From: Methylophilus rhizosphaerae
Lineage (GTDB): Bacteria > Pseudomonadota > Gammaproteobacteria > Burkholderiales > Methylophilaceae
DNA length: 64,000 nt
Assembly: GCF_900100975.1 (NCBI RefSeq)
Contig: NZ_FNFX01000004.1
Coordinates: forward strand, 310,001 to 374,000
Direction: 5' to 3'
The notes beneath the pieces were generated by a model. It was not told where the DNA came from. It saw only the letters and a program-made list of their open reading frames with translations, and searched no databases. This document shows positions 1-64,000 of the stretch, in pieces (the first letter of the stretch is position 1; the number at the start of each line of letters is the position of its first letter). The position numbers were made by a program, and so were the translations under genes.

Positions 1-239
1 AACACCAACTCCACAAATGCCTGGCGCTTGTTAGGCACACCAGCGGTGGCACCACGTGCTATCCACCAGACAAAGCCCATGACAACCAGGCCCAGGATCA
101 CGGACATCGCCAGTGTGTCCACGTGCAAAGTCCAGAAACTGGTATCACCGACTGCGTGGGCGTTAAATCCCAAGTGATGCTGGATATAACTGGAAGGAGT
201 CAGCGCGTGCTCGGCTTGTTGTGTGTGCTCGGTTGTCAT
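1..239 (-). CDS. atpB: F0F1 ATP synthase subunit a (partial)
   Basis: Only the N-terminal 79 or so codons of this leftward gene are inside the window; it continues past base 1. The translation from the ATG at 239 starts MTTEHTQQAEHALTPSSYIQ. It then has a hydrophobic first membrane segment (around TLAMSVILGLVVMGFVWW) and the NKRQAFVELV stretch typical of the cytoplasmic loop after helix 1. Subunit a forms the proton half-channels of the membrane F0 sector. It lies 29 bp downstream of atpI in the same orientation, the usual start of the atpIBEFHAGDC operon, so the rest of the operon should lie to the left. Confidence 0.93.
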   Translation of the reverse strand, partial: MTTEHTQQAEHALTPSSYIQHHLGFNAHAVGDTSFWTLHVDTLAMSVILGLVVMGFVWWIARGATAGVPNKRQAFVELV

Positions 240-268
240 AATCTCAAACTATTTTTTAATAATCTTGT

Positions 269-685
269 CTACACGGGTGTTTGCGATTTCGCCAGGGCAG
301 CCCCTGAGAACAGGGCAGTGGCGGCCAGTCCAGCGATCAGCGCAAACGGTACCAACGATTGATACAACTTGAACACCGCAAACAGAATCATTGCGACGAT
401 CAAGATTTTTACTGCTTCAGCCTTGAGCAGATTCAACAGCACCGCCGTTGCCTGCGTTTGGGACTGGCCTTTTTCTGCAATTTTTGCGGCAAACCAGGCG
501 CCGACGATTACTGCGCCACCACCAAGCAGCGCTGAAATACCCGCAGGCATACCCGCCAGCGCGCCTGCAACCAGTGCCACAACCAGCATCGCAATCGCTT
601 GCCAGCGCAACATATTGCGATACGTTTGTGTGGCAGATTGATTGGTTTCCAGTGCGGCCATGGGGTCAAATTGCAAAAAATTCAA
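269..685 (-). CDS. atpI: ATP synthase subunit I
   Basis: A 138-residue protein with four hydrophobic segments (about residues 28-48, 52-68, 90-112 and 115-132) and no soluble domain. It fits the small AtpI membrane protein that helps assemble the F0 c-ring or supplies Mg2+ to the complex. Its place directly upstream of atpB is the main support. The longest reading starts at a TTG (685). An in-frame ATG at 661 (MAALETNQSATQ) is equally plausible, and neither has a clear Shine-Dalgarno sequence. Confidence 0.85.
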   Translation of the reverse strand: MNFLQFDPMAALETNQSATQTYRNMLRWQAIAMLVVALVAGALAGMPAGISALLGGGAVIVGAWFAAKIAEKGQSQTQATAVLLNLLKAEAVKILIVAMILFAVFKLYQSLVPFALIAGLAATALFSGAALAKSQTPV

Positions 686-821
686 GGCAAAATACTACAA
701 AGACGCGAGATTTTGAAGTATTCACCCGGTGAAGTCAAGCACTGGCATTCACATAACTGCCTGAATGTGCGGGAGAAATCACGCACATAGATTAAATTTT
801 GCTTTTTTCCGGAGCTTTCCC

Positions 822-1670
822 TTATTTACTCGTGAGTTTTGCTATCCAATCATCCAGCTGGTCTAAATTTGCATAGCTTAATTTCAATACACCAGAACCA
901 TTGGTTTTAGCACTGATATTCACGCCGGCACCCAGTTGCTCGCTCAACTGCGTTTGCAGTACAGCAATATCCGGCTGTACAGACTCCCTGTTCTTTTTCT
1001 TGCCGGTTGGCTCTTGTTGCATCAGACGCTCAACTTCACGCACAGACAAACCGTCCTGTACCACTTTATTCGCTAACAGAATTTGCTGTGCCGGCTCCAC
1101 ACCCACCAGTGCCCTGGCATGCCCCATATCAATCTGGTTATCCAGCAACATGTCTTGCACCATTGGGGTCAGTGTCAGCAGGCGCAGCAGATTGGAGACT
1201 GCCACGCGGGAACGGCCGACGGCGGCAGCGGCTTTTTCATGCGTCATATCAAACTCGTCAATCAGGCGCTTGATACCCATGGCTTCTTCCAGCGGATTTA
1301 AATTTTCGCGCTGGATGTTTTCAATCAGGGCCATCGCCAGCGCAGCTTCATCGGCAATTTCACGCACCAGCACCGGCACTTCGGTCAAACCGGCTTTTTG
1401 CGATGCCCGCCAGCGACGTTCACCGGCAATAATTTCAAATTTTCCTTCAGCAATTTCACGCACCAGTATTGGCTGCATAATCCCTTGTGCACTAATAGAG
1501 TCGGCCAGGGTCTGCAAGGCCTCTTCATTCATGTACGAGCGTGGCTGGTACTTGCCCGGCTGCAGCTGGCTTACGTGCAACGTGCGTAATGTATCTGACT
1601 CGGCTATCGCGTCTACATCACCTGATAACAATGCATCGAGTCCGCGTCCGAGTCCTTTGGGCTTAACCAT
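822..1670 (-). CDS. parB: Chromosome partitioning protein ParB
   Basis: 282 residues, normal for chromosomal ParB/Spo0J. The N terminus has the conserved GLGRGLDALL stretch (6-15). The ParB/sulfiredoxin-like CTP-binding fold includes GERRWRA (83-89). A helix-turn-helix follows at about 135-165 (THEKAAAAVGRSRVAVSNLL), then a C-terminal dimerisation region. ParB loads at parS, spreads as a CTP-dependent clamp and recruits ParA and SMC. Three perfect parS sites occur in this window (3523, 6609, 13117). The gene is the last of the rsmG-parA-parB run and sits 48 bp after parA. Confidence 0.97.
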   Translation of the reverse strand: MVKPKGLGRGLDALLSGDVDAIAESDTLRTLHVSQLQPGKYQPRSYMNEEALQTLADSISAQGIMQPILVREIAEGKFEIIAGERRWRASQKAGLTEVPVLVREIADEAALAMALIENIQRENLNPLEEAMGIKRLIDEFDMTHEKAAAAVGRSRVAVSNLLRLLTLTPMVQDMLLDNQIDMGHARALVGVEPAQQILLANKVVQDGLSVREVERLMQQEPTGKKKNRESVQPDIAVLQTQLSEQLGAGVNISAKTNGSGVLKLSYANLDQLDDWIAKLTSK

Positions 1671-1718
1671 ACTGCTGATTCCTTGTAATGAATGTTTTAA
1701 AGTTGTGTTTGAAAACAG

Positions 1719-2477
1719 TTAGTTTTTCTGAATAATTTCCTGCGCAAGCTCCAGATAAGCCTGCGCCCCCTTGGACGCGCGGTCGTAGAGCAGCACCGGC
1801 ATCCCATAGCTGGGTGCCTCAGCCAGACGCACATTGCGCGGAATAATGGTCTGATAAACCTTTTTACCGAAATGATTGACTAATTGCGCCGACACTTGCT
1901 GCGCCAACATATTGCGGTTATCGAACATGGTTCTCAACAGCCCCTCAATCTCCAGTACAGGATTCAAGTGAGCACGCACTTTCTTGATGGTATTGACCAG
2001 ATCTGACAAGCCTTCCAGCGCATAGTATTCACATTGCATGGGGATCATCACCGAATGCGCAGCTGTCAACGCGTTGACCGTGACCAGGTTGAGCGAAGGC
2101 GGGCAGTCCAATAACACGAAATCATAGGCATCGCCCAGTTTTAAAATAGCGTTTTTCAAGCGTGTTTCACGCGCCATTTCATTGACCAGTTCCACCTCGG
2201 CTCCTGCCAGATCGCGATTGGAAGGTGCCACATCAAACTTAGCGGCTTCCGCATGGATAATCACGTCCTGCAGTGTTTTACTGTCAATCAATACTTGGTA
2301 AATGCTGCCTTTTAAATGGGTCTTATCAATGCCGCTACCGGTGCTGGCGTTGCCCTGTGGATCCAAATCAACCAACAGCACCCTCTTACCATGCTCGGCC
2401 AGGCTGGCGGCCAGGTTCACGCAGGTAGTGGTTTTGCCTACGCCACCTTTTTGGTTGGTGATTGCAATTATTTTCAT
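1719..2477 (-). CDS. parA: Chromosome partitioning ATPase ParA
   Basis: 252 residues. The deviant Walker A motif KGGVGKTT begins at residue 10, and the D-L-D-P-Q Walker A' motif is at 37-41. The length and N terminus are those of chromosomal ParA/Soj rather than plasmid ParA, which carries an extra HTH domain. ATP-bound ParA binds DNA non-specifically, and ParB-parS stimulates its ATPase to move the origin. Its ATG overlaps the rsmG stop by one base (TAATG on the coding strand), which suggests translational coupling. Confidence 0.97.
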   Translation of the reverse strand: MKIIAITNQKGGVGKTTTCVNLAASLAEHGKRVLLVDLDPQGNASTGSGIDKTHLKGSIYQVLIDSKTLQDVIIHAEAAKFDVAPSNRDLAGAEVELVNEMARETRLKNAILKLGDAYDFVLLDCPPSLNLVTVNALTAAHSVMIPMQCEYYALEGLSDLVNTIKKVRAHLNPVLEIEGLLRTMFDNRNMLAQQVSAQLVNHFGKKVYQTIIPRNVRLAEAPSYGMPVLLYDRASKGAQAYLELAQEIIQKN

Positions 2478-3103
2478 TATGAATTCTCAAGCACAATTAA
2501 ATGTCTTTCCGCTTGCAGTGTTGGCACCTGCAAAGGGATGATTTCCGCAGGGATTACCTGCGCCAGTTGCAACTCATGCTCTGGTACCACGCCTTTCATC
2601 GCCAGCCATCTCCCATGCGGCTTGATTAAATGCATGGTCAATCGCCGGAATAAAGCGATCTCTGAAAAAGCACGGGAAATCACCTGATCAAAAGGCGAGG
2701 GCGGCTGATACGCTTCCACACGTCCATGAATTACCTGGGCATTATTCACACCCAGCTCTGCTTTTACCTGGCGCATGAAAATGGCTTTTTTCTGTACGGT
2801 ATCTATAGTGGTCACTTGCACATCCGGTCGCGTTATCGACACAATCAATCCCGGCAAACCGCCACCACTACCCACATCTAGCAAACTGCCAGATTGTATA
2901 TAGGGCAACACACTCAAGCTATCCAATACATGTAGTGCCAGCATCTCCTGCGGGTCACGGATGGCGGTCAGGTTGTACACCTTGTTCCATTTTTGCATTA
3001 ACGCCATATACGCCAGACATTGTGCCTGCATATCGGCAGTGACGACCGATTCCAGACCCAGCGCTTTAACGCCGGCCGCTAATTGTGATGCCAATTCTGT
3101 CAT
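2477..3103 (-). CDS. rsmG: 16S rRNA (guanine-N7)-methyltransferase RsmG
   Basis: 208 residues, the family length. The SAM-binding glycine-rich motif [11 protein letters not shown] is at 75-85, followed by the acidic strand end TTIDTVQKK. RsmG (GidB) methylates G527 of 16S rRNA; loss in other bacteria gives low-level streptomycin resistance. It overlaps the end of mnmG by four bases (ATGA) and is followed by parA, the common mnmG-rsmG-parA-parB order near bacterial origins. Confidence 0.96.
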
Positions 3104-5040
3104 GCGGCTGCAATATCGCCAGACTGGCTTTGTTTTTTCTGCTTGCGCTTGAGGTAAACCAGCAACAAAGAAATGGTGGCTGGGGTAATACCCTGGATAC
3201 GACTGGCCTGACCAATGGTCTCTGGTTGTTGTGCCAGTAGTTTTTGGCGTGCTTCTATACTTAAGCCATGCACATCATTGTAATCAATGAGATCGCCCAG
3301 CTTGATATGTTCGCTATTTTTCTGGCGCGCAATTTCTTCATTCTGCCGATCAATATAGCCCTGGTATTTGGCCGAAATTTCAACTTGCTCCAGCACGTCT
3401 TCAGCCAATATTTCCGGTGCTGGCACAATTTCCAGCAAGGACTGATATGTCACCTCCGGGCGGCGCAATAATTCGAACAGGGAATACTCATGCTCCAGCG
3501 CCTTACCAAAAACCGCTTGCTGTGTTTCACGTGAAACAATTTTGTTTTGACCATTCAGCTGTGCCTGACCATTGTCCGGCTGTAGGAAAGTGCGTTTCAA
3601 CCTTGCTTGCTCACGCGCAACTGCTTCCTGTTTTTTGCAGAAGGCTTCCCAGCGAATATCATCTACCAATCCAAGATTGCGACCAATTTCAGTCAGACGC
3701 ATATCGGCGTTATCTTCGCGCAATTGTAACCGGTATTCTGCACGGCTGGTAAACATGCGGTATGGCTCATTGACCCCTGTAGTAATCAGGTCATCCACCA
3801 GCACGCCAAGATAAGCCTGCTCACGGGAAGGGCACCAGCCATCTTTATCCTGTGCATACAAGGCTGCATTCGCCCCTGCAAGCAAACCTTGCGCAGCCGC
3901 TTCTTCATAGCCTGTCGTACCATTGATCTGGCCTGCGAAAAACAGCCCTTTGACAGCCTTGGTTTCCAGAGTCGATTTTAACCCACGAGGATCATAGTAG
4001 TCATATTCTATGGCATATCCGGGGCGCAGGATGTGCGCACTTTCTAAACCGCGGATCGAACGCACCAGCGCTAATTGAATATCAAATGGCAAACTGGTGG
4101 AAATACCGTTAGGGTAAATTTCATGTGTCGTCAGGCCTTCAGGCTCGAGGAAGACCTGATGCGATTCTTTATCGGCAAAGCGGTGAATCTTGTCTTCTAC
4201 CGAAGGGCAATAGCGGGGACCCACCCCTTCGATGACACCAGTGTACATCGGTGAACGATCCAGGCCGCTACGAATAATGTCATGCGTTTGCTGATTGGTA
4301 TGGGTGATCCAGCATGGCAATTGTTGCGGGTGCTGCGATATATTCCCTAAAAATGAGAATACGGGCACCGGCGTATCACCAGGCTGTTCAGTCATCACGC
4401 TGTAATCAATGGACCGTCCGTCAATCCGGGGCGGAGTGCCGGTTTTCAAGCGGCCGGCCGGGAGTCCAATTTCCCGCAATCTGGCCGCCAATGAAATAGC
4501 TGGCGGATCTCCCGCGCGCCCGGCGCTGTAATTCTGCAAACCAACATGCACCAGGCCACCCAAAAAGGTACCTGTCGTTAACACAACTGATTTTGAATAA
4601 AATTTCAGGCCGATTTGCGTCACTACACCTGCAGCACGCTCACCTTCCAGGATAATATCGTCCACCGCCTGCTGGAACAACCATAGATTTTCCTGGTTTT
4701 CCAGGCGACGGCGAATCGCTGCCTTATACAGAATACGATCAGCCTGTGCACGTGTGGCACGAACGGCCGGACCTTTGCTGGAGTTCAAAATGCGAAACTG
4801 TATGCCGCCTTCGTCCGTCGCGGCTGCCATGGCACCGCCCAGTGCATCCACCTCTTTTACCAGATGGCCTTTGCCGATGCCGCCAATAGAGGGATTGCAG
4901 GACATCTGCCCCAATGTTTCAATGTTGTGGCTCAGCAACAGCGTCTTGCGGCCCATACGTGCCGCCGCCAGCGCTGCCTCGGTACCCGCGTGGCCACCAC
5001 CGACAACAATGACATCAAAGCGATCAGGAAAGTCCATCAT
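3100..5040 (-). CDS. mnmG: tRNA uridine 5-carboxymethylaminomethyl modification enzyme MnmG
   Basis: 646 residues. The N-terminal FAD-binding motif is [12 protein letters not shown] (about 12-23), followed by the signature [14 protein letters not shown]. With MnmE it installs the 5-carboxymethylaminomethyl group on the wobble uridine of several tRNAs; mnmE is 1.2 kb away in this window. The start is ATG at 5040 or the adjacent in-frame ATG at 5037. A perfect parS site lies inside the coding sequence at 3523-3538 and encodes VSRET near residue 502, in the C-terminal part of the protein. Confidence 0.97.
3523..3538. promoter_or_regulatory. parS: parS site 1 (inside mnmG)
   Basis: TGTTTCACGTGAAACA, a perfect match to the 16-bp bacterial parS palindrome bound by ParB. 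It lies within mnmG, read in frame as V-S-R-E-T. parA and parB lie 1-2 kb downstream of it. Confidence 0.95.
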
Positions 5041-5139
5041 AAAATATATTGAACTGTTTGATTTGAAAAGAGTTGTGATTTTAGCCTAAACTGACTCCAT
5101 GGTCATTTAATTCCCTGCCTTGTTACACTTGTTGTGTGC

Positions 5140-5179
5140 TTTAATACAAATTAATTACGGTTTAATACAAATCAATTAC
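5140..5179. repeat. Tandem direct repeat upstream of cytochrome c'' gene
   Basis: Two copies of a 19-bp unit, TTTAATACAAATTAATTAC (5140-5158) and TTTAATACAAATCAATTAC (5161-5179), differ at one base and are spaced 21 bp start to start, about two helical turns. They lie between the mnmG start and the cytochrome c'' gene, some 70-105 bp before the ATG at 5247. This fits a tandem site for an activator or repressor on one face of the DNA; no protein can be named from the sequence. Confidence 0.6.
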
Positions 5180-5246
5180 AAGCAGGCCATATTTGCTTAA
5201 CATAAAAACTATAAAATGCTTTTAAAACAACAAAGGAGCTCTTACC

Positions 5247-5681
5247 ATGAAAATGAAAACAATGATGGCTGCATTCGGGGTATTATTTTCCGTACATGCA
5301 CTGGCCGATGTCACCAACGCCGAGAAGCTGGTATACAAATACACCAATATCGCGCACTCTGCCAACCCAGCTTTTAAAGCGCCTTCTATCACTGACGGCA
5401 AAATTTTCTTTAACCGCAAATTTAAGACGCCTAGCGGTAAAGAAGCAGCATGTGCTTCCTGCCACACCAATAACCCAGCCAACGTCGGCAAGAACATTGT
5501 GACCAACAAGGAAATCCCACCGTTGGCGCCACGGGTTAACACCAAGCGCTTTACTGACCTGGATAAAGTGGAAGAGGAGTTCACCAAACACTGCAACGAC
5601 ATCTTGGGTGCTGATTGCGCAGCTTCAGAAAAAGCCAACTTTATTGCTTATCTGTTAACAGAAACCAAGCCTAGCAACTAA
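5247..5681 (+). CDS. cycA: Cytochrome c'' (SHP-family monohaem cytochrome c)
   Basis: 144 residues: a 20-residue signal peptide ending HALA, then a 124-residue mature protein starting DVTNAEKLVYKY. In mature numbering the haem site is CASCH with the proximal histidine at 53. The second haem ligand is His95 and the disulfide pair is Cys96/Cys104 (HCNDILGADC). This matches my recollection of Methylophilus methylotrophus cytochrome c'', in which His95 detaches on reduction. Relatives are the sphaeroides haem proteins (SHP). It is periplasmic. A strong AAAGGAG ribosome site is at 5233-5239. The b-type cytochrome that follows after 3 bp is its likely electron donor. The physiological role of cytochrome c'' is not settled. 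The symbol is from memory of the M. methylotrophus literature. Confidence 0.93.
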   Translation: MKMKTMMAAFGVLFSVHALADVTNAEKLVYKYTNIAHSANPAFKAPSITDGKIFFNRKFKTPSGKEAACASCHTNNPANVGKNIVTNKEIPPLAPRVNTKRFTDLDKVEEEFTKHCNDILGADCAASEKANFIAYLLTETKPSN

Positions 5682-5684
5682 TCC

Positions 5685-6272
5685 ATGCTACGGTATGTCT
5701 GGGATCCTTTTATCAGGATCTTCCACTGGTCCCTGGTGGCGGCGTTCGGGTACGCATTTTATACCCACGCTTCCATGTGGGACCGACTGCATCATGCCTA
5801 TGCGGGATATGTAGCCGGCACACTGATTGTCGCGCGTATCGTCTGGGGTATTATTTCAACAGGCTATGCCAACTTCCACAGTTTCCCGTTAAACCCGCTG
5901 TGGGCATTCAAGTATTTCTTTAAATTACTCAAGGGCACGGCAAGGCATTATATCGGCCACAATCCCGTCGGGTCACTGGCTATTTATGCCATGCTAGGCT
6001 TAGGCCTCATCGCCGTGGGTTCCGGCTGCATTGTCTACAATAATGGCTGGGGCTTTATTGATGATGAGATGAGCAGAGTCATTCATCATTACGTGACCTG
6101 GACCTGGTTAGGAGTAGTGGTAGTGCACGTATTGGGTGTGATTTTTGAAAGTTTTATTCATCATGACAACCTGATCTGGGCCATGATTACCGGCTGTAAA
6201 CGCGTCTGCAGTATCGATGAACGCGTCAATCAGAGAAACACCCCTTTTCCGAGACCAAAAAAAGCCCGCTGA
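5685..6272 (+). CDS. Cytochrome b561-family membrane protein
   Basis: 195 residues with four membrane helices. Histidines suit two b haems: IFHWS in helix 1, HH at the end of the first loop, and HHYVTWTWLGVVVVH in the last helices. This is the prokaryotic b561 / Ni-Fe-hydrogenase b-type subunit fold. It starts 3 bp after cytochrome c'', so the two are almost certainly co-transcribed. SHP-type cytochromes in other bacteria are also paired with a cytochrome b. Inferred role: passing quinol electrons across the membrane to cytochrome c''. Its TGA stop lies in the loop of the terminator shared with mnmE. Confidence 0.88.
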   Translation: MLRYVWDPFIRIFHWSLVAAFGYAFYTHASMWDRLHHAYAGYVAGTLIVARIVWGIISTGYANFHSFPLNPLWAFKYFFKLLKGTARHYIGHNPVGSLAIYAMLGLGLIAVGSGCIVYNNGWGFIDDEMSRVIHHYVTWTWLGVVVVHVLGVIFESFIHHDNLIWAMITGCKRVCSIDERVNQRNTPFPRPKKAR

Positions 6273-6284
6273 TGCGGGTTTTTA
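6258..6284. terminator. Bidirectional Rho-independent terminator (cytochrome b561 / mnmE)
   Basis: Stem CCCGC (6265-6269), loop TGAT, stem GCGGG (6274-6278), flanked by an A-run on the left and a T-run on the right, so it can act on both strands. The loop contains the cytochrome b561 stop codon, and the right flank contains the mnmE stop (6282-6284). Both convergent genes therefore end within the one hairpin. Confidence 0.85.
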
Positions 6285-7643
6285 TTTGCCTATACAGAAG
6301 CGGCTGAAAATTTCCCCCAGCAGATCATCTGGCGTGAATTCCCCGGTAATGGATGACAATGCTTCCTGGGCACTACGCAACTCTTCAGCCACCAGTTCGG
6401 CGGCATGCATTTGCCTGGCTGCGCTGTCCAGATGTATTTCTACTTGTTCCAATGCCACTAGATGGCGTGCGCGGGCCATAAATACCCCTTCTCCACCAGG
6501 CTGATAACCTACAATTTCGAGTAAGGTTTTTTGTAGCAGGGGAATACCATCCCCTACCTTGGCCGATAAAAACACGTGTGTCTCATTTTCACGTTTTTCT
6601 ATACGCGATGTTTCACGTGAAACATCAATCTTGTTATGTACCCAAATTTTTTGTACTTGTACTGGCAAGCGTTCCAAAATACTGTTTTCGAATGGCCCAA
6701 TGCCATGTTGACTATCTACAAGCAGCAAAGCCACATGTGCGGTGTCAATGGCTTTCCAGGTTCTAGCGATGCCAACTTGCTCAACTGCATCTTCTGTTTC
6801 ACGTAATCCGGCAGTATCAATAATGTGCAATGGCACACCTTCAATTTGAATCACGCTTTTAATCGTATCTCGTGTAGTACCAGCAATTGGCGTCACAATG
6901 GCTATATCTTCGCCAGACAAGGCATTTAACAAACTGGATTTACCCACATTAGGCTGACCAATCAAGACAACATTCATACCTTCACGTAGCAGGGAGCCCT
7001 GTTTGGCTTGTCTGAAAATAGTTTGTAAAGCTGATTGGTTCGATTGAAGTTTTTCCAGCACACGCCCTTGGCTAATAAAATCGATATCTTCTTCCGGGAA
7101 ATCCAGACAAGCTTCCACATACATGCGCAAATCAATTAATTGCTGCAATAGTGTTTGAATAGCTTGAGAAAACTCACCAGATAAAGATCGTACTGCGCTG
7201 CGTGCAGCCTCGACGGTCGCCGCATTGATCAAGTCAGCAACAGCCTCAGCTTGCGCCAAGTCCAGCTTATCATTCAGAAAGGCGCGTTGGGTGAATTCGC
7301 CTGCGACCGCATGACGTGCGCCACATTCTATGCAACGCGCCAACAGAATTTGCATGAGTGCAGTACCGCCGTGAGCTTGCAACTCCAGTACATCTTCACC
7401 CGTATAGGAATGCGGGTTAGGGAAATAGATGGCGATACCGCGATCTATTAAACTGCCATCTGCCTGATAAAAAGGTAAATACGCGGCATTACGCGGGGCA
7501 GGGCAGTGCTTGAGGATTTGCTCAGCGATTTTAGCTGCCAAAGGGCCAGAAACCCGAACAACACCAATGCCGCCTGCCCCTGGAGCGGTGGCAATAGCGG
7601 CAATGGTGTCAGTTGTTATATCGCGTGGAAAGTTATTTTCCAT
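6282..7643 (-). CDS. mnmE: tRNA modification GTPase MnmE
   Basis: 453 residues from the ATG at 7643 ([20 protein letters not shown]). The N-terminal tetrahydrofolate-binding domain is followed by a helical domain with an inserted G domain: G1 GQPNVGKS (229-236), G2 TTRD (256-259), G3 DTAG (276-279), G4 NKID (337-340). The C-terminal CIGK tail is the catalytic cysteine motif. It partners MnmG in wobble-uridine modification. An upstream ATG at 7670 adds nine unconserved residues and overlaps yidC more; AAGGGA just before 7643 favours the shorter form. A parS site follows immediately after the NKID motif. Confidence 0.96.
6609..6624. promoter_or_regulatory. parS: parS site 2 (inside mnmE)
   Basis: Perfect TGTTTCACGTGAAACA. 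It is read in the mnmE frame as V-S-R-E-T (residues 341-345), directly after the G4 motif NKID. It is the second of three perfect copies in the window. Confidence 0.95.
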
Positions 7644-9237
7644 GTCCCTTTTTGGCCAAAGCTTCAGCATGAATCATGCGATTAATCGCCCATTGCTGCC
7701 AAATGGAAAGAATATTGTTCACCAGCCAGTACAACACCAGGCCAGCCGGGAAGAAGAAGAAGAAAATACTGAATGCAACCGGCATGATCTTCATGACTTT
7801 CGCCTGGATAGGGTCAGTAGGTGGTGGATTCAGGAACGTCTGGATAATCATGGTGGCGCCCATCAGGATAGGCAGCACAAAATACGGATCGGTCGCAGAC
7901 AAGTCATGAATCCAGCCAAAGAAAGGCGCATGACGCAATTGCACCGAACCCAGCAATACCCAGTACAGGGAAATAAATACTGGAATCTGCACCAGGATAG
8001 GCAAACAGCCACCCATAGGATTGATTTTCTCGGTACGGTACATCTCCATCATGGCTTGCTGCAGCTTTTGCTTGTCGTCACCAAATTTGTCTTTCAGTGC
8101 CTGCATGCGCGGCGCCATTTCACGCAAATGCGCCATATTGCGATAGCCGGAAGCCGACAATTTAAAGAAAGCCGCCTTGATCAGCACGGTCAGCAGGATG
8201 ATGGCAATACCCCAGTTTTTCACCAGGTCATGAATATGGGTCAGCAACCACATCAAGGGCTTGGCAATCACGGTCAAAATACCATAATCCACCACGTATT
8301 CCAGGCCTGGTGCTGCTGCTTCCAGCGCACTCTGTTCCTGCGGGCCGCTGAACAAGCGGGCATCCACAGTTTTGCTTGTACCAGCGGCTATCTCACCCAG
8401 CGGCAAGATAGTCCCGATAGAAAAATCATGCTCGCTCAATTTAGTAGTGTAGAACTTACGCTCGGCATTGGATTGCGGAATCCAGGCACTGACAAAATAA
8501 TGCTGTACCAGGCCAATCCAGCCATCTTTGGCATTGATGGACACATCTTTCTTGGCCATTTCGTCGAATTTGACCTTTTTGTATTTGTCTTCCGCCGTGT
8601 AATACGCACCGCCTGTAAAGGTAGGCATCATTTTCGAGCCCTGGTTAGACTGGTTGTCGTGAATGATCTGGTAATAAACGGAAGGCGAAATGGCTTTATC
8701 GCTATTGTTCTTAATCTCGTAACGCACATCAATCAGGTATTCGCCACGATGGAAGGTATACACCTTGTCCACGCTGACGCCGTTCGTTTCCGGCGCGGTC
8801 AAACGGACTTCCAGCGAATTTTCGCCGTCCTTTAGCGCATAGTTGGTCCCGGTAGCAGTAAACGTCTGGTAATGCGTTGGCAAACCGTCACCCTTGAGGC
8901 CGGTCTGCGCAACATACAACTTGTCGGCACTGGCATCACTCATTAGCTCATAAGGGCCGGCATTATCATCTGCCTGATGCTCCAGCAGGGACAACTGGCG
9001 CAGATCGCCGCCAACCGTATCAATCACCGCGGCATAACGATCAGTCTTAACCGAAATGCGAGATCCCTGGCCTAGGCTGAAACCACCATTTTCCAGCGGC
9101 TTGTCCGCCGGCGTACCCTGTGGCGCAACTGCTTGAGCCACAGGCGTTTCTGGTGCCTGCTTCTGTTGCCAGGCATCCCACAGCAACATAATGGAAAAAG
9201 AGAAAATAACGAACAGAATTAAACGGCGAGTATCCAT
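7633..9237 (-). CDS. yidC: Membrane protein insertase YidC
   Basis: 534 residues. The N-terminal anchor is [17 protein letters not shown], followed by a large periplasmic beta-sandwich domain (about 40-330). The conserved five-helix insertase domain holds [39 protein letters not shown] and the [18 protein letters not shown] end. It inserts membrane proteins alone or with SecYEG. The order rpmH-rnpA-yidD-yidC-mnmE is the classical origin-proximal cluster. Its stop overlaps the mnmE start region. Confidence 0.97.
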
Positions 9238-9256
9238 AAGGTTTCGTTTTTAAAAG

Positions 9257-9466
9257 TCAAGGAAGAGGGTCCACGCCACCAGGATGCCACGGATGACACC
9301 GCCCGATACGACTGAGCGCCAGTCTGGAGCCTTTAAGCGCACCATAGCGCCGCAAAGCCTCAATGGCATAGTGGGAACAGGTAGGATGAAAACGGCACTG
9401 ACGGCCCAGCCAGGGGCTTAATCCCCACTGGTAACACTTTATCAAGGTAATCAGCAATGTTTTCAT
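9257..9466 (-). CDS. yidD: Membrane protein insertion efficiency factor YidD
   Basis: 69 residues with the family hallmarks: a short N-terminal amphipathic segment ([16 protein letters not shown]), then [19 protein letters not shown] and a C-terminal [13 protein letters not shown]. YidD is a small inner-membrane-associated protein thought to assist YidC. It begins 7 bp after the rnpA stop and ends 19 bp before yidC. Confidence 0.96.
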
Positions 9467-9473
9467 CAGATAA

Positions 9474-9818
9474 TCAGGACACGGTGGAGGTTTTTTTCAA
9501 TTTTGCCAGCAATATGGCCAAATCCCGTTGCACTGCCTCGAAATCCGCCTGCTGGAAAGTTTTGCGCACTTGCAGTACCACATCATATCCGTAAGTGATG
9601 CTGCCGGGTTGATTTCTCAATAGTTCGCGCAACACGCGTTTCATATAATTGCGCCTGACGGCCAGTTTGGCGACTTTTTTCGATACCACCAAGCCGTATC
9701 TATGCCGGTCTTGCTGATTCGGTTTCACGTTGGCCAACAGCCATTCACCGTAAATCCGTTTCCTGAAACTAAAAACGGATGAGAATTCATCCGTTTTTTT
9801 AAGCTTGTACAATGTCAT
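9474..9818 (-). CDS. rnpA: Ribonuclease P protein component
   Basis: 114 residues. The N terminus [16 protein letters not shown] leads to the RNA-binding signature [16 protein letters not shown]. RnpA helps the RNase P RNA bind precursor tRNA and cleave its 5' leader. It follows rpmH after about 30 bp in the same orientation. Confidence 0.95.
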
Positions 9819-9848
9819 GCATTGACTTTAAGCAATGCACTACCTGGA

Positions 9849-9983
9849 TTACAGGCCCAGGCGTTTACGACCTTTGGCGCGACGGGCAGCAATTACTGCA
9901 CGGCCACCTTTGGTTTTCATGCGTACCAGAAAGCCATGGGTACGTGCGCGACGGGTTTTAGATGGTTGATAGGTACGTTTCAT
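9849..9983 (-). CDS. rpmH: 50S ribosomal protein L34
   Basis: 44 residues, [20 protein letters not shown] and so on to KGRKRLGL: a textbook L34. The ATG is at 9983 and the TAA at 9849-9851. It is the first gene of the leftward rpmH-rnpA-yidD-yidC-mnmE run and faces dnaA across the 340-bp gap. Confidence 0.97.
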
Positions 9984-10295
9984 TATTTAGCTCCTGCCCC
10001 AACATGGGCAATTTAAAGTCTTGCAATATAAATCTGTGTCGGCCCCTGCATTGGCAGCAGAAATTCGCCGATTTCAAAAACCCTTAATTAAACATGAAAT
10101 TCACAGAGTATGTCAATGATTTTTTTTATATTTTTATGACGGCGGGCTGTGGATAACTCCAGCCAAAACGTTTAGAATGTACTCAGTTGGTCACAGGCAC
10201 ACACGGCTCTGATCACCTCTCCTGCCACTCTTTCCTGGCAATTATAACGAATAAACGCAAACGTCTCCCATCGCAGCCTCAGGGAGAAGCTTTTT
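9984..10295. promoter_or_regulatory. rpmH-dnaA divergent control region
   Basis: About 310 bp with no gene. Left part: the rpmH promoter side, with a purine-rich leader. Middle: an AT-rich stretch (about 10080-10140, including TTTTTTTTATATTTTTATG). A perfect DnaA box on the minus strand (TGTGGATAA, 10148-10156) follows. A single box suggests dnaA autoregulation, and the region is also an alternative candidate for the origin. AGGGAG at 10281-10286 lies just before the dnaA start region. Confidence 0.6.
10148..10156 (-). promoter_or_regulatory. DnaA box upstream of dnaA
   Basis: TGTGGATAA, the reverse complement of the consensus TTATCCACA with no mismatch. It lies 167 bp before the dnaA ATG. 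Confidence 0.8.
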
Positions 10296-10322
10296 TTGCA
10301 GAAACTGAAACACACTGGAGCA

Positions 10323-11741
10323 ATGGAAAACTTTTGGGCGCATTGTCTGCTCAAGTTCGAACAAGAACTTTCAGCACAACAATACAATACTTGGATTAAA
10401 CCCCTGAAGGCACGCGTGAATAATCAGGCCGTGCAGATTGTCGCGCCTAACAAATTTGTCATGCAATGGGTAAAAAGCAAATTTTTTACCCGCATTGAAA
10501 CCATTGCGCGTGAACTATCACCCAGCGCAGTCGTGGAACTGATTGTCGACAGTAGCGTACTGCAAACACCATTGCCAGACAGCCACTCCATAAACGGTCA
10601 AATCCCGGTTTCTGCGGTAGAAACCGCGCTTGCCAGCCAGCCAGTCAAGCGCATGGATAAACCAGCAGAGAAAAAAGTGCCAGTCAACCGTGCACCGGTC
10701 AAGCCTCTCAAAGCCGAGAAAAACAGCGGCCTCAATGACAGCTTTCTGTTTGATAACTATGTTACCGGTCGTGCCAACCAGTTAGCGCGTGCCGCTGCTA
10801 TCCAGGTCGCCGGCAACCCAGGGCAGGCCTACAATCCGCTGTTTATCTACGGCGGGGTGGGGTTGGGCAAAACCCACTTGCTACAGGCGATCGGTAACGA
10901 GCTGAAAAAAACCAAACCAGAAGCCAATATCCGCTACCTGCATGCCGAACGTTATGTTTCAGACGTGGTAAAGGCCTACGAGAACAAGGCATTTGATGAA
11001 TTCAAGCAGCAATATCATTCGCTGGATTTGCTGCTGATTGACGATATCCAGTTCTTCGCCAAGAAAACCCGCACACAGGAAGAGTTTTTCTATGCGTTTA
11101 ATACACTGATCGAAGAAAAGAAACAGATCGTCATCACCTGTGATACCTATCCCAAGGAAATCGCGGATATGGATGAACGCCTGCGTACCCGATTCAGCTG
11201 GGGCCTGACCGTTGCGGTAGAGCCACCAGAGCTGGAAATGCGTGTTGCTATCTTGCGTAAAAAAGCCGAGACACTGAAAATCAACCTGCATGAAGACGTG
11301 GCTTTCTTTGTCGCCAAGCAGATCCGTTCCAGCGTCCGTGAACTGGAAGGCGCACTTAACCGTATCATCGCCATGGCCAACTTTACTGGCCACGCGATTG
11401 ATGTGCACCTGGCCAAAGATGCCTTGCGTGACCTGATCGCGGTACGTGGCCGCCAGATCACCATAGAGAATATCCAGAAAACCGTCGCTGACTATTACAA
11501 AATTAAAGTCAGCGATATGTTCAGTAAAAAGCGTTCGCGCAATGTAGCCAGGCCACGCCAGGTCGCCATGTCGCTAGCACGTGAACTGACCAATCACAGT
11601 TTTCCGGAAATTGGCGAGGCTTTTGGCGGACGCCATCACACAACCGTGATGCATGCGTGTGAAGAAATTGAACAATTACGCTTGAATGACCAGACCCTGG
11701 CGCGGGATATCGGCCTGTTAACCCAGGTGATCCGTGATTAG
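10323..11741 (+). CDS. dnaA: Chromosomal replication initiator DnaA
   Basis: 472 residues from the ATG at 10323 (MENFWAHCLLKFEQELSAQQ). Domain I is N-terminal, followed by a short linker. The AAA+ domain has Walker A GGVGLGKTH (about 177-185) and Walker B LLLIDDIQFF. The C-terminal domain has the DnaA-box recognition signature GGRHHTTVMHACEEI (about 435-449). An in-frame TTG at 10296 has a better-spaced ribosome site (AGGGAG, 9 nt) than the ATG (GGAG only 2 nt away). The true start may therefore be nine codons earlier; I favour the ATG because the conserved N terminus begins there. Confidence 0.96.
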   Translation: MENFWAHCLLKFEQELSAQQYNTWIKPLKARVNNQAVQIVAPNKFVMQWVKSKFFTRIETIARELSPSAVVELIVDSSVLQTPLPDSHSINGQIPVSAVETALASQPVKRMDKPAEKKVPVNRAPVKPLKAEKNSGLNDSFLFDNYVTGRANQLARAAAIQVAGNPGQAYNPLFIYGGVGLGKTHLLQAIGNELKKTKPEANIRYLHAERYVSDVVKAYENKAFDEFKQQYHSLDLLLIDDIQFFAKKTRTQEEFFYAFNTLIEEKKQIVITCDTYPKEIADMDERLRTRFSWGLTVAVEPPELEMRVAILRKKAETLKINLHEDVAFFVAKQIRSSVRELEGALNRIIAMANFTGHAIDVHLAKDALRDLIAVRGRQITIENIQKTVADYYKIKVSDMFSKKRSRNVARPRQVAMSLARELTNHSFPEIGEAFGGRHHTTVMHACEEIEQLRLNDQTLARDIGLLTQVIRD

Positions 11742-11994
11742 AATAGAAAATGAAACAAAAGCTGTGGATAAGTTGCGAATGAGGTGTGTTTAAATATTGC
11801 GTATAGACAGGATAAAAACGGTTTACAATATCAGCCACAAATCATGCATGTTTAAACCGCAATTTATTCACAAGTTAAACGGGTAACAACTGATTGAATT
11901 TAAAAGGTTTTTTTAGTTACCCACAAAAAATCAGTACATTACTATTAGTCTTATCTTTTATATATTGAAATAAAGTTATTAATTAGGTCAGGCC
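11742..11994. other. oriC: Probable replication origin oriC
   Basis: The dnaA-dnaN gap holds a perfect DnaA box on the minus strand (11763-11771), a one-mismatch box TTATTCACA (11864-11872) and a one-mismatch box TTACCCACA (11917-11925). An AT-rich tract of about 65 bp (11926-11990) with TATTAG/TTATC runs lies next to the last box, a suitable unwinding element. The strand switch of the flanking genes and the nearby parS sites put the origin within about 2 kb of here. The rpmH-dnaA gap, with one box, is the alternative. Confidence 0.7.
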
Positions 11995-13098
11995 ATGCAA
12001 ATCAAAATAAGCCGTGAAGTATTGCTTAAACCACTCAACAACGTCACTGGTATTGTTGAACGCAGACATACACTTCCTATTCTTTCCAACTTGCTGGTCA
12101 ACATCAAACAGCAGGAAATGCATTTGACAGCTACCGATCTGGAAATGCAGATTTCACTCAAAGTGAACGGCGGGATAGAAGGTGAATTGAGCACGACAAT
12201 TTCAGCCAAGAAATTACTGGATATCTGCCGCTCCTTGCCTGACAGCACCACGATAGAAATGAACAACCAGGATAACCGCATCACGTTAAAAGCAGGTAAG
12301 AGCAGATTTAACCTGCAAACTTTGCCGGCAGCGGATTATCCATTAATGAGTAAAGCCAGTGGCCAGAACATCAGTTTCAGCCTGGCACAGTCAGAATTGA
12401 AGCGCTTGCTCAAGCAGGTAGAATTCGCCATGGCGCAACAGGATATCCGTTACTACCTGAATGGCCTGCTGATGGAAGTACAGGGCAACCAGTTGCACGT
12501 GGTCGGTACCGATGGCCACCGCTTGAGTTATACCAATACCACGCTGAACCAGACATTTGAAAAAAACGAAGTTATCCTGCCACGTAAAACCGTGCTTGAA
12601 CTGACCAAGCTGCTGGATGAGCAATCCGATTCACCTGTGGTGATTGATTTGCTGAATGGTCAAGTCAGTTTTGAATTTGGCGATATTCAACTTATCAGCA
12701 AAGTGATTGACGGTAAATTCCCCGATTACAACCGTGTGATCCCCACCGGTCACCAGAATACGTTTGAAGTGAACCGCCAGGAAATTCTGAGCGCACTGCA
12801 ACGCGCCTCTATCCTTTCCAACGAAAAATACCGCAGTATTCGCATGGTCATCACCAATGGCCAGCTTAAACTGATCAGTACCAATACCGAGCAGGAAGAA
12901 GCCGAAGAAGAACTGGAAATTGATTACAGCAAGATGCCATTGGATATCGGTTTCAATGTCACTTACCTGATTGATGTGCTCAATAACCTCGGCGACGAAA
13001 ACATCCAGTTTGCGTTTGCCGATGCCAACAGCAGTTGCCTGATTACCACAGCCAGCGATAGCAACTACAAATACGTCGTCATGCCAATGCGCATATAA
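11995..13098 (+). CDS. dnaN: DNA polymerase III subunit beta (sliding clamp)
   Basis: 367 residues, the family length, with three repeated clamp domains and no enzymatic motif. Start MQIKISREVLLKPLNNVTGI, end SNYKYVVMPMRI, the conserved C-terminal VMPMR of beta clamps. The dimer encircles DNA and tethers polymerase III. It stands between dnaA and gyrB in the usual order; recF is not present between dnaN and gyrB. Confidence 0.97.
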   Translation: MQIKISREVLLKPLNNVTGIVERRHTLPILSNLLVNIKQQEMHLTATDLEMQISLKVNGGIEGELSTTISAKKLLDICRSLPDSTTIEMNNQDNRITLKAGKSRFNLQTLPAADYPLMSKASGQNISFSLAQSELKRLLKQVEFAMAQQDIRYYLNGLLMEVQGNQLHVVGTDGHRLSYTNTTLNQTFEKNEVILPRKTVLELTKLLDEQSDSPVVIDLLNGQVSFEFGDIQLISKVIDGKFPDYNRVIPTGHQNTFEVNRQEILSALQRASILSNEKYRSIRMVITNGQLKLISTNTEQEEAEEELEIDYSKMPLDIGFNVTYLIDVLNNLGDENIQFAFADANSSCLITTASDSNYKYVVMPMRI

Positions 13099-13109
13099 TG
13101 CCCAAATAA

Positions 13110-15575
<2,466 letters not shown>

Positions 15576-15598
15576 CGGAATCCGTTTTCACCTGAATT

Positions 15599-15624
15599 AA
15601 AAAAGCGCCCTCGGGCGCTTTTTT
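15599..15624 (+). terminator. gyrB terminator
   Basis: AAAAAAGCGCC, loop CTCG, GGCGCTTTTTT: a GC-rich stem extended by A/T pairs and followed by a T-run, 24 bp after the gyrB stop. Confidence 0.92.
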
Positions 15625-15649
15625 ATTACTCACTTTAAAGCCCAAAGAC

Positions 15650-16057
15650 ATGCAAGACTCAAACCCGCGATTCAATCATGCCACGCTGGTCGGTTGTTGC
15701 GCCGTGCTGATGTGGAGCGTCACTGTAGGCTTATTCAGGAGTGTGGCTGAAATTTTTGGCTCGATAGCGGGTGCCGCCATGATTTTTAGCGTTGCCGGGT
15801 TATTTGCCAATAGAATTATCGGCGCGCCTAGGCTCAAAACGTTCCCCAGGTATGGGTAGGTGGTGGCCTATTCGTGCTGGAACTACAGCATTCAACACGG
15901 CAATTTGGCATTGCTGGCAACGATGTCGTATTTCACCCCGCTATTATCGGTGTTACTGACCAGCCTGTGGTTAGGTGTCGCACCAGGCGCCGGGTTTATG
16001 TACGGCGTGGGTTTGGTCACCTTGGGCTCATTACTCATTGGCCGGGCCAGCCAGTAG
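15650..16057 (+). pseudogene. Internally deleted YddG-like DMT/EamA exporter
   Basis: Two in-frame segments separated by a TAG at 15857-15859. The first 69 codons (MQDSNPRFNHATLVGCCAVL to KTFPRYG) match the N terminus of the aromatic amino-acid exporter YddG as I remember it. The part after the TAG (AYSCWNYSIQHGNLALLATM to LLIGRASQ) matches the C-terminal helices (AAWNVGILHGN and SYFTPVLS in E. coli). About 160 residues of the usual 290 are missing at the junction. One large in-frame deletion plus an amber codon explains it. The product cannot be a working ten-helix transporter. Confidence 0.82.
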
Positions 16058-16058
16058 T

Positions 16059-16826
16059 TCATGGTGACGACCCGGTAAACTGCCTGATTAACTGGCAAAG
16101 CGTGTCAAAAGCTGGGTGCTGCTGGTTGCTCAAATTAAAAGCGCTATCTTGCAGTCTTTGTACTTGTACCGGTACGCCCGCGAGCAGCAGTTTCGTAGCA
16201 TAGGTTTCGGCTTCATCCCTGAGCGGGTTGCTGTCACTGCTGATGATCATCGCGGGGACCAGTCCGCCCAGCCGACAGGAATTCACTGGTGACACATACG
16301 GGTGCAAGGCATTACTCGCCACCTGCGTATAATCTGCCCAGGCCCGGCGGCACGGGCTATCTGCCACGGCGGCCAGTGACTTTGAGGTTTGTAGCGCGTC
16401 CAGCATGGGGTTGATCAGTATTTGGCCCTGAAGCGTGTTGCGGCAATTCAGGCCACGGTCGCGGAACAACATGGACACTACCGCAGCCAGGTTACCGCCA
16501 GCTTGCTCCCCGCCAACAAATATCCTTTTGGCATCTGCACCTATTGTTTTTGCGTGCGCACACACCCACGCCAGCGCTTGGTAGGCGACCTCTATGGTGT
16601 CAGGAAACTGCATGGCAGGCGCCAAGGGATAAGCCACACACACCACTACCATGTATTCAGAGAGTGCATGGGCCAAGTCATATGCTGTTTCAATACTGCC
16701 ACAGTTAAACAAGCCGCCATGAAAATAAATCAGGGCAGCTTGCCTGCTTTTGGCATCGCCTTTGCCAAACACCTGCAAAGTAATTGGTGCGGCACTGGCC
16801 GGATATTCAAAGCTTGTGGTCCACAT
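16059..16826 (-). CDS. Alpha/beta-hydrolase fold protein, catalytic residues lost
   Basis: 255 residues of the hormone-sensitive-lipase/Aes esterase type. The oxyanion-hole motif YFHGG (about 34-38) is intact. The nucleophile elbow, normally GDSAGGN, reads GEQAGGN. The acid, normally in DPLRDE, is in NPLRDE. The histidine, normally HGF or HAF, is in DSAF. All three triad positions thus appear substituted while the fold and reading frame are kept. It is probably non-catalytic, whether a binding protein or an early pseudogene. It starts 3 bp after the GST gene in what looks like a three-gene operon. Confidence 0.75.
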   Translation of the reverse strand: MWTTSFEYPASAAPITLQVFGKGDAKSRQAALIYFHGGLFNCGSIETAYDLAHALSEYMVVVCVAYPLAPAMQFPDTIEVAYQALAWVCAHAKTIGADAKRIFVGGEQAGGNLAAVVSMLFRDRGLNCRNTLQGQILINPMLDALQTSKSLAAVADSPCRRAWADYTQVASNALHPYVSPVNSCRLGGLVPAMIISSDSNPLRDEAETYATKLLLAGVPVQVQRLQDSAFNLSNQQHPAFDTLCQLIRQFTGSSP

Positions 16827-16829
16827 GGT

Positions 16830-17465
16830 TTAAAGTGTGGGCACCGCCATGCCCAGTTTCACTGCAGGGCGTTCGCCTATGCGCTTCAGCCAGCGTTGCA
16901 GCGCCGGTTTAGTGTCAAACGAGCCTTTCAATGCCTCTTTGAAATAGACCGTGGCCGCTTGCACCCATGGGTAACAGGCGATATCGGCGATGGAGTATTC
17001 TTCACCTGCCAGGTAAGTATGGTTTGCTAACCGCTCCTCCATCACGCTGAATAACCTTTCAGCCTCTTCGGTAAAGCGTGCGATGGCTAATGGCGATTTT
17101 TCCTGGCTACGCACCGCGAAAAAACCGAGTTGGCCCAGCATGGGCCCCAGCGCACTGGTTTGCCAGTGCAACCACTCCAGGGCGTTATAGCGCGCCTGCC
17201 CATGCGGTGCCAGAAACTGGCCGTACTTTTCGGCCAGGTAGGTCAAAATAGCGCCACTCTCAAAAATCACGACCGGGTCACGATCTGGTTCGGTATTGAT
17301 GATGGCCGGAATCTTGTTGTTAGGCGAAATCGCACTGAAATGTGCAGAAAACTGTTCCATCTTGCCCAGATCAACCGGGCTCACCGCATAGTCAAGTCCT
17401 AACTCCTCCAGCAGGATGGAGATTTTTCGACCATTTGGTGTGGCCCATGTGTATAAGTTGATCAT
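16830..17465 (-). CDS. Glutathione S-transferase family protein
   Basis: 211 residues: N-terminal thioredoxin-like domain (LYTWATPNGRKISILLEELG, with the NKIPAI cis-proline and ESGAILTYLAEKYG segments) and a helical C-terminal domain with YSIADIACYPWV. The TPNGRK start resembles the YfcG/YghU disulfide-reductase branch of GSTs. It would act in the cytosol on glutathione conjugates or disulfides. It follows the SDR gene by 17 bp and is probably co-transcribed. Confidence 0.85.
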   Translation of the reverse strand: MINLYTWATPNGRKISILLEELGLDYAVSPVDLGKMEQFSAHFSAISPNNKIPAIINTEPDRDPVVIFESGAILTYLAEKYGQFLAPHGQARYNALEWLHWQTSALGPMLGQLGFFAVRSQEKSPLAIARFTEEAERLFSVMEERLANHTYLAGEEYSIADIACYPWVQAATVYFKEALKGSFDTKPALQRWLKRIGERPAVKLGMAVPTL

Positions 17466-17482
17466 TTGTTTGCTCTCTAAAA

Positions 17483-18232
17483 TTAACGCAAGCCACCGCC
17501 CACCAGCAATTGCTCGCCAGTCAGCCAGTAAGAGTCTTCAGAGGCCAGGAAAGCCGCCACTGACGCAATATCACTCGGCTGGCCAGTGCGCCCCAGCGGC
17601 GTTTGTGCCACATAGCCACTCTCCATCTCTGAGCCAATCACGCCAGCGGTTTGTGTGCCCTCAGTGGCGACCAGGCCAGGGTTCAAGGCATTGACGCGAA
17701 TTTTTCGTGGGCCCAGTTCTTTGGATAATGAGCCTGTGATGGCATCTACCGCGCCTTTAGTGGCGGTGTATACAGCCGCGCCGGGAGGCGTTAAACGGCT
17801 GACCACAGAACCAATGTTGATAATGCTGCCGCCTTCAGGCAAATATTTGACCGCGGCCTGGGTTGTCAGCAACAAGCCCAGCACGTTGATATTGAATTGT
17901 TTATGGAAGTGTTCAGGAGTGATTTCTTCAATGCTTCCGAATTCATAAATACCAGAGTTGTTCACCAAAATATCCAGCTTGCCAAAGTTACTAATCGCCG
18001 CCGCAATAATCGCCTGTGCATCGGCGGCTTCACTCACATTGCCACCCACGGCCACGGCCTTGCCACCCGCGGCTGTAATATCGGCCACCACTTTGTCTGC
18101 ACCCGCCTTGCTGGACAAATAATTGACGACAACGGCTGCGCCATCACGTGCAAAACGTTTGGCGATTTCAGCACCGATGCCTTTAGATGCACCAGTCACC
18201 ACGGCCACTTTACCTTCAAGTTTCTTGCTCAT
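17483..18232 (-). CDS. Short-chain dehydrogenase/reductase (SDR)
   Basis: 249 residues. TGASKGIG cofactor motif near the N terminus, NNSG in place of the common NNAG, catalytic Ser in IGSVVS, and YTATK supplying Tyr and Lys. NYLSSKAGAD after strand 2 suggests NADP(H) preference. Closest in style to 3-oxoacyl-ACP-reductase-like SDRs, but the substrate is unknown. It is the first gene of the SDR-GST-hydrolase operon and divergent from a LysR regulator that probably controls it. Confidence 0.85.
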   Translation of the reverse strand: MSKKLEGKVAVVTGASKGIGAEIAKRFARDGAAVVVNYLSSKAGADKVVADITAAGGKAVAVGGNVSEAADAQAIIAAAISNFGKLDILVNNSGIYEFGSIEEITPEHFHKQFNINVLGLLLTTQAAVKYLPEGGSIINIGSVVSRLTPPGAAVYTATKGAVDAITGSLSKELGPRKIRVNALNPGLVATEGTQTAGVIGSEMESGYVAQTPLGRTGQPSDIASVAAFLASEDSYWLTGEQLLVGGGLR

Positions 18233-18369
18233 AAAAATCTCCTAATTAAAAAATAATGAAGTTGTTTAAATCTGGTGACCACTATAAATAAATAAAAAAC
18301 ACAGATAAATAACCTAAATATGCAATCACTGTGCTAATTTATTGGACAATCAGATTAAAAAGAGAATGT

Positions 18370-19284
18370 ATGGACCGCTTTGACACCATGCTGGCGTTCA
18401 CAAGGGTAGTAGAGTTGGAAAGTTTTACCAAAGCCGCCATGTCACTCAACTTGCCCAAAACCACCGTCTCGGCCCAGGTGCTGGCGCTGGAAAAACGATT
18501 GCGGGTTAAGCTGCTGCACCGCACTACCAGGCGCATCAGCGTCACCACCGATGGCGCCGCCTATTACGAACGCGCCATCAGGTTATTAAACGAGCTGGAA
18601 GAAACCGAAGCTGCCCTTAACCAGGCCACGGCCACTGCAAAAGGGCGCTTGCGGGTTGATGTGCCCACGCCCCTGGGCCGGCTGGTGATTATTCCGGCGC
18701 TGCCGGAATTTCTGAAACGTTATCCTGAAATCCAGCTCGAAATTGGCTGTGATGACAGGCCAATTGATTTGCTCGAAGAGGGTGTCGATTGCGTGATCCG
18801 TGTCGGGCATCCGCTGGATTCCAGCCTGGTAGCGCGGCGTGTAGGCACCATGCAATTCCTGCTGGTGGCTTCGCCAGCCTACCTGCAAACTTACGGCAAC
18901 CCAGGTCATGCCGATGATCTGCAACGGCATCAGGCCGTGCACTTCTTTTCATCCAAAACCGGCAAAGTACGCAATTTCACGCTTGAGCATGAAGGTGTCA
19001 CACAAGAGGTAGCCACCATACGCAAGCTGGCGATCAACAATGGCGATGCGATTGTCGCTGCTGCGCTCGCAGGTATAGGCATCTGCCAGTTGCCCACCTT
19101 TATGGTACAAAATTATCTGGGCAATGGGCAGTTGGAACAAGTGCTGAGTGACTATCCGGCGGGCAGCCTGCCACTGAATGCGTTATATCCGCAGAACCGG
19201 CATCTTTCTTCAAAAGTGCGTGCCTTTATCGAATGGGTTGCCGAGCTATTTGCCGAGTGCCGCTTGCTGCAGAATAGCGACTAA
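18370..19284 (+). CDS. LysR-family transcriptional regulator
   Basis: 304 residues from the ATG at 18370 (MDRFDTMLAFTRVVELESFT): N-terminal winged HTH (about 1-60, with AAMSLNLPKTTVSAQVLALEKRL) and a periplasmic-binding-like effector domain. Thirteen upstream in-frame codons from 18331 do not look like a LysR N terminus. The 137-bp gap to the divergent SDR gene is AT-rich and is where LysR proteins usually bind both promoters. The effector is unknown. Confidence 0.88.
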   Translation: MDRFDTMLAFTRVVELESFTKAAMSLNLPKTTVSAQVLALEKRLRVKLLHRTTRRISVTTDGAAYYERAIRLLNELEETEAALNQATATAKGRLRVDVPTPLGRLVIIPALPEFLKRYPEIQLEIGCDDRPIDLLEEGVDCVIRVGHPLDSSLVARRVGTMQFLLVASPAYLQTYGNPGHADDLQRHQAVHFFSSKTGKVRNFTLEHEGVTQEVATIRKLAINNGDAIVAAALAGIGICQLPTFMVQNYLGNGQLEQVLSDYPAGSLPLNALYPQNRHLSSKVRAFIEWVAELFAECRLLQNSD

Positions 19285-19313
19285 TATTAAATAAGAAAGA
19301 CCGAAAGGAAGAT

Positions 19314-19760
19314 ATGGCCCAACTGGAACAGAATTTTGAAAACACCTTGTTCAAGCTTATCCCCCAGACAAAAAATCTGGGCATGAAAATTGACAGGATT
19401 GAGGATCATCAGATTACGGTACACGGTGATTATGCCTTGAACAAAAACCATCTCGACATTGTGTTTGGTGGCAGCATTGCAGCGATTTCCATTACCACTG
19501 CCTGGTCACTGGTGCAGCATAAAGTAGAGCAGGCCGGGTTAAAAGGCAACCTGGTCATCAAGCGCCAGGAAATTGATTATTTATTACCAGTCAAAACCGA
19601 TTTCGAATGCAAGGCCAATTTCCAGTCCGCTGATGACTGGGACAACTTTGTGAACACTTACCGCGACAAGGGCAGGGCGAAAATCATCGTCACTGCCCAA
19701 ATTCTTAGCGAATCTAAAATCACCTCCAAATTTCAGGGTGTGTTTGTGTTGTACCAGTAA
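19314..19760 (+). CDS. YiiD-C-type putative thioesterase (hotdog fold)
   Basis: 148 residues without a signal peptide. HLDIVFGGSIAAISITTAWS resembles the long helix and entry strand of hotdog thioesterases. FKLIPQTKNLGMKI and a C-terminal GVFVLYQ agree with the putative thioesterase domain at the C terminus of YiiD. It lies 29 bp downstream of the LysR gene on the same strand and converges on a fabF paralogue. An acyl-CoA or acyl-ACP substrate is inferred. Confidence 0.7.
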   Translation: MAQLEQNFENTLFKLIPQTKNLGMKIDRIEDHQITVHGDYALNKNHLDIVFGGSIAAISITTAWSLVQHKVEQAGLKGNLVIKRQEIDYLLPVKTDFECKANFQSADDWDNFVNTYRDKGRAKIIVTAQILSESKITSKFQGVFVLYQ

Positions 19761-19769
19761 TCTGCCAAC

Positions 19770-21038
19770 TCATCTGGTGTAGCGTTTGATGATCACGCTG
19801 GCATTCACACCACCAAAACCAAAGCCGTTGCTGATCGCATAGTTAATCGGCATTGGCTGCGGTTGGGTTTTAACAAAATTCAGCCCTTCTGCCTGTGCAT
19901 CGGTTTGCGCCAGGTTTAAGGTAAAAGGTGAAACCTGGTCGCGTACCGCCAATGCAGTAAAAATCGCTTCAATTCCACCCGCTGCACCTAGCAAATGCCC
20001 GGTAGAGGATTTGGTCGAGGCAATCGCTACCTGGTTGTCAGCGCCGAATACCGACTTAATCGCCGCAATCTCGCAGGCATCGCCCACCGGGGTAGAGGTG
20101 GCATGTGCATTCAGGTGTTGTATGTCAGCAGGTGAAATATCGGCCATCGCAATCGCCGCTTCCATCGCACGTTTGGCACCATCACCATCTTCCGGCCCAG
20201 CGGTAATATGGTAAGCATCGGCAGAAGTACCATAACCGACAATTTCAGCAATCGGTGTCGCACCACGTTCCAGCGCATGGCTGAGTTTTTCAATCACCAA
20301 TACACCTGCGCCTTCGCCCATCACGAAGCCATCCCTTTGGCTATCAAACGGGCGCGAAGCCTGTTCCGGTTGTTCATTAAAACCGGATGAAAGTGCTTTG
20401 GCCGCAGCAAAACCGCCCAAACTCACCAAGTCGACGCACGCTTCAGCGCCGCCACAAATGGCAATATCCACTTCATTGGCGCGTATCATGCGCGCCGCAT
20501 CACCAATCGCCTGCACGCCAGCCGCACAAGCAGTTACCGGTGCGCCCAATGGGCCTTTAAAACCATGGCGGATAGAAATATGCCCCGCAGCCAGATTCAC
20601 CAAAAATGAAGGCACAGTAAAAGGCGATAGTCGTGAAACACCTTTGTTATCCGTGGTACGCACCGCATTCGCAATGGCCGGGAAGCCGCCAATACCAGAA
20701 GCAATCACTGTCGCCGTTCTGGCCTTGGCACGTTCACTATTGGGAAACCACTTCGCCTGCTTGATCGCTTCTTCCGCCGCTACCAATGCAAACTGGATAA
20801 ACCTATCCATCTTTTTGATTTCCTTAGCAGGAATCACACCCTCGGCATCAAACCCGCCAGCAGCATCTTCAGCCTTATCCGGCACAATGCCAGCGATTTT
20901 GGTATTCAGGTAATCAGCGATACTTGCCGGCAGTTTTTTGATACCGGATTGCCCGGCCAGCAAACGTTGCCAGACCAGTTCGACACCACAACCCAAAGGA
21001 GAAACCATGCCCATACCAGTAATGACAATTCTTTCCAT
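19770..21038 (-). CDS. fabF: Beta-ketoacyl-ACP synthase II (FabF-type)
   Basis: 422 residues. Catalytic Cys in TACAAGVQAIGDAARMI, His in LNAHATSTPVGD, Lys/His in STKSSTGHLLGAAGG, and the C-terminal GFGFGGVNAS. It condenses malonyl-ACP with acyl-ACP. It is not next to acpP or fabG here and faces an HxlR regulator, so it is likely a second, regulated copy rather than the main fab-operon gene. The start at 21038 (MERIVITGMGMVSPLG) is standard. Confidence 0.93.
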   Translation of the reverse strand: MERIVITGMGMVSPLGCGVELVWQRLLAGQSGIKKLPASIADYLNTKIAGIVPDKAEDAAGGFDAEGVIPAKEIKKMDRFIQFALVAAEEAIKQAKWFPNSERAKARTATVIASGIGGFPAIANAVRTTDNKGVSRLSPFTVPSFLVNLAAGHISIRHGFKGPLGAPVTACAAGVQAIGDAARMIRANEVDIAICGGAEACVDLVSLGGFAAAKALSSGFNEQPEQASRPFDSQRDGFVMGEGAGVLVIEKLSHALERGATPIAEIVGYGTSADAYHITAGPEDGDGAKRAMEAAIAMADISPADIQHLNAHATSTPVGDACEIAAIKSVFGADNQVAIASTKSSTGHLLGAAGGIEAIFTALAVRDQVSPFTLNLAQTDAQAEGLNFVKTQPQPMPINYAISNGFGFGGVNASVIIKRYTR

Positions 21039-21062
21039 ATCTTCCTCAAGCGTAACTATTTA

Positions 21063-21124
21063 TACTGTCACTTTCGTAACCGAAGTCACTATAGTACAGT
21101 AACTTTCAAAATAAAAGTAACTGT
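21063..21124. promoter_or_regulatory. Candidate HxlR operator between fabF paralogue and hxlR
   Basis: The 107-bp divergent gap holds a near-perfect inverted repeat, ACAGTAACTTT (21096-21106) and AAAGTAACTGT (21114-21124). A second element follows the same pattern: ACTGTCACTTTCG (21064-21076) and CGAAGTCACTATAGT. The repeated half-site is roughly (A)CTGTnACTTT. Repeats of this kind between a small winged-helix regulator and its divergent neighbour usually are the operator for both promoters. Confidence 0.6.
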
Positions 21125-21145
21125 AATCACATACATGGATCATTA

Positions 21146-21595
21146 ATGAAAAACAAAAGCCTGGGCGATATGCCATGCCCAATTGCCAGAAGCCTGGAAC
21201 ACGTGGGGGAGTGGTGGAATATATTAATTCTGCGCGAAGCCATGCTGGGCGTTACTCGGTTTGATGACTTTCAAACCAGTTTAGGCATCGCCACAAGCAC
21301 ACTCACCAAACGCCTCAATGCGCTGGTAGAGTCAGGTTTGCTCGAAAAAAATATGTACTGTGAAAAACCGCCAAGGTATGAATATGTGATTACCCAAAAG
21401 GGGCTGGATTTCAGGCCAGTGTTGTTGACCATTATGCAGTGGGGGAATAAGTACTATGCTGAAGAAGGGCCTAATGTTTTGTTGATAGATACTGAGACTG
21501 GAAAGCCTGTGGAGTTGGGATTGGTGGATAAGAATACGCGGTTGGAGATTACACATATGCAACACAAAACCATAAAAATGATATTGAATAAATGA
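21146..21595 (+). CDS. HxlR-family winged-helix regulator
   Basis: 149 residues. The family pattern is clear: CPIARSLEHVGEWWNILILR at 11-30, then RFDDFQTSLGIATSTLTKRLNALVESGLLEK and the wing RYEYVITQKGLDF. The conserved N-terminal cysteine (C11 in MPCPIA) is present and in relatives may sense quinones or electrophiles. It lies divergent from the fabF paralogue and probably controls it and itself. Confidence 0.88.
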   Translation: MKNKSLGDMPCPIARSLEHVGEWWNILILREAMLGVTRFDDFQTSLGIATSTLTKRLNALVESGLLEKNMYCEKPPRYEYVITQKGLDFRPVLLTIMQWGNKYYAEEGPNVLLIDTETGKPVELGLVDKNTRLEITHMQHKTIKMILNK

Positions 21596-21710
21596 GGGGA
21601 TGCTGACATTTAATCCATTCGTCGAGAAAACGATCTCTGAAATCTATCAAACATTAAAAACGGTTTGCAGGCGCTTTTTCAAGATAATACCTGATCCCAA
21701 TCGTTCCCTT

Positions 21711-21716
21711 TATAAT
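21711..21716 (+). promoter_or_regulatory. Possible -10 element for hsdM
   Basis: A perfect TATAAT lies 56 bp before the hsdM ATG in an otherwise empty 176-bp gap. No good -35 is seen at 16-18 bp spacing, so this is only a candidate. Confidence 0.35.
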
Positions 21717-21771
21717 GCCAAGCAGCTTATGATCTAATGGCTCTAAGACATATTTGAATAGGACTCATCTA

Positions 21772-23325
21772 ATGACAAGTGCACAACAACGTGCTGAATT
21801 ACAACGCCAAATTTGGCAAATTGCGAATGAGGTTCGTGGTTCTGTCGATGGTTGGGATTTTAAGCAGTATGTATTAGGCACTTTGTTCTATCGATTTATT
21901 AGCGAAAACTTTGCCAGTTATATTGAGGGTGGCGATGAAAGCGTGAACTATGCTGAACTTGCAGATGATGTCATTACTCCAGAAATCAAAGATGATGCGA
22001 TTAAAACCAAAGGCTATTTCATCTACCCCAGCCAATTGTTTGTAAATGTCGCCACTAAAGCCAGTAAGAACCACAATTTAAATACTGATCTAGCCAAAAT
22101 CTTTTCCGCCATTGAAAGTTCTGCCAATGGCTATCCATCAGAGCTAGACATTAAAGGTTTGTTTGCAGATTTTGATACCACCAGCAATCGCTTAGGCAAC
22201 TCTGTGCCTGAGAAAAACACCCGTTTAGCTGCTGTTCTAAAAGGCGTGGCGGGCCTAAACCTGGGTAGTTTTGAAGACAGCAAAATTGACCTCTTTGGTG
22301 ATGCCTATGAATTCCTGATTTCCAATTACGCTGCGAATGCGGGAAAATCGGGCGGCGAGTTTTTTACGCCGCAAAATGTCTCCAAACTCATCGCACAATT
22401 AGCGATGCATAAGCAAGACACCGTCAATAAAATTTATGACCCAGCGGCGGGTTCTGGATCGCTGCTTCTGCAAGCAAAAAGACAATTTGATGATCACATC
22501 ATTGAAGAGGGCTTTTTTGGCCAGGAGATCAACCACACCACTTATAACCTTGCGCGTATGAATATGTTTTTGCACAACATTAACTACGACAAGTTTCATA
22601 TTGCGCTGGGTGATACTTTACGTAACCCCCAATTTGGTGATCAAAAACCGTTTGATGCCATTGTCTCCAACCCGCCTTATTCAGTTAACTGGATAGGCAG
22701 TGATGACCCTACCTTGATTAATGATGAGCGTTTTGCGCCTGCAGGTGTATTAGCGCCCAAATCCAAAGCTGACTTTGCTTTTGTGCTGCATGCGCTGAGT
22801 TACTTATCCAGCAAAGGCCGTGCGGCGATTGTATGCTTTCCAGGCATTTTTTACCGTGGCGGTGCCGAGCAAAAAATCCGCAAATATCTGGTAGACAACA
22901 ACTATGTTGAAACCATTATTTCGCTCGCGCCTAACCTGTTTTACGGTACCTCAATTGCTGTGACTATCCTGGTGCTCTCAAAACACAAAACTGATACCAA
23001 AACCCAGTTTATTGATGCCAGTGCATTGTATAAAAAAGAGACCAACAACAATGTGCTCACGGTAGAAGGTGAAAACAACCACATTGAGCAAATCATGAAA
23101 GTGTTTGATAGCAAATCAGATATTGACCACTTTGCTCAGTCAGTGGATTACGAAAAAATTGTTGCTAACGAATACAACCTTTCAGTCAGCAGCTATGTAG
23201 AAGCCAAAGATACCCGTGAAGTGATTGATATCAACAAGCTGAATGCCGAGATTAGAACCACCGTGGCAAGAATAGACCAGCTACGCGCCAACATTGATGC
23301 CATTGTGGCGGAGATACACGGATGA
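21772..23325 (+). CDS. hsdM: Type I restriction-modification system, methyltransferase subunit HsdM
   Basis: 517 residues from the ATG at 21772 ([20 protein letters not shown]), close to the 520 of EcoR124I HsdM. N-terminal helical HsdM_N domain. The N6-adenine methyltransferase domain has motif [13 protein letters not shown] (about 223-234) and catalytic SNPPYS (NPPY about 300-303). It methylates adenine in the site chosen by HsdS and is part of the restriction complex. A small ORF overlaps its stop by four bases (ATGA). Confidence 0.96.
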
Positions 23326-23450
23326 GTTCTCAAGAAATTGAAAGGCTAGCGCATCATTTGCGCAAAGCGTGGCGGGTCGAAGCAATTATCCAACAGTCTG
23401 CTGGACATTTACCTTTCGGGCATAAGGTTACAAACCATGGCAAAAGATAA
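23322..23450 (+). CDS. Small ORF between hsdM and rhuM remnant
   Basis: 42 codons, [20 protein letters not shown] and on to NHGKR, starting in an ATGA overlap with hsdM and ending inside the rhuM start. The coupled start suggests that it is translated. I recognise no family. It could be a small accessory protein or the remnant of a longer gene cut by the rearrangement that also shortened rhuM. Confidence 0.4.
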
Positions 23451-24060
23451 AACTACTTTGTCAGATATTTGCTCATCCGCCGCAGAATATCTGACCTTTA
23501 TTGCTGCCAGTGGCGAGGGCGATGTGGAAGCAATTTATGCGGATGAAAACGTCTGGCTCAGCCAAAAAATGATGGGGCTTTTGTATGATGTAGAAACATA
23601 CACCATCAACTATCATCTGCAAAAAGTATTTTCAGATAATGAGCTAGAAGAAAGTGCAGTTATTCGAAATTTTCGAATAACTGCCGGTGATGGTAAAAGT
23701 TATGACACCAAGCATTACAACCTCTCGGCCATCATCGCCGTCGGCTACAAGGTCAATTCTGAGCGTGCAGTACAATTTCGCAAGTGGGCAACAGGGATCA
23801 TTAAAGAATTCACCATCAAAGCGTATGTGATGGACGACGAGCGTCTAAAAAACGACGGCACAATCCTAGGCAAACAATACTTTGAACAACAACTGGCGCG
23901 TATTCGTGAAATACGCTTAAGTGAGCGCAAGTTTTATCAAAAAATCACCGACATCTACGCCACCGCCATCAAACGTTTTTTTGCCACCGTGCAAAACAAA
24001 GTAATGCAAAATGAGCCCAATCATGGAACGACCTCAAGTGTTTGTGGTTACTTGGCCTAA
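23437..24060 (+). pseudogene. rhuM: RhuM-family protein, C-terminally truncated
   Basis: 207 residues against about 330 for full RhuM-family proteins that accompany type I RM loci. The N-terminal part is well kept (EAIYADENVWLSQKMMGLLY, then NFRITAGDGKSYDTKHYNLS). At DIYATA-IKRFFATVQNK about ten residues normally between these blocks are missing. After VQNK the sequence leaves the family (VMQNEPNHGTTSSVCGYLA) and stops. RhuM function is unknown beyond its association with RM and virulence islands. A shortened protein may still be made. Confidence 0.7.
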
Positions 24061-24111
24061 TGCCGAATTTGTGCAAGTGGCACTTGCAAAACTGCTGTGG
24101 AGCCGCAGATG
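24011..24111 (+). other. Possible fragment of a second RM-associated gene
   Basis: A 33-codon reading from an ATG near 24011 (MSPIMERPQVFVVTWPNAEF, then VQVALAKLLWSRR) overlaps the end of the rhuM remnant in another frame and runs into the hsdS start. The segment FVQVALAKLLWS recalls the VQ-x-A-x-A-Q-x-P-W start found in DUF1016/YhcG-type nuclease genes common in type I RM loci. This is a weak resemblance from memory. Confidence 0.25.
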
Positions 24112-25311
24112 AGTAATATTTTGGAGTTGCTTAAAGCCATTGAGGTGGAGTGGGGAGCATTGGGGCAGGTGGTTAAACCTCAACGTGGAAAACGGCTTGT
24201 TAAAAGCCAATTACAAGAATCTGGTAATTATGCTGTTTATCAAAATTGCATGACACCACTTGGTTATTATCACGAAAGCAACGTCAAATCTGACACGACT
24301 TTTATTATCAGCGCTGGTGCAGCAGGTGACATTGGTTACAGTGATGTAGATTTTTGGGCGGCAGATGATGTCTATTTTTTCTCAACACCAAAGCATATTA
24401 AAAGTAAGTTCTTATATTACTTTTTATTAACGCAACAGACCCAGATTTTAGCTCAGGTTCGTCGAGCGAGTATTCCGCGCTTGTCAAAAACAGTAGTTGA
24501 GAAAATACTAATTCCTATTCCCTGCCCAGATTCCCCAGAAAAATCGTTAGAAATCCAAACTGAAATTGTCCGAATTTTGGACAATTTCACGGAGCTCACA
24601 GCGGAGCTCACAGCGGAGCTCACAGCGGAGCTCACAGCGAGAAAAAAACAATATAACTACTATCGAGACCAGTTATTGAGTTTTGAAAATAGTGAGATTG
24701 AGTGGAAGCCCCTAGGACATGAGAGTGTTGGTGAGTTTATTCGCGGTGGAGGTTTGCAAAAGAAAGATTTTACAGACTCAGGTGTTGGCTGTATCCATTA
24801 TGGTCAAATCTATACGTACTATGGTACTTATGCAGACAAGACTAAAACCTATATTTCACAAGCCTTTTTTGAGAAAGCGCGTAAAGCTAAATCTGGTGAT
24901 TTAGTGATAGCTACAACAAGCGAAAACGATGAGGATGTATGTAAAGCGGTGGCTTGGCTTGGGACTGAGCAGATCGCAGTCAGTAGTGATGCTTGTATTT
25001 ACAGACATAAGTTGAATCCAAAATACGTATCTTACTTTTTTCAAACAGAGCATTTTCAGAGGCAAAAAAGACCATTTATTACTGGCACGAAAGTTAGACG
25101 TGTTAATGCTGATGATTTGGCTAAAATTCTAATACCCGTTCCATCTCAAGAAGAGCAAGCCAGCATTGTCGATATTTTGGATAAGTTCGATGCCTTAACC
25201 AATTCACTCACAGAAGGCTTGCCGCGTGAAATTGTCTTGCGCCACCAACAATATGAGTATTACCGTGAGTTGCTTTTGAGCTTTCCCAAAGCTGAGGAGG
25301 TGTCAGTATGA
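24109..25311 (+). CDS. hsdS: Type I restriction-modification system, specificity subunit HsdS
   Basis: 400 residues from the ATG at 24109 (MSNILELLKAIEVEWGALGQ). Two target-recognition domains, each followed by a conserved helical repeat: LTARKKQYNYYRDQLLSF in the centre and ILRHQQYEYYRELLLSFPK-like sequence at the C terminus. This is the circularly symmetric type IC layout of EcoR124I. The central helix carries TAEL-type repeats. In EcoR124 the count of these sets the spacer length between the two half-sites of the target. The target itself cannot be read from sequence. The AlbA_2 gene overlaps its stop by four bases. Confidence 0.95.
   Translation: MSNILELLKAIEVEWGALGQVVKPQRGKRLVKSQLQESGNYAVYQNCMTPLGYYHESNVKSDTTFIISAGAAGDIGYSDVDFWAADDVYFFSTPKHIKSKFLYYFLLTQQTQILAQVRRASIPRLSKTVVEKILIPIPCPDSPEKSLEIQTEIVRILDNFTELTAELTAELTAELTARKKQYNYYRDQLLSFENSEIEWKPLGHESVGEFIRGGGLQKKDFTDSGVGCIHYGQIYTYYGTYADKTKTYISQAFFEKARKAKSGDLVIATTSENDEDVCKAVAWLGTEQIAVSSDACIYRHKLNPKYVSYFFQTEHFQRQKRPFITGTKVRRVNADDLAKILIPVPSQEEQASIVDILDKFDALTNSLTEGLPREIVLRHQQYEYYRELLLSFPKAEEVSV
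24592..24639 (+). repeat. Four tandem 12-bp repeats in hsdS (TAEL repeats)
   Basis: Four exact copies of gagctcacagcg at 24592, 24604, 24616 and 24628, coding ELTA four times between the two recognition domains. EcoR124I and EcoR124II/3 are known to differ by two versus three copies of this type of repeat and recognise spacers of 6 versus 7 bases. Exact tandem copies are prone to slippage, always in frame. Confidence 0.95.
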
Positions 25312-26966
25312 CCCCAGTAGAGTTAAATAATTTACTAGAGCAATTGATCGCCACTTGGGAAAACGAGGTGGTGGAGTTTAAGCAAGCAGGCAATGATTAC
25401 GATACCGATAAAATCGGCGAGTATTTCTCTGCATTAAGCAATGAGGCAAACTTGCGTGGCATGGACCGCGCTTGGCTGGTGTTTGGTATTAATAACAAAA
25501 CTCGTGGCGTGGTAGGCAGCGATTACCGCATGGAACCCGAACGGCTGAATGGTTTAAAAAATCAGATCGCTCAAGCCACTGAGCCAAGCATTAACATGCG
25601 TGAAATTCATGTGCTAAATCATCCAAATGGCCGCGTGGTTTTGTTTGAAATCCCTGCCGCGCCGCGCGGCATTCCCATTGCGTGGAAGGGGCACTACTAT
25701 GCCCGCGCTGGTGAAAGTCGCACTTCATTGGGCTTGGATAAACTTGATGAAATGCGTCAGCAAACCTTGCAGCAAGACTGGTCTGCTCAAGTAATTGCAG
25801 GCGCATCACTCACAGATTTAGATGAGGAGGCGGTTAGACGGGCACGTGAGTCTTTTGCTCAAAAATATGCCAACAGATTTGCCGCTGATGAGGTGATGAA
25901 TTGGCCGTTAACTGCATTTTTGGATCGCGCACGACTTACTCAAAACGGGCAAATTACGCGTACTGCGGTTTTGTTATTAGGTAAGGCTGAATCTGCTTAT
26001 TTATTATTGCCACACCCAGCACAGCTGACTTGGAAATTGGAGGGGCAGGAGCGTGCTTATGAACATTTTGGGCCACCTTTTTTACTCAATACAACACGGC
26101 TTTATCAGCGTATTCGGAACATCCAGCTTCGTATTTTGCCGCAAGATGAACTGATTCCAGTTGAAGTTTCTAAGTACAACCAGCAAACAGTATTAGAGGC
26201 TTTACATAATTGTATTGCCCACCAAGATTACACAAGGAATGGCCGTGTGGTTGTGACTGAGCAACCCGATCAGTTGATTTTTGAAAATGAGGGTAGTTTC
26301 TTCGAAGGTCAACCAGATGAGTATATTGAAGGTGATAAAACGCCACGTCGCTATCGTAACCCATTCTTAACTCAGGCCATGGCCGAGTTGAATATGATTG
26401 ATACCATGGGTTATGGCATTCATTTAATTTATCGCAGCCAAGTGCAGCGTTATTTTCCTTTGCCTGATTATGATCTTAGCCACCCTAGTGAGGTTAAGAT
26501 GATATTGTATGGTGGTGTAGTTGACCCGGCCTACAGTCGTTTATTGATTCAAAAAACGGATTTGCCATTGGTAGATATATTGGCACTTGATCGCGTGCAG
26601 AAAAAATTTCCTATACCAGATGAAGCTGCAGCTCGATTGCGTAGATCAGGGTTAATTGAGGGGCGTAAACCAAACTTTCATGTATCTGCCATGGTTGCCA
26701 ATGCTACTGCTAGTAAAGCGGATTACATACGCACACGTGCACAGGATGATGAGTTTTATGCGAAGCTGCTAACAGATTACTTGGCAAAGTTTGGTCGTGC
26801 AGATCGAACCGAGATTAATAAGTTGCTAATAGCTAAGTTGAGCGAGGCGCTGAGTGATCAGCAAAAACAAGACAAAATAGGAAATTTACTTACAAAATTA
26901 AGACGCAACAAACGTATTGTTAATATTGGTACGAGAAGTCAACCAGTGTGGAGGATTGCAGGCTAA
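25308..26966 (+). CDS. AlbA_2 (Schlafen-type) ATP-binding protein in RM operon
   Basis: 552 residues. The N-terminal AlbA_2 domain opens with ENEVVEFKQA (E20-K25) and contains GIPIAWKGHYYARAGES. A GHKL-like ATP-binding region follows (HNCIAHQDYTRNGRVVVTEQ, then DQLIFENEGSF), with a winged-helix-like C terminus. Genes of this family often lie inside type I RM operons; their exact job is unknown, with roles in regulation or defence proposed. It overlaps hsdS by ATGA. A 204-bp AT-rich gap separates it from hsdR. Confidence 0.85.
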   Translation: MTPVELNNLLEQLIATWENEVVEFKQAGNDYDTDKIGEYFSALSNEANLRGMDRAWLVFGINNKTRGVVGSDYRMEPERLNGLKNQIAQATEPSINMREIHVLNHPNGRVVLFEIPAAPRGIPIAWKGHYYARAGESRTSLGLDKLDEMRQQTLQQDWSAQVIAGASLTDLDEEAVRRARESFAQKYANRFAADEVMNWPLTAFLDRARLTQNGQITRTAVLLLGKAESAYLLLPHPAQLTWKLEGQERAYEHFGPPFLLNTTRLYQRIRNIQLRILPQDELIPVEVSKYNQQTVLEALHNCIAHQDYTRNGRVVVTEQPDQLIFENEGSFFEGQPDEYIEGDKTPRRYRNPFLTQAMAELNMIDTMGYGIHLIYRSQVQRYFPLPDYDLSHPSEVKMILYGGVVDPAYSRLLIQKTDLPLVDILALDRVQKKFPIPDEAAARLRRSGLIEGRKPNFHVSAMVANATASKADYIRTRAQDDEFYAKLLTDYLAKFGRADRTEINKLLIAKLSEALSDQQKQDKIGNLLTKLRRNKRIVNIGTRSQPVWRIAG

Positions 26967-27170
26967 TTGTGGAAGTAACTTTGTTTAAACTGCATTAAGA
27001 AAATATATTAAACCTTTCTGCATATTAGTAAATTGATAGGTAATGCAGAAAGAATACAGAAAAGAAAATATTAAAAATATAATTAAAACAAAGGGTTATT
27101 ATTTTCTGCAAAAATTAAATGACAAACTTTGCAGAAAGAGTGAAGAAAAGATTTCGTGGATTAACTAATT
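26967..27170. promoter_or_regulatory. hsdR upstream region with four TGCAGAAAG elements
   Basis: Very AT-rich gap. Copies: CTTTCTGCA (27014-27022, reverse), TGCAGAAAG (27044-27052), TTTTCTGCA (27102-27110, reverse, one mismatch) and TGCAGAAAG (27130-27138). They form two inverted pairs with spacers of 21 and 19 bp. The last lies 33 bp before the hsdR ATG. This suggests an operator controlling hsdR separately from hsdM and hsdS. No coding sequence was seen here. Confidence 0.55.
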
Positions 27171-30100
27171 ATGACCACATATACAACACCTATCGCAGAG
27201 TCCAATCATTTTATTGTTCTGGATAAATATACCAAGGCTATACAGGCCAATCAGTTTTATCAGAGCGAATACGATTTGGAGCGTGAGTTTATTGCTGACC
27301 TTGAAAATCAGGGTTATGAGTATCTGCGTGATTTAAGTACGCACGAGAAAATGCTGGCGAATATTCGTCTGCAGTTGCAAGCCTTGAACAATGTGCTATT
27401 TTTAGAGGGCGAGTGGTTGCGCTTTGTTGAGGTTTATTTAGATAAGCCTAGCGATAGCATTGTCGATAAAACCCGCAAAATTCACGATCACCACATTTAT
27501 GATTTTGTGTTTGATGATGGGCGTATCCAGAACATTTACCTGTTGGATAAAAAGAATATTGCCCGTAACAAAGTGCAGGTGATTCGGCAGTTTGAGCAAA
27601 AGGGAACACATGCGAATCGCTATGATGTGACTGTGCTGGTGAATGGCTTGCCGCTGGTGCAAGTGGAGCTTAAAAAGCGCGGTGTGGCGATACGCGAGGC
27701 GTTTAACCAGGTACATCGCTACAGCAAAGAGAGCTTTAATACTGAAAATTCGCTGTTTAAGTATTTGCAGATTTTTATCATTTCAAACGGCACAGACAGC
27801 CGTTATTTTGCCAACACCACCAAGCGCGATAAAAACAGTTTTGACTTCACCATGAACTGGGCGAAGTCGGACAACCTGTTGATTAAAGACCTCAAAGACT
27901 TTACTGCCACGTTTTTTCAAAAGAACACTTTGCTTAATGTGTTGCTGACTTACTCGGTGTTTGATGTAAGCGACACTTTGCTAGTGATGCGCCCTTATCA
28001 AATTGCGGCGACCGAGCGCATCTTATGGAAAATTAATAGTGCTTACCAAACCAAACAGTGGAGCAACATTGATGGCGGCGGTTTTGTTTGGCATACCACA
28101 GGCTCAGGTAAAACGCTGACGAGTTTTAAAGCGGCACGTTTGGCAACGGAGTTGCCTTTCATCGACAAGGTGTTTTTTGTAGTGGACCGCAAAGACCTTG
28201 ATTACCAAACCATGAAGGAGTATCAGCGCTTTTCACCAGATAGCGTGAATGGGTCAGACAGCACTGCGGGTTTAAAGCGTAATCTGGAAAAAGATGACAA
28301 TAAAATCATCGTGACCACGATTCAGAAGCTTAACAACCTTATTAAAGGTGAAGGCGATTTGCCTATCTACAACCAGCAAGTGGTGTTTATTTTTGATGAG
28401 TGCCACCGTAGCCAGTTTGGTGAGGCACAAAAAAACCTGAGAAGGAAATTTAAAAAGTATTACCAGTTTGGGTTTACCGGTACGCCGATTTTCCCTGACA
28501 ACGCTTTGGGGGCGGAAACCACTGCCAGCGTGTTTGGGCGAGAGTTGCATTCTTATGTCATTACCGATGCTATTCGCGATGAAAAAGTGCTGAAGTTTAA
28601 GGTGGATTACAACGACGTGCGCCCACAGTTTAAGGCGCTGGAGTCTGAACTGGATGAAGAAAGGCTCACGGCTGCTGAAAACAAGCAAAAGCTGTTGCAT
28701 CCAGACCGCATTCGCGAGGTGTCAGAATATATTTTAAATAACTTCAGGCAAAAAACGCATCGCTTGAACGCCAATGGCAAAGGCTTTAACGCCATGTTTG
28801 CTGTAAGCAGTGTGGATGCGGCCAAGTTTTATTACGAGTCACTCAAAAAATTGCAAAGTGATAGCGCAAGACCTCTGAGAATTGCGACTATTTTTTCGTT
28901 TGCCGCCAATGAGGAGCAAGATGCCGTAGGTGATATTGCGGATGAAAGTTTTGATGTTTCTGCGATGAATAGCAGTGCAAAGGAGTTTTTAAGCGCAGCG
29001 ATTGCTGATTACAACGCCATGTTTAAGACTAACTTTGGCGTGGATAGCAAAGAGTTTCAAAACTATTACCGTGACCTTGCGATGCGTGTCAAAGGTGAGG
29101 GTAGTAGCGGGGTTAAGCTGAAAGCAGAGGAAACTGTAGATTTGCTCATTGTGGTGGGTATGTTTTTAACCGGTTTTGATGCGCCTACTTTAAATACGCT
29201 GTTTGTGGATAAAAATCTGCGTTATCACGGATTAATGCAGGCTTATTCGCGCACTAATCGTATTTATGATGCTACCAAAACATTTGGCAATATCGTCACT
29301 TTTAGAGACTTGGAAAAAGCCACGATTGATGCAATTACCATGTTTGGCGACAACAATACCAAAAACGTGGTGTTGGAGAAGAGTTACAAAGAATACATGG
29401 AAGGTTTCACCGATGTGGTTACAGGTGAAGCACGGCGAGGCTATTTGGATGTGGTCGCTGAGTTACAACAGCGGTTTCCTAATCCCGATGAGATTGTTAA
29501 AGAAAAAGATAAAAAAGACTTTGCCAAATTATTTGGCGAATATTTACGTGCTGAAAATGTATTGCAAAACTATGATGAATTTGCAGGTTTAAAAGCACTA
29601 CAAAGTTTAGATATCACTGACGCTGCAGCAGTAGAGGCATTTAAAGCCAAGCACTATTTGAGCGATGCCGAGTTAGCAGAGATGCAGACAATTAAAATGC
29701 CCGGCGAGCGAGTTATCCAGGATTATCGTTCAACCTATAACGATATTCGCGATTGGCTTCGCCGCGAAAAAGAAGCCAATGACCAAGACAAATCCACCAT
29801 TGATTGGGATGATGTGGTGTTTGAAGTGGATTTACTCAAGTCGCAAGAAATTAATCTGGATTACATTCTGGAATTAATTTTTGAACACAATAAAAAGCGC
29901 AAAGATAAAGCCTCCTTGGTTGAGGAAGTCCGCCGTTTAATTAGAGCCAGCCTTGGTAACCGCGCCAAAGAAAGTTTGCTGGTAGACTTTATTAATCAAA
30001 CAGACTTGGACAAGATACTAGATAAAACCAGCATTATTGAAGCCTTTTTCACCTATGCACAGGCGGAGCAGCAACGCGAGGCGGAAGCATTAATTAACGA

Positions 30101-30305
30101 CGAAAATCTGAATACCGAAGCTGCTAAGCGTTATATCGCTGCATCGTTAAAACGCGAGTATGCGAGCGAGAATGGCACTGAACTCAATGAACTGCTTCCT
30201 AAAATGAGTCCACTGAACCCACAATATTTAACTAAAAAACAAAGTGTGTTCCAAAAAATTGCCGCTTTCGTTGAGAAGTTCAAAGGCGTGGGTGGCAAGG
30301 TTTGA
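27171..30305 (+). CDS. hsdR: Type I restriction-modification system, restriction/translocase subunit HsdR
   Basis: 1044 residues, close to EcoR124I HsdR (about 1038). The PD-(D/E)xK nuclease has D152, E166 and K168 ([20 protein letters not shown]), in register with the EcoR124I residues as I remember them. The superfamily 2 motor has Walker A TTGSGKT (about 308) and DECHRSQFG (about 409), then GFTGTPIF. The C-terminal helical domain that docks on HsdM closes the protein. It uses ATP to pull unmethylated DNA and cuts far from the site. All catalytic motifs are intact. Confidence 0.96.
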
Positions 30306-30320
30306 TCAGGTTAGATTCAG

Positions 30321-30632
30321 ATGGAAAATCCAGAACCCACCCGAGAAGACGTCGATAACCTCACAGGTGCCACCCTGCTGGAGTTTGGTGCCAGTTGGTG
30401 CGCCTACTGCAAGGCAGCGCAACCTACCATTACGTCTGAACTGGCTCATTTCCCAAATCTCCGTCACATTAAAATTGAAGATGGTAAAGGCCGCAGGTTG
30501 GGCAGATCGTTTCAGGTGAAATTATGGCCTACGCTGATTTTTATGAGAGACGGCATCGAACTCAAACGCTTGGTCAGGGAAATTGACTCAGGTGAATTGA
30601 AGTTGGGATTACAGATGATTACAGAGACTTAG
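30321..30632 (+). CDS. Thioredoxin-family protein
   Basis: 103 residues, single thioredoxin domain without signal peptide. Active site W26-C-A-Y-C30, differing from WCGPC by AY in the middle, and the cis-proline in LWPTLIFMRDG. It should act as a cytosolic thiol-disulfide reductant. It starts 15 bp after hsdR but is likely chromosomal background rather than part of the RM island. Confidence 0.88.
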   Translation: MENPEPTREDVDNLTGATLLEFGASWCAYCKAAQPTITSELAHFPNLRHIKIEDGKGRRLGRSFQVKLWPTLIFMRDGIELKRLVREIDSGELKLGLQMITET

Positions 30633-30715
30633 CCGCTTGACTAGAATGATAAGTTGGTGATCACTATCTATAGTAGTACCTTAAAATATAGAGGTGTGCA
30701 TAAAAAACGAACCAG

Positions 30716-31099
30716 CTACCCAGCAATATCAATAGCCGTTTTATCAGGTGACTCCGCTGCCTTTTGCATCTGCTGCTTGATTTCCGCTTGCATTTGTTCC
30801 ATGAGTTTCTGTTTGTCTTCCCCGCTCATGGCATCGAACTCTTCCTGGGAGATGCCGTGTTTTTTCAGCCAGAGGTACTGCATTTTTTCGGCATCGGACA
30901 TCTTCATAAAGTTTTCCAGCTCCTGATAGGGGTCGCTCAGTTTAGGCTGCTTGGCGGATTCCGTGAGGTAGGTTTTGCTCGACGGAGTGTTGCTGGTTGT
31001 GGTGGAAGTTTCCTGGTCTGGGAGTGTCTTTTTGGTCGTGCCGGATTCAAGGCTGGACTGCGCGAGTTTACTTAGCATACCGATCTGGTTCAGATTCAT
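30716..31099 (-). CDS. Hypothetical protein, 127 residues
   Basis: Not recognised. The N-terminal half is rich in Ser, Thr and Lys (TTSNTPSSKTYL) and looks disordered. The second half is charged and helical (YQELENFMKMSDAEKMQYLW, EEFDAMSGEDKQKLMEQMQA, EIKQQMQK) with coiled-coil character. No signal peptide or membrane segment. The composition and normal ATG suggest a real cytosolic gene. It is convergent with the thioredoxin gene and stands alone. Confidence 0.6.
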   Translation of the reverse strand: MNLNQIGMLSKLAQSSLESGTTKKTLPDQETSTTTSNTPSSKTYLTESAKQPKLSDPYQELENFMKMSDAEKMQYLWLKKHGISQEEFDAMSGEDKQKLMEQMQAEIKQQMQKAAESPDKTAIDIAG

Positions 31100-31227
31100 A
31101 GCGGTTCACCGATAAATTGAATGGGCTGTCCGATGATAAGCGAGTGCAGGTTGGTTTAATGCGTTGAACTAAAAGGAGAATGCCCTTTATTTATATGGCT
31201 GATTGAATGTTCGGGTGCTAAAACGCA

Positions 31228-33315
31228 CTATTGTTTAGGCGAAATGGATTTATTTTCCTGTAGGGCGGATGTCCATGCGGCTTGCAGGTCAATGTCATCA
31301 AACGGTTTGGGTTTGCTGAACAGATAGCCTTGTACCACCTTGCAGTCGTAACCGAGTAAATATTTGGCTTGGGCAGCGGTCTCCACGCCTTCCGCGACCA
31401 GTTCTTTATTCAGGCTTTTTGCCATGGAGATAATGGCCTGCACCAGCAAGCGGTGATCATTATTGCTGGCGATGCCTTGCACAAAGGATTGGTCAATTTT
31501 GATTTCACTCACTGGGAATTTGTTTAGATAACTGAGTGCGGAATAGCCGGTGCCGAAATCATCCAGGGAGATTCTGAAGCCCATTTTGTCCAGGTTTTTC
31601 AAAGTATTCCGGATATGGGCGCTGTCGTTCAGCAGCAGGCTTTCGGTAATTTCCAGGGTAATCCATGCCGGATTGCAGCCGGTTTTTTTAATCAGGCGCT
31701 TGATGGAGGCAAACAGGTTGTTGTGGATAAACTGGCGGCTGGACAGATTGATGGCAACGGTGATGGGGTGTTCGCGACCGCTATTCCATTGGACAGCATC
31801 TTTAAAGGCGGTTAGCAGGACCCATTCACCCATTTCGACGATGCATCCCGAGTCTTCCGCAATGCTGATAAACCGGTCAGGTGGAATCATTTCGCAATGA
31901 TTGCGGTTCCATCGCAGGAGGGCCTCTACGCCCACAATCCGGTCTGCCTCCAGGTTAATCTGCGGCTGGTAATGCAGCAGAAATTCATCATTCTTTAGCG
32001 CCCTGCGCAATGAGCGTTCAATGTCGATACGTTCAATCGTGGTTTGCGATAAATCGGAGGAATAGAATTGGTAGTTGTTGCGGCCTTGCCTCTTGGCCTT
32101 GTACATGGCGATATCCGAATATTTCATAATATCGCTGACATCACTGCTATGGTCAGGGCACATCACGATGCCAATACTGGCCGAAATAAACAGTTCCGTG
32201 CCATGGATCAGCACCGGCTGCTTGATGGACTCAAGTACTTTCTTTGCGACGGTTACCGCATGTTTTGAATCTTGCACGCCGGCAAGTACGATGGCAAATT
32301 CGTCACCGCCCAGGCGGGCCACGGTATCCGTGGGGCGCACAGCGCATTCAATGCGCCTGGCCGTTTCGTGCAGCAGCAAGTCGCCTTCCGCGTGGCCGAG
32401 CAGATCATTGACGGCTTTAAAGCCATCCAGGTCAAGCATCAGAAACGCAAATGAAAACGCCGACTGGCGGGATTTCTTGATGCATTGCTCCAGTACGTCC
32501 AGCAATGAGATGCGGTTGTGCAGCTTGGTAATGGAGTCAAAATAAGCCAGGTGGTGGATGCGGTCCAGGTTTTCATAGGACTGCGTCACATCCTGCCCAA
32601 CGGCGATCACGGTTTTGACTTCGTTGACGGCGTTAAATTCAGGCGTCAATACCGTGTGCATGATTTTGTGCTTGCCATGGCGGGTGGTCACCTTTAAGAC
32701 GGCATGCTGATTCTCGCCGTGCAGGAACACCTCGCGGATGCTCTGCTCAAGGGCGATGGCCGAGGTGCCGCCAGGATATTCCGAGGGCGTTTTGCCCATC
32801 AGCTCACTGGCATCCACTTCATAAAAGGATGAATTGGCATGATTAAGAAAGATGCGCTTGCAGTCACGGTTGTACTTGGCGATACAGTTCGGCGAGTTTT
32901 CTACAATCGATCGGTATTCGTTTTCTTTCTGGATACTCTCGGTAATATCCCTCGCATACCCCAGGGAGCCGACTACCTGGCCGTCTACAGTCAGCGCAGA
33001 TTTATAAGACTCTATCCAGTAATACTCGCCTTCCGCGTTCTTGATGGGGACAACGACCGGGCTCGGTGAGGTACTCAGCATGGCTTTTTTATCACCATCA
33101 ACATATTCCTGGGCTAACTCGGCGGGGAAAAAATCAAAGTCTGTCTTGCCAATCAGTTCAGCACTGGAAGCAACCCCCACCATGTTGGCATAGGCCGTAT
33201 TCGCTACCAGGATCCGGCTGTCAGCATCCTTAAGCCAGACCATAAAAGGGAAATTATCAATCAATGTCTGGATATACGGATTATTTTCAATACGCTGGTT
33301 TTTGGTATTTTTCAT
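31228..33315 (-). CDS. PAS-PAS-GGDEF-EAL cyclic-di-GMP protein
   Basis: 695 residues from the ATG at 33315 (MKNTKNQRIENNPYIQTLID); a GTG at 33372 would add 19. Two PAS domains (roughly residues 10-130 and 135-255, the first with MVWLKDADSRILVANTAYAN). Then a GGDEF domain with canonical ARLGGDEFAIVL and an EAL domain with canonical VGVEALLRW, ending in GYLFSKPKPF. Both catalytic signatures are intact, so synthesis and hydrolysis are both possible. No membrane helix, so it is a cytosolic sensor. No neighbour indicates the signal. Confidence 0.93.
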   Translation of the reverse strand: MKNTKNQRIENNPYIQTLIDNFPFMVWLKDADSRILVANTAYANMVGVASSAELIGKTDFDFFPAELAQEYVDGDKKAMLSTSPSPVVVPIKNAEGEYYWIESYKSALTVDGQVVGSLGYARDITESIQKENEYRSIVENSPNCIAKYNRDCKRIFLNHANSSFYEVDASELMGKTPSEYPGGTSAIALEQSIREVFLHGENQHAVLKVTTRHGKHKIMHTVLTPEFNAVNEVKTVIAVGQDVTQSYENLDRIHHLAYFDSITKLHNRISLLDVLEQCIKKSRQSAFSFAFLMLDLDGFKAVNDLLGHAEGDLLLHETARRIECAVRPTDTVARLGGDEFAIVLAGVQDSKHAVTVAKKVLESIKQPVLIHGTELFISASIGIVMCPDHSSDVSDIMKYSDIAMYKAKRQGRNNYQFYSSDLSQTTIERIDIERSLRRALKNDEFLLHYQPQINLEADRIVGVEALLRWNRNHCEMIPPDRFISIAEDSGCIVEMGEWVLLTAFKDAVQWNSGREHPITVAINLSSRQFIHNNLFASIKRLIKKTGCNPAWITLEITESLLLNDSAHIRNTLKNLDKMGFRISLDDFGTGYSALSYLNKFPVSEIKIDQSFVQGIASNNDHRLLVQAIISMAKSLNKELVAEGVETAAQAKYLLGYDCKVVQGYLFSKPKPFDDIDLQAAWTSALQENKSISPKQ

Positions 33316-33537
33316 AACATGGATGAATATCTGGTAGTGATCTGCTTCTCTTTCCACAAAAATAAGCGGCACTCTGAATAATTAATTTCGGTAATATTTA
33401 ATTTTTCTTAAATATCATTGCGCTAGTGTAACCAATCATTAAGTGGAAGCTATTATAAGTTCATTGATCGGATCTTGTTGGACCCGAGATTCCCCATTGT
33501 TATCCAGCGGATTTGTACCGATTTTCTGCCAGGCTAT

Positions 33538-35001
33538 TTAATGGCCGGCAAAAGCCGCCTTTAACGCCAACACACCTTTTTCCAGCTCTACCGTGGTCAG
33601 GCTGCCAAATCCCAGGCGGATCGCATGCACGCTTTGCTGCGATTCTGAAAACAGCGTGCCGGGCAGAATGCGCACTTTATGTTTTAAGGCTTCTGTGGCG
33701 ACTTTTTCTACATCGTAGCCTTCTCTCAAACGTAGCCAGATCGCCAACCCGCCATCTGGTGCGTCAAAAGTGACATATTCCTTGAGCTCTTTTTTAATCA
33801 GTGCAATCAGCAGGTTTCTGCGCTCGTTATAGACTTTGAAGGTTCGGCGGATATGGCGTTTGATTTCGCCGGAATGCATCAGTTCGGCCACGGCCAGTTC
33901 GGTGATCGAGTTGCCTTGCCGGTCTATCAGCATGACTTCTTTGGCACAGCGGTCTATCAGGCCGGGTGTCGCCACCAGGTAACCTACCCGCAAGCCGGGA
34001 GCGAGCACTTTGGAAAGTGAGCCGACATAGATGACGCGGCCGCCGTGGTTGGTACTGGCCAGTGGAAACACCGGGTGATGTGAGAAGTGGAACTCGTGGT
34101 CGTAATCATCCTCGACGATTGTAAAGTCATACTGTTCGGCCAGCATCAGCAGTTTTAACCGCCGTTCGGCGGTCATGATCACAGTGGTGGGAAACTGGTG
34201 GTGCGGCGTGACATAAATGGCGCGGATAGAGTATTGCTTGCACAGCTTTTCCAGCGCGACCACATCAATGCCATGCTTGTCCTGGCCCACGGTAAGGATA
34301 TTGGCCCCACAGGACCTGAAAGCTTCTTTGGCGGCTGGGTAACTCAATTGTTCCACCACGATAAAATCATTGGGCCGTGTGAGTACGCGGGCCGCCAGGA
34401 AAATGCCCATTTGGCTACCACGTGCGATACAAATCTGGGCTATATCCACACTCAGGCCTCTTTCCATATTGAGCATGGTGGCAATTGATTGCCTGAGTGC
34501 CAGCGTGCCACGCGGGTCGCCGTAACCTAGCTGGTTGCCTTTGCTGGAACCGACCAGCGCATGGCGGAATGCGCGTGACAGGATATTGAACGGAATCAGC
34601 CGCGAATCGGGGATGCCATCATTAAAATCAATCACACCCGCTTCTGGCGACTGATAATTCAATAGGGGGTGCGTCGGCCCTTCCACCACATTGGCGGGTT
34701 GTTTGCTGGTTTTTGCGGTTTGCGGTTGTGCATTGAAGTTGGGCAGGTTGGCCGAGACAAACGAGCCACGCCTTTGCTCGGAGACCAGCCAGCCCTGGGC
34801 GATTAATTCATCATAGGCGAGGATGACTGTTTTGCGATTCACTTTGAGTTTTTCTGCCAGCTCTCGTGTACCCGGCATGGCGGTGGAGGGCGCCAGGCGG
34901 CCGCGCTGGATCTCTTCCATGATCTGCTGGGCGATTTGCAGGTAAACCGGCAGGCCGGAAGTGTCGATAATCGTTAGATTCAGGCTCCACGAACGTAGCA
35001 T
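33538..35001 (-). CDS. MocR/PdxR-family regulator (GntR-HTH plus aminotransferase domain)
   Basis: 487 residues. N-terminal GntR winged HTH (PVYLQIAQQIMEEIQRGRLA, then GTRELAEKLKVNRKTVILAY), a linker, and an aminotransferase class I fold with the PLP-binding lysine region YVGSLSKVLAPGLRVGYLV. MocR regulators bind PLP and control vitamin B6, taurine or GABA genes. The gene is divergent from mxaR. The 192-bp gap holds TGGACYA repeats of the kind MocR proteins bind. No pdxS/pdxT or taurine genes lie nearby. Confidence 0.9.
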   Translation of the reverse strand: MLRSWSLNLTIIDTSGLPVYLQIAQQIMEEIQRGRLAPSTAMPGTRELAEKLKVNRKTVILAYDELIAQGWLVSEQRRGSFVSANLPNFNAQPQTAKTSKQPANVVEGPTHPLLNYQSPEAGVIDFNDGIPDSRLIPFNILSRAFRHALVGSSKGNQLGYGDPRGTLALRQSIATMLNMERGLSVDIAQICIARGSQMGIFLAARVLTRPNDFIVVEQLSYPAAKEAFRSCGANILTVGQDKHGIDVVALEKLCKQYSIRAIYVTPHHQFPTTVIMTAERRLKLLMLAEQYDFTIVEDDYDHEFHFSHHPVFPLASTNHGGRVIYVGSLSKVLAPGLRVGYLVATPGLIDRCAKEVMLIDRQGNSITELAVAELMHSGEIKRHIRRTFKVYNERRNLLIALIKKELKEYVTFDAPDGGLAIWLRLREGYDVEKVATEALKHKVRILPGTLFSESQQSVHAIRLGFGSLTTVELEKGVLALKAAFAGH

Positions 35002-35069
35002 TTTTCAACTTTCCTCATTCAAAGCCAGTCACTCACAGCGGGAAAAATTCCCTTTTCTTTTCGATAATT

Positions 35070-35146
35070 CTGGACTACCAATATCTCACTATAACGCATT
35101 ATTAACTGGACCAGCAATGTTCTCAAAACTGGAGGATTGTGGACTA
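35070..35146. promoter_or_regulatory. TGGACYA direct repeats between MocR gene and mxaR
   Basis: CTGGACTA (35070-35077), CTGGACCA (35106-35113) and GTGGACTA (35139-35146) are all in the same orientation and spaced 36 and 33 bp. TauR and PdxR, other MocR-family regulators, recognise direct repeats containing CTGGAC or GTGGACTA-like cores. Their place between the two divergent starts suggests autoregulation of the MocR gene, and control of mxaR is possible. Confidence 0.55.
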
Positions 35147-35193
35147 GTTACATTCTGTTACATTTTTGAAACATCTTGATAAAGGAATCTTTC

Positions 35194-36243
35194 ATGTCAC
35201 CTCCATTAGATATTCAACTGACAGATTGGCGTCAGCATGCACTGGAACTTGAAAAACAAGTGAACCAGGTAATTGTGGGCCAGAGCAAAGCCATTCGCCT
35301 GATGAACATTGCGATTTTTGCCCGTGGTCATGTGTTACTGGATGGGGGTGTGGGCGTGGGTAAAACCACGTTGTTGCAATCGATCGCACGGGGTATCGGC
35401 GGTGCGTATGAGCGTATCGAAGGCACGGTGGATTTGATGCCGAACGACCTGATTTACCACACGTTCCTGGGCCCGGATGGCAGGCCGCAAATTGATGAAG
35501 GCCCGTTGCTGCGTGCCGGTGAAGAGTTGTCCGTATTTTTCTTTAACGAAATCAACCGTGCCCGGCCACAGGTGCACGCCTTGATGTTGCGCGTGATGGC
35601 CGAGCGCCATATCAGCGCGTTCAAAAAAGAATACCGCATGCCGCACATGATTGTGTTTGCTGACCGTAACCAGGTGGAAAAGAACGAGACGTTTGAAATC
35701 CCCTCGGCAGCGCGTGACCGTTTCATGATGGAGATCCCGATTGAGATTCCTTCAGACCGTGAGCTGAAAAAGTCGCTGGTGTTCAATACCAAATTCCAGC
35801 ATGCGGAGAAGCTCACGCAACAGGTGGATAGCAGCATCCTGAAATTTGACCAGTTGAACGCGTTTTCTGACCAGCTGCAAAACCATATCCAGTCCAGCGA
35901 TGTGCTGGAGGAGTACACCATGGATTTGTGGGATGCGACGCAGCACCCTGAAAAATTTGGCGTGACCATGGAGAGTGTGGATATCAGCCGCCTGATACAG
36001 ACCGGTGCCAGCCCGCGCGGCATGGGCATGCTGATGAAAGCGGCGCGTGTGAATGCCTGGCTGAATGGCCGTGACAGCCTATATCCGGAAGATATCCATG
36101 CCGTGTTCCACGAGGTGATTTCACACCGCCTGGTATTTAATTCTGCTTATGAAAACCGCAGGACAGCACTGGCACGTGAACTGACCGATAACATTATCCG
36201 TACCGTGGCTGTGCCCAGTTTGTCATTCAGCAAAGTCGCTTAG
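35194..36243 (+). CDS. mxaR: MoxR-type AAA+ ATPase MxaR
   Basis: 349 residues from the ATG at 35194 (AAGGA 10 bp before; a TTG at 35176 is less likely). Walker A is GGVGVGKTT and the Walker B region is VFFFNEINRARPQ, with Asn where most MoxR ATPases have Asp; I recall the same NEINR form in other MxaR proteins. MoxR ATPases work as chaperones with vWA-domain partners. Here the next genes are MxaS, MxaC and MxaL, the partners known from methanol dehydrogenase operons, where the set helps activate the enzyme. Confidence 0.9.
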   Translation: MSPPLDIQLTDWRQHALELEKQVNQVIVGQSKAIRLMNIAIFARGHVLLDGGVGVGKTTLLQSIARGIGGAYERIEGTVDLMPNDLIYHTFLGPDGRPQIDEGPLLRAGEELSVFFFNEINRARPQVHALMLRVMAERHISAFKKEYRMPHMIVFADRNQVEKNETFEIPSAARDRFMMEIPIEIPSDRELKKSLVFNTKFQHAEKLTQQVDSSILKFDQLNAFSDQLQNHIQSSDVLEEYTMDLWDATQHPEKFGVTMESVDISRLIQTGASPRGMGMLMKAARVNAWLNGRDSLYPEDIHAVFHEVISHRLVFNSAYENRRTALARELTDNIIRTVAVPSLSFSKVA

Positions 36244-36252
36244 TGATTCATC

Positions 36253-37182
36253 ATGCTGCTTTCAATGACTAAGAGGTTTGGGCAAAAAACGGGCAATAAA
36301 GCCGTCAAACATGCGCGCGAACAGGATGAGTCCAGCTATGCATTGCCCTTTGAGTATGTGATTGGCTGGAAATCCGACAGTATCCAGTTGGGCGATCACC
36401 CAGGTACGCAACGCGGTATCGGCTTTGATTACCGTGGCAACGTCAACCTGGCGGATTACCCGGATGCCAGGCGCATGGATTTACGGCAGACCATACGCGA
36501 CCCGTTCGAACAGGTGCAGGTGCGGCAGTTCAACCAGGACAGCACCACGCCTATCTATGCCGTGTGTGATCTATCCAGCTCCATGCAGTTCAGGGGTCGC
36601 CAGCGCAAGCTGGATAAAGCGATTGAAATTGCCATCGCGGTCGCCAATTCGGCCCACCGTGCCGGTGATTTGTTCGGCTTTATTGGTTACAACCAGCAGG
36701 TGCTCGAAGACTACACCTTGCCGTTGAGCCGTAATCTGCATCAAAGCAAAGAAGCGATTGGCTTGCTGCATGATTACCAGCAAATGCAGGTGGGTGCCGA
36801 TGGCATGCCCGATGTGCCCAATTTTCTCGGGCAGACGCGTGGGCTGGTGTTCTGGATTTCCGACTTCCACATACCACTGAATGTGATCGAAAAAACGCTG
36901 ATGGCGATGTCGGCCCATCAAGTTGTACCGATTGTGCTATGGGACGATGAGGAATACAAAAAACTGCCCAAGTTCGGATTTGGCACCATGATAGACCTGG
37001 AAAACGGCCGTAACCGTACGCTGTTTTTCCGTGCTGAAGTCAAAGCCAAATTCGTGGCGGCCTTTAATGAACGCCGCCATGCGCTGGAGGCCTTATTCTG
37101 GCGCTTTGATAGCCCGGCGCTGTTTATGCACGGCGACTACAAGCCAGACATCATGACGCATTATTTTGAACAGACGATGTGA
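36253..37182 (+). CDS. mxaS: MxaS, DUF58/vWA-like protein
   Basis: 309 residues, cytosolic. DUF58-type protein with a von Willebrand A-like fold: VCDLSSSMQF gives the D-x-S-x-S MIDAS pattern, and FWISDFHIPL lies later. It follows mxaR by 9 bp and precedes mxaA, the order found in mxaFJGIRSACKLD clusters of methylotrophs. It probably links the MxaR ATPase to the membrane proteins MxaC and MxaL. An in-frame ATG at 36265 is an alternative start. Confidence 0.87.
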   Translation: MLLSMTKRFGQKTGNKAVKHAREQDESSYALPFEYVIGWKSDSIQLGDHPGTQRGIGFDYRGNVNLADYPDARRMDLRQTIRDPFEQVQVRQFNQDSTTPIYAVCDLSSSMQFRGRQRKLDKAIEIAIAVANSAHRAGDLFGFIGYNQQVLEDYTLPLSRNLHQSKEAIGLLHDYQQMQVGADGMPDVPNFLGQTRGLVFWISDFHIPLNVIEKTLMAMSAHQVVPIVLWDDEEYKKLPKFGFGTMIDLENGRNRTLFFRAEVKAKFVAAFNERRHALEALFWRFDSPALFMHGDYKPDIMTHYFEQTM

Positions 37183-37213
37183 CCATCCATTTAAATACGC
37201 GAAATAGACCATC

Positions 37214-38191
37214 ATGTTAAAACGAATTTCAAATATAGCAGCCCCCAGGGCGTTGCAAAGCCTGTTGCTGGCTACCTGTCTGCTGTTGGCGGTGGCTACT
37301 GCAACGGCTGAGGAAGCCGCACCAATCGCTGAAAAGGCCGTTGTTCAACCAGCATTAAAAGTGAGCAATCCAGCGTCACCTATTGGTGTGCATATTGGGG
37401 ATGTCCTGACCAGAACGGTCATTGTCGATGCACCAGAATCCTACAAGCTTGCGGAAAATGCCTTGCCTAAAAAAGGCAGCAAGCATGAAGGCATTGAGCT
37501 GGTGGATGTGAGTTTGCAAAGTGAAACACATGCCAAACAGGCCCATTATATTTTGCAATTACGCTACCAGGTATTTGCGAACAGCACATATCCTGCCGTG
37601 CTGCATTTGCCGGCAGAAACACTGGCGTTGAGCGATGCTGCCGGCAATGCCACGCTGGAGATACCGGCCTGGGGCTTCTGGTTTTCACCGCTGGTGACTG
37701 GCGGCACACTCACGGCCAAAAAGAATCTCCTGCCTGAAGCCAGGACGCCATTGATTGATAGCCGTCATGACCAGCAATTACTGGCTGCGTTTCTGGCCAT
37801 TGCGGTCGCCAGCCTGCTGGCCCTGTTATATATCAATGCCGATGGTCACTGGTTACCGTTTATGGGCGGCGCATTTGCGCGGGCGCATCGGCAACTGAAG
37901 CGCCTGGCCAAGTCCTCCAGGCCCAAAACCGCTGCTGAAGAGAAAAAGGCATTGGTGTATTTGCACCAGGCATTTAACCAGCATTACGGCGCGAATATTT
38001 TTGCGCGGGATGTGCAGGACTTTGTGACCTTGCGTCCTGGCTTTAAAGGGTTACAGCAGGAAATCACGCAATTCTTTGAGGCATCCAACCAATCGCTGTA
38101 TGACGTTAAAGGCCGCGATAGCAGCCAGGTGATTGCACAACTGGTGCAGTTCAGCAAGCAATTGCGCGATTGTGAGCGGGGCGTTGCATGA
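37214..38191 (+). CDS. mxaA: MxaA, methanol dehydrogenase maturation protein
   Basis: 325 residues. Signal peptide or N-terminal anchor (about 14-32, ending ATATAEE), a periplasmic beta-rich region, one membrane helix around LLAAFLAIAVASLLALLYI, and a cytosolic C-terminal region (RAHRQLKRLAKSS, then AEEKKALVYLHQAFNQHYG). In known methylotrophs MxaA is needed for active, calcium-loaded methanol dehydrogenase. Its stop overlaps the mxaC start by ATGA. Confidence 0.87.
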   Translation: MLKRISNIAAPRALQSLLLATCLLLAVATATAEEAAPIAEKAVVQPALKVSNPASPIGVHIGDVLTRTVIVDAPESYKLAENALPKKGSKHEGIELVDVSLQSETHAKQAHYILQLRYQVFANSTYPAVLHLPAETLALSDAAGNATLEIPAWGFWFSPLVTGGTLTAKKNLLPEARTPLIDSRHDQQLLAAFLAIAVASLLALLYINADGHWLPFMGGAFARAHRQLKRLAKSSRPKTAAEEKKALVYLHQAFNQHYGANIFARDVQDFVTLRPGFKGLQQEITQFFEASNQSLYDVKGRDSSQVIAQLVQFSKQLRDCERGVA

Positions 38192-39153
38192 TGATCCTGA
38201 ATCCATGGGCATTTGCCTTATTGCCCATCACGCTGCTGCCATTCTGGCTGAAAGGGCACCAGGGCAAGTTCTATAGCTGGCTGGAGATCATGCCGGAAGA
38301 TGCCTTGTCTGACCGGCTGAATCTAGCTGTGAAAATCATTACCGCATTACTTTTGCTGAGTATCGTCATTGCACTCGCCGCCCCCAGGGGCTCGGATGAG
38401 CAAGTGCAAAGGGCAGGCAAGGGTGCGCAGACGGTGATGGTGATAGACCGCAGTGTCAGCATGGACCACCCGTTTGCCGGTGATAGTTCCGGGCATGTAG
38501 CCGAGATTAAGTCCGCGGCGGCGCGGCGCATTATTACCAGGTTTATTGATTCACGCCCGAATGACATGATGGGCGTGGTCGGGTTCACCAACTCGGCGCT
38601 ATATGGCATCAAAATTACCACCAACCGCGATGCGATTCATGCCGCGATTGTGGCAGCGACCAGCCCCTCACTCAACCAGACCAATATCGGGGCAGGGCTC
38701 ACTGAAGCCGTTGGCCTGTTCGACAATATCCAGAGTTCGGGCTCAAGAGCGGTGATTTTGCTATCGGATGGCGCAGGCAAATTAAGTCCACGCGTGAAAT
38801 ACCTGCTGAGCGAACGCCTCAAGAGCCGCAAGCTGGGCATCTACTGGATCATGTTGCGTGAACCGGGCGAAGCAAGCATTTTCTCCAAAGAGGAATACGA
38901 AGAAGGCCGCACGCCCAATTCAATTGTGCTGCATAAGTATTTCCAGTCACTGGGGCTGAAATACAAGGCCTATGAAGCGGATGATTCAGAAAGCCTGCAG
39001 TCGGCCATTAACGACATTGATTCACGCGAGAAAAAAGCCATTAAATATTACGAGACCATTGCCGGCTATGACTATTCCAGGGTGTTTATGATCATTGCAC
39101 TGGTATTGGCGCTGTTACTGCTGGGCATTAAAAATTTGAGGGTGTATGAATGA
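38188..39153 (+). CDS. mxaC: MxaC, membrane vWA-domain protein
   Basis: 321 residues. Helices near the N terminus (WAFALLPITLLPFWL; IITALLLLSIVIALAAP) and at the C terminus (VFMIIALVLALLLLGI) flank a vWA domain with the MIDAS motif VIDRSVSMDHP. The BatA/BatB-like layout fits a metal-ion-dependent adhesion partner of the MxaR ATPase. ATGA overlaps with both mxaA and mxaK indicate tight translational coupling. Confidence 0.87.
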   Translation: MMILNPWAFALLPITLLPFWLKGHQGKFYSWLEIMPEDALSDRLNLAVKIITALLLLSIVIALAAPRGSDEQVQRAGKGAQTVMVIDRSVSMDHPFAGDSSGHVAEIKSAAARRIITRFIDSRPNDMMGVVGFTNSALYGIKITTNRDAIHAAIVAATSPSLNQTNIGAGLTEAVGLFDNIQSSGSRAVILLSDGAGKLSPRVKYLLSERLKSRKLGIYWIMLREPGEASIFSKEEYEEGRTPNSIVLHKYFQSLGLKYKAYEADDSESLQSAINDIDSREKKAIKYYETIAGYDYSRVFMIIALVLALLLLGIKNLRVYE

Positions 39154-39713
39154 AAAACCATTTAACGCGCAAAAACCAGGTGCTGGGAGCGCTGCTTATC
39201 GTCGGCGTACTGGGCAGCGGTTATGAAGGCTACCAGGTAAACAAAATCGCTACGGCCAATGCTACATTGCAACGCGGTGAAGTGCTGGAAGGTGATGCAT
39301 TCCCATTTCACCAGAAGTTTGCCGATGCCTACCAGCAAGGCAAAACCGATAACTACAAGCATGCCGTACAAAATTTCAGCCAGTTGCTGGAAGCGCCTAA
39401 AAAGCATGATGAACAGGTGTTTGAACCTGACCAGCATCTGAAATCGCAGATTCATTTCAATATTGGTAACCACCTGTTCCACGCCGGGTTGCAACGGATG
39501 GTTGAACCCGATGGTGCACTGCAGGAGCAGGCCAAATTTGATTATCTGCAGGCAAGGACGGCTTACGAGCAGGCGCTTAAACTTGACCCTGCTAACCAGG
39601 CTGCCAAATTCAATTTGAGTCTGTTGCATGGCGTCATCCCCAAACATATTAAAACCGTGCCGCAGGACCCTTCCGGCATGGAAATCAGCAATTTGCCACA
39701 GGGATTGCCATGA
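39150..39713 (+). CDS. mxaK: MxaK, TPR-like membrane-anchored protein
   Basis: 187 residues: one N-terminal helix (VLGALLIVGVLGSGYEGYQV) and a periplasmic helical part whose C-terminal segment (DYLQARTAYEQALKLDPANQ, AAKFNLSLLHG) has tetratricopeptide character. It holds the BatC-like position between two vWA proteins. MxaK is required for full methanol dehydrogenase activity in studied species. Confidence 0.84.
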   Translation: MKNHLTRKNQVLGALLIVGVLGSGYEGYQVNKIATANATLQRGEVLEGDAFPFHQKFADAYQQGKTDNYKHAVQNFSQLLEAPKKHDEQVFEPDQHLKSQIHFNIGNHLFHAGLQRMVEPDGALQEQAKFDYLQARTAYEQALKLDPANQAAKFNLSLLHGVIPKHIKTVPQDPSGMEISNLPQGLP

Positions 39714-40675
39714 ACGCGATAGTGAATGTATTAAAAAATAACTACGAGACCGTTTTGCTGACGGGCGCGGCGATATTCCTGCTGCTGGCGCTGGTAAAAC
39801 CGGATATTCAACTCAAGCAGAATGTGCATAATTATTTGCTGCTGGCCGATGTGTCGCAAAGCATGAATGCGGAAGACATGAAAATCGACAACAAGCCGGC
39901 CAGCCGGCTGGCGTATACCCAGCATCTGATGCAGCAGGTCGTGAAAACTTCGCCGTGCGGCACGTATGTCAGCGTCGGCGTGTTTGCTGCGGAAAACGTG
40001 GCTCTGCTGTTTATGCCGCTGGAAGTGTGCGCTAACTTCGACATTATCAATGACAGTATCAACCACCTGGAATGGCGGATGGCCTGGAGTGGCAACAGCC
40101 GCATGACGTTTGGCGTGAAGGCGGCTGAGGCGACATTTGATTACCTGAATATTCCGGCGCAAATGCTGTTCTTCACCGATGGCGATGAAGCGCCGAAAGC
40201 CAACGGTATTAACAAGCTTGATATCACTGATGTGCGCATAGGCAAACATGTGATCTTTGTCGGCGTGGGTGGCACCGAGCCTTCGCCGATCAAACGCTTT
40301 AACGCCAATAACCAGTTTGTCGGTTATTGGGGGACGGATGCGGCCGCGGAAAGTGCGGGGGGCGGTGTGAATTATAACGATGCCAGTAAGGATGACCCGG
40401 ACCCACCAGTCGCGTATGCCGAATTTGACCGTTATTTATCCAGTCAGGATGTCGAGCATCTGAAAGAACTGGCGACCGAAATCAAAGGCCAGTATATCGC
40501 AGGTAAAGATGAGCCGGCATTTTACGAGTTTGTACAATCGCAGGCACCGGTGGCCAGATTTGTCACCCGCTATTCAGTCAAATGGATATTCCTGACACTG
40601 GCCGCACTGATGGTGATTGCCACTTACCTGCCGGATATCTGGTCAAGACGGTGGCGTATGCGTCAGGCTGCCTGA
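39710..40675 (+). CDS. mxaL: MxaL, membrane vWA-domain protein
   Basis: 321 residues. N-terminal helix (TVLLTGAAIFLLLALVKP), vWA domain with MIDAS motif ADVSQSMNAED, and C-terminal helix (WIFLTLAALMVIATYLP). It is the last gene of this cluster; mxaD, mxaE and mxaH do not follow, and the next gene is on the other strand. It overlaps mxaK by ATGA. Confidence 0.86.
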   Translation: MNAIVNVLKNNYETVLLTGAAIFLLLALVKPDIQLKQNVHNYLLLADVSQSMNAEDMKIDNKPASRLAYTQHLMQQVVKTSPCGTYVSVGVFAAENVALLFMPLEVCANFDIINDSINHLEWRMAWSGNSRMTFGVKAAEATFDYLNIPAQMLFFTDGDEAPKANGINKLDITDVRIGKHVIFVGVGGTEPSPIKRFNANNQFVGYWGTDAAAESAGGGVNYNDASKDDPDPPVAYAEFDRYLSSQDVEHLKELATEIKGQYIAGKDEPAFYEFVQSQAPVARFVTRYSVKWIFLTLAALMVIATYLPDIWSRRWRMRQAA

Positions 40676-40705
40676 CCGCAGCGGGCAGGATGTGTGCTCA
40701 CCGGT

Positions 40706-41830
40706 TTATTCACATAAATCATCCAGATTGGTAGGTTCGCACGCCTTCGGTTCTTCGGGGGCGCTGCGCTGCTTTCTGGACAATTCATAGGTCATTTTCC
40801 GCAGGCGCATGACTGAGCCCAGCGGGCGGTGGGACTGGATGCCGTGCCAGGGGGAGAACATCATGCCTTCATCCACGATGTGCGAGCGGTAAGGACTCCA
40901 GGCGATTTGCGGTTTGGCCGTGATTCTGGCCACGGGAATATAGGGCGACAGGTCAGGTGACCAGATCACGGAAGCATCTTCAATCGGCATTTGGTCAATA
41001 TCGGTGCAGAGCTGTACCCGTAACTCCCATTCGGCGGTATGCGAGATAAAAAAATCCACCACCGATTTCCGCAAACTGTCCGCTGCGAACGTCAGGTCTA
41101 TCGGTTTGTTGGTGAGCGCGATCAGTGCCGGTGCAACCGGTACTAGCGCAAACTTGGCCATGAAATCACCATAGAGGGCCGGGTCCTGGCTGAAATAGGT
41201 TTCCCCCAGGAGATGCGTTTCTGTTGACCCTTGTGCGGGGTGGTCAGGCGTCTTGATGATGGCCTGGTAACCGCTAAGCGACTCAATCAGCTTTGAAGTG
41301 GCCTGCAGGATTCTGGACAGGAATTGCCTGAACTCGGAGGTGCTGTCCGCGGTGGAGGAGAGGGATTTCAGGTTGGATAAGAATTGCTGTACGCTGCAAG
41401 ACAGGAAACTGGAGCCATTCACAAACAGGAAATCCTGGGTGGTGGCTTCTTCACTGCCGCTGAGCCGTTCCCCTTCCACACCTATGATTTTGATCGCCAG
41501 GCTGCGGGGCGTGCAGGCTTTGTCTTTGAGGATATCTCCCGGCACGGTGGAAAAGCGCATGACCAGGGGCAGTTTCCTGGCCTGTTTGAAGATGCCCTGT
41601 GCCAGGTTTTCTGGCAGGTCGGCGTAGATATCCATCTCGGCATAAATCAACCCGTGGCTTTTGCCATGTACGCTGCGCGTGGTAAAGGTGGATTGGCGGT
41701 AAGTGGTCTCGGAGATTTTCCGCAAGGTCTCCTGCAGGTTTTCGTCGCGTTTGACCCTGTTCTCATCCAGCACCTCATAGGCGGGATGGTATTTGAGTGG
41801 CGAGGTTCCACTATGTGCAGGTTGTTGCAT
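40706..41830 (-). CDS. Catalase-like haem protein
   Basis: 374 residues from the ATG at 41830, which has GAGGA six bases upstream; six further upstream codons are unlikely. Catalase signatures are present: SVHGKSHGLIYAEM around the distal histidine and VMRFSTVPGD. The protein is much shorter than a true catalase (about 480-700) and lacks the usual C-terminal Tyr haem-ligand context that I can recognise. It resembles the SrpA-like catalase-related family. No signal peptide. A peroxidase rather than catalase role is possible. Confidence 0.8.
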   Translation of the reverse strand: MQQPAHSGTSPLKYHPAYEVLDENRVKRDENLQETLRKISETTYRQSTFTTRSVHGKSHGLIYAEMDIYADLPENLAQGIFKQARKLPLVMRFSTVPGDILKDKACTPRSLAIKIIGVEGERLSGSEEATTQDFLFVNGSSFLSCSVQQFLSNLKSLSSTADSTSEFRQFLSRILQATSKLIESLSGYQAIIKTPDHPAQGSTETHLLGETYFSQDPALYGDFMAKFALVPVAPALIALTNKPIDLTFAADSLRKSVVDFFISHTAEWELRVQLCTDIDQMPIEDASVIWSPDLSPYIPVARITAKPQIAWSPYRSHIVDEGMMFSPWHGIQSHRPLGSVMRLRKMTYELSRKQRSAPEEPKACEPTNLDDLCE

Positions 41831-41914
41831 AGATATCCTCACTTTCATCGGGCTTGTGGCAAGCCCGGGTTGCTCATGATCCAGGATCAGCTAAACGCCA
41901 GACGCAGGGGGTGT

Positions 41915-42070
41915 TTAGTGGTTTTTGGTTTCTCCGGCCTGCTTTCTTTGCTTGTTGACAATACGGGCCGCTACTTCTTCTTCCCTCCCCGGGTAGCGGT
42001 GTTCCTGCTGGAATTTGTCCTTGAGGTGTTCGTATTCATGTTCGCGTTTTGGACTGGCACCACGTGGCAT
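41915..42070 (-). CDS. Small basic protein, 51 residues
   Basis: MPRGASPKREHEYEHLKDKF continuing to RYPGREEEVAARIVNKQRKQ and AGETKNH. The ribosome site AAAGGAGG, seven bases before the ATG, is the best in the window, so it is very likely translated and abundantly. Charged, soluble and helical. Small proteins starting MPRG with a C-terminal A-R-x-V-N-K are common in proteobacteria and are sometimes labelled plasmid-stabilisation-like without proof; the function is unknown. It lies 84 bp upstream of the catalase-like gene on the same strand and may be a stress-related partner. Confidence 0.75.
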   Translation of the reverse strand: MPRGASPKREHEYEHLKDKFQQEHRYPGREEEVAARIVNKQRKQAGETKNH

Positions 42071-42281
42071 GTGAGACCTCCTTTGAAAGGGTTATAAAAG
42101 CGTTGAGCAGAAACGGCAGCGCTCGGCTGCCGTAGTTGTCTGTGATGGAATGAATTCAGCACTCAGTTCCAAACAAGACAATGCCAGATTACGCCTTAAT
42201 AAAAATTTACTTTATAGGATTTTTCCTTATTGCCCTGTAGGAATTGCTTTATCGCTTCGATGTCAGGCTGAATCCCTGAAT

Positions 42282-42637
42282 TCACCAGGCCAAAGTAACT
42301 AGGCCCAAGGTAGCACTCGGTGCCTGCCAGATCACAGTCATGGCCGCCCGCCGGGGAAACAGGGCAATATGTTCATTGAGCACATATTGCAATTGCTTTA
42401 GGTTTTCATCCGACATGGCATGCAGGGCATTCAAATCCAAGTGCACCTGCTTGTGCCTTAAGTACGCAATCCCCCCAGGGGGAAGTGAGTCAGGCCCTGC
42501 AAGTCATTGTACTCCACATTAATTTTACGACGGAAATGATTACATAGACCCCCTAAATAGCGACTTGGTTCCTGGGTGGCAACTGCCTGGTGTCGATGGG
42601 GCGTTTCAGAAGAGTGGCAGGCCGGCAGCGTACGCAT
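42282..42637 (-). pseudogene. DUF2218 gene broken by a frameshift
   Basis: The first frame reads AVATQEPSRYLGGLCNHFRR and KINVEYNDLQGLTHFPLG. It then leaves the family and stops at a run of six G on the coding strand (42471-42476). The next frame continues with IAYLRHKQVHLDLNALHAMS, DENLKQLQYVLNEHIALFPR and RAAMTVIWQ. Joined, they give the roughly 95-residue DUF2218 pattern (SRYL..LC.HF, VE..D..G...FP.G, W near the end). Restoring one G would repair the frame. The exact start is uncertain, since the sequence upstream of 42641 is the pirin terminator. Confidence 0.72.
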
Positions 42638-42640
42638 ATA

Positions 42641-42670
42641 GAAAAAAGAGGCCATGAAATGGCCTCTTGA
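42641..42670 (-). terminator. Pirin gene terminator
   Basis: Perfect 10-bp stem AAGAGGCCAT / ATGGCCTCTT (42646-42655 and 42659-42668) with a 3-base loop. On the minus strand a T-run follows (complement of the As at 42642-42647). It lies 23 bp after the pirin stop. Confidence 0.9.
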
Positions 42671-42690
42671 TAGCGTTTGCTGAATATTCC

Positions 42691-43551
42691 TTATGGTGTC
42701 GCAAACCGTCCCAGGTTGTAGTCATTAATCGCCTGGTCAATTTCTTGCCAGGTATTCATGACAAATGGACCGTGACCTACCACCGGCTCGTTCAGCGGCT
42801 CACCATTCAGTAACAGCAACACGGTGTCCTGCTGCGCCTGTAATACCAGCTCAGACCCTTCGCGCTGCATCACCGCCAGTTCGGATGGCCGGATAGTGTG
42901 CACGCTGCCGGTTTTCACCGCGCCATGCAGCACAAAAATGGCGGTGGTGTGACCTTCTGGCAAATGGAAGGTGGTGCGTGTCCCGGCGTTCAGGCGCACA
43001 TCCCACACATTCATCGGGCTGAATGTCTTGGCGGGGCCCGTTTGCCCGGCGTATTCACCGGCAATTACCCGTACTCTCCCTGCTGCATCGGGCAATACCA
43101 CTTCGGGAATTTCGGCTTTGGTAATGCCCTGGTAACCGGGTTTGGTCATTTTGTCCCTGGCTGGCAGGTTGACCCACAACTGGATCATTTCGAACGGGCC
43201 ACCGGTGCGGGCATAGTCATCGCCATGATATTCCTCATGGATAATGCCTGCCCCTGCCGTCATCCACTGCACGTCACCCGGGCCAATCGTGCCGCCGGTA
43301 TTGGTGGAGTCGTGGTGGGATACCTGGCCGTCATAGACAATGGTCACGGTTTCAAAGCCACGGTGCGGGTGCTGCCCCACGCCACGGCGCTGTGTGGTCG
43401 GCTCGAAACGGGCAGGGCCGGCATAATCCATCAGCAGGAAGGGCGACATTTCTTCTGCAATATCACGATAGGAAAAAATGCTCTGCACCGGAAAGCCGTC
43501 ACCTACCCAGTGGTTGCCGTTGCTGCGTTTGATAAAAGCCAGTTTTTTCAT
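42691..43551 (-). CDS. Pirin-family protein
   Basis: 286 residues from the ATG at 43551, with AGGAG six bases upstream. Bicupin fold; metal-binding residues in HPHRGFETVTIVYDG and AGIIHEEYHG (H-x-H and H-x-E) and the pirin C-terminal half with EPVVGHGPFVMNT. Bacterial pirins are iron-binding quercetinase-like or redox-linked regulators. It is divergent from a LysR regulator that probably controls it. Confidence 0.9.
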   Translation of the reverse strand: MKKLAFIKRSNGNHWVGDGFPVQSIFSYRDIAEEMSPFLLMDYAGPARFEPTTQRRGVGQHPHRGFETVTIVYDGQVSHHDSTNTGGTIGPGDVQWMTAGAGIIHEEYHGDDYARTGGPFEMIQLWVNLPARDKMTKPGYQGITKAEIPEVVLPDAAGRVRVIAGEYAGQTGPAKTFSPMNVWDVRLNAGTRTTFHLPEGHTTAIFVLHGAVKTGSVHTIRPSELAVMQREGSELVLQAQQDTVLLLLNGEPLNEPVVGHGPFVMNTWQEIDQAINDYNLGRFATP

Positions 43552-43660
43552 GATGCGCTCCTCGTGCATATGATGTTGCGATGGCTCCCACTATATCCGG
43601 GTGACTTTCATGACACTAGATGGTTAAATGTGAAATCACTTTTTATTTAATTGAACAATA

Positions 43661-44560
43661 ATGGATTTCAACGAAACAGCAGTGTTCGTCAAAGTGGTGC
43701 AAGCGGGTAGCTTCAGTGCGGCGGCCCGGCAATTGGGAGTACCTACTTCTACCATCAGTACGCGTGTGGCAAGGCTGGAACAGCGGCTGGGTGTCACCTT
43801 GTTGCAGCGCACCACACGCCGCCTGCATTTAACCGAGGCCGGTACCTTGTATTACGAACAGGCGGCACCGGGGCTGGACTATTTGCTGCAGGCGGAAGCC
43901 GCACTGGATGAGGCCAGGCAATTGCCTGCCGGTAAACTGAAAGTGACAGCGCCGGCGGATATGGGTGATCTTTTGCTGGCGGGCTTGGTCAGGCGTGTGC
44001 AGGCCACGTTTCCGGCGCTGGCAGTTGAAATGGTATTGACCGACCGTTACGTTGACCTGGTGGCAGAAGGGGTGGATGTGGCGATCCGCATGGGGGAACT
44101 GCGCGATTCCAGCCTGGTGGCAAAATCACTGGGCACCATTCACTGGGCATTATTTGCCAGTGCGGCCTATCTGCAACATGCGCCCTCATTGGCGACGCCT
44201 GCTGATTTGCATGTGCATCCCTGTGTGCAATTCAGCCCCATGGGCCGGGAGCAATGGGTGTTGCGGCAGGGGCAGACTGAGATGCGGGTTCCGCTGAGCG
44301 GCCATACACTGGTGAATAGTATCGGTGTAGTCAGGGCCATGGCGGAAAACGGACAGGGCATTGCCTTGTTGCCCACGTTTATTTGCCAGTCGCCGCAGGT
44401 ACGTGACCGATTGGTCAAGGTGTTACCTGCCTGGCAGGGGCATGCAGATGCCGTCCACCTGGTATACCCGCAGCAGCGGTTTATGCCGCCCAAGTTACGT
44501 GCCTTTATTGACCTAGCACTGGATGAATTAAAACCACAACTGAGGGAAACGGTGGCCTGA
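43661..44560 (+). CDS. LysR-family transcriptional regulator
   Basis: 299 residues, MDFNETAVFVKVVQAGSFSA: winged HTH (AARQLGVPTSTISTRVARLE) plus effector-binding domain. It lies 109 bp from the divergent pirin gene. LysR-pirin divergent pairs are common, and the regulator usually activates the pirin gene. The effector is unknown. Confidence 0.9.
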   Translation: MDFNETAVFVKVVQAGSFSAAARQLGVPTSTISTRVARLEQRLGVTLLQRTTRRLHLTEAGTLYYEQAAPGLDYLLQAEAALDEARQLPAGKLKVTAPADMGDLLLAGLVRRVQATFPALAVEMVLTDRYVDLVAEGVDVAIRMGELRDSSLVAKSLGTIHWALFASAAYLQHAPSLATPADLHVHPCVQFSPMGREQWVLRQGQTEMRVPLSGHTLVNSIGVVRAMAENGQGIALLPTFICQSPQVRDRLVKVLPAWQGHADAVHLVYPQQRFMPPKLRAFIDLALDELKPQLRETVA

Positions 44561-44762
44561 ACGGGGAATGGCATGACAGCGTAAAGCCCTGCCTGTTCGG
44601 CATGAAGCGCGGGATGGCATCAGCGGATGGTACAAAACGATGACATTGCTGAAAAAATACATTTATTTGGTCAAGCATGCGTAAAATGGCGTTAAGCCAT
44701 GTGCTTTTCTGCTTTTTTGGTGCAAGATATTCCTTAAAGGGTTAACCCCGAATCACCATTGA

Positions 44763-44780
44763 ATATTGTATAAACAATAT
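44763..44780. repeat. ATATTGT-ATAA-ACAATAT inverted repeat
   Basis: A perfect 7-bp inverted repeat with a 4-bp loop, 14 bp before the TTG start of the following GGDEF-EAL gene and just before its AAGGG. It may be an operator or a hairpin affecting translation. The rest of the 233-bp gap (44561-44793) shows nothing else. Confidence 0.5.
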
Positions 44781-44793
44781 AAGGGCATACGCG

Positions 44794-46824
44794 TTGAGTA
44801 CTGCATCGGAATCCGTGGCATTGAACGCAGAAATTGTGGAAATGCTCTATGCCAATAACCGCAGGTCATTGATGGCTGCCATCGTGACCATGTTTGCGTT
44901 ATTGCTGGCGCAATATGCGTTTATCGACCGCGTCATTCTCGTGCTCTGGACCGTGGTTTTTCTGCTGGCTTACGGCAGCCGTTATTACCTTACCTACCTC
45001 TATTCCCAGGATCCGCAACCCGAATTGCATAGCCGGCAGTGGCTGCAATGGTTTCGTGCCAGTGCCGCGTTTTGCGGCTTCACCTGGGGCCTGGCCGGGG
45101 CCTTGCTGTTCCCGGCCGCGGAACCTGCCAACCAGGCGTTCCTGATTTTTGCGCTGGCCGGCGTGTCAGGTGCCGGTATCATTATTTATTCTGTGGATAG
45201 CCTGACCACCAATCTGTTCACCGGCGGCATCATGCTGTTTATCGTTCCGCGTTTCCTCACGCAGGGTACTTCGGTGTCCGTCGCACTAGCGGTGCTGTTT
45301 ATAGTCTATGTCGCGTATGTCAGTGTGACCGGTCATGGGTTAGCCCGGAGTTTGCGCGAAAATATCCGCTTGCGGATTGCGGCCAATCTCGACAATCAGA
45401 AAGTCCACCAGCTGGCCTATTATGACTTTTTAACCAAGCTGCCCAATCGCCGCTTGCTGACTGACCGGTTACAACAGGCGTTCGCACGCTGCGCACGCCA
45501 CCAGGGATATGGCGCGGTACTGTCGCTGGACCTGAATAATTTTAAAGGCCTGAATGACAGCAAAGGCCATCAGGCTGGCGATGAGCTGTTGCAGCAGGTG
45601 GCCGAACGCCTGCTGCAATGTTTGCGCAAAAACGACACCATAGCCCGTACCGGTGGCGATGAATTTATTGCAGTACTGGATGAACTGGGCAGCGACAAGG
45701 CGGAAGCCGTCAGGGCTGCCCAGGTGGCGGCTGAAAAAATGATGGCAGTGTTTACCGAACCGTTCCAGCTGAGCAACACCCGTTACTGCACCACGACCAG
45801 TATCGGGATCTGCCTGTTTCACGGCGATCGGTACACAGAAGCCGAAGTATTGCGGCGGGCGGATATCGCCATGTACGAAGCCAAAAAGTCGGATAGCCTG
45901 AACGGCATACAGTTATACGATGAAGTGCTGCATCCGGCGATTGAGAGGCGGGCGACGCTGGAGAACGACCTGGCCTTTGCCTTGCAGGGTAACCAGTTGC
46001 TGCTGCATTTCCAGGTACAGGTGGACGAGGCCCACCAGCCCATAGGGGCGGAAGTGCTGCTGCGCTGGCAACACCCGCTACTGGGCATGATTCCGCCAGA
46101 CCAGTTTATCCCGATTGCCGAAGAAAGTGGCCAGATTGTCCCCATCGGGCAATGGGTGCTGATGCAGGCCTGCCAGCAACTCAAGACATGGGCCGCCACG
46201 CCAATGACCAGTACGCTGAAACTGTCGGTCAATGTCAGTGCCGTGCAGTTCAATCAACCGGACTTTGTGCAGATGGTCACGGAAACCGTTTTGCAAAGTG
46301 GCTGTGATCCGCGCTTGTTGCGGCTGGAACTGACCGAAAGCCTGATCGTAAAAAATGTGGAAGAAATTATCGGCAAAATCCAGGCCCTGAAGTCGCTGGG
46401 CATGACGTTCTCCCTCGATGATTTTGGGACCGGCCAGTCTTCATTATCGGTATTGAAGCGTTTACCGCTGGATGAACTGAAAATTGATAAAAGCTTTATC
46501 AAGGATATCTTGCACAATACCTATGACAGTTTCATCGTGGAAACCATCATCAATATGGCAAAAAACCTGGGACACAGCGTGATTGCCGAAGGGGTTGAAA
46601 TGCAGCAGCAGAAAACCCTGTTACAGCGCATGGGCTGTTATCGTTTCCAGGGGTATTTGTTCAGCAAACCATTGCCCTTGCATGCGCTTGAAGCCGGATT
46701 GCAAACCCGGCAACTGGTGCCGTCAGCAGCAGGTGAGCCGGTGGCCAGCCCAGGGCAGCCTAAAGCCAAATCCCGGCCCAGCAGGTCTAGATCCAGGCCC
46801 AGACCAAAACCAGCTGCGACCTGA
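44794..46824 (+). CDS. Membrane GGDEF-EAL cyclic-di-GMP protein
   Basis: 676 residues. The N-terminal membrane part has about six helices (to residue 185) and no recognisable extracellular domain. GGDEF has the intact signature ARTGGDEFIAVL. In the EAL domain the motif reads EVL (IGAEVLLRW), a variant found in both active and inactive phosphodiesterases; DDFGTG is intact. A basic, proline-rich tail (KAKSRPSRSRSRPRPKPAAT) closes the protein. The start is TTG at 44794 with AAGGG nine bases upstream; no ATG fits. It ends 1 bp from convergent recG. Confidence 0.9.
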   Translation: MSTASESVALNAEIVEMLYANNRRSLMAAIVTMFALLLAQYAFIDRVILVLWTVVFLLAYGSRYYLTYLYSQDPQPELHSRQWLQWFRASAAFCGFTWGLAGALLFPAAEPANQAFLIFALAGVSGAGIIIYSVDSLTTNLFTGGIMLFIVPRFLTQGTSVSVALAVLFIVYVAYVSVTGHGLARSLRENIRLRIAANLDNQKVHQLAYYDFLTKLPNRRLLTDRLQQAFARCARHQGYGAVLSLDLNNFKGLNDSKGHQAGDELLQQVAERLLQCLRKNDTIARTGGDEFIAVLDELGSDKAEAVRAAQVAAEKMMAVFTEPFQLSNTRYCTTTSIGICLFHGDRYTEAEVLRRADIAMYEAKKSDSLNGIQLYDEVLHPAIERRATLENDLAFALQGNQLLLHFQVQVDEAHQPIGAEVLLRWQHPLLGMIPPDQFIPIAEESGQIVPIGQWVLMQACQQLKTWAATPMTSTLKLSVNVSAVQFNQPDFVQMVTETVLQSGCDPRLLRLELTESLIVKNVEEIIGKIQALKSLGMTFSLDDFGTGQSSLSVLKRLPLDELKIDKSFIKDILHNTYDSFIVETIINMAKNLGHSVIAEGVEMQQQKTLLQRMGCYRFQGYLFSKPLPLHALEAGLQTRQLVPSAAGEPVASPGQPKAKSRPSRSRSRPRPKPAAT

Positions 46825-46825
46825 G

Positions 46826-48877
46826 TTAAACTTTCATCCATTCTTCACCCTGGCTGAGCCAGCGCTGCAAATGTGCTTTTATGGCGGCTGGTTCCCGCCG
46901 CAATAACTGGTCGGCGACCTGTTTGGCTTGCAGCAATAATGCACTATCACGTTCCAGGTCGGCGATTTTGAGCATGGGCACGCCGCTCTGGCGTGTGCCG
47001 AGCAATTCACCCGGCCCACGGATATGCAGGTCAGCCTGCGCAATCTGGAAGCCATCGCTGCTCTCGTAAATCACCTTCAGGCGCGCGCGGCCCAGCTGTG
47101 AGCATTGCTGTTTGCTATAGAGCAGGATGCAGGTACTTTTGGCCGCGCCGCGCCCCACGCGTCCGCGCAACTGGTGCAGCTGGCTCAGGCCCATGCGTTC
47201 GGCATGCTCAATCACCATTAAACTGGCATTCGGCACATCGACACCCACCTCAATGACTGTGGTTGCGACCAGTAACTGGATGTCATTGGCGGCAAACGCC
47301 TGCATCACGGCCTGTTTCTCTGCCGCTTTCATGCGGCCATGCACCAGCCCGACCTGCAATTCCGGGAAAGCCGCTTGCATGTAGGCATAAGTGTCGTTGG
47401 CCGTTTGCAATTGCAGGGTTTCCGATTCCTCGATCAGCGGGCATACCCAGTAAGCCTGGTGGCCCTGGGCGCAGGCGTCACGTACCCGCTCCAGGATTTC
47501 TTCACGCCTGTCATCCGCGACCAGTTTGGTGGCCACGGGGGTGCGGCCAGGCGGTAATTCATCAATGACCGACACATCCAGGTCGGCGTAATAACTCATG
47601 GACAGGGTACGTGGAATGGGCGTGGCCGACATCATGAGTTGGTGCGGTTCCAGGCTGGTCAACTGGCCTTTTTTACGCAAGGCCAGCCGTTGTTCGACCC
47701 CGAAACGATGCTGTTCGTCCACAACCGCCAGGCCCAGTTTGTGAAATACTACCTCCTCCTGAAACAAGGCATGCGTCCCTACTGCCAGCATGGCTTCACC
47801 ACTGGCAATACGTGATAGTGATTGCCTACGTTCCTTTTTGTTCTGGCCGCCGGTCAGCCAGGCGATATCTATGCCCAGCGGTTGCAGCCAGCCGCTGAGT
47901 TTTTTGTAATGCTGTTCGGCCAGGATTTCAGTCGGCGCCATCATGGCAACCTGCCAGCCGTGTTCTATCATCTGCAGGGCTGCCAGGCAGGCCACAATGG
48001 TTTTTCCACTGCCGACATCGCCGAGTAACAAGCGCTGCATGGGGTGAGGCTGCTGCAGGTCGTGGCTGATTTCAGCCACGACTTTCTGCTGCGCGGCTGT
48101 TAATGCAAACGGCAGATTGCCCAGCAGCCTGGCGGCCAGTGCTTGCGAGGGTGGCGTGGCGGGCGCGCGTGCCTGTTTGCGTCGCGCATAGTGCTGGCGC
48201 ATGGATAATTGCTGTGCCAGTAACTCGTCATACGCCAGGCGTTGCCAGGCGGGATGGCTGCGGTCTTCCAGGGCAGGCAAGGCTACGTCCGGGTCAGGCT
48301 GGTGCAACAGGCGCAGGCTGCTGGCGAAGTCGGGTAGCTGTAACGAGGCATAAACCCAGCCAGGCAAGGTTTCCTGCAAATGGTCAGGCGTCAGCACCAG
48401 GTTCACGGCTTTGCGGATGTTATTCTGGCTTAAGCCCGCGGTGGTTGGGTAAACAGGTGTGAGTGCGGTATTGACTGGCGTGTCTTCAGTGACTTTGCGC
48501 TGTTGCGGGTGCACCATTTCGTAGCCGAAAAATCCGGGGCGCACTTCCCCAAACACGCGCAGGCGGGTGCCGGTTTGCATGGCCGCAATCTGGCTGGGGT
48601 AAAAATGCAGGAAGCGCAGGTTGATGATGCCGGAGGCATCCTGCACCCGCACATTCAGCATTTTGCGCGGTTTGTAACTGACTTCATGGTGGACAACCAC
48701 GCCTTCAATCTGGGCTTGTTCACCCAGCCGTAAATCGCGGATGGGCGTGATCTGGGTTTCATCCAGGTAGCGCAGTGGCAAATGCAGTAATAAAGCCTGT
48801 GGCGAGTGTATGCCCAGCTTTGCCAACTGGCTGCACAGGGCCGGGGTGAATCCGCGAAGTTCGCTCAAAGGGCGCAT
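46826..48877 (-). CDS. recG: ATP-dependent DNA helicase RecG
   Basis: 683 residues. N-terminal wedge/OB domain (FLHFYPSQIAAMQTGTRLRV), Walker A LLGDVGSGKTIVA, VVDEQHRFGVEQR, MSATPIPRTL, and QLRGRVGRG in the second helicase domain. It remodels stalled forks and R-loops. It follows spoT on the same strand after 21 bp, as in the gmk-rpoZ-spoT-recG order known in other proteobacteria. Confidence 0.96.
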   Translation of the reverse strand: MRPLSELRGFTPALCSQLAKLGIHSPQALLLHLPLRYLDETQITPIRDLRLGEQAQIEGVVVHHEVSYKPRKMLNVRVQDASGIINLRFLHFYPSQIAAMQTGTRLRVFGEVRPGFFGYEMVHPQQRKVTEDTPVNTALTPVYPTTAGLSQNNIRKAVNLVLTPDHLQETLPGWVYASLQLPDFASSLRLLHQPDPDVALPALEDRSHPAWQRLAYDELLAQQLSMRQHYARRKQARAPATPPSQALAARLLGNLPFALTAAQQKVVAEISHDLQQPHPMQRLLLGDVGSGKTIVACLAALQMIEHGWQVAMMAPTEILAEQHYKKLSGWLQPLGIDIAWLTGGQNKKERRQSLSRIASGEAMLAVGTHALFQEEVVFHKLGLAVVDEQHRFGVEQRLALRKKGQLTSLEPHQLMMSATPIPRTLSMSYYADLDVSVIDELPPGRTPVATKLVADDRREEILERVRDACAQGHQAYWVCPLIEESETLQLQTANDTYAYMQAAFPELQVGLVHGRMKAAEKQAVMQAFAANDIQLLVATTVIEVGVDVPNASLMVIEHAERMGLSQLHQLRGRVGRGAAKSTCILLYSKQQCSQLGRARLKVIYESSDGFQIAQADLHIRGPGELLGTRQSGVPMLKIADLERDSALLLQAKQVADQLLRREPAAIKAHLQRWLSQGEEWMKV

Positions 48878-48898
48878 GTCGGCGACTCACCTGGCTGC

Positions 48899-51109
48899 TT
48901 ACTGGATGCGTTGTTCCAGCTGGTTGCCTTTGACCCGGTTGATGCGCACAATCTGCTGGATTTTGCGCAGGTTGCGGATCAGGGTGGCCAGGTGGACGCG
49001 GTGATGCACTTGCACGGTAAAGTCCACGTTGGAATACTGGCTACCGTCACTGGCTTCAACGCTGACGTTATCAATATTGGCATCGGCATTGGAAATGGTG
49101 GCTGCAATCTTGGCCAGCATGCCACGCTCGTCCACCACGGTGATGCGCAGGTTGACGCTGAACAGCTTCTTGGGATCGGCATCCCATTCCACATCCAGCC
49201 ATTTTTCCGGGTCCAGCTTGAATTTGCGGATGGCCGGGCAATCGTGGGTATGGATGACCAGGCCTTTGTCTTTATTGATAAAGCCCAGGATAGGATCGCC
49301 TGGAATCGGCCGGCAGCATTGCGCAAACTGTACCGCCATGCCTTCCGAACCGCGGATGGTAATGGTGTCCAGCGTTTTGGCGGTTTTGTCTTCCGGTTCG
49401 GCCGGATGCGCCAGCAACTGGTGCGCCACCATCAGGCTGTTGCGTTTGCCCAGGCCGATATCGGTCAGGATAGTCTGGCGGGTTTTGGCGCCGTAATCAT
49501 TCATGACTTTCTGCCATTGCTTATCGGTAATTTCTACCGGATCAATGTGCATGGCGCGCAATGCCACATTCAGCATGCGTTCGCCGAGCTGGGCCGATTC
49601 TTCCACCTTGACCGTTTTCAGGTAATGGCGGATATGCGAACGGGCCTTACCGGTCACCACATAGTTAAGCCAGGCCGGATTGGGTTTGGCCAGGGGCGCA
49701 GTGATGATTTCCACATGGTCGCCGTTATGCATTTCGGTCCGCAGAGGGGCCAGTTCGCTGTTGATTTTCACAGCCACGCAACTGTTGCCTACGTCTGAGT
49801 GCACGGCATACGCGAAGTCCACGGCGGTAGAACCGCGCGGCAGGGCCATGATATTGCCTTTGGGCGTGAAGACGTACACTTCGTCGGGGAACAAATCGAC
49901 CTTGAAGTTTTCGAGGAACTCGTGGCTGTCGTCGCTCTCGGTCTGGATTTCAACCAGGCGTTGCAGCCACTGGTGGGTTTGCTGTTGCAGTGAAGTCAGG
50001 TGCGCATCGGTGGTTTTGTACAACCAGTGCGCGGCAACGCCGGCATCGGCAATATTATGCATTTCCTGGCTGCGGATCTGCACTTCAATCGGTGTCCCAA
50101 ACGGGCCAAACAAGGTGGTGTGCAAAGACTGGTAGCCATTGGCCTTGGGAATGGCAATATAGTCCTTGAAGCGGCCGGGAATGGGTTTGTATAGGGCGTG
50201 TAACGCGCCTAAGGCCAGGTAACAGGCCGCGGTATCCTTAACGATGACACGAAAACCGTAAATATCGCCAATTTGCGATAGCTTCATCGATTTTTCGGTC
50301 ATTTTCCTGTAAATACTGTACAAGTGTTTTTCGCGGCCCTGTACATCAAACTCAATCTGGTACTGGGTCAGCTGGTTCTGGATGGCTTCCAGGATCTTGC
50401 TGATCACTTCTTTACGGTTGCCGCGCGCGGTACGGATGGCTTTATCGATTACGTGGTAGCGATTGGGGTAAAGGTACTTGAAGCTCAGGTCTTCCAGTTC
50501 GCGGTAGATGGGATTCAAGCCGAGCCGGTTGGCGATAGGGGCGTAAATTTCCACCGTTTCGCGCGCGATGCGTTTCTGCTTTTCCGGACGCATGGCATCC
50601 ATGGTCTGCATGTTGTGCAGGCGGTCGGCCAGTTTGACCAGGATGACACGTACATCCTGGCTCATGGCCAGCAGCATTTTGCGGAAATTTTCCGCCTGGG
50701 CCTGGGCGGCTGTTTGCAGTTCGACCTTGTCCAGCTTGGTCAGGCCATCGACCAGGTCGGCCACCTGTTTGCCAAAACGTTCGGCAATGGCGGCGCTGTC
50801 GATTTCGGTATCTTCCACCACGTCATGCAGCAATGCAGCCAGCAGGGTGGGTAAATCCAGGTGTAGCCTGGCCAGGATGCAGGCGACAGAGACAGGATGG
50901 GTAATATAGGGTTCACCGGTCTTGCGGGTCTGACCGGCATGGGCCTGGTCGGCATAACGATATGCCTCCCAGACCATGATGATTTCTTCTTCGGTGAGAT
51001 ACTTGCGAATCAGCTGCGTGAGGCGGGAATCCTCACGGTCTGCCGGCAGCAAGTCGGCTTCGTCTAACCTGGACTTGCGATGGGCATGTTCACCTTGGGC
51101 ATGCGGCAT
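48899..51109 (-). CDS. spoT: Bifunctional (p)ppGpp synthetase/hydrolase SpoT
   Basis: 736 residues. The HD hydrolase domain (ITHPVSVACILARLHLDLPT, LLHDVVEDT) is intact. The synthetase domain carries RFKDYIAIPKANGYQSLHT, the RFKD form of bifunctional enzymes. TGS (VYVFTPKGNIMALPRGST) and a C-terminal ACT domain (LRITVVDERGMLAKIAATIS) follow. It should both make and degrade the stringent alarmone. It starts 6 bp after rpoZ. Confidence 0.96.
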   Translation of the reverse strand: MPHAQGEHAHRKSRLDEADLLPADREDSRLTQLIRKYLTEEEIIMVWEAYRYADQAHAGQTRKTGEPYITHPVSVACILARLHLDLPTLLAALLHDVVEDTEIDSAAIAERFGKQVADLVDGLTKLDKVELQTAAQAQAENFRKMLLAMSQDVRVILVKLADRLHNMQTMDAMRPEKQKRIARETVEIYAPIANRLGLNPIYRELEDLSFKYLYPNRYHVIDKAIRTARGNRKEVISKILEAIQNQLTQYQIEFDVQGREKHLYSIYRKMTEKSMKLSQIGDIYGFRVIVKDTAACYLALGALHALYKPIPGRFKDYIAIPKANGYQSLHTTLFGPFGTPIEVQIRSQEMHNIADAGVAAHWLYKTTDAHLTSLQQQTHQWLQRLVEIQTESDDSHEFLENFKVDLFPDEVYVFTPKGNIMALPRGSTAVDFAYAVHSDVGNSCVAVKINSELAPLRTEMHNGDHVEIITAPLAKPNPAWLNYVVTGKARSHIRHYLKTVKVEESAQLGERMLNVALRAMHIDPVEITDKQWQKVMNDYGAKTRQTILTDIGLGKRNSLMVAHQLLAHPAEPEDKTAKTLDTITIRGSEGMAVQFAQCCRPIPGDPILGFINKDKGLVIHTHDCPAIRKFKLDPEKWLDVEWDADPKKLFSVNLRITVVDERGMLAKIAATISNADANIDNVSVEASDGSQYSNVDFTVQVHHRVHLATLIRNLRKIQQIVRINRVKGNQLEQRIQ

Positions 51110-51115
51110 AACTGC

Positions 51116-51331
51116 TTATGCCTGCCCTTTCTTTTCCAGTAATTCCACACCTATTTTGCCGGCGGCAATTTCACGCAATGCCAGTACAGTAGCCTTGTCC
51201 TTGCTGGAGTAGCCATTGACCAGCGGATCGGAACCATTGGCCAGTTGCCTTGCGCGATACGCCGCGACCAGGGTGAGTTGAAAACGGTTAGGGATGTTGT
51301 CCAAGCAATCATCGACAGTAATACGAGCCAT
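51116..51331 (-). CDS. rpoZ: RNA polymerase omega subunit
   Basis: 71 residues: [20 protein letters not shown] and on to [13 protein letters not shown] with [18 protein letters not shown], matching omega closely. Omega supports RNA polymerase assembly and in other bacteria takes part in a ppGpp-binding site; its linkage to spoT is common. It is located between gmk and spoT. Confidence 0.97.
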
Positions 51332-51378
51332 AAAAACCTCTTCAGTATTGAGTAACAGAGCAGCGCGGTTGCGCCGGT

Positions 51379-51990
51379 TCAGGTGAGTGATTGAATCAAT
51401 GACGCGTGGCAGGCCACCTGGCGATCAAGCTGCAAACGCTTGGAACGCACAATGGCGATTAAATCCTGCAATGCCACGTCAAAGTTATCGTTAATTGTAA
51501 CATAATCAAACTCATGCACGTGGCGCATCTCCTCGCGGGCAGCGGCCAGCCGGCGCGCGATGACGGCTTCGCTGTCCTGGCCGCGGTTATTCAGGCGGTG
51601 CGCCAGTGCATCAATCGAAGGTGGCAGAATAAAAATCGAAGTGGAGTGCGGATACAGCCGGCGGATCTGTTGCGCGCCTTGCCAGTCAATTTCCAGAATC
51701 ACATCACAGCCTGCGGCGAGCGCACCGTCGACTTCCTGCTTGGAGGTGCCATAACGGGCACCATGCACATGCGCGCTTTCCAGGAATCCGGCCTGCCCCA
51801 GTACTTCCAGGAAAGTGGCTTCGGACACAAAGTGGTAGTGAATGCCATCTTCTTCACCCGGCCTGGGCGCACGCGTGGTGTGTGATACGGATAATTTAAG
51901 CTGCTGGTCTTGCGCCAGCATGGCGCGTACCAGGCTGGTTTTACCGGCACCGGAGGCGGCAGAAATCACAAATAAATGCCCGCGGCTCAT
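51379..51990 (-). CDS. gmk: Guanylate kinase
   Basis: 203 residues. P-loop [12 protein letters not shown] near the N terminus, [20 protein letters not shown] for GMP binding, and the [14 protein letters not shown] segment. It phosphorylates GMP to GDP. First of the gmk-rpoZ-spoT-recG run; the 47-bp gap to rpoZ suggests one transcript. Confidence 0.97.
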
Positions 51991-52200
51991 GCGTCGCTCC
52001 AGTCAGGGCGCGGCAGAGCAGGCAGCACGTTTTTAAAGCCTAATGCGACCTGTCGCGGGCGACAAGTGCTGTTCAAGATACCTACATATGTCATAACACG
52101 TTTGGAAAAAAGGGCAGAATCGTTAAAGCAACATGATACCACGCACCGTTTGTGCTTAAGCTGTCGCCAATGTGTAGTCAGCGGGCGCTGGGAAAGAGGG

Positions 52201-52722
52201 TTACTGATAATGGAAAGATTGCTCGAATTTTTCCAGCGTACCCAGGTCCTGGGCAGAAGGATTGGCCACGAAGACGTGCAGGTTGGCCCATTTGTTACGG
52301 TAGGCAAACAGGAAATGCCAGTGCTTTTGCGTGATGCTTTTACCCTGAAAACTGTTTTCAAGGTCGTAGCTGAGTTTGCAATATTGGCTGTTGCAGCTTT
52401 TTTGCACGCTGGCCTGGTTAATCAGCGGCTCTTTGCCAGTTTTGGACCAGAAGCAGGTCAGCACATTTTCGTGCGTATCCGCGCCATCACAGGCCGGCGT
52501 GTCCACATACAGCGCGACTGTAAACAGATTGGCGTTGCCATAATACATGTAATGATCGTTGGAATCGGCTTCCCGCACCGGCCGGAGTGGCGGCGCATCA
52601 AACGTCACGCCCCAGCCCTGGTCGGGAATCGTCAGCGTGGTCATTTCCGCCATGGATGGCACAGGCAGCACGCACCCCACCAGCAGGAGGCAGCGTATAA
52701 GAACATGACGGGGAAGATGCAT
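52201..52722 (-). CDS. Hypothetical secreted protein
   Basis: 173 residues with a clear signal peptide (LIRCLLLVGCVLPVPSMA, cleavage near residue 25). The mature part has four cysteines (ACDGAD, LTCFW, SCNSQYCKLSYD), suggesting disulfides in the periplasm, and is rich in aromatic residues. No family recognised. It lies between yicC and gmk on the same strand, with 102 and 210 bp of flanking spacers, so it may have its own promoter. Confidence 0.72.
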   Translation of the reverse strand: MHLPRHVLIRCLLLVGCVLPVPSMAEMTTLTIPDQGWGVTFDAPPLRPVREADSNDHYMYYGNANLFTVALYVDTPACDGADTHENVLTCFWSKTGKEPLINQASVQKSCNSQYCKLSYDLENSFQGKSITQKHWHFLFAYRNKWANLHVFVANPSAQDLGTLEKFEQSFHYQ

Positions 52723-52823
52723 AGTCTTGACCCTATGATGAGATGACCTGACTATACCACTATGCCCGCAATCAGCCGCCGTTTCCTGGCGCTGAAGTCC
52801 TGAAATTATACAAATTGTTGTAT

Positions 52824-53714
52824 TTATTCAATATTCTGGATTTGCTCGCGCATTTGTTCAATCAGCACCTTGAGCTGCATGGAGACACGGGTGGTTTCTA
52901 TGGCCACTGATTTTGAGCCTAGTGTATTGGCTTCGCGGTTCATTTCCTGCATCAGGAAATCCAGCTTCTTGCCGACGGCACCGCCTGCGGCCAGGATACG
53001 GTCCATCTCGGTGATATGTGAATTCAGGCGCGCCAGTTCTTCGTCCACATCAATGCGCTGGGCATACAGCACCATTTCCTGGCGTACGCGGTCGTCCTCT
53101 GCTTGCAGGGCTTCACGCAGTTTGGCCGTGAGTTTGTCCTGGTACTGCTGTATCAATTGCGGTAACAGCGGTTTCACGATGCTGATTTGCTCGCGCACGC
53201 CTTGCAGGCGGTCGAGTAACACTTGCTTGAGTTTTTCGCCTTCGCGCTGACGGGCGGCAATCAGTTCGTCAATCGCGTGTACCAAACCGCTTTGCACGCT
53301 TTGCGCCAGGGCATCGCCATCCACCGCTTCGGTTTGCAGGACGCCAGGCAGCTTGAAAATATCGACCAGGTTGACCGGTTGCGCCTGCGGAAAATGCTGT
53401 TGCAGGTCTTTCAGGGTTTGCGCAATCTGCGTCACCATGGCCGGGTTAAGCGCCAGCGTAGAGGTGATGGTATCGCTTTTCAGGCTCAGCCTGCACTCCA
53501 CCTTGCCGCGGCCCAGCCGGCGTTGCAGCAGTTCACGCACCTGCGGTTCGAACTGGCGTAGGCTGTCCTCGATTTTAACGTTCAACTCCAGGTAGCGATG
53601 GTTGACCGCGCGCAGCTCTATCAGTAGCAGGCCTGCCGGAAAACGGCTTTCACTGGCGGCAAAGCCGGTCATGCTGAAGATAGGGTGGTGGTCTGTGTTT
53701 GGTTTGGCAGTCAT
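52824..53714 (-). CDS. yicC: YicC-family endoribonuclease-like protein
   Basis: About 296 residues. The conserved N terminus FSMTGFAASESRFPAGLLLI, the middle ELRAVNHRYLELNVKI, and the C-terminal GKKLDFLMQEMNREANTLGS, KSVAIETTRVSMQLKVLIEQ, MREQIQNIE are typical. E. coli YicC is an RNase that affects RyhB stability. A GTG at 53726 would add four codons; neither start has a good ribosome site. It is close to gmk in many genomes, here separated by one gene. Confidence 0.93.
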   Translation of the reverse strand: MTAKPNTDHHPIFSMTGFAASESRFPAGLLLIELRAVNHRYLELNVKIEDSLRQFEPQVRELLQRRLGRGKVECRLSLKSDTITSTLALNPAMVTQIAQTLKDLQQHFPQAQPVNLVDIFKLPGVLQTEAVDGDALAQSVQSGLVHAIDELIAARQREGEKLKQVLLDRLQGVREQISIVKPLLPQLIQQYQDKLTAKLREALQAEDDRVRQEMVLYAQRIDVDEELARLNSHITEMDRILAAGGAVGKKLDFLMQEMNREANTLGSKSVAIETTRVSMQLKVLIEQMREQIQNIE

Positions 53715-53867
53715 GGGTATCGTCACTTTGTGGGAGTTACTTGGGCTTCAAGTCGTGCGGGGATTGTATCAAATGCAGTATTGATATGCGAAAATGCGGT
53801 CACAAATAAACACGGCCCAGCTTGTGTTGCCCTTAATAAAGCCATGATCCAGTACGTTATAGGTTAA

Positions 53868-54803
53868 GTGAAACTCGCCCATAAAATCGATATTGCCTTA
53901 CCGGTAGGCACCGTGTTGCAGGATTACACCATCACCCGCGTGTTAAGCCTGGGCGGCTTCAGCTTCGTCTACCTGGCGCAGGATAAACAGAAAAATACCG
54001 TTGCCATCAAGGAATACATGCCGGTATCGCTGGCCGAGCGCGATGGACAGACACATATCCGCTCCAACGGCAAAAACGAAGCCGCCTACAAACATGGCAT
54101 GAAATGCTTTTTTGAAGAAGGGCTGGCGCTGGCCAATATCGAGCACAAGAATATCGTGCGCGTCAAAAACTTCTTCCGTGCCAATAACACCGTGTACATG
54201 GTGATGAAGTATGAGCGTGGGAAATCGCTGCAGGATTACATCATGGCCTTGTCGCAACCGGTGCCGGAAAATTTCCTGATCCGCATGTTTGTCGAACTGC
54301 TCAACGGCTTGCGCGAAGTGCATACGCGCAAGTTGCTGCACCTGGATATCAAGCCGGCCAATATCTATATCCGCCTGGATGGCTCACCGGTATTGCTGGA
54401 TTTCGGTTCTGCGCGCGAAGCGCTTTCCGAAGTGACACTGGCGCCGACCTATACGCCGGGATTTGCGCCACCAGAGCAATATATAGACCGCCAGCACCTG
54501 GGGCCCTGGAGTGATATCTACAGCATAGGTGCCAGTATGTACGCCTGCCTGCAACGGTCATCGCCGCTCGCTGCCAATCTGCGCCTGAAGGACGATACGC
54601 TGGTATCGGCGGTGACGCTGGGTAAACAGGTATATTCAGACAAGCTGCTGGCGATTATCGACGAATGCATGCAACTGGATTACCTGTCGCGTCCGCAAAG
54701 CGTGTTTTCCCTGCAGAAAAAAATGATAGAAGTACGTATCAGCGATGATCCACGCAGTTCACTGGTCGATAAAATCATTAAAGTGCTGACCAAACCCTTA
54801 TGA
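53868..54803 (+). CDS. Ser/Thr protein kinase (Hanks type)
   Basis: 311 residues, single kinase domain with no membrane helix. Glycine loop LSLGGFSFVYLAQD, VAIKEYMP with the ATP lysine, catalytic loop LLHLDIKPANI (H-x-D-x-K-x2-N kept), LLDFGSA, and the activation end GFAPPEQY. All catalytic residues are present. The GTG start follows a weak AGG. A PP2C phosphatase gene follows after 30 bp, so the two form a kinase/phosphatase switch. The target is unknown. Confidence 0.92.
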   Translation: MKLAHKIDIALPVGTVLQDYTITRVLSLGGFSFVYLAQDKQKNTVAIKEYMPVSLAERDGQTHIRSNGKNEAAYKHGMKCFFEEGLALANIEHKNIVRVKNFFRANNTVYMVMKYERGKSLQDYIMALSQPVPENFLIRMFVELLNGLREVHTRKLLHLDIKPANIYIRLDGSPVLLDFGSAREALSEVTLAPTYTPGFAPPEQYIDRQHLGPWSDIYSIGASMYACLQRSSPLAANLRLKDDTLVSAVTLGKQVYSDKLLAIIDECMQLDYLSRPQSVFSLQKKMIEVRISDDPRSSLVDKIIKVLTKPL

Positions 54804-54833
54804 GTGTTTCACTACCATTAGATTTTCCATACC

Positions 54834-55742
54834 ATGAAATTTTCCATTGCGCAGGGTAGCCGCCAGGGGCCGCGTCCCTATAACCAGGACCGGCTGGCGT
54901 ATTCCTATCACCGGCATGCGATCCTGATGGTGCTGGCCGATGGTATGGGCGGCCACCAGCATGGCGATATCGCTGCGGAAGTTGCAGTAAAAACCATGGT
55001 GGAAGCTTTTCAGCGCGAGTCCCAACCCTCGATTCTCCATCCACTGGAGTTTTTGCGTGAACAGATTGTCCAGGTGCACACAGTGATTGAACACGTGCGC
55101 GCCCGCAAGAAACTGGTGGAATCGCCACGCACCACCATTGTCGTGGCCTTGATCCAGGGCAATAAACTGTTCTGCGCCCATGTCGGGGATTCGCGCCTGT
55201 ACCTTTACCGTAACGGCCTGAAAGAATTCCAGACCCAGGATCATTCGGTGGTGCAGTCACTGTTGCGCGAGGGTAGAATTACCGAAACGCAAATGGAACA
55301 CCACCCGCACCGCAACAAAATTTATAATTGCCTGGGTGGCGACAAGCCGCCCAAAGTGGACCTGGCAGACCCTATCCTGCTGAAAGAAGGCGATGTGATG
55401 CTGCTATGCTCGGATGGGGTCTGGAACAAGGTACCGGAGATCGCCATGGCGCAACATATGCTGGCGGCCAATATCCAGGATAGCATCACGCGTGTACTCG
55501 ACGATGCCGATGCTGCCAGTGCGACCGTCGGCGATAATATGAGTGCAATTGCCATGCAGTGGGGCGAGCGTGTCACGGCACCATTGACCGTATCAACGCT
55601 GGATTTACCCACCGAGATGACCACCACCATCATGAACCAGCCACATGGGCTGGACTTGACCGATGATGAAATTGAAAAAGCGATTGCCGAAATACAGGAA
55701 GCCCTGCGCAGAAGCAAAGAACATGTTAAAAAACAGGAATGA
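54834..55742 (+). CDS. PP2C-family Ser/Thr phosphatase
   Basis: 302 residues. Metal-binding motifs [34 protein letters not shown] and GDNMSAIAM mark an active PPM phosphatase. It should reverse the adjacent kinase. The C-terminal tail ([20 protein letters not shown]) is helical. Its stop overlaps, in ATGA style, an upstream in-frame start of rph. Confidence 0.92.
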
Positions 55743-55747
55743 CAAGT

Positions 55748-56467
55748 ATGAATAGACCTAGCCAGCGCGCCAACGACCAGTTGCGCAAGATTGAAATGAT
55801 CCGCCACTACACCAAGCATGCCGAAGGCTCGGTGCTAGTGAAATTTGGTGACACGCATGTGATCTGCACTGCCAGTGTGGAAGAAAAAGTACCAGGTTTT
55901 CTCAAAGGCAAAGGCCAGGGCTGGGTCACGGCGGAATATGGCATGTTGCCGCGCTCCACTGGTTCACGCATGGACCGTGAAGCCGCCAGAGGCAAGCAAA
56001 CCGGACGTACACAGGAAATTCAAAGACTGATTGGCCGCAGCCTGCGTGCCGTGATCGACCTGCAAAAACTGGGTGAACGCACCATCCATTTTGACTGTGA
56101 CGTGATCCAGGCCGATGGCGGCACCCGTACGGCCAGCATCACCGGTGCCTATGTGGCCATGGTCGATGCCGTCGCGACTTTGCTGCAAAAAGGCTTGCTG
56201 GCCGAAACGCCGATCAAGGATTCAGTCGGCGCCATTTCGGTGGGTGTTTACCAGGGTGTGCCGGTGCTGGATCTGGATTACATCGAAGACTCCGATTGCG
56301 ATACCGACATGAACGTCGTGATGACCGGCAACGGCGGATTTGTGGAGATTCAGGGCACCGCTGAAGGCGAGCCATTTGCACGTGAGACCATGAACCAGAT
56401 GCTGGACCTGGCAGCCAAAGGCATCAGTGAAATTTCCATTATCCAACAACAGGCATTGGCAGCTTAA
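55748..56467 (+). CDS. rph: Ribonuclease PH
   Basis: 239 residues from the ATG at 55748 ([20 protein letters not shown]), with AGGA about nine bases upstream; a start at 55739 adds three codons. PNPase-like fold with [20 protein letters not shown] and [20 protein letters not shown]. It trims the 3' ends of tRNA precursors with phosphate. It is followed 2 bp later by rdgB, a common pair. Confidence 0.96.
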
Positions 56468-56469
56468 CC

Positions 56470-57087
56470 ATGGCATTGCCATTCAATAAACTGGTCATTG
56501 CCTCCGGCAATAAAGGCAAAATACGCGAAATCGCACATGTGCTGGCACCCTTGAATATCGAGATCGTGTCGCAATCTGAGTTCAATGTGCCGGAATGCCC
56601 GGAGCCTTACGGTACCTTTATTGAAAACGCGTTAGCCAAGGCGCGGCATGCCAGTGAGCACACCGGTTTGCCGGCACTGGCGGATGATTCCGGTTTATGC
56701 GTCAATGCCTTGCAAGGTGCACCGGGTGTGATTTCTGCGCGCTATGCCGGGCCGCAACCATCTGGTAGTTTGCTGACGCAGGATGAACGCAACAACGATA
56801 AATTACTCACAGTCATGTCACGCGAAAGTGACCGTCGTGCGTATTTTTACAGTGTGCTGGTGCTGGTGCGGTCACCAAACGACCCGCAACCGATTATTGC
56901 CGATGGCCTATGGCACGGTGAAATTTTGCGCGAGTTCCGCGGGTCTGAAGGGTTTGGCTATGATCCATTATTTATGGACCTGGAAACCCGCAAAACAGTC
57001 GCTGAATTACCGCTGGAAACCAAAAGCAAAATGAGCCATCGCGGCCAGGCGCTGGTAAAATTGCTGCAGGCTTTGGAAAAGAGCTAG
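56470..57087 (+). CDS. rdgB: XTP/dITP diphosphatase
   Basis: 205 residues of the Ham1/RdgB family: VIASGNKGKIREIAHVL, ENALAKARHASEHTGLPALA, DDSGLCVNALQGAPGVISAR and SEGFGYDPLFM. It removes deaminated purine nucleotides. It is coupled to rph. Confidence 0.96.
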   Translation: MALPFNKLVIASGNKGKIREIAHVLAPLNIEIVSQSEFNVPECPEPYGTFIENALAKARHASEHTGLPALADDSGLCVNALQGAPGVISARYAGPQPSGSLLTQDERNNDKLLTVMSRESDRRAYFYSVLVLVRSPNDPQPIIADGLWHGEILREFRGSEGFGYDPLFMDLETRKTVAELPLETKSKMSHRGQALVKLLQALEKS

Positions 57088-57120
57088 TGAAAACTGAGCA
57101 AGTAAGTGAAAGACTAAGTA

Positions 57121-57336
57121 ATGACAAATGAGTGGCCAAAATGGGTGCGTGACGATGGTTCGGTGGTTTCCTGCACCGAAAAGGTCAAAGTCATGTCCGA
57201 AAATTTTGATGAGCTCAAACAAATCGCGCAGGATGCACTGGAAGATGGCCTGCTGATGGAAGTCAGCGAAGAGCAAATGCGCAAAGCCTTGTATGCGCTA
57301 GTCGATAGCCTGGTGAATCCCTACCAAAAACCCTAG
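57121..57336 (+). CDS. Small hypothetical protein, 71 residues
   Basis: MTNEWPKWVRDDGSVVSCTE, then KVKVMSENFDELKQIAQDAL and EDGLLMEVSEEQMRKALYAL. Acidic, helical and cytosolic. It has the look of a conserved small protein found beside rdgB or hemW genes in betaproteobacteria, but I cannot name it. It starts 33 bp after rdgB on the same strand and could be co-transcribed. Confidence 0.68.
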   Translation: MTNEWPKWVRDDGSVVSCTEKVKVMSENFDELKQIAQDALEDGLLMEVSEEQMRKALYALVDSLVNPYQKP

Positions 57337-57375
57337 ATTATTGTGCAATTTGGTTAAATTATGTTAATTTAAGGC

Positions 57376-59202
57376 ATGGCCATCCTTTCACCCCAGCACA
57401 TTCTGCAAGATGTATTTGGGTATTCCCAGTTCCGCCACCAGCAACAAGCGATTGTTGAGCATGTGATTGCGGGGCACGATGCGCTGGTGCTGATGCCCAC
57501 GGGCGGCGGAAAATCGCTGTGTTACCAGGTCCCGGCGCTGGCGCGTGAGGGGTTGGCGATTGTTGTCTCGCCTTTGATCGCCCTCATGCAAAATCAGGTT
57601 GAAGCCCTGCAACAACTGGGTATCAACGCCGCTTTCTTGAATTCCAGCCTCAGCACAGAAGACAGTCATCGCATTACCCGCCAAGTCGTTACCGGTGAAA
57701 TCAAACTGCTTTATGTCGCCCCCGAGCGTCTCATGGCCAGCAGCTTTTTAAGCCTGCTTGATGAAGTCCACCAGCATGTCGGCCTCGCCCTGTTTGCCAT
57801 CGACGAAGCGCATTGCGTGTCGCAATGGGGCCACGATTTCCGACCAGAATACCGCCAGCTCACCGTATTGCACGAGCGCTTTCCACAAGTACCGCGCATT
57901 GCACTGACGGCCACCGCTGATGCACCTACGCGCGCCGAGATCATCAGCCAACTCAAGCTCGAAAATGCTGCCCAGTTTGTCTCCAGCTTTGACCGCCCGA
58001 ATATCCGCTACCACGTCGGCATTAAAAATAATGCCCGCCAACAATTGCAGGCATTTCTGGAGCGTGAACACCCAGACGATGCCGGTATTATTTATTGCCT
58101 GTCACGCAGAAAAGTTGAAGAGACCGCTGCCTGGCTGGTTGAAAAAGGCTGGCCGGCCTTGCCTTACCATGCCGGTTTATCCGCCCAGTTGCGCGAGCAT
58201 CACCAGCGGCGCTTTTTGCGCGAAGAAGGCATCATCATGGTGGCGACCATCGCGTTCGGCATGGGCATCGATAAACCCAACGTCCGCTTTGTCGCGCATC
58301 TGGACCTGCCAAAAAGCATGGAAGGCTACTATCAGGAAACCGGCCGTGCAGGTCGCGATGGCCTGCCAGCCAACGCGTGGATGGTCTACGGCATGGGCGA
58401 TGTCGTCTCCATGCGGCAAATGCTCGATAGCGGTGAAGCCTCCGAAGAACGCAAACGGCTGGAGCGTTTAAAACTGGATGCCTTGCTTGGTTACTGCGAA
58501 TCCACCGCCTGCCGCCACCAGAGTATTCTGCGCTACTTTGGCGAAAGCCATCCCGGCGCCTGCGAACAATGCGATAACTGCCTGCACCCGGTCGAAACCT
58601 GGCAAGCCACCCAAGTCGCACAAATGGCACTTTCCTGTGTTTACCGCACCGGGCAAAGATTTGGTGTCGGCCATTTAATTGATGTGCTGATGGGTAAAGT
58701 CACGCCACAAGTCGAGCGTTTTGGTCATGAAAAAGTCAGCACCTTCGGCATAGGTAAAACCCTCAATCAAACCCAATGGAGCGGTGTCTATCGCCAGTTG
58801 ATCGCAGCAGGACTACTGGAAGCAGATATGGCTGCTTACGGCGGTTTGAAATTGACTGAAGCTGCCAGGCCAGTGCTTAAAGGCGAGCAGGAGGTCTGGT
58901 TACGCCGCGATGCTGAACCCGAAAAACGCATGAGCAAGGCTGAACGTAGCGCACGTGCCAAAGAAGCGTTTGCAGGAGCGAATGATGATCCGCTGTGGCA
59001 AGCACTTAAAGCGAAGCGGCTTGAACTGGCAAGGGAGCAGGGCGTGCCTCCGTATGTGATTTTCCATGATAGTACATTGCTGGAAATCCATAATCGCAAA
59101 CCACAAAGCCTAACTGAAATGGGGCAGATTAGCGGGATAGGGCAGGCAAAATTGCAAAAATATGGAGATGCCTTTTTGCAAGTGATTGAAGAAATGACTT
59201 AA
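57376..59202 (+). CDS. recQ: ATP-dependent DNA helicase RecQ
   Basis: 608 residues. [21 protein letters not shown]-box [27 protein letters not shown], the zinc-binding cysteines of the RecQ C-terminal domain ([23 protein letters not shown]), and a C-terminal HRDC domain ([20 protein letters not shown]). It is a 3'-5' helicase in the RecF repair pathway. The domain set is complete. Confidence 0.96.
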
Positions 59203-59225
59203 AACAATTTTGTATTTCGGATTGC

Positions 59226-59276
59226 TTGACACACAGAAGGGATCGTCTTAATGTATATACATGGATAAACATGTAT
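59226..59276. promoter_or_regulatory. VapBC-type promoter/operator
   Basis: A perfect -35 TTGACA (59226-59231) is followed by a 12-bp perfect palindrome ATGTATATACAT (59251-59262) and a further ATGTAT (59271-59276). This gives three half-sites, of which ATACAT/ATGTAT flank 8 bp. The palindrome overlaps the expected -10 and start region, which suits autorepression by the antitoxin-toxin complex. The operator ends 12 bp before the antitoxin ATG. Confidence 0.65.
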
Positions 59277-59288
59277 CGGAGGCAAGTC

Positions 59289-59537
59289 ATGGAATTACAA
59301 ATCGCAAAATGGGGTAACAGTCTTGCAGTCCGCTTACCTTCCAGTATCGCCAAACAAATGCAAATTCAGGATGGCGACAGTGTAGAAGTCAGCTTAAACC
59401 CACAAGGTGAACTGGTGCTTGCCCCCAAAAAACCTTTTGATAAAGCCGAGTTTATGCAGGATTTACTGGCTTTACAAAAAACGCTGCCAGAGACAAGTTC
59501 AGTGATTGATATCATGCGTAATCAAGAACGTTATTAA
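59289..59537 (+). CDS. vapB: AbrB/SpoVT-type antitoxin (VapB/MazE-like)
   Basis: 82 residues from the ATG at 59289, after CGGAGG. The swapped-hairpin AbrB fold is evident in LQIAKWGNSLAVRLPSSIAK and QIQDGDSVEVSLNPQGELVL. The C-terminal tail (FDKAEFMQDLLALQKTL) would wrap the toxin. It precedes a PIN-domain toxin by 2 bp. Confidence 0.88.
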   Translation: MELQIAKWGNSLAVRLPSSIAKQMQIQDGDSVEVSLNPQGELVLAPKKPFDKAEFMQDLLALQKTLPETSSVIDIMRNQERY

Positions 59538-59539
59538 CC

Positions 59540-59959
59540 ATGTGCTATGTAGATACCAGCGTTATCGTTGCCATGCTCACGCACGAGCCAAAGTCCTTAG
59601 CTTGTATTGATTGGTTTAAAAATCAAAAGCAGCCACCGCAAAGCAGTGATTGGTTAATCACAGAATTTAATAGCGCCATTTCCCTCAAGCTGCGCACTGG
59701 GCAGTTACAGACAGATCAAGCCTTGGCCATTTTGCAAACATTCGAAACCCTGATTAATGGCGGCATCAAACTTTTACCGATCAATCGGGAAATTTACAGC
59801 CAGGCCGGGGCATTGATTTGTAGCAATCCTAATCTGCGCGCAGGTGATGCATTGCACATCAGTGTGGCATTAGGTGCTGGAATAAAAGAGTTTGTGACTT
59901 TGGATAATAATCAGGCAAAAGCCGCTCAAGCAATAGGCTTTAATTGTGAGGTAATTTGA
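59540..59959 (+). CDS. vapC: PIN-domain ribonuclease toxin (VapC)
   Basis: 139 residues. The PIN fold's acidic residues are present: D5 (YVDTSVIVAML), Glu in LITEFNSAISLK, and Asp in AGDALHISVAL plus VTLDNNQ. VapC toxins cut specific tRNAs or rRNA. All acidic positions are kept, so it should be active when free of VapB. It starts 2 bp after the antitoxin gene. Confidence 0.9.
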   Translation: MCYVDTSVIVAMLTHEPKSLACIDWFKNQKQPPQSSDWLITEFNSAISLKLRTGQLQTDQALAILQTFETLINGGIKLLPINREIYSQAGALICSNPNLRAGDALHISVALGAGIKEFVTLDNNQAKAAQAIGFNCEVI

Positions 59960-60015
59960 TTTTGTAATGCTCACCCATTAGCTTCTCGTATGAGGCCGAA
60001 TCAAAAGGTTTCTAA

Positions 60016-61200
60016 GTGACAACGAAAAATATTCTTCAAGGAGTTAGAGCTTTCAGTCCGCTTTTACATGCTTATGAAGCAGGACACTCTATTGAGGAAA
60101 TAAAAGCAAGCATCATCGGCATTCTGGAACCAGAGTTCCAGAATGTGACTATGCTTGATAGATATGGAATTGACTTATTAGCTGTTGAGGCTGTAAACGT
60201 AGCAAAGATTCGTAATTCTGATTGGGCATCAAGATTGTTTGATGAGTGTCTACAAATTCGTCGGAAATACTTCACTATTGATGAAGATGGGTGTGCGAGA
60301 GTTTATGCTGCCTGGGAAGAATCTATTGGTACAGCTCTTTCTCTTTATTGGAACAATGCTCGATTTGAACACCACAAAGCTGACTTGCCACTTGATGAGT
60401 TTGCATTCGAAATTTTCCGCAATATGGGTGCTTTAATTGAAGGAACACTTCAGGTGTATCTCAAAGAGCTTCTCCATTTTATTCATAAATTACAGAATGA
60501 TATTCAGACGTTCTCAGATATTAATTCATTAAGCCTCGGCACAATTGTTAGTCGAATAGGAGAAAAGTCAGGCCTGGCTCCCTATCTAACATTGCCGCCT
60601 TGGAATGTACCCATTAATCAATGGAGAAATATAGCTCAACACTATTCAATGAGTACTAATAAGGACTTGATCAACTGTAGATACGGAACAAAAAATCAAT
60701 ACAGTATTTCTCTAACGCGATCTGAGTTACTTGAAGTAGCACGATCTCTTTTTCTGATATTTTCCTCTATTAGAACTGCACACACGGTCTTTGCATTAGA
60801 CTATGCTGATAGGTTGGTGTCCCACTGTAAAGGATTTGAGCGGAAGAAATCCGACTTACAATTTCAGTTTGTAGTTGGTGTTGCTTCTCAAGGTTTTGAA
60901 GTAATCGATTTAGAAGTTTCTGATGAATGTGCTAAAGCAGTGCTCGCGGATGTGACCACTCAAGATCCTCATGCAAGATCAATTCATGCATCACAGTTTG
61001 TTTACTCACTGTGGGATGCCACATATTCAAAAAAATTGATTATTGATTACAAGGCAAAATCTGGAGGCATCGCATTGCGTACAACTGCAAAAGCGGAAGA
61101 CTGTGAGAAAATATCCAATGGTGAAGAGGAATTTTCTTATCTAGCAAAAGTAGTTTCGTTTGAATTGGATCCCCCGATAGAAAAAGTTGTTAAAGAGTAA
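60016..61200 (+). CDS. Unknown protein with HEPN-like motif, 394 residues
   Basis: GTG start with AAAAGG seven bases upstream. No known family recognised. The middle contains WRNIAQHYS (R204-N-x3-H209), which fits the R-[NDH]-x3-4-H signature of HEPN ribonucleases and sits in a helix-rich segment. The C-terminal third is beta-rich (LQFQFVVGVASQGFEVIDLE). No signal peptide or membrane helix. The base composition is poorer in GC than that of its neighbours, and it lies between a toxin-antitoxin pair and tesA, so recent gain and a defence role are plausible but unproven. Confidence 0.6.
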   Translation: MTTKNILQGVRAFSPLLHAYEAGHSIEEIKASIIGILEPEFQNVTMLDRYGIDLLAVEAVNVAKIRNSDWASRLFDECLQIRRKYFTIDEDGCARVYAAWEESIGTALSLYWNNARFEHHKADLPLDEFAFEIFRNMGALIEGTLQVYLKELLHFIHKLQNDIQTFSDINSLSLGTIVSRIGEKSGLAPYLTLPPWNVPINQWRNIAQHYSMSTNKDLINCRYGTKNQYSISLTRSELLEVARSLFLIFSSIRTAHTVFALDYADRLVSHCKGFERKKSDLQFQFVVGVASQGFEVIDLEVSDECAKAVLADVTTQDPHARSIHASQFVYSLWDATYSKKLIIDYKAKSGGIALRTTAKAEDCEKISNGEEEFSYLAKVVSFELDPPIEKVVKE

Positions 61201-61226
61201 CAATTTGAGTTTTGATTAACTTCTTC

Positions 61227-61853
61227 CTATAGGAGAGGCTTCAAAGTCGGCCAAACATTCTCCAATATCTTCTTCTGTGCGTTCACATTCGGGTGCAGCC
61301 CATCCTCCAGCACCAGATCACTGTGACCACTGACACCATCCAGAAAAAACGGGATAAATGGCGTTTTGTATTTCTCTGACAAATCCAAGTAAACCGCTTT
61401 AAATCCATTGGTGTATTTCGGGCCATAATTCGGTGGAATAAACATGCCTAGCAAAACCACCTGTGCATTGATTTGCTTGCTGGCCTGAATCATTTTTTCG
61501 AGGTTGTTTTTCATCGCATCCAGCGGTAAGCCGCGCAGGCCGTCATTGGCGCCTAGTTCTATCACGACGATACTGGGTTTAAACTGCTTGAGTGCCGCAG
61601 GTAATCTGCTGAATCCGCCGGCGGTGGTTTCACCGCTGACGCTGGCGTTGGCAACTTCGTAGGGCAATTGGTTGTCTTTCACACGTTGCGCGACGAGATT
61701 CACCCAGCCTTGCTCTTTAGGGATGCCATAGGCGGCGGATAAGCTATCTCCAAATACCAGTATCGTTGGTTTGGATGTGGCTTCTGCTGCGACTAAGTTG
61801 CTAAATAATAAACCAGGTAACACGATCAATATCTTTAGAAATCGGAACATCAT
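61227..61853 (-). CDS. tesA: Multifunctional acyl-CoA thioesterase I / arylesterase (SGNH)
   Basis: 208 residues with a signal peptide (FLKILIVLPGLLFSNLVAAE). SGNH blocks: FGDSLSAAYG (Ser), ASVSGETTAGG, ELGANDGLRG (Asn) and LEDGLHPN (Asp/His). Periplasmic esterase/thioesterase/lysophospholipase. The ATG is 2 bp from the divergent ybbA ATG. Its AAGGG ribosome site lies inside the ybbA coding sequence. Confidence 0.94.
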   Translation of the reverse strand: MMFRFLKILIVLPGLLFSNLVAAEATSKPTILVFGDSLSAAYGIPKEQGWVNLVAQRVKDNQLPYEVANASVSGETTAGGFSRLPAALKQFKPSIVVIELGANDGLRGLPLDAMKNNLEKMIQASKQINAQVVLLGMFIPPNYGPKYTNGFKAVYLDLSEKYKTPFIPFFLDGVSGHSDLVLEDGLHPNVNAQKKILENVWPTLKPLL

Positions 61854-61855
61854 TA

Positions 61856-62575
61856 ATGCAAAGCCCTTATGCTGTTGAAGCGCTGTCTCTAAGTAAATCC
61901 GTTGTCAGTAATCATACAACAATCCCCATTTTGGCCGATTTGAATCTTGCCGTACCCAATGGCGAGCGGCTGGCGATTATCGGTAGCTCGGGTTCCGGTA
62001 AATCGACCTTGCTGGGGTTGCTGGCAGGTTTGGACACTGTCAGTAGCGGAAAAGTCCTGATCGCCGGTAAAGATATTGGCCAGATGGATGAAGACGGCCG
62101 TGCAGCGGTGCGTGCCCAGCATATGGGCTTTGTGTTTCAATCATTTCAGTTGCTGGGCTCGCTGACTGCTTTGGAGAATGTAATGCTGCCTATGCAGCTG
62201 GCAGGCCAGCGTAATGCGCAGGCGATTGCAATCGCGGCATTGGAAAGTGTAGGCCTGGCGTCGCGTGCCACGCACTATCCAAAACATTTGTCTGGCGGCG
62301 AGCAGCAGCGGGTCGCGATCGCCAGGGCATTTGCCGCCAAGCCTTCGATTTTGTTTGCCGATGAGCCGACCGGTAACCTGGATGTCGCGACTGGCGAAGC
62401 GATCATTAAGTTGCTGTTTGATTTAAACACACAGAGCGGGACTACGCTGGTGCTGGTCACGCATGATATGAACCTGGCGCGGCGTTGCCAGCGGGTGCTT
62501 AATTTGCAGAACGGCCAGTTGAAGGAAATTGTGCTCAACGAACGCACCGTGACCGATAGCTCGGGAGTGCATTAA
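61856..62575 (+). CDS. ybbA: ABC transporter ATP-binding protein YbbA
   Basis: 239 residues, LolD/MacB-like ATPase: Walker A GSSGSGKSTLLGLLAG, signature LSGGEQQRVAIARA, Walker B ILFADEPTGNLD and the switch His in LVTHDMN. It pairs with the FtsX-type permease that starts at its stop codon. The substrate of the YbbA-YbbP exporter is not established. Divergence from tesA is common. Confidence 0.93.
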   Translation: MQSPYAVEALSLSKSVVSNHTTIPILADLNLAVPNGERLAIIGSSGSGKSTLLGLLAGLDTVSSGKVLIAGKDIGQMDEDGRAAVRAQHMGFVFQSFQLLGSLTALENVMLPMQLAGQRNAQAIAIAALESVGLASRATHYPKHLSGGEQQRVAIARAFAAKPSILFADEPTGNLDVATGEAIIKLLFDLNTQSGTTLVLVTHDMNLARRCQRVLNLQNGQLKEIVLNERTVTDSSGVH

Positions 62576-64000
62576 TGCTGGCGTTATCCATTGCCTGGCG
62601 TCAGTGCCGCAGCCTGTGGTCATCGGGTGAAATACGTGTATTGCTGTTTGCCTTGATTTTGGCGGTTACGGCGACCACCTCAGTCAGTTTTTTCACTGAC
62701 CGTATCAAATCCAGTATGCAAACCCAGGGCAATGTGCTGCTGGGGGCGGATCTGGTGGTGAACTCGGACCATGCCATACCGGCAGCCTACAAGGCAGAAG
62801 CACAACAACGCCAATACCAGACCTCGCAGGCGCTGGAGTTTTCCAGCATGGTGCTGAAAGGCGACAGTAGCGAGCTGGCTGAAATCAAAGCGGTGGAAGC
62901 AGGTTTTCCGCTGCGTGGCCATTTAACCATTAGCAAGCGGGCAGCCACCGCGAAAGGTGAATTAACTTCAGCAGAAATTCCCGCCAGTGGAACAGTTTGG
63001 ATAGAGCCGCGACTGGCGCAAAAACTCGCATTGAAGATAGGCGATGAAGTCAGCGTAGGTGAAAGCCAGTTCAAGATAGCGGCATTTTTGCTGCAAGAGC
63101 CTTCCCGGGGCGGCGATATGTTCAGTATCGCGCCGCGTCTGCTGATGAATGGTGCTGATGTCGAAGCCACCGGTTTGGTGCAGTTTGGCAGCCGGGTGAA
63201 ATACCAGTTACTGGTTGCTGCCAATAGTGAAGGTACAGAGGTTAACCAGGCGATGGAAGACTACGCCGAATGGCTGAAGCCGCAACTAGCGCGAGGTGAA
63301 CGCGTAGATGATATCCGCAGCGCCCGCCCGGAAATGCGCAATGCGCTGAACAAAGCGCAACAATTCCTCGGCATTGCCTCTATGGTCGGCGTGATCCTGG
63401 CGATGGTGGCGATGTTGCTGGCGAGTATCCCCTATGTGCAGAAAAGCCTGGATGCGTATGCCTTGATGCGCTGTTTTGGCGCGACCAAAAAGCTGATCAC
63501 GCAGATTCTGCTTTATCAGACTTTGCTGCTGGCGTTGGTGGGTAGCGTGATTGGTTGTGTACTGGGCTTTGCCGCGCAATATGGCTTGGCGATTCTAGCT
63601 GGGCGTCTGTTTCTGGAAACCCTGCCTGCCCCTGGCTGGATGCCGGTTTTATTGGGCTTAGTCACCGGATTTTCTACCCTGCTCACGGTTGTCTGGCCGC
63701 AATTGATGCGCTTACGCGCAGTGCCAGCATTACGCATATTGCGCCAGGACCTGGAAGGCAATGTGCACACCAATGGCATCGTGTTTCTGCCAGCATTACT
63801 GGTGTTGGCCGGGCTGGTGTTCTGGCATGCGGGTGATATCAAACTGGCCGGGATTGTATTCGCGGCGCTGGTGGCCTTGGTCGTAGTCGCGGGGTTTCTG
63901 GCATACGCCGGCATGCGTCTTGTACAGTCTTTCAGTGTGCAAAATTTTGGTGTGATCAAGCTGGGTTTGATGGGCTTAAGACGCCGCCCGATATTGACCA
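62575..64000 (+). CDS. ybbP: FtsX-like ABC permease YbbP (partial)
   Basis: Open from the ATG at 62575 (TAATG overlap with ybbA) to the window end, about 475 codons of a family that is usually about 800-850 residues. Start MLALSIAWRQCRSLWSSGEI. The first helix (VLLFALILAVTATTSVSFFT), a periplasmic region (residues about 45-255), then membrane helices (FLGIASMVGVILAMVAMLLA; LLLALVGSVIGCVLGFA) are seen. It forms the membrane part of the YbbA transporter. The C-terminal half lies beyond the window. Confidence 0.9.
   Translation, partial: MLALSIAWRQCRSLWSSGEIRVLLFALILAVTATTSVSFFTDRIKSSMQTQGNVLLGADLVVNSDHAIPAAYKAEAQQRQYQTSQALEFSSMVLKGDSSELAEIKAVEAGFPLRGHLTISKRAATAKGELTSAEIPASGTVWIEPRLAQKLALKIGDEVSVGESQFKIAAFLLQEPSRGGDMFSIAPRLLMNGADVEATGLVQFGSRVKYQLLVAANSEGTEVNQAMEDYAEWLKPQLARGERVDDIRSARPEMRNALNKAQQFLGIASMVGVILAMVAMLLASIPYVQKSLDAYALMRCFGATKKLITQILLYQTLLLALVGSVIGCVLGFAAQYGLAILAGRLFLETLPAPGWMPVLLGLVTGFSTLLTVVWPQLMRLRAVPALRILRQDLEGNVHTNGIVFLPALLVLAGLVFWHAGDIKLAGIVFAALVALVVVAGFLAYAGMRLVQSFSVQNFGVIKLGLMGLRRRPILT

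Follow-up and report, generated by a model that had tools for sequence, protein, structure and literature searches.

The interval between recQ and tesA in Methylophilus rhizosphaerae is part of the window, the 64,000-nucleotide stretch of DNA that was analysed here. The interval contains a MazE-family antitoxin gene, a gene for a PIN-domain toxin, and a gene encoding a protein of 394 residues, the subject of this study (Table 1). The gene is flanked by gaps of 56 bp and 26 bp. The reading frame, its GTG start and the AT-rich composition given in the preliminary description of the locus are confirmed: the GC content of the gene is 0.386, compared to 0.501 in the window and 0.543 in recQ, and its GC3 is 0.30, compared to 0.58 in recQ. 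The sequence WRNIAQHYS, which had been singled out as a possible HEPN-like motif with R204 and H209, is located at W203-S211.

Table 1 Features of the recQ-tesA interval and of the 394-residue protein encoded in it.
Feature	Coordinates	Strand	Basis
Variable recQ-tesA interval (cargo hotspot)	59203..61226	.	Differs in 8/8 congeners; flanks collinear in 7; empty in G009
MazE-family antitoxin gene, neighbour, not partner	59289..59537	+	PF04014 6.4e-14; present in G013 without the 394-residue gene
PIN-domain toxin gene, neighbour, not partner	59540..59959	+	PF01850 2.1e-12
Gene of the 394-residue HEPN-family protein (HEPN reading from predicted structure), GTG start	60016..61200	+	ORF list; N-terminus matches the Azospira homologue (69% identity)
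N-terminal all-helical region (residues 1-88)	60016..60279	+	AlphaFold2 helices 2-13, 15-21, 26-40, 44-66, 69-88
HEPN-like domain (residues about 98-263)	60307..60804	+	Domain model; HEPN chains are VIA rows 1-15; Csm6 and HI0074 in whole-model list
E142 codon, invariant acidic residue, core helix 2 (residues 126-159)	60439..60441	+	16/16 rows of A3 and two phage rows of A1
R204-N205-I-A-Q-H209, predicted catalytic HEPN motif, end of helix 200-209	60625..60642	+	Kept in 4/4 homologues not picked by motif
C-terminal alpha/beta domain (residues about 276-390)	60841..61185	+	AlphaFold2 model; CDF C-terminal domain likeness, weaker NrnA-type phosphodiesterase likeness

The content of the recQ-tesA interval varies within the genus. 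Eight congeners were compared, those whose tesA is closest to that of the window (81% or more; loci L054-L061). All of them differ from the window in this interval, and both flanks are collinear in seven; the contig of the eighth, G018, ends. The two flanking genes are separated by only 83 bp in G009, in which the interval is empty. A DUF4062 protein is encoded there in G003, DUF4062 and SLATT_5 proteins (Pfam) in G004, two genes of no recognised kind in G015, and a gene with a sub-threshold DUF5677 match together with a small protein containing EQRNLLTHG in G005. The interval of G021 holds a Gp49-type toxin (Pfam), an HTH gene (by eye) and two others, and that of G018 similar HigBA-like genes and a protein with EQRNNLIHG. 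G013 has the same MazE/PIN pair as the window, with 83% DNA identity, together with a gene judged by eye to be XRE-type and three or more further genes. The EQRNLLTHG and EQRNNLIHG proteins, 144-145 residues long (L057 5367-5801 in G005; L061 4849-5286 in G018), are possibly a second HEPN-like family; the L057 protein has no match in Pfam. Between tesA and the cargo of G018 is a 145-bp stretch similar to the 3' end of recQ (L061 4621-4765), which might reflect insertion near that end. A literature search on recQ, hotspots and defense islands returned a single match, which concerns phage hotspots.

The MazE/PIN pair is VapBC-like and directly precedes the 394-residue gene, so the adjacency to a toxin-antitoxin pair claimed in the preliminary description is correct. 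A functional link between the two is not borne out: because G013 has the pair without the 394-residue gene, the pair and the gene are regarded as separate cargo. No MNT nucleotidyltransferase was found beside the window gene, the neighbours of which are the MazE/PIN pair and tesA. Comparison of 171 neighbouring ORFs of at least 60 residues from 22 loci produced three cross-locus matches, and every family is confined to one or two loci (E 1e-3). From this gene content we infer that the protein acts alone. Upstream gaps at the other loci range from 55 to 614 bp, and a small antitoxin RNA is therefore possible there. Beside the window gene, the only Rfam matches are two miRNA models that fall well short of their gathering scores. 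Promoters and terminators were predicted at fewer sites than in shuffled sequences.

Relatives of the protein are rare in every genome sample and are scattered across phyla. A tblastn search of phages identified a protein of Terrisporobacter phage TPDSL_ph1 (24% identity over 96%, E 4e-25), a phage mentioned in PMC11253131, and a protein of the filamentous Vibrio phage PE002 (31% over residues 134-245, E 1e-5). One clear relative, from Thalassotalea (G415, E 3e-42), was present in a sample of 398 genomes of the phylum that included the genome of the window, and a profile search of 345 genomes of the order of G415, itself included, added one more (G854), which is broken by a stop and a frame change. 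Only the window gene itself was recovered from 369 genomes of the class, and none of the 100 related genomes searched besides that of the window carries it. A scan of 84,980 species genomes with a motif pattern returned 26 stretches, 19 of which are relatives (L012-L030, one being that of Thalassotalea again) from Pseudomonadota, Thermodesulfobacteriota, Chloroflexota, Chlorobiota and Bacillota. Together with the two phage proteins (L004 and L005), these form the set of 21 relatives considered below. Since the scan pattern was made of the motif, conservation of the motif in L012-L030 is not independent evidence.

The nearest kin are from Azospira oryzae (69%), Halomonas (59%) and Pseudoalteromonas (54%, broken frame). 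In the tree, which has good support for seven of its 15 inner branches and long branches for several rows, the window protein groups with those of Azospira and Halomonas, and phyla are mixed. Horizontal acquisition is the simplest account of the gene, because the tree mixes phyla and the gene is absent from the 100 related genomes. Other searches added little: none of 27 stretches from a genome-contig scan with the single window protein was confirmed, plasmids gave tblastn matches at E 2-6 only with the window protein and none with two relatives, and viral contigs yielded one confirmed stretch, and no locus, with the window protein and nothing with alignments A1 and A2. Two viral contigs (L010 and L011) are 97-99% identical to the TPDSL_ph1 protein and end short of the motif; they are not counted among the relatives. 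A match in G325 (E 0.0075) was dropped, as it has ten stops in frame and was not recovered by the profile.

Alignment A3 has 16 rows, the window protein and 15 of the 19 loci; L014, L020, L028 and L030 were left out as broken or partial, and the motif is readable in all four. The homologue of L017 seems to lack the N-terminus. The reading frames of four relatives (L014, L020, L030 and L073) are interrupted, which may reflect the decay of a costly gene or sequencing error. In eight of the 16 rows of A3 the start codon is GTG or TTG instead of ATG, mostly at the first possible start; these codons might serve deliberately low translation.

The protein had been described as unrecognised, and no credible family was found in Pfam, NCBIfam, PADLOC, PHROGs or the sequences of the PDB. 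Pfam gave DraIII alone, an identity rejected at E 0.06, below the cut-off; NCBIfam and PADLOC gave no family, PHROGs one weak match (E 0.4), and the PDB sequence search none. Matches of the relatives and alignments were rejected as well: DUF7004 (E 0.0024 in just one of the four rows of A1), a PADLOC homing endonuclease, Csn2 and Csx23 (E 0.0027-0.012, each in one of 16 rows), NCBIfam families (E 0.036 or worse, single rows), and 2lcu, found with the A4 profile in the PDB (E 0.16). A profile match to influenza hemagglutinin HA2 in the PDB (best E 0.0005, profile positions 6-112) was attributed to long-helix similarity, because it is confined to the N-terminal helices and there is no common motif. 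A search with PF18928 provided no lead. HEPN models are absent among the Pfam, NCBIfam and PADLOC matches of any of the 16 rows (E<=1), and the sensitive profile search that the preliminary description had proposed thus gave no link from the family to any HEPN model.

The structure of the protein was predicted with AlphaFold2, for the whole chain from 16 rows (mean pLDDT 88, pTM 0.80) and for residues 88-272 as a separate domain (pLDDT 92, pTM 0.88). The central domain is predicted to have a core of four helices, formed by residues 90-116, 126-159, 174-185 with 200-209, and 235-262. Three short predicted strands (residues 212-233) are inserted between core helices 3 and 4 and appear to be an addition peculiar to this family. 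The preliminary description had made the HEPN reading dependent on a four-helix bundle around R204 and H209; the predicted bundle surrounds both residues, and the motif ends the third core helix.

The structure comparison envisaged in the preliminary description places HEPN domains at the top, in a re-ranking by VIA-align of 767 Foldseek candidates for the isolated domain, which is not an independent search. Foldseek alone gave no match at E<=0.001 with the whole or the domain model and listed the HEPN chain 4nqf at rank 19 (E 3.6); a search of BFVD with the whole model was likewise negative at E<=0.001. HEPN domains of about eight distinct proteins occupy VIA rows 1-15, with Z scores of 8.3-6.1. 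The first is 7ae6 (Z 8.3, rmsd 5.1, 140 aligned of 147), and 7ae8 reaches Z 8.1 (rmsd 4.5, 142 aligned of 152); further HEPN-MNT toxins including SO_3166 follow, and then 4nqf, HI0074, YutE, AF0298 and Csm6. Level with the lowest of these rows is the ROQ-domain structure of Roquin (Z 6.0), which we take to have HEPN parts too, and below it are the HEPN domain of sacsin (5.9), rhodopsin and a receptor (5.8). HI0074 (1jog), YutE (1ylm) and AF0298 (2hsb) are named as HEPN proteins in the available text of PMC3710099. The Z values are modest, and the tool warns that helical bundles can score equally high by chance; unrelated helical chains reach 5.8-5.9 with the domain and 5.5 with the whole model. 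Csm6 (6.1, 5.9 and 5.5) and HI0074 (5.8) are in the whole-model list. The argument for the HEPN fold is based on the uniformly HEPN top rows and the placement of the motif, and the predicted structure supports the HEPN reading of the protein. Residues 276-350 resemble the C-terminal domains of the CDF proteins ZnT, YiiP and MamM (VIA Z 6.3-4.3), and the C-terminal domain also resembles part of NrnA/PDE (Z 4.3-4.2); it is possibly a sensor or an RNA-binding part.

On its own, the RN-x3-H motif is a weak lead. It occurs in 87 of 5000 shuffles of the protein and in one of 55 picked ORFs of the window of at least 100 residues, namely the one studied here; the looser R-x4-6-H is found in 34 of the same 55. 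The motif becomes significant because it is conserved in distant homologues. All four homologues found by full-length similarity keep RNxxxH, those of TPDSL_ph1, PE002, Thalassotalea and G854 (as RNIACH, RNISNH, RNIAQH and RNISAH), which is the outcome that the preliminary description had expected for R204 and H209. Their scores include the motif region, so this conservation is not wholly independent of the motif, and the profile that found G854 was itself built from rows chosen by the motif pattern. The conservation argument rests on these otherwise found relatives and on E142, G175 and Y223, which are outside the pattern. E142 is present in all 16 rows of A3 and also in the two phage rows of A1.

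According to the parts of PMC3710099 that were available, HEPN domains are defined by an R-x4-6-H motif that closes helix 3 and in which a polar residue follows the arginine, and many families have an acidic residue in helix 2, typically as Ex3[KR]. R204-N205-x3-H209 agrees with this definition, and in the predicted models R204-H209 closes helix 200-209, the third core helix, as the description requires. The K/R part of Ex3[KR] is partly present, because the fourth residue after E142 is K in five, Q in ten and F in one of the 16 rows. R204 is probably equivalent, judging from the models, to the catalytic arginines of solved HEPN domains.

At least eight of the 21 relatives are located in phages, in a prophage or beside defence-type genes, as judged by eye unless Pfam is named, on contigs of 3.4 to 17 kb and without a background rate for the counts. 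In addition to the two phage genomes, they comprise a Villigracilaceae locus in which the homologue follows a PIN gene (L015), a Roseateles locus with AbiEi/AbiEii alongside (L017), a type I restriction locus that also contains an integrase and an AAA_21 gene (L022), a Dnd locus where one gene has sub-threshold HNH and NB-ARC matches (L025), a locus with a SIR2_2 gene and a recombinase alongside (L028), and a Mu-like prophage (L030). Two contexts are harder to classify, that of L013, with a transposase and a weak NYN match, and that of L027, with an integrase at a distance of about 6 kb. L026, L027 and L028 are nearly identical copies of a single gene and thus not independent. In 11 of the 21, no neighbour of a defence or mobile kind was seen on these contigs. 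The putative defence role proposed in the preliminary description has thus gained support from context, that is, from these relatives and the recQ-tesA cargo site; its other part, ribonuclease and protective activity, is a prediction.

Three loci contain further features. In L012 (5393-7927), the Azospira homologue is preceded, at a distance of 55 bp, by a permease gene that shares about 41% identity with the permease near the 394-residue gene (window 62575-63999); tesA and the ABC ATPase have no match in that locus. Behind the homologue in TPDSL_ph1 are a gene annotated as a transcriptional regulator and one for a 481-residue protein (L004 9484-10929) with an N-terminus that is SIR2- or AbiH-like by eye, for which Pfam gives no match at E 0.001. 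In Thaumasiovibrio (L030 8625-9641), the gene after the broken relative contains VRNIRNH, another RN-x3-H sequence, and possibly encodes a further HEPN-like protein.

HEPN RNases are recurrent effectors of bacterial immunity. The 394-residue protein is probably a solitary HEPN endoribonuclease of an apparently undescribed family that acts by abortive infection. In the proposed mechanism, the central HEPN domain (residues about 98-263) would dimerise, and R204, N205 and H209 of two subunits would form a metal-independent RNA-cutting site supported by E142 of helix 2. The N-terminal helical region, the C-terminal alpha/beta domain, or both would hold the enzyme inactive in the absence of a phage-derived trigger. 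Once activated, it would cleave the RNA of cell and phage alike, and growth would stop. The anti-phage effect and its trigger, like the dimerisation and the RNase activity, are predictions. It is a more tentative idea, and one we hold with reservation, that the proteins are a new single-gene phage-defence RNase family in which the extra domains on either side of a HEPN core with strands are a phage sensor, so that one protein detects infection and kills, with the CDF-like C-terminal domain as a switch that responds to a small ligand, a metal ion or a phage protein.

The protein could instead be the HEPN toxin of a two-component toxin-antitoxin system, with the MazE/PIN pair, an overlooked small gene or an RNA as its antitoxin, and would then serve the maintenance of the element and not defence. 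HEPN proteins are components of many toxin-antitoxin systems (PMC3710099, as far as its available text goes), the pair is 56 bp upstream, and the PIN gene of L015 and AbiEi/AbiEii of L017 are similar surroundings. However, the pair of G013 does without the 394-residue gene, the PIN protein of L015 is dissimilar to that of the window at E 1e-3, no neighbouring family of ORFs of at least 60 residues extends beyond two of the 22 loci, and the short gaps beside the window gene are accompanied by no credible Rfam match; a toxin of this kind is thus unlikely.

The solitary position of the gene, and the 11 of 21 relatives among genes without an evident defence role, would also suit a HEPN protein without catalytic activity, or one that only binds RNA, in a housekeeping or regulatory function, as proposed for some MtlR-type proteins. 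This is quite unlikely in view of the retention of R, N and H in the four relatives not chosen by motif and of E142 in all rows, since inactive versions are marked by loss of the motif and not by its retention in the available text of PMC3710099; the very patchy distribution and several broken copies also speak against it. A four-helix likeness due to chance, in an enzyme of some other kind from a mobile island, would agree with the weak Foldseek scores, the modest VIA Z values and the missing profile link, but it is very unlikely given the HEPN chains in rows 1-15 and a motif and acidic residue placed as the HEPN description says.

Among known systems, the nearest functional parallel to a solitary HEPN endoribonuclease would, by analogy, be Tha, a HEPN protein of Staphylococcus aureus prophages that is activated by phage tail proteins and carries R265NSIMH270 in Tha-1. 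According to the accessible text of PMC11087260, Tha-1 and Tha-2 are likewise single, phage-carried HEPN proteins with RN-x3-H, and Tha is a non-specific RNase with an Abi-like effect. By contrast, Tha-1 has 301 residues and a C-terminal HEPN domain, whereas that of the 394-residue protein is predicted to be central, with inserted strands and an alpha/beta domain after it. Alignment of the family with Tha-1 by hhalign gave a probability of 0.3, so no sequence similarity was detected, and distant families may escape such a match. The closest fold matches are HEPN-MNT toxins (7ae6/7ae8, 5yep and 6m6u; Z 8.3-7.2); unlike the 394-residue protein, these consist of one domain of about 125-150 residues and have an MNT antitoxin as partner, and a nucleotidyltransferase neighbour (AbiEii) occurs only at L017 among the neighbours scanned. 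Csm6, the CARF-HEPN RNase of type III CRISPR systems, also has HEPN in a larger protein (Z 6.2-5.5), and its active site is like the predicted one: in TtCsm6, Arg415, Asn416 and His422 line the dimer cleft and were, together with nearby Glu332, probed by mutation (PMC4748810, in its available parts). The 394-residue protein differs from Csm6 in having extra domains on both sides of HEPN; no CARF domain was recognised in it, residues 1-88 being all helical in the model and the full protein having no credible Pfam match.

The string RNIAQH was not found in the literature searched, and the family was not recognised, by title or abstract, among the matches listed for HEPN proteins in abortive infection, RNase, anti-phage, and standalone or prophage settings. 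The excerpted text of PMC9519451 reports remote HEPN similarity in six of 21 systems. Judged from titles and abstracts, the family is apparently an undescribed one that belongs to a known kind and has a domain layout of its own.

If the proposed function is correct, a rare, solitary family spread across phyla, with flanking domains of its own, would be a self-contained sensor-effector with testable catalytic residues. Other undescribed cargo genes may be sought in the recQ-tesA interval of the genus.
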